From contig JAIVJJ010000246.1 in assembly GCA_020200095.1 (NCBI GenBank), positions 1 through 32,301 of the forward strand: DNA of 32,301 nt, in the 5' to 3' direction. Each line of letters begins with the position of its first letter. Positions within the stretch are counted from its first letter, which is position 1. Source of the stretch: Acidobacteriota bacterium. GTDB taxonomy: Bacteria; Acidobacteriota; Blastocatellia; Pyrinomonadales; Pyrinomonadaceae. Of this stretch, positions 1 to 32,301 are shown piece after piece. The position numbers were made by a program, and so were the translations under genes. The notes beneath the pieces were generated by a model. It had not been told where the DNA came from. It saw nothing but the letters and a program-made list of their open reading frames with translations, and did no database searches.

Positions 1-1
1 T

Positions 2-259
2 CTTAAAACTAGCCGCTTGATTGCGCGTCGGAGTTTGGCGCAGAAATTTTGCGACGCCGGTTTGGTGAAAATAAATGATTTTACTGCAAAATCTTCGCGC
101 GATGTAAAATCAGGTGATAAAATAGAAATAAAAAAGAGCAACCGCTTAACAAAAATCCGCATTCTCGAAATCCCCGCCAAAAAACAAGTTTCCCGTCAAG
201 ATGCCGATAAACTTTACGAAATCATTTCGGAAGAAATTTTGGAAGACGATTTAATATAG
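2..259 (+). CDS. S4-domain RNA-binding protein (Hsp15-like), 5' end outside window
   Basis: The reading frame is open from base 2 to the TAG at 257-259. The first codons read LKTSRLIARRSLAQKF, which is the start of an S4 fold (usual pattern: R-L-D-K-W-L-x-x-S-R-L-x-x-x-R-S-x-A). A TTG at 17-19 is therefore an internal Leu, not a start, and the true start lies upstream of the window. The later CDAGLVKIN and SGDKIEIK match the second half of the S4 fold, where a beta hairpin contacts structured RNA. Small one-domain members (Hsp15/RqcP types) bind 23S rRNA or stalled 50S subunits. The lysine-rich tail fits RNA binding. Family assignment is firm; the exact role cannot be given from this fragment. 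Confidence 0.8.
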   Translation, partial: LKTSRLIARRSLAQKFCDAGLVKINDFTAKSSRDVKSGDKIEIKKSNRLTKIRILEIPAKKQVSRQDADKLYEIISEEILEDDLI

Positions 260-307
260 TGCTAAGCGGTAAATGAAAAATCCGTTTGTTACTCATCACT
301 TAGCACT
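258..307. repeat. period-7 repeat tract that also forms a 9-bp hairpin
   Basis: AGTGCTAAG at 258-266 is inverted at 299-307 (CTTAGCACT). Read on the minus strand, the right part has 7-nt periodicity (GGTAAGT, GCTAAGT, GATGAGT). It overlaps the stop codon of the S4 gene and fills most of the gap to the convergent membrane-protein gene. It could act as a weak terminator, but there is no clean T-tract. It resembles the other heptamer tracts at 931-988 and 1100-1127. Confidence 0.5.
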
Positions 308-318
308 TACCACTATTT

Positions 319-1128
319 CTATTTTTCTTCGCTTAATACGGGCGGAACCAAAAACAACCCTATCAGATAAAAAATCAGCGTAAAGAACTGAATATAACCC
401 GTTCCTACCGCGAATCTCGGTAAATCTAGCAAATATGTAAATGCTTCTTTCGTCGGATTTTGAAAAATTCCCTGCCACCAGCTTTCGCTTGCCGGCGCGG
501 TTAAATTCGCCAAAAGTAGGTATTTTACGACAAATGCCAAACCGAATAACCCGCCCAAACTCTTAAGTAGTTTTTTTGTTTCAAATTCGGCAAAAAGATT
601 GTTCCAGAGCGTCCAGAAAAAACAAAACGCGATGACCCAAAACGGCAAACCGCTTTCGGGCAAAAGCGCATTAAAAACTTGCGTTGAAGCGGCAAAAAGC
701 GTGAGCAAAACAGTAGCGTTGGCGACATTTTTCAATGTTGAAAAATTTTCCGAAAACCAGCCTTCAAAACGAATCAAATTGGCGCGAAAAAAAAGAATTA
801 GTAAAACTGTTGCGAAAATCAGACATACAAGCGGCGGTTTAAGAAACAAAAAATCACTCGTTTGAGCGCCTAAACGTAAACCGCCAAGTAAAGCGACTGT
901 CAGAAAAATAAAAGGCAAAAACAGGTAATTGAGGATTGTTGATTGCCGATTGGAGATTTGTGCACTATCCTTTGTCCTTTGTCCTTTATTTTCGATTGAT
1001 AGTTTGTTTTTTTGTTCAATCGCTACTTCTTCTCCGTCGGAAACTTCTAACAATTCTCCATCAATGATTGATAGTTCGCCTGAAATATCTTCTTCGATTT
1101 TGGACTTTGGACTTTGGACTTTGGACAT
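319..1128 (-). CDS. multi-pass membrane protein, unknown function
   Basis: A 269-residue protein with a charged N-terminal tail of about 65 residues and about six hydrophobic helices, near residues 68-90, 97-117, 135-155, 162-182, 190-210 and 240-262. I recognise no catalytic motif and cannot name a family. It starts 3 bp after the stop of the upstream TPR-like gene (stop at 1132), so the two are probably cotranscribed. The N-terminal tail is unusual: much of it is encoded by heptanucleotide repeats (GTCCAAA copies at the start codon, then AAGGACA and CAATC-type units), giving SKVQSPKSK and KGQRTKDSAQISNRQST. That part probably has no conserved function, and the true start could lie further inside. 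Confidence 0.65.
   Translation of the reverse strand: MSKVQSPKSKIEEDISGELSIIDGELLEVSDGEEVAIEQKNKLSIENKGQRTKDSAQISNRQSTILNYLFLPFIFLTVALLGGLRLGAQTSDFLFLKPPLVCLIFATVLLILFFRANLIRFEGWFSENFSTLKNVANATVLLTLFAASTQVFNALLPESGLPFWVIAFCFFWTLWNNLFAEFETKKLLKSLGGLFGLAFVVKYLLLANLTAPASESWWQGIFQNPTKEAFTYLLDLPRFAVGTGYIQFFTLIFYLIGLFLVPPVLSEEK
931..988. repeat. heptanucleotide tandem repeats inside a coding region
   Basis: Four consecutive 7-mers of form NNNGATT (GAGGATT, GTTGATT, GCCGATT, GGAGATT) occupy 931-958. They are followed at 968-988 by TCCTTTG, TCCTTTG and TCCTTTA. Both tracts lie in the 5' part of the leftward membrane-protein gene and are translated. Confidence 0.85.
1100..1127. repeat. TTGGACT heptamer tandem repeat at a start codon
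   Basis: Three full TTGGACT units (1100-1106, 1107-1113, 1114-1120) and a fourth ending in A (1121-1127). The ATG of the leftward membrane-protein gene at 1128 is at the edge of the tract, so its first residues are repeat-encoded. Confidence 0.9.
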
Positions 1129-1131
1129 ATC

Positions 1132-1659
1132 TTATTTTCTTTCGCGCAAAACTTTGAGCGGATTAAAATCATCTGCTGTAATCTGCAAGCCTTGTTCGAG
1201 TTCGTTTTTCAATTCAACGGGTGTTTTTATTTGCAAATTTGCGTCGTCAGATTTGAAATTTTTATCAAGCGCGATGAGGCGATTTGTTTCTTCTAAACCT
1301 TGTTTGAAAAGCGCGTCGTCGTTTGAAATTCTGCCCCAACCCTGTCTGTAGTAACTATACGCGATATAAAATTGTGTTCGCGCATCACGTTTTTCAGGGT
1401 CGGCTTTTACAAAATTATCACGCGCGACGATAAAATTATCTTTTCTAAAAGCATCTAACCCTTCAGCGAATTTTGTTCTATCAATTTCGTAAGTTCCAAT
1501 CGCAACCTGCGTTTTAGTTGTTACGTTTTCTATTGTTGTTTGCGCTTTAGTCGAAACTTCCTCCAAAGTTCTCGGCTCTGCCCAGTAAAGCCAGGCGATA
1601 AATACGGTGTAGAATAAAGCTAAAATAATACTTAATACGTGGATGTGTTTTTCCTTCAT
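1132..1659 (-). CDS. TM-anchored TPR-like protein, unknown function
   Basis: A 175-residue protein with one N-terminal membrane helix (about residues 8-26), a short Thr/Val-rich linker, and a helical region in which FAEGLDAFRKDNFIVARDNFVKAD and the following RDARTQFYIAYSYYRQG look like a degenerate TPR pair. No catalytic residues are visible. It is the first gene of a leftward pair with the membrane protein at 319-1128 and shares a 188-bp divergent intergenic region with the TPR-thioredoxin gene starting at 1848. The Shine-Dalgarno sequence is weak (GAG upstream of the ATG). It probably scaffolds a membrane complex with its partner; that is inference only. Confidence 0.6.
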   Translation of the reverse strand: MKEKHIHVLSIILALFYTVFIAWLYWAEPRTLEEVSTKAQTTIENVTTKTQVAIGTYEIDRTKFAEGLDAFRKDNFIVARDNFVKADPEKRDARTQFYIAYSYYRQGWGRISNDDALFKQGLEETNRLIALDKNFKSDDANLQIKTPVELKNELEQGLQITADDFNPLKVLRERK

Positions 1660-1847
1660 TTTTACAATTTCTCGAATTTAGTTTGAAATAAGCGTTTGGC
1701 GATGTCAATCAAATTCGTTTTGTGTTGCATTTAAATCGCTTTTATCAAAACGCGAAAACTACAATAAAACTAAAGTCTTTTTGCAACAATTCTCGACAAA
1801 AATCGTGTGTTGTGCTAAATCTTGAACAATCCGCAGGAGTCTCTTTT

Positions 1848-3947
1848 ATGAAACGCACGTTTATTTTGATTACGCTCATCTTTCTGGCTTCCTTTGTTTC
1901 AAACGCACAATTGGTTAAAACTGAGCAAGACGCCCTCAAAAAAATAAAGGCGTTATATTTTGCACGCAATTACGAAAGCGGTGCGGAAATCGGTGAGCGG
2001 CTATCTCAAAAATTTCCCGACAACACGGAAATAAAGGCTTGGTTCCTCTTAAATATGGCTCGAGCGGGAAAACCAAAGGAAGCGGTTGATGTCGCGGAAA
2101 AATTGGTTGAAAAAAATAAAGAAGACATTTGGACTTTGTTTGCGCTTGCCAATGCTTATATTAGAAACGCTGAATTCGATAAAGCCTTGCCGATAAGCGA
2201 AAAACTACTTGCCTTCGCGCCTGAGAATGAAGAAATTATTTTACTTTATTCAAACGCTCTTTTAACCAAAAAAGAATACGCGAAGGCTTTGGATTTTTTG
2301 GACAAAAATGCTTCAAGAATAAACGATAAAGCTCGTTTGACCACACTGGAAGCCGAGCTTTTTTACCGCAAGAATGAAAAAGATAAAAGTTTCTCAACCT
2401 ACGCGCACGCCCGAAGACTTAATCCGAACGACGTTAACGCTTTTTACGCATCGGGCTTTTTTCTCAACAACGACAAGCGTTTCACTGAAGCCATACCGAT
2501 TCTAAAACGCGCTGTCGAGCTTTCACCAAGTGTTTTTCATATTCGTGAACAGTATTGGGAATCGCTTTATCAAGGACAACCGAAAAAAACCCAGGACCAG
2601 CGCAAAACGGAAGTTGCCGCCGACATAGACGCTTATTTGAAGGCGCGTCAGGCAACGCCAAAAATTTTGGAAGGCATCGTTTCTCAATATCGTAAACTTG
2701 AACTTTCGGCAAAACAAAAGGCAACCGAAGATGCTTTGCTGGCGAAATTTCCGCAAACCGCCGAAGCCGAAAAAATTGTTATGAACCGCCTGCGTAGATT
2801 CGACTATTACACCAAAGATAGAAAAATTGATGAACTAAAAAAAGCCGAATATGTAAAAAAGCAGTGGGAATTTATCAATCGCCCGCAGCATTTTAATCAA
2901 AGCTACGTCGGTGAAGTTTATACGAATCTACTTTACGTTCTGCGCGACGACAAAAAAGTTTCCGATGCGGAATACTTGAAAATAGCCGACCGCGCCGTAA
3001 AATTTGACGGATTAGATTTTGCTTCCCCATACCCAACGATTGCGTCGGGTTTAATTCAACGCGGATTATTTTCGGAAGCGGAAAAATTTGCCGAATCTGG
3101 ATTGAAAAAGTTTGATACGAAGCTAAGCGAGGCAAAAAAAGACGAGCAAAATATAGCTTATCTGGAATTTAGGGAAATACCGGATAGGGCAAGGATTTTG
3201 AATCTTATTGGAGAAGCATTGCTCAAACAGAAAAAATACGAAAAAGCTGAAAAGGCTTTGCTCGAATCAACTGAAACCTCCAAAGAATATAATTATGGAT
3301 TTAAACTTCTCGGGGAACTTTACGAAAACACGAATCAATTAGAAAAAGCCGAAGACTTTCATATTTCTTACTTTGCTTATATGAATTTGGAGAAGCCGAA
3401 TTATGATAGTTTGAAGAACATTTATCAAAAACGAAAAGGCAGCGCGGACGGATTTGAGAATTATCTGGAAAATGTTAAAAAAGTAGAAAAGACCAAACGC
3501 AGAGAGCTGGTCGTTTCCAAACGCAGCAAAGAACCGAAAGATTTAGTTGCTTTTAACCTGAAGACGCTTGACGGAAAATCTTTTTCGTCCGACGATTTAA
3601 AGGGAAAGGTTGCCGTTATTAACATCTGGGCGACGTGGTGCGGACCGTGTGTGAAGGAAATGCCCGAATTACAGCAGCTTTACAAAAAATATCAAGCCGA
3701 CAAAGATGTCGCCGTGATAACCATTGACAGTTTGGAAGAACTTGCAACAATCAAAAAATTTATGGCTGATAAAAAGTATGACTTTCCCGTTCTGTTAAGT
3801 GGAGATTATTTTTCGACTGTTCCCGTAAATGCTTATCCGACTACTTGGTTTATTGATAAGCAGGGAAAAATTGCTTACACGAAAATCGGTTACAGCAAAA
3901 ATTTGCTGGAAGAATTCGATTGGCGAATTGAAGAATTAAAAAGGTAG
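1848..3947 (+). CDS. secreted TPR-repeat protein with C-terminal TlpA/thioredoxin domain
   Basis: The frame is open from 1722, but the ATG at 1848 is preferred. It is preceded by GCAGGAG and begins a clear Sec signal peptide (residues 1-21, ending SNAQ). The 699-residue product has a long helical TPR region (about residues 25-550; for example EYAKALDFLDKNAS and KYEKAEKALLESTE). It ends in a TlpA-like thioredoxin fold from about residue 567 with WCGPC (Cys598 and Cys601) and the cis-Pro loop AYPTTW (Pro664). TlpA domains are periplasmic thiol-disulfide oxidoreductases that reduce partner proteins. Fusion to TPRs suggests that the partner is held by the repeats. It is followed after 38 bp by a TonB-C-like gene. 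The domain calls are strong; the substrate is unknown. Confidence 0.85.
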   Translation: MKRTFILITLIFLASFVSNAQLVKTEQDALKKIKALYFARNYESGAEIGERLSQKFPDNTEIKAWFLLNMARAGKPKEAVDVAEKLVEKNKEDIWTLFALANAYIRNAEFDKALPISEKLLAFAPENEEIILLYSNALLTKKEYAKALDFLDKNASRINDKARLTTLEAELFYRKNEKDKSFSTYAHARRLNPNDVNAFYASGFFLNNDKRFTEAIPILKRAVELSPSVFHIREQYWESLYQGQPKKTQDQRKTEVAADIDAYLKARQATPKILEGIVSQYRKLELSAKQKATEDALLAKFPQTAEAEKIVMNRLRRFDYYTKDRKIDELKKAEYVKKQWEFINRPQHFNQSYVGEVYTNLLYVLRDDKKVSDAEYLKIADRAVKFDGLDFASPYPTIASGLIQRGLFSEAEKFAESGLKKFDTKLSEAKKDEQNIAYLEFREIPDRARILNLIGEALLKQKKYEKAEKALLESTETSKEYNYGFKLLGELYENTNQLEKAEDFHISYFAYMNLEKPNYDSLKNIYQKRKGSADGFENYLENVKKVEKTKRRELVVSKRSKEPKDLVAFNLKTLDGKSFSSDDLKGKVAVINIWATWCGPCVKEMPELQQLYKKYQADKDVAVITIDSLEELATIKKFMADKKYDFPVLLSGDYFSTVPVNAYPTTWFIDKQGKIAYTKIGYSKNLLEEFDWRIEELKR

Positions 3948-3985
3948 AGTTTTAGCATTATTTAAAGGCGGTAAAATCTATTAAT

Positions 3986-4921
3986 ATGAAAAACAAATTT
4001 ATCTTGACGCTATTCGGTATCGTTTTATTTTCAACTTTAATCAACGCGCAGAATCAAACCGCGGATTGGATTCGTGTGCAAAGCGACAATGGTGAATTTT
4101 CGATTGAAGTTCCAGCCGAATATGGATTTTTTGCCGATAAAGATGGATTTTCGGTTTCCTTCAACTCAGGTACATATTTTCTCCAGCAAATGAAAATGCT
4201 AAACGCTTTTCGTGAAAAAACTTTGATCAGCGTTGAAAGCTACCGAGCAAACAAAAGCGCCTTAGATATCATTCGTGAACGTGACAATTTTAGGAAAGAA
4301 GGTGAATCTTCAGAAATAAAACGGGGAGATTTCCGCATTAAGCAAATTGTCATGAGAAACAACGGCGTTTACAGTGTCCGCCAATATTTTAATTCGAAAA
4401 ATTACGTTTATATTTTGACTGCCGCCTCGCGTAACAGTGAAACCCCGACGCTCCGACGTTTTTTGGATTCATTGATCTTTAAATTTACTGATTCAAAAAC
4501 AAATCAAGCGACGCCCTCTGAACCACAAGTCAAAACAGTTTTAATTTCCGCATTAAAATTAACCGCAATTGAAATTGACACCAATCTAAAACCATTGCCA
4601 AAGCCAGATAATTCAGCCAAAGATTTAGCAGTCCCGACAACTAAAGTTGAAAATTCTCAGCCGGTCGTTATTTTATACAAACCGCCGCCTTCGTTTACAG
4701 AAGCCGCGCGGATGACCCGTGAACAAGGTGTAATTCGGCTGCGCCTTGATTTTTCGCGTGATGGTTATATTTCGAAGATTGCAATTTTGAATTCATTAAA
4801 AGAAGGCTTGCTCAGGCAGGGGGTTTTTGCCGCGCTCAGAATCAAGTTTCTTCCACAGGAAAAAGACGGCGAACCGCAGACCGTGACTAAGGTGGTTGAA
4901 TATAGTTTCGACATTTACTAA
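3986..4921 (+). CDS. secreted protein with C-terminal TonB-C-like domain (copy 1)
   Basis: 311 residues with a Sec signal peptide (1-21, ending INAQ). The N-terminal part (about 25-170, starting [16 protein letters not shown]) resembles domains that follow a signal and end in FLDSLIFKF, as in PsbP/DUF-type lipid- or ligand-binding folds; I cannot name it securely. The last 85 residues match the TonB C-terminal fold ([47 protein letters not shown]). Unlike classical TonB it has no uncleaved membrane anchor or proline-rich spacer, so it probably does not transduce energy in the usual way. A paralog with the same architecture lies at 6447-7298, across the amidohydrolase pseudogene. Confidence 0.7.
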
Positions 4922-4933
4922 AAAACAAAAATT

Positions 4934-6405
4934 ATGAAAATCAAAATTTTACCTCTTTTGGCGGCAATTTTATGTTTGTCGTTTTCGACATTCGCGCAAA
5001 ATTTAACGGCGGATTTCTGGAAGGCGGTTTTCAGCTTTCGGCGGTTGATTTGCGCGACGCCAAATCGCCCGAAGAATTTGTGCGAAGAATAAAGGAATTT
5101 GCGGCGAAGCAACCGAAAGGTCGGTGGATTTTGGGCGGCAAATGGGATCACGAAAATTGGACGCCAAACAATTTGCCAACCAAAGAATTGATTGATGCGG
5201 CGACGCCCGAAAATCCGGTTTTTATTGACCGTCTGGACGGACATATGGCGCTGGCAAACAGTCTGGCTTTGAAACTTGCTGCTGTCACGAAAGATACAAA
5301 AGAAGTTGAAGGCGGTTTAATTGTGCGTGATGCAAACGGAAATCCGACCGGCGTTTTGAAAGACGCGGCGATGGTTTACGTTAACAAGGTTATTCCCGAA
5401 TTTTCGTTTGAGCAAAAACTCGAAGCCGGGCAAGCCGCCACCAATTATGCCGCAAGTTTGGGCGTCACGAGCGTGCAGGATATGTCGGCGGGAAACGATG
5501 TCGGCGTTTATCAAGAGTTAATGCGGCAAGGAAAGTTGAAAACACGGGTTTACGCCGTTTCACCGCTTCCTGATTGGCAAAGATTGGGAAGAGCGGGCGT
5601 TCGGACCGCGTTCGGCGGCGAAATGCTGCGTATCGGCGGTTTGAAAGGCTATTCGGACGGAAGTTTGGGTTCGACGACGGCTTGGTTTTTTGAACCATAT
5701 TTAGATGACCCGAAATCAACCGGTTTGCCTTCGGACGAGATTCCGAAAATGTATGAAAATGTTTTGAAGGCTGATAAAGCGGGTTTGCAGGTGATGGTTC
5801 ACGCCATCGGCGATAAAGCAAACGATACGATGCTTTCCACTTTTGAGCGTGTAACAAAGGAAAACGGCACAAAGGATAGGCGCTTTCGCATCGAACACGC
5901 GCAACACATCCGAATGGATGACATCAAACGCTTTGGACAATTAAAAGTTACTGCCTCGATGCAGCCGTTTCACGCGATTGACGATGGGCGATGGGCTTGG
6001 AAACGCATTGACAAAAAGCGTTTGAGGGGAACTTATGCATTCCGCACATTGCTTGATACCGGCGCGGTTTTGGCTTTTGGAACGGACTGGGCAGTCGCGC
6101 CGCTTAATCCGATGCTTGGCGTTTACGCAGCGGTTACGCGCCGGACTTTGGACGATAAAAATCCGAACGGCTGGATTCCCGAACAAAAAATATCGGTTGA
6201 AGAAACCGTTCGCGCTTACACTTCAGGTTCGGCTTATGCGGAATTTCAAGAAAATGTGAAAGGCACGATTACGCCCGGAAAATTAGCCGATTTGGTGATT
6301 TTGTCGGACGATATTTTCACGATAAGTCCGAATAACATCGATAAAACGAAAGTTTTAACAACCGTGTTGGACGGAAAAGTCATCTATGAAATTGCGAGTA
6401 AGTAA
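4934..6405 (+). pseudogene. amidohydrolase (YtcJ/Amidohydro_3 type) broken by an internal deletion
   Basis: An ATG at 4934 opens a good signal peptide ([13 protein letters not shown]...STFAQNLTA) in one frame, which then stops at 5090-5092. The enzyme body continues in another frame from about 5003 ([21 protein letters not shown]) to 6405. It keeps [16 protein letters not shown], the His of [31 protein letters not shown] and the terminal GKLADLVIL strand. Missing is the usual stretch of roughly 70-90 residues between signal peptide and body, including the HxH metal ligands of the D-x-H-x-H motif. A deletion with frameshift explains this. A start at the ATG 4972 would give 477 residues but without a signal peptide or HxH, so I expect an inactive product. 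An assembly error is the alternative. Confidence 0.75.
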
Positions 6406-6446
6406 CCGAGAATTTGTTTAATTTTCACTGCTTGAAGAATGATTTT

Positions 6447-7298
6447 ATGAGAAGAATTTTTATATTATGGGTAATTCTATTTCTGCCATCAATCTTTTTT
6501 GCGCAAGTCGAAAATATACAATGGACAAGGATTGAAAGCCCTAAGAGTGATTTATCGTTTGCAGTTCCGCCGAATTTTTTAATTGATAACGAAGACGGAG
6601 AGTATCGGGCGATTGCTTTTCACGATGAAGCGATGATGCGAGTTAGCATTCAGGAAACGGGTAGTGCTAAAGCTCGTATAAAAGAGATGCGCCAATTTCC
6701 TCCTCGCAACGCCGATGTTAAAGTTTCCCGCTTTACGCTTGGCGACTTTATCGGTGATTTTTACATAGACGAAAAAGACGAAGGATTTATGATGTCAATT
6801 TATGTAGCTTCCTCTAAAGCGTTTTATACGATAACTGCATCATCTAAACATCCGAAAAATCCCGTGGTGGACAATTTTCTTTACTCAATCAGATTAGATA
6901 ACCGAATTTCAATAGCCTCCTTAAAAACAAGTTCGATTATTTTGGAAGCGTTAAAAAAGAAAGACGCCGCAAAAGTAAAAGCGAAATACGATTTAGCCAA
7001 TAAAGAAAAGCTGGAGGACAATACAAAATACTCACGCCCATTGATTATACTTCGCAAACCGCGAGCGAGTTATACTGATTCGGCAAGGCAGAGCGCTGTT
7101 CAAGGAACTGTTAAACTTAAAGTTCTCTTTCGGGCGAACGGCGAGGTCGGCGATATAACCGTTATGTCCAAGCTCGGTCAAGGACTGGATGACAGCGCGG
7201 TTAATGTTGCCCGCAAAATAAAGTTTTTACCAGCAGAAAGCGATGGTAAACTCGTTGATGCAATCAGATTTATCGAATATAGTTTTACCATCTATTAA
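6447..7298 (+). CDS. secreted protein with C-terminal TonB-C-like domain (copy 2)
   Basis: The frame is open from 6414, but the ATG at 6447 begins a proper signal peptide (MRRIFILWVILFLPSIFFAQ), giving 283 residues. The architecture is that of the protein at 3986-4921. The N-terminal domain begins WTRIESPKSDLSFAVPPNF and ends near FLYSIRLD. A charged linker follows, then a TonB-C-like domain (LRKPRASYTDSARQSAVQG, VKLKVLFRANGEVGDI, IKFLPAESDG, IEYSFTIY). Divergence between the copies is large, so the duplication is old. No transmembrane anchor remains after signal cleavage. The TonB-C fold is confident from the motif order; the role is unknown. Confidence 0.7.
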   Translation: MRRIFILWVILFLPSIFFAQVENIQWTRIESPKSDLSFAVPPNFLIDNEDGEYRAIAFHDEAMMRVSIQETGSAKARIKEMRQFPPRNADVKVSRFTLGDFIGDFYIDEKDEGFMMSIYVASSKAFYTITASSKHPKNPVVDNFLYSIRLDNRISIASLKTSSIILEALKKKDAAKVKAKYDLANKEKLEDNTKYSRPLIILRKPRASYTDSARQSAVQGTVKLKVLFRANGEVGDITVMSKLGQGLDDSAVNVARKIKFLPAESDGKLVDAIRFIEYSFTIY

Positions 7299-7372
7299 GA
7301 GAAATACTTTGCTTTAGAGAAGTTTTTCAACACCCAAGTTTATAAGAAATTCAAGAGGAGATTTTTAATAAA

Positions 7373-7900
7373 ATGAAAAAAATTTTAAGTTTAATAATTT
7401 TTAGTTTGTTCCTCGCGGGCGCGGGCTTTGCTCAAGAAAAAACGGGCGAGATGTCGCACAAAAAGCCGACCGATGCGGACAAAGCTGCGAGTTTTGACGC
7501 AAACGGTAAAATTAAGCGCGGTGAAATGCTTGGCAGTGCAAAAATAGTTTCATTGGCAAAAGCCTTGAAAAAGCCAAATAAATACGCCGGTAAAACTGTT
7601 CTAGTCGAAGGCATTATCATTCGCTCGTGCAAAATGGAAGGCTGCTGGATGGAACTTGCTCCGAACAAGGACGCTAAATCCGTTCGCGTAAAAATGAAAG
7701 ACCACGCTTTTTTTATTCCGCTTGACGCCGCGGGAATGCAGGCAAAGGTTGAAGGTAAATTTTCGGTAAAAACTTTGAGCAAGGCTGAGGTTGACCATTT
7801 AATCAACGAGGACGGCGCAAAATTTGACAATCGTAACACTGACGGGACTGTAACGGAAATCGCTTTTGAAGCAACAGGCGTTGAATTGACCAAAAAATAA
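7373..7900 (+). CDS. DUF4920 secreted protein
   Basis: 175 residues starting at an ATG preceded by GAGGAG. Residues 1-20 are a signal peptide ending GFAQ. The central part matches the DUF4920 pattern: KTVLVEGIIIRSCKMEGCWMEL, followed by VRVKMKDHAFFIPLDAAGMQAKVEG. This is probably an OB-like beta barrel, and the two cysteines of CKMEGC may bind metal. DUF4920 proteins are periplasmic and uncharacterised. The gene ends the rightward run and is followed by a strong bidirectional terminator. Confidence 0.75.
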   Translation: MKKILSLIIFSLFLAGAGFAQEKTGEMSHKKPTDADKAASFDANGKIKRGEMLGSAKIVSLAKALKKPNKYAGKTVLVEGIIIRSCKMEGCWMELAPNKDAKSVRVKMKDHAFFIPLDAAGMQAKVEGKFSVKTLSKAEVDHLINEDGAKFDNRNTDGTVTEIAFEATGVELTKK

Positions 7901-8015
7901 CACAGTAATAAATCAACGTATTTCACACAGAGACGCAAAGAATGTCAGATAAACGTAAATAAATGATTTAAGTAGAATAATAATCGAAAGCCTATTTAAG
8001 TTGAAGGTTTGAAAC

Positions 8016-8065
8016 AATAGAAAAGGGTGAATTGTTAAGTTATTAACAATTCACCCTTTTCTATT
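8016..8065. terminator. bidirectional Rho-independent terminator, 23-bp perfect stem
   Basis: Bases 8016-8038 are perfectly inverted at 8043-8065 around a 4-nt GTTA loop. The stem core is AGAAAAGGGTGAATTG. A-rich and T-rich ends give a U-tract in both directions. It separates the convergent DUF4920 (+) and transglycosylase (-) genes. Confidence 0.9.
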
Positions 8066-8080
8066 TCTATTAACAATTAA

Positions 8081-9880
8081 TTATCTTGAAGGAATCTTGA
8101 TTTCTCTTCCGGTTGATAAACTTGAAGATGGAAGCAAGCCGTTATATTTAGCGAGTTCTACAGCCGAAACGCCTTCACGCGCGGCGATTTTTGCAACCGT
8201 GTCGCCCGATTTAGCTTTGACAACGCGAACACCGCTTGTTTGCGGCATAGAAATCGGAGCGTTCGTCGGACGTGAATAAACAATCTTCTTCACATTGCTG
8301 TTTGGCACGACAATTTTTCCGCGCGGAGCATTTGCGCCGCTGTTTGCAGCTTGCAATTGTTCAACGGAAACGCCAGTGCGGTTAGCAATATTCTGCCAGG
8401 TTTCGCCTGCGGCTGTTTTCGTGACACTTGCCATATTGCGATTTGCAGTAGGAAGTTTTTTGAACAAAGCAACGACTTCATTCGCTTTGCCAGCCGGAAC
8501 GCGGATGATATACGGTTCGGGCGGTGACATATTCGTGCGAAGCTCCGGGTTTAGATAACGGATATATTCAACGCTCGTATCAGAAGCCTGCGCCAGCAAA
8601 CTCAAATTCGTTGAAGACGGGACACGAATTTGGTCATACATTAATTGCGGCGCGGGACGAACGTGACCGAAGCCGTATTGTTGCGGATTGTTGGCAATTA
8701 AAATCGTCGCCAAAATATTCGGCACGTAGTTGCGCGTTTCTCTTGGCAAATATGGATAAGCGAGCCAGAAATTTGCGACACCGGCGCGACGTATAGCGCG
8801 GTCAACATTGCCTTCGCCGGAATTGTAACCTGCCAATGCCAACTCCCAATTTCCGCCGTAACGATTTGCCAAAAATTTTAAGTATTGAGCCGAAGCGCGG
8901 GTGGCTTTTTCAAAACTGTTGCGTTCGTCAACATAAGCAGTGCGGCGAAGCCCGTACATCGCGCCTGTTCCGGGTATGAACTGCCACAAACCAGAAGCTG
9001 CTGCCCACGAAAGAGCCGAAGGCTTCCACGCGCTTTCAACTTGTCCGAGCCAAGCGACGTTTTCAGGAATACCTTCTTCGCGGAAAATTCGGCGTGCCAT
9101 ACGCATAAACATTCCCGAACGATAAAGTCCGGTTTCCATTGTCGAGCGCCCGCGTCCTTGGTAATAATTAACAAATTGCTGAATCATCGGATGAACTTGA
9201 AAGCTGAATCCGAGCGATTTGTTGGAAACCGCATATACGGCGTATTGATACTGCTGCTGGGCAACCGGATTGGTTTCGACCTGTTTCTCTTCGGTCGTCA
9301 GTTCGAGTTTTGCCAAATCATCGAGCGGCGAAGCCTCAAATTTTTGCTCGGCAAAGCCGATTTGCATTGAAGTATCGTTTTGGCTACTGCCGTTTGAAGC
9401 AATCAAAGCAGTGTTGTTTGTCGCATTAGATTGAGCCGGCTGAACGAGTTTAGCAATATCATCCGCCAATTTATTATCAATACCCCAGCCACACGTTGCC
9501 GAAAGACTTCGGATTTGCGGCGGCTGATTGGAAGGAAACTCCATCCGATAAATTGTTTCGGTCAATTGGCTGTAGCATTCACGCAATTTTTGATTGCTTT
9601 GAACATTAACGCCCGACATCAGAAAAACTTCAACCGATTTATCGAAATCTTCCCGCGCCGACGAACGGCGACTATCTTGCAAACTTTGCAGAGCTTGCTT
9701 GAAATATTTTCCCGAATCGTTTGTTATTTGGTTGACCCGAACATTAGCCTGTTCAACTTCCTTCGGCTTTGTTTCGTTACTTGAAGTCGAAAGTGTCTGT
9801 TGACCAAAAATAAAAGAATTGGACAAGAAAAATAAAATTGCAGTTATATTAAAAACCTTAAAAAGGCGTGATTGTTTCAA
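8081..9880 (-). CDS. mltD: membrane-bound lytic transglycosylase with two LysM domains (MltD-like)
   Basis: 599 residues that cleave peptidoglycan glycan strands to 1,6-anhydro products in the periplasm. The start is TTG at 9880, chosen because it opens the signal peptide (MKQSRLFKVF...IFGQQ) with AAGGAG 11 nt upstream and no ATG is suitable. The SLT domain is at about 265-400, with catalytic Glu282 in QVESAWKPSALS, GLWQFIPGTG (297-306) and AGYNSGEGNV (350-359). Two LysM modules follow (about 487-527 and 553-597), which bind GlcNAc-containing glycan. The region 30-250 is low-complexity and divergent. MltD classically has this order, though it is a lipoprotein; here no lipobox Cys is evident. 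A 20-bp palindrome lies about 73 bp upstream. Confidence 0.9.
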   Translation of the reverse strand: MKQSRLFKVFNITAILFFLSNSFIFGQQTLSTSSNETKPKEVEQANVRVNQITNDSGKYFKQALQSLQDSRRSSAREDFDKSVEVFLMSGVNVQSNQKLRECYSQLTETIYRMEFPSNQPPQIRSLSATCGWGIDNKLADDIAKLVQPAQSNATNNTALIASNGSSQNDTSMQIGFAEQKFEASPLDDLAKLELTTEEKQVETNPVAQQQYQYAVYAVSNKSLGFSFQVHPMIQQFVNYYQGRGRSTMETGLYRSGMFMRMARRIFREEGIPENVAWLGQVESAWKPSALSWAAASGLWQFIPGTGAMYGLRRTAYVDERNSFEKATRASAQYLKFLANRYGGNWELALAGYNSGEGNVDRAIRRAGVANFWLAYPYLPRETRNYVPNILATILIANNPQQYGFGHVRPAPQLMYDQIRVPSSTNLSLLAQASDTSVEYIRYLNPELRTNMSPPEPYIIRVPAGKANEVVALFKKLPTANRNMASVTKTAAGETWQNIANRTGVSVEQLQAANSGANAPRGKIVVPNSNVKKIVYSRPTNAPISMPQTSGVRVVKAKSGDTVAKIAAREGVSAVELAKYNGLLPSSSLSTGREIKIPSR

Positions 9881-9952
9881 GTTCGTCTATACTCCTTTAT
9901 ATAAATTTATTTCGGGGTTAGGGCGAATCAGCAGAACGACCTAAAGTTTGCT

Positions 9953-9972
9953 GGCGTTTAAAGTTAAACGCC
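9953..9972. promoter_or_regulatory. perfect palindrome upstream of the MltD-like gene
   Basis: GGCGTTTAA at 9953-9961, 2-nt spacer, TTAAACGCC at 9964-9972. It lies 73 bp upstream of the TTG start of the transglycosylase and about 175 bp downstream of the Lon stop. No T-tract follows on the minus strand, so an operator for a dimeric regulator is as likely as a terminator stem for lon. Confidence 0.4.
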
Positions 9973-10147
9973 GAAGCATTGAAAAAGTTGCTTTTTTTCG
10001 CTACTTATTTTTAGTTTTTCAGGACAAAAAACACCTTAAAAGTAACACACGGAATAAGGTGATGTCAAAGTTTAGAAGCACGGTAAAATCAGCTTTCGTT
10101 TTGGCATTTATTAAAACCGCCGATTACATCAAAATGATTTATCCTGG

Positions 10148-12550
10148 TTATTTAGCAGCGCGGCTCTTTGATTTTTCAATTTGCGGCGTTTTCTCGCGCA
10201 GTATGTGGCGGAAAACCTCGCGCACATTCTCGACAAATATAAATGTCAAATCCTCCAAAACTTCCCGAGGCAAATCTTCCAGGTCACGCTTATTCGGTTC
10301 AGGTAAAATTACCGTTTTTACCTTTGCCCGTCTGGCTGCGAGTATCTTTTCTTTGACTCCTCCGACCGGCAAGACGTTGCCCCTTAAGGTTATTTCGCCC
10401 GTCATTGCGACATCTTTTCTGACCGGACGCTGCGATAAAACCGAAACAATCGCGGTTGCCAGCGTAATTCCGGCGCTCGGACCGTCCTTTGGAATCGCGC
10501 CTTCGGGGATATGGACATGAATGTCGTAATTTTCAAAATCTTCCTGATTGATTTTCAATTCTTCGGCTCGCGCTTTAGCGTAAGAAAATGCGGCTTGTGC
10601 CGATTCCTGCATAACTTCGCCGAGTTGTCCGGTTAAAAGAAGCTTGCCTTTTCCCTTTGTTTTCAACGCTTCGATGAATAGAATATCGCCGCCGACTGCT
10701 GTCCAGGCTAAACCAGTAACAATGCCGATTTGGTCTTTTTTCAAGACTTCTTCAGGGAAAATTTTTGGCGAGCGCAAGTAATCTTTTACGTTCTGCGCGG
10801 TTATCTTAGCGGGTTCAAACGCTTGTTCAAGTTCGGCTTTTTTCCGCGCTACCTTGCGGCAAACTTTTCCGATTTCTCTTTCGAGATGTCTTAAACCGGC
10901 TTCTTGTGTATATTCACTAATAATTTTCGCCAACGCGCCACGCTCAAATTTTACGTCATCCTTTTTGAGACCGTTTTCTTCGACTTGTTTCGGCAACAGA
11001 TGGCGTTTGGCAATTTCGAGCTTTTCTTCTTCGGTATAGCCGGAAAGATGAATAATCTCCATCCGGTCGCGTAACGCAGGCTGAATCGTATCCAGAACAT
11101 TCGCGGTCGTCATAAACATCACATTCGATAAATCAAATGTAACGCCTAAATAATTATCTCTAAAACTGCTGTTTTGTTCCGGGTCAAGCACTTCCAAAAG
11201 CGCTGAACTCGGGTCACCGCGAAAATCCGCGCCGACTTTATCAATCTCGTCGAGCATTATCAGCGGATTATTCGTTTCTGCTTGCTGAATCGCTTGAATA
11301 ATTCGTCCCGGCATTGCGCCGACATAAGTTCTTCGATGTCCGCGAATTTCGGCTTCATCGTGCAGACCGCCCAATGAAAGACGCACAAATTTGCGATTTA
11401 AGGCGCGAGCAATCGAACGTCCTAAACTTGTTTTTCCGACTCCCGGCGGTCCGACCAAACAAAGAATTGAGCCTTTCGGTTTTTCTCTTAACTTGCGAAC
11501 TGCGAGTGCTTCAATCATCCGCTCTTTGACGCGCTCAAGTCCGTAATGGGCTTTTTTCAGATTAAGATTATCTCTTGAAGATTTCGACCAGGGCAATTCT
11601 GTCATTATGTCGAGCCAATTTCTCAAAGTTGCGGTTTCGGCAGTGTCCGGATGCATTCTTTCGAGTTTTTTTAGTTGGCGTAAGGCTTCTTCTTCTGCCG
11701 CTTGCGGTATTTTCGCCTTGAGAATTTTGTCTCGGTATTGTTCAATCTCTTCAAAAAGCTCGTTACCTTCGCCGAGCTCCGATTGAATCGCTTTAAGCTG
11801 TTGGCGCAGAAAGTATTCACGCTGTGAGCGATCAATGTCAGCTCGGGCTTGCGTATTGATTTCCTGCTGAACCGTTAAAACATCGATTTCCTTACTTAAT
11901 AAATCGTTGACGCGGCGCAGACGCAAGATGGGGTCAAAAATATCCAGAACGCTTTGCGCGTCCTGCACTTTTAACTCAAGATTTGAAGCCGAAAGATCGG
12001 CTAATCTTCCCGCGTCTTCCAAATTGGCAATAATCGCTAAAACTTCCGGCGAAATATTTTTTCCCAAGTTTGCTGCCCGTTCCATTGAAGCTCGCACATT
12101 TCGGACAAGCGCTTCGACTTCCAGAGAATTAGTCGGCGCGAGCGGTTCGGGAATCGGCGTAATGTTTGATTTAACGTAATCGTTTCCCGCTGCAATCGAA
12201 TTAACGCGGGCGCGTGAAAGTCCTTGAATCAAAATACGAATGCGTCCGTCCGGCAGCTTTAGCATCCGCATAATAACGGCGACCGTACCGACTTTGTACA
12301 AATCTTCCTGCGACGGTTCTTCCTTGTCCACATCCTTTTGCGAAACGAGCATAATCATCCGATTCTGGCTTAATGCTTCATCAACAGCGCGGATTGATTT
12401 GTCCCGCGAAACAAAAAGCGGGACAATCATAAACGGGTAAATAACAATGTCACGCAGAGGTAAAACGGGCAGTTCCGACGGAATTTGCAATTGCGGATCG
12501 CCAATTTCGGTTTCGACTATTTTTTCAGAGAAATCTTCAATTTCGTCCAT
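10148..12550 (-). CDS. lon: ATP-dependent Lon protease
   Basis: 800 residues, the usual length for bacterial LonA. The N-terminal substrate-binding domain spans about 25-220 (PVLPLRDIVIYPFMIVPLFV), followed by a coiled-coil helical part. The AAA+ module has Walker A GPPGVGKTS (367-375) and Walker B LIMLDEID (430-437). The protease domain carries the Ser-Lys dyad: Ser692 in PKDGPSAG and Lys733 in GGVKEK. It degrades misfolded and regulatory proteins in the cytosol. It starts at the ATG at 12550, which has no obvious Shine-Dalgarno sequence; the 5' leader may be short. It is transcribed leftward towards the MltD-like gene, with 267 bp between them. All key residues are present. Confidence 0.97.
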   Translation of the reverse strand: MDEIEDFSEKIVETEIGDPQLQIPSELPVLPLRDIVIYPFMIVPLFVSRDKSIRAVDEALSQNRMIMLVSQKDVDKEEPSQEDLYKVGTVAVIMRMLKLPDGRIRILIQGLSRARVNSIAAGNDYVKSNITPIPEPLAPTNSLEVEALVRNVRASMERAANLGKNISPEVLAIIANLEDAGRLADLSASNLELKVQDAQSVLDIFDPILRLRRVNDLLSKEIDVLTVQQEINTQARADIDRSQREYFLRQQLKAIQSELGEGNELFEEIEQYRDKILKAKIPQAAEEEALRQLKKLERMHPDTAETATLRNWLDIMTELPWSKSSRDNLNLKKAHYGLERVKERMIEALAVRKLREKPKGSILCLVGPPGVGKTSLGRSIARALNRKFVRLSLGGLHDEAEIRGHRRTYVGAMPGRIIQAIQQAETNNPLIMLDEIDKVGADFRGDPSSALLEVLDPEQNSSFRDNYLGVTFDLSNVMFMTTANVLDTIQPALRDRMEIIHLSGYTEEEKLEIAKRHLLPKQVEENGLKKDDVKFERGALAKIISEYTQEAGLRHLEREIGKVCRKVARKKAELEQAFEPAKITAQNVKDYLRSPKIFPEEVLKKDQIGIVTGLAWTAVGGDILFIEALKTKGKGKLLLTGQLGEVMQESAQAAFSYAKARAEELKINQEDFENYDIHVHIPEGAIPKDGPSAGITLATAIVSVLSQRPVRKDVAMTGEITLRGNVLPVGGVKEKILAARRAKVKTVILPEPNKRDLEDLPREVLEDLTFIFVENVREVFRHILREKTPQIEKSKSRAAK

Positions 12551-12634
12551 ATAGATTTATGTTAGGAAAAAACAAGGAAAAGGGCAAAGGTCGTCAAAAA
12601 GTAAAGGGCGCTCATCAAAAATGCTTTAACAATT

Positions 12635-12665
12635 AAAAAAGAGGCAGACCGAAAATTGCTGCCTC
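12635..12665 (-). terminator. Rho-independent terminator
   Basis: On the minus strand GAGGCAG (12665-12659) pairs with CTGCCTC (12647-12641) around an 11-nt loop, followed by six T residues (12640-12635). It lies 31 bp after the stop of the repeat-module gene at 12696 and separates it from lon. Confidence 0.85.
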
Positions 12666-12695
12666 ATACAAAGTTAAAAAACAAATTTGCGTATG

Positions 12696-13625
12696 TTATC
12701 TGTAACTTCTCGAACCAACCGCCGAAAGTCCGTAAAGCCGCGCTAAAGTATTAAGTTCGGTGCGAAGCTGCGCCCAAGTTGATTCGGTTTGCCCGCCAAA
12801 GTTTCTGCTTCTCATTAAACGGTCTATATTAGTTGCAACACCCAAAATTCTCTGTGTTTCGGGAAAGTTTTCGCCCCGGGTATCATTATGGTCAAATTCG
12901 CGCCGCAATTCATCAGTAGCATCGCCTAAATCTCTGGCGAGTTCCGCTATATTGTCTTCGCTTTGAGTTCCGTCCAATCTGCTTCTATCAAGAGATTTGT
13001 TTAATTGGTTGGTAAAATCGTCAGCCCGTTCTTCTATTCTTTCAAGAAGTTCCTCAACTTGCTGTTGACTGTAACCTCTAATAATCGTTGCTCGTCGGGC
13101 GGAAACTGTATTTCGTACCGGAACGATATTTCGCGCCGCCACAAATCTATAAGTCCTCGCGCCGACTGCCGGCAATCCGTAAATTCCCGCCAGAGTGTTT
13201 AGCTCCGCACGAAGCCTGAGCCACGAATTTTCGGCTTGTCTGCTGAAGTTTCGTCTTAGCATTATACGGTTTACTTCGGTTGCAATGTTTAAGATGTTTC
13301 GGGCTTCGGGTCTGTTTTCGTTGCGAGTGTCGTTGTGGTCGTATTCACGTCGCAGCTCATCCGTCGCATTTTCCAATTCTCTCACGCGCGCGGTAATCGC
13401 GTCTTCGGTAGCGCCGCCGTCTAAACGGCTTCTGTCGAGAGATTTGTTCAATTGGTTGGAAAAATGGTCGCTTCTTTCTTCGATTCTTTCAAGCAGTTGT
13501 TCAACTTGTTGTTTTGAATAAGTCATTCTCCACGCTCTTCGTTGAGCATAATTTGTATCTGTCAACGCCACAATCATTAAAAGCGCAGCAAGACCGGCAA
13601 ATAGTTTTGATATATTGTTTCTCAT
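12696..13625 (-). CDS. secreted protein with two copies of an unrecognised ~120-residue module (paralog A)
   Basis: 309 residues with AAAGGAGAG before the ATG and a signal peptide (1-28, ending NYAQ). The mature part is two copies of one module, about 36-160 and 185-309. Each runs VEQLLERIEER, about 12 residues on SLDRSRLDG, then ATDELRREFDHND, an EN..E.R.IL..A segment, W..LR.ELNTLA..YGL and AVG. It is predicted mostly helical and charged, with no cysteine and no catalytic motif I recognise. The neighbour at 13841-14740 has the same two-module plan, so four copies lie in tandem. Function unknown; a periplasmic helical binding or structural protein is a guess. A terminator follows. Confidence 0.75.
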   Translation of the reverse strand: MRNNISKLFAGLAALLMIVALTDTNYAQRRAWRMTYSKQQVEQLLERIEERSDHFSNQLNKSLDRSRLDGGATEDAITARVRELENATDELRREYDHNDTRNENRPEARNILNIATEVNRIMLRRNFSRQAENSWLRLRAELNTLAGIYGLPAVGARTYRFVAARNIVPVRNTVSARRATIIRGYSQQQVEELLERIEERADDFTNQLNKSLDRSRLDGTQSEDNIAELARDLGDATDELRREFDHNDTRGENFPETQRILGVATNIDRLMRSRNFGGQTESTWAQLRTELNTLARLYGLSAVGSRSYR

Positions 13626-13786
13626 ATTTTCTCTCCTTTATTTCAATCTTATTTTATTGAAAATAAACGTTTTTGCAGCGATTTATCATCGCTCGTAAGA
13701 CTCTGATGCCTGAAATTCAGAAGGGGTTGAAAAAAATTTGATTAATTTCCCCACGTTAACCCCTTAATCCGCAAAACATAGAAACA

Positions 13787-13817
13787 GCAAGCGCAACCTT
13801 TGTCGAGCCGCGCTTGC
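13787..13817 (-). terminator. probable terminator after paralog B
   Basis: GCAAGCGC (13787-13794) and GCGCTTGC (13810-13817) form an 8-bp perfect GC-rich stem with a 15-nt loop, 24 bp past the stop of the leftward gene ending at 13841. The downstream minus-strand sequence is T-rich (TGTTTCTATGTTTT) but not a pure tract. Confidence 0.6.
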
Positions 13818-13840
13818 CAAATTTGTTTTACACTAAAAAA

Positions 13841-14740
13841 CTAGTTATAAGCACCGCCGATAGCTGGCAAACCATAAACTTTTGCCAGCGCGTTAAGCTC
13901 GCTGCGGACGGCTCTCCAATTGTTTTCGGTTGCCGCGCCGAGTCTGCGATTTCTCATCGCCACGTCAAAATCCGAAGCGATATTCAGACATCGGCGGACC
14001 TCATCTTTGTTTTCAATCCAACGGTCGCGGCGGTTAAACTCGCGGCGCAATTCATCGGTCGCAACTTCTAAATCACGAGCGCGGCGATTTAAGTTAGCTT
14101 CCCGATTTGTGTTGTTTAATCTACTGTTGTCGAGTGAATTATCAAACTGCACAACGAAACGGTCAACGCGCGTCTCAAGGTTCGTAATTAAACGGTCAAC
14201 TTGTGCTTTGTTTAAATTATTTCTGAAGTTTCCGCCATTTCCGCTGCTTGTGTAAGAATTACCGACGGCAGGCAAATTGAAAGCTCGCGCCAATGCGTTA
14301 AGCTCGGTTTTGAGCAAATTCCAAGTGCGTTCGGTTGCGCCGCCAAGTCGCCGATTTCTCATTGCTACGTTAATATCCGAAGCAATGTTTAAGGTGCGAC
14401 GAACTTCGTCCTGATTTTCAATCCAACGGTCGCTGCGATCAAATTCCCGACGCAGTTCGTCGGTTGCCGATTCCAAATCGCGGGCGCGGCGGTTCAAGTT
14501 ATTTTCGCGGTTTGAGTTGTTTAGCCGGCTGTTGTCGAGTGAGTCGTTAAAGAGCGCGACAAAACGGTCGGTGCGTTCTTCGACACGCCTTAAAATGCGT
14601 TCGACTTGGGCTTTTGATAAATTGTTGTTGCTTCTAACGCGTGTGTATTGCGCGTTCGCTTGTGTGTTGAATACAAAAACAGTCATTGCGACTGCTACAA
14701 AAAGAAATAAAGCAGTGATACTTTTTTTCAGCGTTTTCAT
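13841..14740 (-). CDS. secreted protein with two copies of the same unrecognised module (paralog B)
   Basis: 299 residues, AAGGAG before the ATG, signal peptide 1-30 (ending ANAQ). Two modules at about 41-163 and 175-299, joined by a Gly/Ser/Asn linker (SSGNGGNF). They share with paralog A the pattern VERILRRVEER, SLDNSRLNN, RARDLE.ATDELRREF, RWIEN..EVRR.LNIASD, AMRNRRLG, TE..W..L..ELNALA, LPA(V/I)G. The two B modules are closer to each other than to those of A (both have NRRARDLE and AMRNRRLG). This suggests a separate internal duplication or homogenisation after the genes split. No known domain recognised. Confidence 0.75.
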   Translation of the reverse strand: MKTLKKSITALFLFVAVAMTVFVFNTQANAQYTRVRSNNNLSKAQVERILRRVEERTDRFVALFNDSLDNSRLNNSNRENNLNRRARDLESATDELRREFDRSDRWIENQDEVRRTLNIASDINVAMRNRRLGGATERTWNLLKTELNALARAFNLPAVGNSYTSSGNGGNFRNNLNKAQVDRLITNLETRVDRFVVQFDNSLDNSRLNNTNREANLNRRARDLEVATDELRREFNRRDRWIENKDEVRRCLNIASDFDVAMRNRRLGAATENNWRAVRSELNALAKVYGLPAIGGAYN

Positions 14741-14816
14741 CTTTTACTCCTTATTTTTAAGGGCAAAGTGATTAAATTTTGAGGAGAGTATCACCTCAGC
14801 CAGATTTTCAAAAAAT

Positions 14817-15809
14817 TTACGAGCAGTGATTGCCCGTCCGCAGATTTAGACGCCAGAATGTTTGAAAAGGTTGAACAAATTCTACTTTGCGTGAAGTTTT
14901 ACTAATATTGAAATCGAAATAATTTTTATTCGCCGCGAATTTTACGCAAGTCGGCATTATAGCCAGTCGCTTGTCATATCGCACGTAGAATTTTCCGATT
15001 TCCTTGTCGGCGCAAATATTCCCTCCGTTGTGTTTTTTGTAAAACTGCGCCCGCAGCCACGAATCGAGCGCCAGCCCGTCATAACGCCCGACTAGTTTTA
15101 AGAGATTTTCCGCCGCGTAATCGCCGACACCTTTTATTTGTTTCATCTCTTTTTTAAGTTCTCCAGTTGATAAATCAGTGTGCAGCCAGCTTTCGGGATT
15201 GATTTTTCCGCTTGCTACTTTTTCCGCGAGTTCCGAGAAATATGGCGCGCGATAACCGGCGCGAATTTCATCCTTATAAAATTCGGTTGAAACATTCGCC
15301 ATCGCTTCGGCAGTTGGAAACGCGCTTTTACCATCAACGGTTTTCTCACCAAGTTTTTCGACCAGATTAGTTACCATTTTTTTCGTTAAAGCCCACGAGC
15401 AATTCGTCGTGCAAATTGTTTTCACCAAATCTTCAAAAACAGTCGGCGAACGAAGAAGTCTGCCGGCGTTTTTTACAGCAATCCAAGCCAACTCTATTTC
15501 GGATTTCGTTAATTGATAAAATTCGCTCAAATCGTCGTCGAGCCGTAAAAGGTGACGTGCATCGCGCAATATTTTCTTTTCAAAATTTTTACCAATTTTG
15601 GCGTCTGTTATTTCAATTGCAAGTTTCCCATCCGCTTCGCTAATTGTTGCTGAAACTAAACTTTTTGATTCTTCGTCAATAAAGACATAGCTTAAATGCC
15701 AGGTTTCTCTGCCAAGCTCAAACGGCAAAAGGTCTGACCAGCCGTGGCTGAAAATCGTATATTTAAAACTAAAATTTTTGGGCATTTCGAGCCAAAGAAT
15801 TTTTGACAT
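14817..15809 (-). CDS. HhH-GPD DNA glycosylase (AlkA/OGG-like) with frameshifted C-terminus
   Basis: A base-excision DNA glycosylase of the helix-hairpin-helix GPD superfamily. I choose the ATG at 15809, preceded by GGAAAA; a TTG 27 bp upstream is possible. Numbering from this ATG, LRSPTVFEDLVKTICTTNCSW (about 120-140) starts the HhH-GPD core. The HhH hairpin is IKGVGDYAAENLLKL (225-239), with catalytic Asp249 in LALDSWLR. The OGG-type catalytic Lys is absent from the hairpin, so an AlkA-like monofunctional action is likelier. After KFY (about 275) the frame departs: another frame reads TGC GAT ATG ACA AGC GAC TGG CTA TAA (14983-14957), giving CDMTSDWL, the normal family ending. The remaining ~55 residues are probably former intergenic DNA. 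A small out-of-frame deletion fits. Confidence 0.75.
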   Translation of the reverse strand: MSKILWLEMPKNFSFKYTIFSHGWSDLLPFELGRETWHLSYVFIDEESKSLVSATISEADGKLAIEITDAKIGKNFEKKILRDARHLLRLDDDLSEFYQLTKSEIELAWIAVKNAGRLLRSPTVFEDLVKTICTTNCSWALTKKMVTNLVEKLGEKTVDGKSAFPTAEAMANVSTEFYKDEIRAGYRAPYFSELAEKVASGKINPESWLHTDLSTGELKKEMKQIKGVGDYAAENLLKLVGRYDGLALDSWLRAQFYKKHNGGNICADKEIGKFYVRYDKRLAIMPTCVKFAANKNYFDFNISKTSRKVEFVQPFQTFWRLNLRTGNHCS

Positions 15810-15907
15810 GAATTTTTCCAAACTTTTTTCGACCAAATCGCATCACTAATCGTCTAATTCACACAAAAACATTTTTTGTATTTATTTGAAAAAATGTTTC
15901 AAAATGC

Positions 15908-15935
15908 TTGTTTTTTTTGTTAAATCTTTTATAAT
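15908..15935 (+). promoter_or_regulatory. putative sigma70-type promoter of the DUF1800 operon
   Basis: TTGTTT at 15908-15913 and a consensus TATAAT at 15930-15935 with a 16-nt spacer, about 105 bp before the ATG at 16041. The -10 is perfect; the -35 matches only TTG. Confidence 0.45.
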
Positions 15936-16026
15936 ACGGATATATAAAACAATTTTTAATGACGATTTCCTACCTGTCGTTAGATTTGAATTCAAGCATA
16001 AAACATAATTTTCGCAAAAGAAATCC

Positions 16027-16033
16027 AAGGAGA
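16027..16033 (+). promoter_or_regulatory. ribosome binding site of the DUF1800 gene
   Basis: AAGGAGA, 7 nt before the ATG at 16041. It fixes this start over any upstream in-frame codon. Confidence 0.75.
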
Positions 16034-16040
16034 AAAGCGT

Positions 16041-18215
16041 ATGGCAAACAAGAAGTCTCGCTTATTGTGGCAGATTTTAACCGTAAGTTTGGCAATGTTT
16101 TTATTAACATTTCCAATCTTGGCGGAAGACGACCCGAACCCCGATTCACCGACTCCAATCTTAATAAGTGAACCGAATTCTACACGCGCACTAGCTAATA
16201 AAGCAGGTAAATCCCTATATGGAGGTTTATCGGAAATAAAAAACAAATCATTTTCGCCGAATTCCAAAATTGTGCTTTTTGTGACAAATTTGGAATTGGC
16301 AAAAGATGAAGGAGCAAATGCTTTTCGCCTTTATGTTGAAGACGCGAAAGGCAGAAAATACCGTTTTCCTGTTTTGGATATTCAACCGCTCGAAGGTCGA
16401 GAATGGATTTACGCGCTGACAGTTCAACTTAAAGACGAAATTGGTTTTTGGGAAACACCGACGTTTGGCGAAGATGTTTTAGTCGGTGTTACGTGGCGCG
16501 GTTTGCAGAGCAATCGTGTCCGCTTAGGAATCGGCGGCAAAGGCGGCGGTATTAAAGACGATGTTGGAGCAGTTCCGACACCCGCACCGACTTCGCCGAT
16601 TAAAAAAATTACGAGTTTAGCGCCAAATTATGTCGGTTACTCATATTCCGGCGACCGTACGCGGTTTATGGAGCAAGCGACATTCGGTCCGACGCCCGCG
16701 CTCGATATGGAAATCCGCCGCAAAGGTTTGCGAACTTGGCTTGCCGAACAATTTGAAGAGCCGTATCCGACAAATCCATACCCGAGCCTTGCTTTGATGC
16801 CAGGCAATATAAGCGATGAATGTCGAGCCGGCACTCCGCCAAATTGTATACGAGATTATTACACAATGTATCCGGTGCAGAACTGGTTTTTCAAAGAAGC
16901 TTTCTATGGTGAAGCGCAGCTTAAACATCGAACAGCTTGGTCATTGGGGCAAATTTGGGTAATTTCCGGCGTTGATACGCAGCAGTCAAGTCATATGGTT
17001 GCTTATCATCAACTACTGTCAAAAAATGCTTTTGGAAATTATCGAAATTTGATGTATGACATAACGCTTAATCCGGGAATGGGAAATTATCTGGATATGG
17101 CACGCAGCACGAGAAACAATCCGAATGAAAATTTTGCCCGCGAGATTTTGCAGCTTTTCTCCATCGGTTTGTTTATGCTCAATCAAGACGGCACATTGCA
17201 GCTTGATGCGAGCGGCAACCCGATTCCGACTTATGACCAAGCAACCGTCAACAATTTCACAAAAGTTCTTACAGGTTGGACTTTTTGTGAAGTTACGGGT
17301 CCGAATTGCCCGAACAGAACATTGGGAGCGCCTAATTACAAAGACCCGATGATTTTGAATCAGAACAATCACGACGTAACTGCAAAAACTTTGCTGAATT
17401 ATCCGGGCGCGGTTAATGTTAACATAGCCGCAGGTCAAAACGGCACAACTGAGTTAAATCAGGCTTTAGACAATATTTTTTATCATCCGAACGTCGCTCC
17501 TTTCGTCAGCCGAATTCTTATTCAACATTTAGTTACAAGCGATCCGACATCGGCATACGTCGGTCGTGTCGCGGCTGTATTTAACAATAACGGTTCGGGC
17601 GTTCGCGGCGATTTAAAGGCTGTTGTTAAAGCAATTTTGCTTGACCCCGAGGCGCGCGGCAACATCAAGACAGACCCGAATTACGGCAAGCTGCGCGAGC
17701 CTGTTCAATTAGCCACCAATCTTTATCGTCAATTCGGCGTGCGTTCATACGACGGTATGACGCAAAGCGACGGCTACGTTAATCAAATAATTGCGTCAAT
17801 GGGACAGAACACATTTTACTCGCCGACAGTTTTTAACTATTACACGCCGGATTATGTTGTTCCGGGAACAGGCTTAAACGGTCCTGAATTCGGCATTTTA
17901 ACAACCGGAACGGCAATCGCGCGAGCAAATTTTGTCAACAACGTAGTTTTCGGGCGTATCAATGTCAGCACAGCCGCTCCAACGGGAACGTCAATCAATT
18001 TGTCCGAGATGCAAGCTCTGGCAGCTGCCGATGCGACCGGCAATCGGCTTCTTGACGCGCTGAATATAAAAATGATGCACGGCGCGATGTCTGCGCAGAT
18101 GAAGAATACGATTTTGACGGCGGTGCAAGCTGTTCCGGCGGCGAATACATTGCTTCGCGCTCAAACGGCGGTTTATTTAGTGGCGACTTCGTCGCAATAT
18201 CAAGTGCAGAGGTAA
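16041..18215 (+). CDS. DUF1800 secreted protein
   Basis: 724 residues with a Sec signal (about 1-29, LLTFPILAE). An N-terminal beta-rich region (about 60-175, SKIVLFVTNLELAKDEGANAF) precedes the DUF1800 core. The core has RFMEQATFGPTPALDMEIRR (from about 210), the HRTAWSLGQIW segment, ENFAREILQLFSIGLFMLNQDGT (about 362-384), and the end FYSPTVFNYYTPDYVVPG. DUF1800 is uncharacterised and is nearly always followed by DUF1501, as here 6 bp downstream. The pair is common in Planctomycetes, Acidobacteria and Bacteroidetes and is exported. The AREILQLFSIG motif is the family signature. A role in handling an extracellular polymer is often suspected but unproven. Confidence 0.9.
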   Translation: MANKKSRLLWQILTVSLAMFLLTFPILAEDDPNPDSPTPILISEPNSTRALANKAGKSLYGGLSEIKNKSFSPNSKIVLFVTNLELAKDEGANAFRLYVEDAKGRKYRFPVLDIQPLEGREWIYALTVQLKDEIGFWETPTFGEDVLVGVTWRGLQSNRVRLGIGGKGGGIKDDVGAVPTPAPTSPIKKITSLAPNYVGYSYSGDRTRFMEQATFGPTPALDMEIRRKGLRTWLAEQFEEPYPTNPYPSLALMPGNISDECRAGTPPNCIRDYYTMYPVQNWFFKEAFYGEAQLKHRTAWSLGQIWVISGVDTQQSSHMVAYHQLLSKNAFGNYRNLMYDITLNPGMGNYLDMARSTRNNPNENFAREILQLFSIGLFMLNQDGTLQLDASGNPIPTYDQATVNNFTKVLTGWTFCEVTGPNCPNRTLGAPNYKDPMILNQNNHDVTAKTLLNYPGAVNVNIAAGQNGTTELNQALDNIFYHPNVAPFVSRILIQHLVTSDPTSAYVGRVAAVFNNNGSGVRGDLKAVVKAILLDPEARGNIKTDPNYGKLREPVQLATNLYRQFGVRSYDGMTQSDGYVNQIIASMGQNTFYSPTVFNYYTPDYVVPGTGLNGPEFGILTTGTAIARANFVNNVVFGRINVSTAAPTGTSINLSEMQALAAADATGNRLLDALNIKMMHGAMSAQMKNTILTAVQAVPAANTLLRAQTAVYLVATSSQYQVQR

Positions 18216-18221
18216 AAATTT

Positions 18222-19712
18222 ATGAAACAAACAAGACGGGAATTTTTAACAAAATCAAGTTGCGCTTTAGGTATGGCGGCGCTAGCGACGCAGGTTGAAC
18301 ACTTCGGTTTGATGAACGCTCTGGCGCAGAAAGTTGACGACAGCTCGCAAGCAAACGCGCCGGGCGATTATCGGGCTTTGGTCTGTATCTTTATGGCTGG
18401 CGGAAACGACGGCAACAACACCGTTATTCCCAATCACAATGATACAAGTTTGAGTAATTATTCCGCGTATTTCAACGCGCGAAATACAGCTGGTTTAGCA
18501 ATTGCTCAGAATTCGCTTCTGCCGATTGCCGTTCCGCGAATGAATGGTTTGTCGTACGGCTTAAATCCGAATTTAGGACCCCTGACACAAAATGGAACAA
18601 CGATTGTTAATAACGGCGTTCACGAGCTTTGGGCGCAGAGCAAAATGGCGGTTGTTACCAATACCGGAACGCTGGTCGCTCCGATGACCAGAGCGCAATA
18701 TCAGAACGGCTCGATTCGCAGACCATTCCAGCTTTTCTCGCACTCTGACCAGGTTAATCAATACCAAGCGGGACGCTCCGATATGCAGTCTTTTACGGGC
18801 TGGGGCGGCAGAATTTCCGACCGGCGGAATGCAGCTGATAATCCGGGTGGTTTAGTTCCAATGATTACATCTATCAGCGGAGCTCAGCTTTTTACTGCCG
18901 GTCAATCTACTTTGCCGCTTGCTATTGCCAATTCCTCAATACCTCTGAGTCAAGTATTAAGTCCGCAGGGATTTAACACAACACCTGAATCGCAAGCGCG
19001 TCTTGCCGCATTTCATCAATTGCGTTCGCAGGATTTGGACTCAAATTATGTAAAGGCGGCAAGTCATATTACAGATCAGGCTATCAAAGCCAATCAAGCG
19101 TTGGCAACATTTCAAGAAGTTACCGTAACTTTTCCAAATACAAATCTAGGCAGACAATTAAAACAAGTTGCCCGTTTGATAAAAAAACGCGCCGATTTAA
19201 GTGTCAACCGGCAAATCTTTTATTGTCAGCTCGGAAGTTTTGACACGCATAACGGTCAAATTACAGCTCAAAGCGCGTTGCTGACGGAATTTAGCCAGGC
19301 AGTTCGCGCTTTTTACGATGAAATGGTTGTGCAGGGCGTTTCAAATAATGTTACAACATTTTCGATGTCCGATTTTTCACGCACGCTTAACCCGGCTGGT
19401 TCAGGCGCTCAAGCTGGCAGCGACCACGCTTGGGCAAATCATATGTTTGTCTTCGGCGGCTCGGTTTTGGGCGGCGATTTTTATGGAGTGAATACTTCCA
19501 ACGGAACGCCGTATCCGACTCTAGTAATGAATGGACCGGACGACGCCGACAACGGCGCAAACGCTCGCGGACGCTGGATTCCGACTACTAGTGTTGAGCA
19601 ATACGCCGCGACTTTAGCTCGTTGGTACGGTTTGCCGGAAACAGATATGGCGGCGGTTTTCCCAAACATCGGCAATTTTCCGACAAACAATCTCGGCTAC
19701 ATGATGCCGTAA
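18222..19712 (+). CDS. DUF1501 protein with Tat signal
   Basis: 496 residues. The N-terminus has a twin-arginine signal (TRREFLTKSS, Arg5-Arg6, then a hydrophobic stretch to ALAQ), so it is exported folded and may bind a metal or cofactor. The body is DUF1501: ALVCIFMAGGNDGNNTVIPN (about 48-67), FSHSDQVNQYQ, GWGGRISDR, QLGSFDTHNGQ, and SDFSRTLNPAGSGAQAGSDHAWANHMFVFGG. The DTH, SDFSRT and DHAW residues resemble the alkaline-phosphatase/sulfatase superfamily metal ligands, to which DUF1501 is related. It forms an operon with the DUF1800 gene (6-bp gap) and is followed by a perfect hairpin. The substrate is unknown. Confidence 0.9.
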   Translation: MKQTRREFLTKSSCALGMAALATQVEHFGLMNALAQKVDDSSQANAPGDYRALVCIFMAGGNDGNNTVIPNHNDTSLSNYSAYFNARNTAGLAIAQNSLLPIAVPRMNGLSYGLNPNLGPLTQNGTTIVNNGVHELWAQSKMAVVTNTGTLVAPMTRAQYQNGSIRRPFQLFSHSDQVNQYQAGRSDMQSFTGWGGRISDRRNAADNPGGLVPMITSISGAQLFTAGQSTLPLAIANSSIPLSQVLSPQGFNTTPESQARLAAFHQLRSQDLDSNYVKAASHITDQAIKANQALATFQEVTVTFPNTNLGRQLKQVARLIKKRADLSVNRQIFYCQLGSFDTHNGQITAQSALLTEFSQAVRAFYDEMVVQGVSNNVTTFSMSDFSRTLNPAGSGAQAGSDHAWANHMFVFGGSVLGGDFYGVNTSNGTPYPTLVMNGPDDADNGANARGRWIPTTSVEQYAATLARWYGLPETDMAAVFPNIGNFPTNNLGYMMP

Positions 19713-19727
19713 AATTGTGTTTGATTA

Positions 19728-19781
19728 TAAATGAATACGGTGGAAAGGTTTTTTGAAAAACCTTTCCACCGTATTCATTTA
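19728..19781. terminator. bidirectional terminator, ~25-bp perfect stem
   Basis: The arm from 19728 (core GAATACGGTGGAAAGG) is perfectly inverted up to 19781, around a tiny loop near 19754-19755. T and A runs flank the loop. It separates DUF1501 (+) from the convergent 40-codon ORF (-). Confidence 0.85.
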
Positions 19782-19793
19782 CTTAATGTAAAA

Positions 19794-19916
19794 TTAAGAT
19801 CGTTGTTTAAGACTGAATAAACCGACTGCGGCGGCAGGAATCGTATTCTTTTCGGCTGTAGAATCTGCCAAGACAAAAACAACGGCGACTTTCATCAGTT
19901 CTTCGTTTGTACTCAT
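19794..19916 (-). CDS. 40-residue ORF overlapping the M15 peptidase gene
   Basis: The ATG at 19916 overlaps the TGA of the M15 peptidase gene by 4 nt (ATGA), a classic translational coupling arrangement. The product begins MSTNEELMKVAVVFVLAD and ends GLFSLKQRS, with two mildly hydrophobic stretches. The stop lies 13 bp before the convergent terminator. It resembles nothing I recognise. In phages, an endolysin is often next to a small holin, but this peptide is too polar for a convincing membrane helix. The overlap and position argue for a real gene; the length argues for caution. Confidence 0.5.
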   Translation of the reverse strand: MSTNEELMKVAVVFVLADSTAEKNTIPAAAVGLFSLKQRS

Positions 19917-20380
19917 ATTCTTATTTCTCTGTAAACCGTTTGACCTTTTTCTCGCGTTGCCCTTAAAACTTGTTTCCGGTTTCTGGGAGCGATGCTCAGA
20001 TGTATCCACGAAGGCTCTTTCAGCGTTCCAAATTCAAGAATAACCTGATCAAACTTCGGACAGTTTTCGACAACCCACTCGGCTAAATCTCGTGTTCCGG
20101 TGTTAATCGGAATAACATCAGCAGCATATCCCAGTCGATGGTCACTCATACTGCTTCCGCCGATGAGCCGATTAAGCTTTTCGGAACGAAAGCCCGAAGA
20201 AATTTTGAGCGGTCCGAGCGTGTTACGGGCAGGCTGCAAAATTTTTCGGCAAAGTTGGCGCAGATGCGCAACTTCAGAAGTGTTTGGAATATTATCAATG
20301 CCGTGGTTTTCCGCCGTCACGGATTTAACAAACTCCCACAGCTTAAAGTCTTTCGACAAAGACATATTAAGGTCTGGCAT
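19913..20380 (-). CDS. M15-family peptidase (D-Ala-D-Ala carboxypeptidase/endolysin type)
   Basis: 155 residues with no signal peptide. The zinc-peptidase motif is complete: SSGFRS (61-66), SDHRLGYAAD with His81 and Asp88 as ligands, and SWIHLS with His127. This is the Peptidase_M15A/M15_3 layout, close to phage endolysins and small carboxypeptidases that trim peptidoglycan stem peptides. GGAG lies 9 nt before the ATG. Without a signal peptide it needs another route out of the cytosol, which again points to a phage-type origin; no other phage gene is visible here. A 40-codon ORF overlaps its stop by 4 nt. Confidence 0.85.
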   Translation of the reverse strand: MPDLNMSLSKDFKLWEFVKSVTAENHGIDNIPNTSEVAHLRQLCRKILQPARNTLGPLKISSGFRSEKLNRLIGGSSMSDHRLGYAADVIPINTGTRDLAEWVVENCPKFDQVILEFGTLKEPSWIHLSIAPRNRKQVLRATREKGQTVYREIRI

Positions 20381-20585
20381 AATTATGTTCTCCGCTTCTG
20401 TAACAAAACTTATCTTACAATAATGAAAGAAAATGCTTGTCGAAGACGCATCATTAATTTGTTTAATGAATTATGGGATTGTAACCAGCATCTGGATTGA
20501 AATTCAAAAATCTTTTGCCCTTTCTTGACACTGCTTGCAATTGAAACTTAAACTTTAGGCAGAATAAAAACTGCGCCGTAAAACC

Positions 20586-21314
20586 GTGAATCTTCCAAAT
20601 TATTTGACATTAGCAAGAATTATCGTTATCCCGCTTTTAGTAGTCGTTTTACTGACACCTTTTGCGGAAGACTGGTTCGGCGTCAGCAGTTACGCGCTGG
20701 CGATTGCTATTTTTCTTGCTGCTTCCTTTACAGATATTTTAGACGGGCATCTTGCGCGTCGCCGAAAACAAGTTTCAAAATTTGGCGCGTTACTCGACCC
20801 TATTGCCGATAAATTACTCGTTTCAGCCGCGCTGATTGTTTTGGTCGAAAAACATCTCGCACCAGCTTGGGCAGTTGTAATAATTTTAGGCAGAGAATTT
20901 ATTGTAACTGGTCTGCGCTCAATCGCAGCAACCGAAGGCTTCGTTATTTCCGCACAATCACTCGGAAAAATAAAGATGTGGGCGCAATGCGTGGCAATTG
21001 TCGCTTTGCTTGTGGCAGGCGCTAACGGTAATCCGCCAGTTTCAAATTTTGGCTGGGTTTTACCGACTTTTCGCTTCTGGGAAGTCGCTGAAGTTCAAAC
21101 AGCTTTTGATCATTTGTTCAATTTTGCGCTCAATACCGATGACTGGCGCGTTTTCGGATACTTGGTCGGGCGCGGCGCATTGTGGATTTCGGTAATCACG
21201 GCTTGTTGGTCAATGTATGATTATTTTAAATACTTTCTGATTGAGAATAAAAAACGCCGAACCTTAAATGAAATTATGCGTACCGAACAAGACCCGGTAA
21301 CTTCAATAAAATAA
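20586..21314 (+). CDS. pgsA: CDP-diacylglycerol-glycerol-3-phosphate 3-phosphatidyltransferase
   Basis: Makes phosphatidylglycerol phosphate from CDP-diacylglycerol and glycerol-3-phosphate in the inner membrane. The start is GTG at 20586, giving NLPNYLTLARI, the typical N-terminus. The CDP-alcohol phosphotransferase motif D-G-x2-A-R-x8-G-x3-D-x3-D is intact: Asp53, Gly54, Ala57, Arg58, Gly67, Asp71, Asp75. There are several membrane helices. At 242 residues it is longer than the usual ~180-200, because of an extra loop at about 143-192 (GNPPVSNFGWVLPTF...TDDWRVFGY) before the last helix. The gene stands alone. The loop is the only oddity. Confidence 0.92.
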   Translation: MNLPNYLTLARIIVIPLLVVVLLTPFAEDWFGVSSYALAIAIFLAASFTDILDGHLARRRKQVSKFGALLDPIADKLLVSAALIVLVEKHLAPAWAVVIILGREFIVTGLRSIAATEGFVISAQSLGKIKMWAQCVAIVALLVAGANGNPPVSNFGWVLPTFRFWEVAEVQTAFDHLFNFALNTDDWRVFGYLVGRGALWISVITACWSMYDYFKYFLIENKKRRTLNEIMRTEQDPVTSIK

Positions 21315-21462
21315 AAATCAGAAACCAAGTATTCGGTTTTTCTTCAGCCAACAATTCAAAACCGTGATAAAACCTCCGACAGTTTATCGTTTCGATATAG
21401 ATTGAAATTATCAATCTCGTTGTTTGTCAGAGCAATTCATAGTTGTTAATTTCGCAATGGTT
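21315..21462. other. gap after pgsA with a weak hairpin
   Basis: No convincing gene. AAACC at about 21323-21327 and GGTTT about 8 nt later form a weak 5-bp stem followed by TTTC, a possible pgsA terminator. Nothing else is visible before the small leftward ORF. Confidence 0.35.
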
Positions 21463-21525
21463 TTATTGCAGTTCGACTTTACTAACAGTTTGAATTTCCA
21501 GCGCATTAAGTGAAATTAGCTGCAT
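21463..21525 (-). CDS. 20-residue leftward ORF with a strong ribosome binding site
   Basis: ATG at 21525, TAA at 21463-21465; the product is MQLISLNALEIQTVSKVELQ. AAGGAG sits exactly 8 nt upstream (21539-21534), as good as any Shine-Dalgarno in this window. No longer ORF uses this site. It is an isolated micro-ORF, in the gap between pgsA and tRNA-Thr and running against both. It could be a leader peptide, a precursor peptide, a small toxin, or the remnant start of a lost gene. I recognise no family. No maturation enzyme gene is adjacent. Confidence 0.4.
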   Translation of the reverse strand: MQLISLNALEIQTVSKVELQ

Positions 21526-21610
21526 TGCCTACTCTCCTTGACAATCAAAATATAACTTTTTGATTAAACAATGGTGACGATTATTTTTAGTGTCTAACGA
21601 ATAACTTTAC

Positions 21611-21633
21611 TATTTTGTAGCTTGCACAAAATA
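21611..21633. promoter_or_regulatory. inverted repeat upstream of tRNA-Thr and of the micro-ORF
   Basis: TATTTTGT (21611-21618) and ACAAAATA (21626-21633) form an 8-bp perfect inverted repeat with a 7-nt centre. It overlaps a candidate tRNA promoter (-35 TTGCAC 21622-21627, -10 TAGTAT 21645-21650, 17-nt spacer). It may be an operator or chance in AT-rich DNA. Confidence 0.3.
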
Positions 21634-21687
21634 AAATGATTTTGTAGTATTTTCGCTTGCGGTTGCATTTGATAAAAGCAACTAAAT

Positions 21688-21763
<76 letters not shown>

Positions 21764-21780
21764 ATACACATAAGACTTTA

Positions 21781-21804
21781 GGGCATCTTTTGAGATGCCC
21801 TTTT
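21781..21804 (+). terminator. Rho-independent terminator of tRNA-Thr
   Basis: GGGCATCT (21781-21788) and AGATGCCC (21793-21800) form an 8-bp stem with a TTTG loop, followed by TTTTCTTT. Confidence 0.9.
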
Positions 21805-21849
21805 CTTTGACTCACACCTTTACTCACACTTACAGATTACCTTTTCAAT

Positions 21850-22020
21850 TTAATACTCACTAGGAAGCAAAACAGTAGTAGAACTCCTATCTGCCTCTGT
21901 AATCACCCAGAGTTTCACATCTCTGGCTGTCCTGTAAGCCGATAGTATTCTAACGCGTTTTATTGATTTGATGCGGCGGATGAATTTTGAATGAACGCGA
22001 AAATAGCTAAAGTAAAAGCA
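21850..22020 (-). pseudogene. 3' fragment of an unrecognised small gene
   Basis: One minus-strand frame is open from about 22020 to TAA at 21850-21852. Its end is clearly protein-like: VKLWVITEADRSSTTVLLPS followed by EY and stop, preceded by a basic stretch (FIRRIKSIKRVRILSAYRTA). There is no ATG or GTG in frame and no ribosome binding site; the upstream end abuts the 5' remnant of a different gene at about 22009. It is read as the C-terminal part of a truncated gene. I do not recognise the family with certainty. Confidence 0.45.
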
Positions 22021-22110
22021 TTAACCCGAAAATGAAAAGTGAACGGTTGTGTTTGTAATTTGTCCACATAATCTTCTGCTCCTATATTTTATAGTAAGCG
22101 TTGAGCCGGA
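22007..22110 (-). pseudogene. 5' remnant of a third delta-60/FG-GAP-type gene
   Basis: An ATG at 22069, with AGGAG upstream, encodes MWTNYKHNRSLFIFGLMLLL and then TAG (22007-22009). This matches the signal peptide of the delta-60/FG-GAP protein starting at 26414 (MQTKYKLNHSLFIFGLMILF). DNA similarity continues upstream through the ribosome binding site to GTTGAGCCG(G/A)AAAC at about 22100-22113 and 26444-26458. Everything after the signal peptide is missing. A former third tandem copy, removed by deletion, is the simplest reading. Confidence 0.6.
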
Positions 22111-22155
22111 AACCGCGCGAATTTGTTTTATTCGTCAACAGTTTCCGGCTTTTTG
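22104..22155 (+). terminator. hairpin with T-tract, possible terminator
   Basis: AGCCGGAAAC (22104-22113) and GTTTCCGGCT (22141-22150) form a 10-bp perfect stem, with a smaller CGAAT/ATTCG stem inside the 27-nt loop and TTTTT after the second arm. The T-tract is on the plus strand, although the nearest gene end (22192) is on the minus strand; it may still act as a stop or processing signal for that transcript. Confidence 0.45.
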
Positions 22156-22191
22156 TTCAAACGAGCCGAACTTCATTTTCACAATTCTGTT

Positions 22192-24324
22192 TTACGGCAC
22201 GAAAGCGTTTGGAACGGGTATATCGGCTGCCGCGCCGAACTGGACGCCCGTAAAGCCGCTGGTTGATTGCTGTAAATACCACGTACCGTTTGACTGACGA
22301 AAGAAGGAAATGTCGGTTTTTCCGTCGCCGTCATAATCGGCTGGTGTCGGAATGTCAGTTCCCAAGCCAAAAGCTATTCCGGTAAAGCCCAGCGTACTTC
22401 TTTGCAGATACCAGACTCCGTTCGAGGGACGAAACACTGCCACGTCCGCCTTGCCGTCTCCGTCGTAGTCAGCGGGAACGGGTTTGTCTTCGATTGTGCC
22501 GAACGCAATGCCCGTAAATCCGAGTTGACTTCTTTGTAGATACCAGATGCCGTTCGACGGGCGAAAAACGGCGACATCCGCTTTGCCGTCGCCGTCGTAA
22601 TCCGCTGCGACCGGAATGTCGCCGCTCGTGCCGAAAGCGACTGCGCTGTTCTGATTATTCGTCAAGTTATACAGATACCAAACGCCGTTTGACGGACGAA
22701 ACACGGCGAGTTCGGCTTTGCCGTCGCCGTCGAAATCCGCCGGAACGGGAATATCGGTTGCCGCGCCGAAAGCAATGCCGGTAGAGCCTTGCGAGCTTCT
22801 TTGCAAATACCAGATTCCGTCTCGATAAACGGCGACATCGGTTTTGCCGTCGCCGTCGTAATCTGCCGGCACGAGTTTGTCGCTTGGAATACCGAACTGA
22901 AGTCCGGTAAAACCGCTTGTTGGCTGCTGCAAGTACCACGTTCCGTTTGATGGGCGAAAGACGGAAATATCGGCTTTACCATCGCCGTCAAAATCAAATC
23001 GCGTCCGGGGCGCAGTTGTAACCGCGTCGCCGAGATAGCGCACCAATCCGACATCAGTTGCTAAACTGTTAGGGGAGGCGAAACGTTTCACGCCACCGAC
23101 AGCAATAATTTTTCCATCAGTCTGCAGGGCAATCGAAGTAATATAGTTTTGAATACTTCCGATAGGGGTAATAATGACACCGTTTGTCCCGAAAGATGTG
23201 TCAATTGTCCCGTTCGAGTTGTAGCGGGAAATGGCGAAATTGCTGTTTCCCTGTCCAGCCGTTAAAATTTTACCGTTTTGCTGTATTGCTAAAGCATAGC
23301 CAATGAGTGGAAATTCGGTAATTCTGACGATACCGTTTGCGCCGAAAGTGTTGTCGAGCGTTCCATTTGTGTTATAACGCGCTATGAATGATATCCACGG
23401 CGAGCTTCTATAGCTATAGCCGTTAACGATTATTTTGCCGTCCGGCTGCAGAGCCATTCCGCGAACATAAGTAGATTGATTGTCAATATTCGTCTGAACA
23501 ATTCCGTTCGCGCCGAAACTGTTATCGAGCGTTCCGTTCGGGTTGTATCGCAGAACGACGGAATCTATAGGACTGGCGAAACGGAATCCGGCAACCAGCA
23601 GTTTACCGTCAGTCTGCACTAATATTTCTCTGACACGAAGTTCTCTATTTCCGATTGATGTTCGCGTTACCCCGCCTGTTCCAAAAGTGATGTCCAGAGT
23701 TCCGTTGGGATTGTAACGGACGACTGCGACTTCATAAAAACTTTGATAAATATAATTTTCACAGGCGACGACAAATTTCCCGTCGGGCTGTAAGACAATT
23801 CGTTGTTCCGACAAATATCCGCCGACAGATGTTGTGATAACTCCGTTTGTTCCAAAAGAAGCGTCCAGCGTGCCGTTAGCCGTGTATCGGTAAATAACCA
23901 GACTCGCCGTTTCGCTACTTAGAATATATCTATTTCCGGTTACGAGAAATTTGCCGTCCGGTAAAATCACAAAATCCGTAAAGGGTATATCATAGCCAGA
24001 AATAGAAGTTACAATTACCAAACCGTTTGTGCCGAATGAATTATCAACCGTCCCGTCGGCGTTATGCCGGACAAGAAATGACACGGGAGAATAAAAACCG
24101 TAACCGTCGTTAAAGCCGACCGTGACGATTTTTCCGTCCGGTTGAATTCTGACTCTGGTCGGGTAGTCTAGTCCCTCAGTAATAGGTGTTATAACCTTGC
24201 CGCCGCTGCCAAAGGTCGTGTCCAAATCGCCCGGCGCGGCGTAGAAAGTAGTCGAGAGAAAAAAGACAAGCAAGAGTGCCGCGGTCAGTGAACATAATTT
24301 TTTATAAGCATTTTTGAACAACAT
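22192..24324 (-). CDS. secreted delta-60 / FG-GAP repeat protein (copy 1)
   Basis: 710 residues, AGAAGGAG before the ATG, signal peptide 1-29. Residues about 32-430 hold seven delta-60 units (pattern GTLDxSFGxNGxV... with LQPDGKIVxxG). From about 440 there are six FG-GAP/VCBS-like units (DYDGDGKADVAVFRPSNGxWYLQ), each with a DxDxDG calcium-binding loop. Both repeat types are beta-propeller-like and occur in large surface proteins that bind ligands or other cells. Unit 2 is the short YRDGIWYLQ variant and unit 3 reads WYLYN, exactly as in copy 2 upstream (24342-26414), 17 bp away. This shows whole-gene duplication. A 66-nt identical tract is shared with copy 2. The ligand is unknown. Confidence 0.85.
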   Translation of the reverse strand: MLFKNAYKKLCSLTAALLLVFFLSTTFYAAPGDLDTTFGSGGKVITPITEGLDYPTRVRIQPDGKIVTVGFNDGYGFYSPVSFLVRHNADGTVDNSFGTNGLVIVTSISGYDIPFTDFVILPDGKFLVTGNRYILSSETASLVIYRYTANGTLDASFGTNGVITTSVGGYLSEQRIVLQPDGKFVVACENYIYQSFYEVAVVRYNPNGTLDITFGTGGVTRTSIGNRELRVREILVQTDGKLLVAGFRFASPIDSVVLRYNPNGTLDNSFGANGIVQTNIDNQSTYVRGMALQPDGKIIVNGYSYRSSPWISFIARYNTNGTLDNTFGANGIVRITEFPLIGYALAIQQNGKILTAGQGNSNFAISRYNSNGTIDTSFGTNGVIITPIGSIQNYITSIALQTDGKIIAVGGVKRFASPNSLATDVGLVRYLGDAVTTAPRTRFDFDGDGKADISVFRPSNGTWYLQQPTSGFTGLQFGIPSDKLVPADYDGDGKTDVAVYRDGIWYLQRSSQGSTGIAFGAATDIPVPADFDGDGKAELAVFRPSNGVWYLYNLTNNQNSAVAFGTSGDIPVAADYDGDGKADVAVFRPSNGIWYLQRSQLGFTGIAFGTIEDKPVPADYDGDGKADVAVFRPSNGVWYLQRSTLGFTGIAFGLGTDIPTPADYDGDGKTDISFFRQSNGTWYLQQSTSGFTGVQFGAAADIPVPNAFVP
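22807..22872. repeat. 66-bp tract identical to 24945-25010
   Basis: It covers the junction of FG-GAP unit 2 (the YRDGIWYLQ variant) in copy 1 and is identical, base for base, to the same unit of copy 2. A second 39-bp identity lies at 24200-24238 and 26278-26316, over the mature N-terminus. Confidence 0.85.
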
Positions 24325-24341
24325 AATAATCTCCTTCTTTA

Positions 24342-26414
24342 TTACGGCAAATATGCCGCCGGTATCGGTTTGTCATTTACATTGCCAAAAGCAATGCCAG
24401 TAAAGCCTTGTGTGCTTCTTTGCAAATACCAGGTTCCTTCTCTGAATACAGCAATATCTGCTTTGTTGTCTCCATCATAATCAGCTGGAACTGGTTCGTC
24501 TGTTCCTAATCCGAACTGAACGCCAGTAAAGCCTGCCGTTGATTGCAGCAGATACCAGGTTCCGTTTGATGGTCGAAACACAGCTATATCGGTTTTTGCA
24601 TCTCCGTCATAATCTGCCGAAACTGGTTTATCGGTTGATTCTCCGAAACTCATGCCAGTAAATCCATCTCTGCTTTTTTGGATATACCAAGTTCCGTTTC
24701 TGAAAACAGCAACATCGGCTTTAGCATCAGCGTCATAATCGGCAACAACCGGAACATCTCCCGTTTGTCCGAACTGCACAGCAGAGAATTGATTGCTAAC
24801 TAAATTGTAGATATACCAAACTCCATTCGAAGGTCGAAAGACAGCTATTTCTGAATTACCATCTCCGTCATAATCAGCAGGAACAGGAATGTCGGTTGCC
24901 GCGCCGAAAGGGACGCCGGTAAAGCCTTGCAAGCTTCGTTGCAGATACCAGATTCCGTCTCGATAAACGGCGACATCGGTTTTGCCGTCGCCGTCGTAAT
25001 CTGCCGGCACAATTTTATCGCCCGCCTGACCGAATTGAATGCCTGTGAAACCGGCTTGCGATTGCTGCAAATACCACACGCCGTTTGACGGACGGAAAAC
25101 TGAAACGTCAGCTTTTCCGTCGCCGTCAAAATCAAAGAGTTTTCGATTTGTAACGGGGGAATCTCCAATGTATCGGGCTATCGCAAAATAATACTCATCA
25201 AAGTCAAAACCCCAACCACCGGCGGCAACAATTTTGCCGTCGGGCTGAATGGCAAGACCAAAAGCCGCGCCGTAATAGTCATCGCGTCTGCCAAAATCAG
25301 TGGTTACTTTGCCGCCAGTGCCGAATGAAGTGTCGAGCGAACCATTTGGATTGTATCTAACAAGGGCGAAGTTATCGCCGCTGCTGCCACCAGCGATAAT
25401 TTTTCCGTTTGATTGAATCGCGAGGGAATAAGCGCTAGCCTTTTCTCCGAAAGACGTAATGACAATGCCGTTCCCGCCAAATGAAGTGTCAAGCGAACCG
25501 TTCGAGTTATATCGAGCAACTGCAAAACTACTATTAGCCTGGCTGACGGCAACAATCTTGCCGTCAGATTGAAGGGTAACTTCTTTGTAGTTGTCGGCTT
25601 CACTAGTAATCACAATGCCGTCGCTATCGAATGAAGAGTCGAGCGAGCCGTCCGCATGAAACCTGACTAAAGCGGAATTACCGATCCTGCCAGCGGCTAT
25701 GATTTTGCCGTCCGTTTGGATAACCACCGCGCTTGCTGCGGAATTAACTCCTAAAACAAGACGACCGTCATTGTCGAACGAAGAGTCAAGCGAGCCGCTT
25801 GAATTAAGCCGGGCAAGAGCTAAACGAGTGCCTGCCGAACTGACTGTCAAGCCGGCGAGAACAATTTTACTGTCCGGTTGAACTGCAACATCATGAGCCC
25901 AGTCAGTATTGTTGCCGAAATCAATAACCGCTTTACCGTCCCCGTCAAACGAAGTGTCTAACGCGCCCGTAACCGTGTATCGAACGACGGTAAAATCACA
26001 ACCACCCGAAGCGCCGCACGCGGCTCCAGCGACCACAATGCGCCCGTCCGTTTGAATGGCTAGGCTGCTGGCGTTCGTTTGGTGTGCAACAGAGGTTGTA
26101 ACTCCGCCGCCGGTGCCGAACGAAGCGTCAAGTGAGCCGTCAGCGTTGTATCGGGCAACAGCGATTTGTGGACCCGGTGCAAGCAGCGATGCAACACCGG
26201 CGACAACAATTTTTCCGTCAGCTTGAACGGCAACATCCTCACCGCCACTAAACTGACTAAAAAAAGTCGTAACCTTACCGCCGCTGCCAAAGGTCGTGTC
26301 CAAATCGCCCGGCGCGACCGATTGAGCTTGAACGAGCGGGAATGCCGCGCTGAAAAATAAAATCATTAGTCCGAAAATGAAAAGTGAATGATTGAGTTTA
26401 TACTTGGTTTGCAT
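24342..26414 (-). CDS. secreted delta-60 / FG-GAP repeat protein (copy 2)
   Basis: 690 residues, AGGAG 8 nt before the ATG, signal peptide 1-31 (ending VQAQ). Same plan as copy 1: seven delta-60 units (about 33-410) and six FG-GAP units (about 430-690). Some calcium loops are changed (DYDADAKAD in unit 4, DYDGDAKTD in unit 5, DYDGDNKAD in unit 6). DNA composition varies inside the gene: units 3-6 (24360-24880) are AT-richer, whereas units 1-2 (24890-25140) are GC-richer and nearly identical to copy 1. It is probably the first gene of a two-gene transcript. The ligand is unknown. Confidence 0.85.
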   Translation of the reverse strand: MQTKYKLNHSLFIFGLMILFFSAAFPLVQAQSVAPGDLDTTFGSGGKVTTFFSQFSGGEDVAVQADGKIVVAGVASLLAPGPQIAVARYNADGSLDASFGTGGGVTTSVAHQTNASSLAIQTDGRIVVAGAACGASGGCDFTVVRYTVTGALDTSFDGDGKAVIDFGNNTDWAHDVAVQPDSKIVLAGLTVSSAGTRLALARLNSSGSLDSSFDNDGRLVLGVNSAASAVVIQTDGKIIAAGRIGNSALVRFHADGSLDSSFDSDGIVITSEADNYKEVTLQSDGKIVAVSQANSSFAVARYNSNGSLDTSFGGNGIVITSFGEKASAYSLAIQSNGKIIAGGSSGDNFALVRYNPNGSLDTSFGTGGKVTTDFGRRDDYYGAAFGLAIQPDGKIVAAGGWGFDFDEYYFAIARYIGDSPVTNRKLFDFDGDGKADVSVFRPSNGVWYLQQSQAGFTGIQFGQAGDKIVPADYDGDGKTDVAVYRDGIWYLQRSLQGFTGVPFGAATDIPVPADYDGDGNSEIAVFRPSNGVWYIYNLVSNQFSAVQFGQTGDVPVVADYDADAKADVAVFRNGTWYIQKSRDGFTGMSFGESTDKPVSADYDGDAKTDIAVFRPSNGTWYLLQSTAGFTGVQFGLGTDEPVPADYDGDNKADIAVFREGTWYLQRSTQGFTGIAFGNVNDKPIPAAYLP

Positions 26415-26543
26415 AATTTTCTCCTGCTAACTCTTGGGTTAAATGTTGAGCCGAAAACGGCGTCAGTAGTTTTCCCGTCGAACGTCCGACTACAACATTC
26501 GTTGGGCGAGTCCGTCGAACTGCTGACGAACCCGCATCGTGGT

Positions 26544-27080
26544 TCATTGTCCCCTGGTAAACCGCGTCCCGAGTCCCATGGTAAACCGCGTCCCGACAGA
26601 GTTGGCGCAGCTCGTAGAGGTAAGATTACCGTTGACGTCGAAAAGCTGGGTTTGAGAATCCGTTGTAAACTCGTCGCCGCGCGCGGACAGCTGCAAAGTT
26701 CCTCCGGACTCCTGTCTTCCAATGAACGCACCGGTCGCGAGGTTATAGCGGAGGTGAACGAATTTAAACGAGTAATCGCCCCAGCCTTGTTCTCGCTGCC
26801 ATAGTCCATGACTGGGACTGCGTGTGACGGTGATCGTGGAATTTTGAAACCACGCTGACAGCGTTCCGCCTTTGTGAAAAGTGAGTAAGGCTTCGGCAGC
26901 GGCTGTCGGAATAGGAACGCCTGTAACGCAATTGCGCGGTGTGAGTGTCACTCGCCACACGCCTTCGAGGCTGTGTTCCTGTCCTTCGCCGTCTTGAGCG
27001 GACACAAACTGTGTGCCGCCAAACAGTATCAACAATCCTAAAAATGTTCCGACAATTATCTGCATAAATCTATTTTTCAT
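26544..27080 (-). CDS. small secreted protein of unknown function
   Basis: 178 residues. GAGGAA precedes the ATG; the signal peptide is 1-29 (ending VSAQ). The mature part is beta-rich with conserved-looking GVWRVTLTPRNCVTGVP, a Trp-rich WQREQGWGDYSFKFVHLRYN and GGTLQLSARGDEFTTDSQTQLFD. Two cysteines (CVTG and TSCANS) could pair. The end carries a 24-nt tandem duplication (GTRFTMGL/GTRFTRGQ), so the original protein probably ended about eight residues earlier. It is divergent from the regulator gene at 27278. I do not recognise the family; a lipocalin-like or sensor fold is only a guess. Confidence 0.65.
   Translation of the reverse strand: MKNRFMQIIVGTFLGLLILFGGTQFVSAQDGEGQEHSLEGVWRVTLTPRNCVTGVPIPTAAAEALLTFHKGGTLSAWFQNSTITVTRSPSHGLWQREQGWGDYSFKFVHLRYNLATGAFIGRQESGGTLQLSARGDEFTTDSQTQLFDVNGNLTSTSCANSVGTRFTMGLGTRFTRGQ
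26555..26596. repeat. 24-nt tandem duplication at a gene's 3' end
   Basis: TGGTAAACCGCGTCCCGA occurs at 26555-26572 and again at 26579-26596, period 24. It is in frame and adds eight codons to the secreted protein at 26544-27080. Confidence 0.9.
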
Positions 27081-27277
27081 CTTTTTTTCCTCATTTATTT
27101 AGTGTTAATTTCAGCCCGCTTTTTTCAACGGACATGGAGCGTCAAATCTTTTATCGCAAAAGTCTTTCGTTTTCTGCGGTTCTATACTAAAATGTCTCTG
27201 ACTTTGCATCCTTGAGACAGGTCCAGTGTTTTCCTGATTTTCCGCTCCGCAACCAATTTAATCGGAGAGGTGCGGAA

Positions 27278-29296
27278 GTGTCTTTGGATTTAGATTTAAT
27301 TTATTCTGACTTTAACTTTACGATGGTTAAACCCTGCCATTACAAGATTTACGAGTTTGAAAAATTTCGGCTCGATACCGTTCATCTGATGCTTTACTGC
27401 GGCTCGGAAGAGATTCCGCTTGCGCCGAAAGCGGTTGAAACACTTCTTGTATTGGTCGAAAGACGCGGCGAGATCTTGAGTAAAGACGAGCTGATGGAAA
27501 CCATCTGGACGGATTCGATAGTCGAAGAATCGAATCTCGCAAAATACCTTCACGTCCTGCGAAACACTCTCGGGAACAGCCAAAACGGTAAGCCTTTTAT
27601 CGAAACTTTTCGGCGCAGAGGATACAGGTTTAACGGCGACGTCCGGCTGGTGCCGGCCAGAAATGGGGAAAACGGAACTGCAGATTCTCTTTCGGTTATA
27701 AAACCTGCCGAATCGCTGCATTTAGCCGCCGATGTGTCCCGTTCTTTTCCCGACCGTCCAGAGATCGCAAGCCCGCCACTCCAAAATGGTCGAATGGAAA
27801 TTCCGTCCGGCTCGCAACGATGGAGTTGGTCTCCAGAGGGATCGTGGTTCGGTGGCGCGGGTGTGATAGCTGCGGTCGCTGTTCTTGCATTTACCTACTC
27901 GTATTTCATGGGCCATCGTCAGATCGATTCGATCGCCGTGATGCCTTTTGTCAACGAAAGCGGAGATGCCGAACTCGAATATCTTTCCGATGGAATGACA
28001 GAAACGCTCATCGAGAGCCTGTCGAAAATACCAAGCCTTGGGGTGCAGGCCAGATCCTCGATATTTCGTTACAAAGGAAAGGACACTGATGCACGGACGG
28101 TCGCGTCGGAGTTGGGTGTTCAGGCAGTTCTATATGGGCGGGTAGCCCAACGCGGGGATGATCTTAGGTTTAGCGCAGAGCTGGTCGACGGTAAAACAGG
28201 AAATCGTTTGTGGGCACAAACATACAATAGAAGAACGTCTAACCTGATCGCCCTCCAGGGAGATGTCACCCGCGACCTGGTTAGCAAACTTAGCATTAAA
28301 CTATCGGGCTCCACTGAGCAGAAATTGGTTAAAAACTATACGGAAAACGCCGAAGCATATCGGCTTTTTATAAAGGGACGATTCTCAATTCGCAAGCTGA
28401 CCCAGCCGGAGATAGAAGCTGGCATATCGTATATGGAGCGGGCGATAGATATAGATTCGTCATATGCGCTCGCTTACGCCGGGATCTCGGAGGGGTACCG
28501 CGCCCTCGCAATAGCAGGTGAAATGCCTCCCGGAGAAGTCCTGCCAAAGGCAAAGGCAGCGGCTCAAAAGGCCGTCGTGATCGACGATATGCTCGCTGAA
28601 GGCCACAGCGCTTTGGGCTTTACTATTTTCTTCCAAGAATGGAACTGGCCCGAGGCTGAAAAACATCTTTTGCGCGCACTGGAGCTCGATCCGAACAATT
28701 CCACGGCCCACTTTTCCTACGGCCATTTCCTTGGCAATATGGGCCGCCGCGAGGAAGCACTTGCGGAATTTGATCGCGCCAGAGAACTTGAACCGTACGA
28801 TCCCTACATCAATGCGTTCGGGGCAACCTTGCGTCTAAATACCGGGCAGCCGGAGGAGGCAGTGAATAGAATAAGGGCCACCATCGACCTTGATCCGAAT
28901 TTTTACTTTTCGCATATGATCGCGGGCGGCATCTATAGGGTTGGGAAAATGAATGATGAATCGCTCGCCGAATTCCGATTGGCAAAATCACTTTCACCCG
29001 ATCAAACCTGGTCGGACGTCGGGCTGATTGGCACGCTAATACAGATAGGAAAGGCCGACGAAGCGCGTGCGATTCTTAAGCAAATGCTCGACCGTTCAAA
29101 AACGCGATTCGTTCCGCCTTTTAACATCGCGCTCGTTTACGCCCAACTGGGCGAGCCGGATAAGGCGTTAGAATGGCTTGAAAGAAGTTATCAACAGCGT
29201 GACCCAAGAATGACTTTCCTGAAGGTGGAACCGAGATTAAAGAACCTTCGCGATGATCCGCGCTTTCAGGATCTTATGCAACGCGTTGGGTTCTAG
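27278..29296 (+). CDS. membrane-anchored winged-helix regulator with TolB-like and TPR domains
   Basis: I choose the GTG at 27278, because GGAGAGG lies 7 nt upstream; the ATG at 27323 has no Shine-Dalgarno and the frame is open from 27212. The 672-residue product has an OmpR/CadC-type winged helix (about 23-122; LAPKAVETLLVLVERRGEILSKDEL, NLAKYLHVLRNTLG, FRRRGYRF) and a linker. One membrane helix follows (190-212), then a TolB-like/adenylate-cyclase-associated domain (about 216-344; IAVMPFVNESGD, LSDGMTETLIESLS, RVAQRGDDLRFSAELVDG). At least six TPRs lie at 358-668. This CadC-like layout senses periplasmic signals and acts on DNA directly. It stands 70 bp before the TonB receptor gene and probably controls it. 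Composition is GC-richer than on the left. Confidence 0.85.
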   Translation: MSLDLDLIYSDFNFTMVKPCHYKIYEFEKFRLDTVHLMLYCGSEEIPLAPKAVETLLVLVERRGEILSKDELMETIWTDSIVEESNLAKYLHVLRNTLGNSQNGKPFIETFRRRGYRFNGDVRLVPARNGENGTADSLSVIKPAESLHLAADVSRSFPDRPEIASPPLQNGRMEIPSGSQRWSWSPEGSWFGGAGVIAAVAVLAFTYSYFMGHRQIDSIAVMPFVNESGDAELEYLSDGMTETLIESLSKIPSLGVQARSSIFRYKGKDTDARTVASELGVQAVLYGRVAQRGDDLRFSAELVDGKTGNRLWAQTYNRRTSNLIALQGDVTRDLVSKLSIKLSGSTEQKLVKNYTENAEAYRLFIKGRFSIRKLTQPEIEAGISYMERAIDIDSSYALAYAGISEGYRALAIAGEMPPGEVLPKAKAAAQKAVVIDDMLAEGHSALGFTIFFQEWNWPEAEKHLLRALELDPNNSTAHFSYGHFLGNMGRREEALAEFDRARELEPYDPYINAFGATLRLNTGQPEEAVNRIRATIDLDPNFYFSHMIAGGIYRVGKMNDESLAEFRLAKSLSPDQTWSDVGLIGTLIQIGKADEARAILKQMLDRSKTRFVPPFNIALVYAQLGEPDKALEWLERSYQQRDPRMTFLKVEPRLKNLRDDPRFQDLMQRVGF

Positions 29297-29353
29297 CTGA
29301 AGTCATTTGTACATCGCCCGGGTTTCTAATTATGTGACCTTCTTGAAAGTTAC

Positions 29354-29359
29354 GGAGGA
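29354..29359 (+). promoter_or_regulatory. ribosome binding site of the TonB receptor gene
   Basis: GGAGGA, 7 nt before the ATG at 29367. It fixes the start of a gene with no stop inside the window. Confidence 0.75.
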
Positions 29360-29366
29360 ACGTACT

Positions 29367-32301
29367 ATGAGAATTTCCCTATGTTTCCCGATGACCACCT
29401 TTTTGATCGTTCTTGCCTGCTTTGGGTCTCTTTTTTCCCAATCTGCAGGGGGCAATATTTCCGGTATCCTGGCAGATCAGAACAATGCCGTCATTTCCGG
29501 TGCGACAGTTACCGCTAAGAATACCGCAACCGGGTTTACCAGATCATCGATCACGAATTCGGAAGGGCGTTACAGTTTTTCGGACGTACCCATTGGGGCC
29601 TATGAATTAACAATCGACGCACCGAACTTCGCCAAGTACGTTCGAACGGGCGTCAATCTGCTGGTAAATCAAAATGCCATCGTCAGCCCGACCCTGACGC
29701 CAGGAAGCGTGAACGAAACCGTCACCGTCAACTCGGACGCCTCGCTACTGAACACAACCACGTCGGAAGTTGCAACTCGGTTCGACGAGCGGCGATTGTC
29801 GGAGCTGCCCATCGCGCCTAACCGAAACGTCTTGAACATCCTGCTGTCTGTCCCGGGCGTCGCGCAGCTCGGTGGCGGTCAGTCGAGTTATGCAACCGGG
29901 ATCAGTTTTTCTGCGAATGGCGGACGGATCCGTTCGAACAACTTCATGATCGACGGCCAGGATGTGAACGACACGGTTTTCACAGGCACTGGTTTCGCGC
30001 TTAATAATCCAGATGCGATCCAGGAGGTTCGAATTGTTACTAATCAATTCAAGGCCGAATACGGACGCAATTCCGGTTCGGTGGTGAATTTTGTGGGCAA
30101 ATCCGGAACAAACGATTACCACGGTACGCTGTTCTGGTTTCACAATAACGAATATTTGAATGCGTGCAGCAACCTGGATAAGGTTGCAAGCTTTGCTCCG
30201 ACAGGCTTCTGTAACGGTAATGCCGTGATGGACGAACGAAAGCGGGCACCGAAGCGGCGTGAGAATCAGTTCGGTCTAACGTTCGGCGGTCCGTTCACGT
30301 TTCCCTGGTTCGGGGACGGCGACGACCCCAAGATTTGGAAAGGTACCGACAAAACATTTATTTTTGGTGATTATCAGCGATGGTCGGATAGGTCGCAGCG
30401 TTCAGGCACTACACTGATCGGAGCACCAACGGCGAATGGACGGGCAGTGCTCCAATCAATAGCTGCCGATCGCCCGCAGGTCCAGGCGCTTCTGGATTTT
30501 GTCCCCGCAGGGATCCCAAATGGCAGATCTGCGACTTTTACGATTCCGGGACAGCCGCAGCGATCTGTCGAGCTCGGCAATCTTACCGGATCATCGCCGT
30601 TCGTATTTGATGACCGACAAGGCTCGGTGCGGGTCAATCACCGTTTTAACGACAAGAATCTCATTTACGGCCGTTACCGGTTCGATTCGCAGCGAACCAC
30701 TGGAGCCGGTCAGGTAACCCCACCGGGTCACACAACGGTTAACTCGACCAGGTCAGCAGCCGCAACGATAGTCTTTAACAGCATCTTTACGAGTAAGTTG
30801 TCTAATGAGGCGCGTATCGCATGGTCTCGGTTCAGTTCGATGAACGATGCGGAGAGCCCATCGTCAAAGACGATTCCATCGATTGCTATCCCAGGGCTGC
30901 AGATTTTGAATATCAACGTGAACCGCACAGCTATAGGCTTACCTTCCTTTCTACCCGGCGCTAGAAGAATTCAGGCCTATCAGATCTCTGACGCAACCTC
31001 ATATTTCATCGGTAACCACAATATGAAGTTTGGCATTGAGTTGCGTCGGACCGATGCCAGGATCTCGGCATTTCAAAATTCAAGAGGACGACTGCAATAT
31101 AATTCGCCCCCTTCAGGCGACATATCGAATTTTGTCAACGATATTGCATCAGAGGCGAGCATTAACTTTCCGCTCGCCGGAGGCAGTGCGACAAGCTTTT
31201 ATCGATGGCATGAGCTTTATGCTTTCGCACAGGACGAGTGGAGGATCCGAAACGACTTTACTCTGACTTACGGAATTCGCTACGAGTATCCGGGCGACTC
31301 TTTCGGCTATTTAAGAGAAGTGAATGAACGGATCCTGGTGGCCAATGGTAACAATCCGGCATTCCGATCAACCCCGACGCCGAAAGCGGATACTAACAAT
31401 TTCATGCCGCGGATCGGATTCAACTGGAACCCTCGGACGAGCGGGAGAGGGCTTCTCGGCTTAGTTACAGGCGGCGACAAGCTCGTGGTCCGCGGCGGTT
31501 ATTCGCGAACATACGATGCGAATTTCGTTAATATAGACGCGAATATGTTTTCCTCGTTTCCGTTCGCATGGACCGAGAACGTATCACTAATCGGAGCCTT
31601 CGCGGCTATACGGAACGCAACCGCCCCAAATATAACTCAGCCGAACCGTGTGTCGAGGATCATCGTTTCGGAAGATCTTCGCGCTCCGGCTGCCGACCAA
31701 ATTTCTTTTGAGATTCAACGTGAGGTTGCCAAAGATGTGTTGATGCAGGTTGGGTACATCAGGACGCGCGGTACCGGACTTCTGCAGATCGTTGATGGAA
31801 ATCCATGTCGGCCAAGTTTTAACTGCCGCGGGGTCTTTGGAAACCGTGTCGACCTGAATCGGGAAGTGATCCAGTTATATACGAATGCGGCAAGCTCAAC
31901 CTATGACGCTCTGCAGGCAAGCTTGACCAAACGCCTGAGCAATAATTTCAGCGCGGGATTACATTACACGTGGAGCACCTTTATCGATGATGCCTCCGAC
32001 ATTTTCAGCCCTTCTGTATCAGAGAATTCTGTCGCACAGGATCCTTTCAATCGTCGTGCCGATCGTGCCCGCTCGAGCTACGACCGACCACATCGGCTGA
32101 CGGGTAATTTTGTCTACGAGTTTCCTTTCTATAGTCGGCAAAACGGGGTCAGCGGCCGTCTCCTCGGTGGCTGGCAGGTCAATTCATTCTTCACATTTCA
32201 GAGCGGTGCACCGTTCTCGGTTTCACTGGGTTCAGACCCTGCATGCGCCCTTTGCGGAGTTGCCGCTTCCGTCCGCCCAAATTTGAACACGAACCTGAAT
32301 C
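29367..32301 (+). CDS. TonB-dependent receptor with carboxypeptidase-regulatory-like domain, 3' end outside window
   Basis: The ATG at 29367 opens a frame without stop to the window end (978 codons). A signal peptide (about 1-26, FGSLFSQ) is followed by a carboxypeptidase-regulatory-like beta-sandwich (about 28-110; GNISGILADQNNAVISGATVTAKN, GRYSFSDVPIGAYEL). The plug domain is LPIAPNRNVLNILLSVPGVAQ and SNNFMIDGQDVNDT. A long outer-membrane barrel follows, with pieces such as NHNMKFGIELRRTDARIS, FAQDEWRIRNDFTLTYGIRYEYPG and FQSGAPFSVSLG. This OAR-like architecture is expanded in Acidobacteria and imports or binds large substrates, often glycans or peptides. The substrate is unknown. The upstream regulator may control it. 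GC content is clearly higher than in the left half. Confidence 0.92.
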   Translation, partial: MRISLCFPMTTFLIVLACFGSLFSQSAGGNISGILADQNNAVISGATVTAKNTATGFTRSSITNSEGRYSFSDVPIGAYELTIDAPNFAKYVRTGVNLLVNQNAIVSPTLTPGSVNETVTVNSDASLLNTTTSEVATRFDERRLSELPIAPNRNVLNILLSVPGVAQLGGGQSSYATGISFSANGGRIRSNNFMIDGQDVNDTVFTGTGFALNNPDAIQEVRIVTNQFKAEYGRNSGSVVNFVGKSGTNDYHGTLFWFHNNEYLNACSNLDKVASFAPTGFCNGNAVMDERKRAPKRRENQFGLTFGGPFTFPWFGDGDDPKIWKGTDKTFIFGDYQRWSDRSQRSGTTLIGAPTANGRAVLQSIAADRPQVQALLDFVPAGIPNGRSATFTIPGQPQRSVELGNLTGSSPFVFDDRQGSVRVNHRFNDKNLIYGRYRFDSQRTTGAGQVTPPGHTTVNSTRSAAATIVFNSIFTSKLSNEARIAWSRFSSMNDAESPSSKTIPSIAIPGLQILNINVNRTAIGLPSFLPGARRIQAYQISDATSYFIGNHNMKFGIELRRTDARISAFQNSRGRLQYNSPPSGDISNFVNDIASEASINFPLAGGSATSFYRWHELYAFAQDEWRIRNDFTLTYGIRYEYPGDSFGYLREVNERILVANGNNPAFRSTPTPKADTNNFMPRIGFNWNPRTSGRGLLGLVTGGDKLVVRGGYSRTYDANFVNIDANMFSSFPFAWTENVSLIGAFAAIRNATAPNITQPNRVSRIIVSEDLRAPAADQISFEIQREVAKDVLMQVGYIRTRGTGLLQIVDGNPCRPSFNCRGVFGNRVDLNREVIQLYTNAASSTYDALQASLTKRLSNNFSAGLHYTWSTFIDDASDIFSPSVSENSVAQDPFNRRADRARSSYDRPHRLTGNFVYEFPFYSRQNGVSGRLLGGWQVNSFFTFQSGAPFSVSLGSDPACALCGVAASVRPNLNTNLN

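Follow-up and report, generated by a model that had tools for sequence, protein, structure and literature searches.

A probable integrative-element scar at a tRNA-Thr gene, joined to an old pair of gene relics from an FG-GAP cluster

The window considered here, by which is meant the whole 32,301-nucleotide stretch of DNA that was analysed, carries a tRNA-Thr gene with anticodon TGT at 21688..21763 on the plus strand (ARAGORN; Rfam tRNA score 69.3 bits) and, beyond its 3′ end, three gene relics between positions 21850 and 22110; an earlier count of two in the first-pass annotation was real but incomplete. The tRNA gene is followed by a terminator-like hairpin on the same strand (21780..21801), within what would be the end of an integrative element, and by two copies of the direct repeat ACTCACAC (21810..21829, with 12-bp spacing), which are putative arm-type integrase sites. 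The hairpin is the sole site of its kind in 21300–22300 and carries little weight by itself, since shuffled sequences average 0.8; hairpins in the equivalent position can be made out by eye at other element ends. Relic C (21850..21953, minus strand), recognized from DNA matches, is the 3′ end of a small-protein gene, ~33 codons long. Relic B (21954..21994, plus strand), recognized from its match to another contig of this genome (C152), comprises the last 12 codons and the stop of a TPR-containing gene. Relic A (22007..22117, minus strand) preserves the leader of a delta-60/FG-GAP gene together with its start codon and 20 codons, the open reading frame being MWTNYKHNRSLFIFGLMLLL followed by a stop (22007–22069, minus strand). 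An inverted repeat read by eye, GCCGGAAAC..GTTTCCGGC (22106..22149), may belong to the leader of A or serve as a plus-strand terminator. Farther along stand two intact delta-60/FG-GAP genes on the minus strand (22192..24324, 710 aa, and 24342..26414, 690 aa, the latter being the gene whose start relic A matches) and, on the plus strand, a regulator gene with Trans_reg_C and TPR domains (27212..29296) that is of the same broad kind as the gene behind relic B.

The suggestion that a third FG-GAP gene survives here as a 5′ relic is well supported by the DNA itself. When the genome is searched against itself, 22117..22009 aligns over 109 bp with the start of the gene at 26414, at 75% and E 2.3e-14, and the matches of both A and C are far above chance. 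The beginnings of three intact genes, leaders included, can be aligned with relic A (one of them here and two in the sister genome G011), as can an equivalent relic in two sister genomes, G010 and G011. The shared 5′ leader and signal-peptide start of delta-60/FG-GAP genes are present, and with 20 codons left and no delta-60 or FG-GAP repeats the piece is a relic rather than a member gene. Several FG-GAP genes of the cluster share a common 5′ leader in which an inverted repeat precedes the start, a candidate regulatory element, and the leaders of the aligned genes contain sequence related to the inverted repeat at 22106–22149. Relic B, whose plus-strand reading over 21954–21992 ends in RFIDLMRRMNFE and a stop, is identical in 39 of 39 bases to C152:8329–8367 (E 5.1e-13, own-genome search), where the TPR-containing gene is complete and open over 925 codons (L012:5592–8369).

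Relic C, whose reading ends in VKLWVITEADRSSTTVLLPSEY and a stop at 21850, had been put down as the 3′ end of another gene, perhaps a conserved small protein of unknown type, and this is what it proves to be. Its DNA (21959..21850) matches four other contigs of the genome at 79–92% (E 1e-38 to 7e-34), and it corresponds to residues 126–160 of a 160-aa copy with 91% identity. There are five other copies of gene C in this genome, of which the one on contig C383 is complete at 160 aa; the protein consists of an N part (residues 1–70) and a C part, both of which occur apart from one another in relatives. The protein has no Pfam or NCBIfam match at E 0.01, nothing in PHROGs (best E 0.73) or PADLOC (best E 0.035), and no match among PDB sequences (best E 0.51), and the N part of G041, one of the relatives, likewise lacks a Pfam match. 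A model of the gene C protein predicted from a G010 relative has a mean pLDDT of 97.6, and a Foldseek search with it returned no match at E 0.001 or better.

In many of its copies gene C is directed toward the 3′ end of a tRNA gene. Within this genome the copy on C203 adjoins tRNA-Arg(TCG), that on C17 tRNA-Ala(GGC), and that on C266 a 45-bp 3′ half of tRNA-Thr(CGT), while a more distant copy on C453 lies 215 bp from tRNA-His. The copy on C383 adjoins a degenerate tRNA (L008:870–929, Rfam 29.5 bits against a gathering threshold of 29). That tRNA is without its 3′ part and stands beside a complete N–C gene, a scar that seemingly took the tRNA end too. A search with the N and C parts found a match in 22 of 119 genomes of the family, and of 40 such places 17, counting the window, have a convergent tRNA gene no more than 250 bp away, with 10 anticodons represented; these distances are measured from the end of the match and not always from the stop codon. 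The places are not independent, several coming from G010 and several from the present genome, and E-values are weak for the shortest matches. (The 40 places derive from 42 rows, two from G010:C26 having been merged and the second from G028:C154 dropped.) Three further places have a tRNA at 346 bp (on the same strand), 734 bp, and 1350 bp, and the remaining 20 have no tRNA found by ARAGORN on the 3′ side, although C383 and C266 among them carry tRNA pieces and some lie near contig ends. Forty-five tRNA genes in 4 Mb is a typical number, and at that density roughly 1 in 350 places would be expected as close as 250 bp. Short C tails of 25–37 codons stand beside tRNAs at G011:C81, G010:C62, and G010:C101.

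Around the best 80 C-domain loci collection-wide, by contrast, no tRNA occurs within 1 kb in either direction, though this set is not a clean control, because at least seven of its loci (from G010, G112 twice, G043, G023, G024, and G088) are also among the tRNA-less places of the 40, near relatives may be left out, and places with the N part only cannot appear. Set against 17 of 40, the 0 of 80 makes tRNA adjacency characteristic of a subset within this bacterial family and not of the C domain, and gene C as a general marker of tRNA ends is thereby ruled out.

Among 13 loci examined, four have elements whose far side repeats 42–47 bp of the tRNA end. Of the others, L261 carries ~30 bp where the contig begins, L267 has nothing beyond 18-mers from the 5′ part of the tRNA, and at L008 no tRNA was found; the remaining six, several of them short, are without a repeat. 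The four complete elements are situated at tRNA-Arg(TCG) in G041 (~11.4 kb) and tRNA-Val(CAC) in G028 (~11.4 kb), both with the N part at the tRNA end; at tRNA-Glu in G040 (~7.6 kb), with the C part at the tRNA end; and at tRNA-Thr(CGT) on contig C266 of the present genome (~13.4 kb), which unlike those in G041 and G028 has its integrase at the tRNA end. Each contains an integrase matching PF00589 (two were also scanned separately), and each shows one short direct repeat at both of its ends (TCACACC, CCCACC, GGACAC, and GTGTGCC, read by eye without statistics). The C266 element has no N or C match of its own, and a C relic is found immediately beyond its far repeat, as would fit the outward displacement of an older element; its cargo includes a SWIM-like gene (below the Pfam cut-off), HTH_17, a DNA methylase, Schlafen/AlbA_2, and ResIII. 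From these sequences gene C appears to be part of the tRNA end of integrative elements.

Two other contigs of the genome bear on the same tRNA. Contig C82 carries the 3′ half of tRNA-Thr(TGT) (54 of 54 bases), an integrase of 425 aa (PF00589), and at the integrase end a repeat that by eye is like ACTCACAC in the window; beyond the tRNA copy there is a second element end, with a repeat resembling that at the integrase end of C146. Contig C146 in turn has a 50-bp perfect copy of the tRNA-Thr(TGT) 3′ part near an integrase gene. These resemblances suggest that C82, C146, and the window may be parts of a tandem array at tRNA-Thr(TGT), with no contig joining the parts, and the integrases of C82 and C146 (L269) probably belong to successive elements of one array; their neighbours on C82 (L268) and C146 are presumably primase/helicase proteins. 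Beside the same tRNA-Thr(TGT) in other genomes of the genus, G014 has an integrase match with one stop and G012 has reading frames that we take to be integrase fragments, while the reading frames in the 6 kb after the tRNA in G010 include no integrase.

The window itself has no integrase among its open reading frames as read, a single copy of the tRNA-Thr end with no second, and neither the rest of C nor an N part; with these absent, its membership among the elements rests on gene C, the arm repeats, and position. As to position, the stop of relic C at 21850 and the tRNA-Thr end at 21763 place the relic 3′ of the tRNA gene, as at the element ends, and ~190 bp of element are left.

A search for the B–A block in nine genomes of the genus, the present one included, found 21954–22200 as one block in G010 at 90%, with a longer TPR relic of 46 codons in the same place as B and the 20-codon frame of A ending at the same stop. 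In G011 the leader follows FG-GAP coding sequence and the frame is ended after four codons by an insert (read by eye). This insert (L091:366–533), which stands directly after the fourth codon of relic A and has inverted-repeat ends beginning TTCTACTTTGTCAGATTAAAA, looks like a small non-coding mobile repeat. The relic A block has no match in the six other genomes of the genus, G012–G017, and the C–B join was not seen in any of the eight other genomes searched. With relics in both G010 and G011, the decay of A had already taken place in more than one lineage; and because neither of these two genomes holds the intact third FG-GAP gene that had been looked for at the syntenic place, and the other six have no match to A, its loss is not assignable to this genome. 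B and A thus appear from the comparison to be old neighbours, already joined in G010, and C|B to be the newer join. That breakpoint, at 21953|21954, is lineage-specific and forms the left edge of B. The neighbours of the cluster in G010 and G011 are, we presume, a peptidase and an aspartate kinase, and the genes that flank B–A in G010 stand on C152 in the present genome, where no FG-GAP gene occurs in the 16 kb listed; the position of these flanking genes marks a break of synteny at 21953|21954.

There is good reason to think, then, that an integrative element has left its scar here at tRNA-Thr(TGT) and that this scar is joined to an old pair of relics from the FG-GAP cluster; this is the reading that we hold to be likely. 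An element with a tyrosine integrase would have inserted into the 3′ end of tRNA-Thr, the presumed integration site, restoring the tRNA and bringing with it a terminator, arm-type repeats, and gene C, an insertion anatomy that is seen in the elements of relatives and that we infer here. The tRNA-distal part would then have been lost from this place, and an illegitimate rearrangement may have joined the broken C to B–A, uniting tRNA-Thr and the FG-GAP cluster in this lineage. If the element supplies the 3′ end of the tRNA and the terminator at 21780–21801, a later deletion or rearrangement could remove all but that end and leave the C tail standing, and the presence of the tRNA 3′ end and the terminator is probably what has kept the tRNA-proximal tail in place.

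The composition of the join does bear on a second explanation, that the contig is a chimera in which a left part up to 21953 (tRNA-Thr and the element end) and a right part (the FG-GAP genes) have been misjoined, the relics being real and their neighbourhood not. At the junction the GC content rises abruptly, from 43.0% to 50.1%, and identity to G010 is uneven: in 60-bp windows it is 87–95% over B–A, 58–83% over pgsA, and 55–93% over the peptidase on C152, and it falls to 63–77% in the coding FG-GAP part beside A and B. At 29300–32301 on the plus strand the window contains a decayed gene with ~1000-aa homologues, open in G011 and G016, that we assume to be TonB-type receptors. The last 1.4 kb of this gene are 97% identical to G010:C64, a value that, beside the 58–83% of pgsA, suggests that recent transfer or mixing may have taken place. 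The GC step and the uneven identity fit transfer or a chimeric contig as well as they fit rearrangement, and a chimera would also suit a draft genome of 464 contigs, in which the far right end of this contig is so close to G010 and the aspartate kinase–peptidase place on C152 is without the FG-GAP cluster. Against it, the C-to-B join has almost no shared bases and no repeat to mislead an assembler, a high GC content (50.4%) is also found in the FG-GAP cluster of G011, and truncations of C at various points next to tRNAs occur on other contigs and in other genomes. A misjoin keeps a real share of the probability and is the less likely account of the join.

The high identity of A and B to their non-coding counterparts in G010, relative to that of the adjacent coding sequence, could be taken to mean that relic A is alive, whether as a retained regulatory leader or as a gene for a 20-residue peptide, and the conservation of the frame and its stop in G010 points the same way. 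The first-pass annotation had proposed that a short signal-peptide frame kept as an independent gene in relatives would speak against a relic, and the relatives divide on the matter: G010 keeps the frame and G011 does not, its insert cutting the frame after four codons. The frame occurs in just two genomes, the high identity is explained by gene conversion or transfer, and a living A is improbable. The earlier model, in which two relics were directly fused by one deletion within the FG-GAP cluster, correctly read A and C and placed the edge of A near 22010 (it is at ~22009), but it retains next to no probability, being refuted by the match of relic B, a 39-bp third relic on the opposite strand that separates A from the edge of C at 21953, and by an A–B join common to G010 beside a C–B join absent from the eight other genomes.

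If the element scar is accepted, a C tail beside a tRNA in this bacterial family suggests a marker of a past element at that place, and in the present genome repeated, perhaps tandem, insertion at tRNA-Thr(TGT) is indicated. The complete related element at another tRNA, on C266, carries DNA methylase and ResIII genes. Gene C is further of note in that the small protein family to which it belongs, widespread and commonly given a restriction-subunit label, has no Pfam or NCBIfam match.

Several known systems may be set beside these pieces. Relic A has the leader and signal-peptide start of delta-60 repeat (TIGR02608)/FG-GAP proteins without any of their repeats. For the predicted C model, the best structural row is 2r41, a protein of unknown function (Z 5.2), and most of the best matches are chains of the RelE family (RelE/YoeB/HigB fold) with Z of 4.4 or less, where Z under 8 may reflect merely a common arrangement; a RelE-like gene C is accordingly a weak lead from a model and not an assignment to that family. 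Small plasmid-borne proteins are homologous to the C part, with 42–51% identity in the rows listed, and lie on plasmids, unlike gene C here. Relatives of C occur in 163 plasmid records; the label 'type I restriction endonuclease subunit M' appears on 24 of the 25 rows listed and, for a 160-aa protein with no Pfam or NCBIfam match, is probably a misnomer. It might be imagined, as a tentative and on balance doubtful extension, that there is a family of elements with one end module (N and/or C, a SWIM-like gene, and a helix-turn-helix gene), several integrases, and many tRNA targets, in which the weakly RelE-like C with its N partner would form a module for addiction or maintenance located at the tRNA end, and in which the tail and terminator left after each loss would constitute a fossil record in tRNA genes.

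Genomic islands that integrate at tRNA genes by means of tyrosine recombinases form a general class, and the elements described here share with them the tRNA 3′-end target, the far-side repeat, and an integrase at one end, as well as signs of tandem insertion and, in the C266 element, restriction and methylase cargo. Tandem cases of tRNA-integrating elements have been described (PMC2297512, PMC2717098, as judged from their titles and the openings of their abstracts), and the titles and abstract openings surveyed contain no description of the present element family. What sets the elements apart from the known islands is an end module in which gene C or N is accompanied by a SWIM-like gene and a helix-turn-helix gene, together with their use of 10 anticodons; the window differs further in that it retains the end alone.
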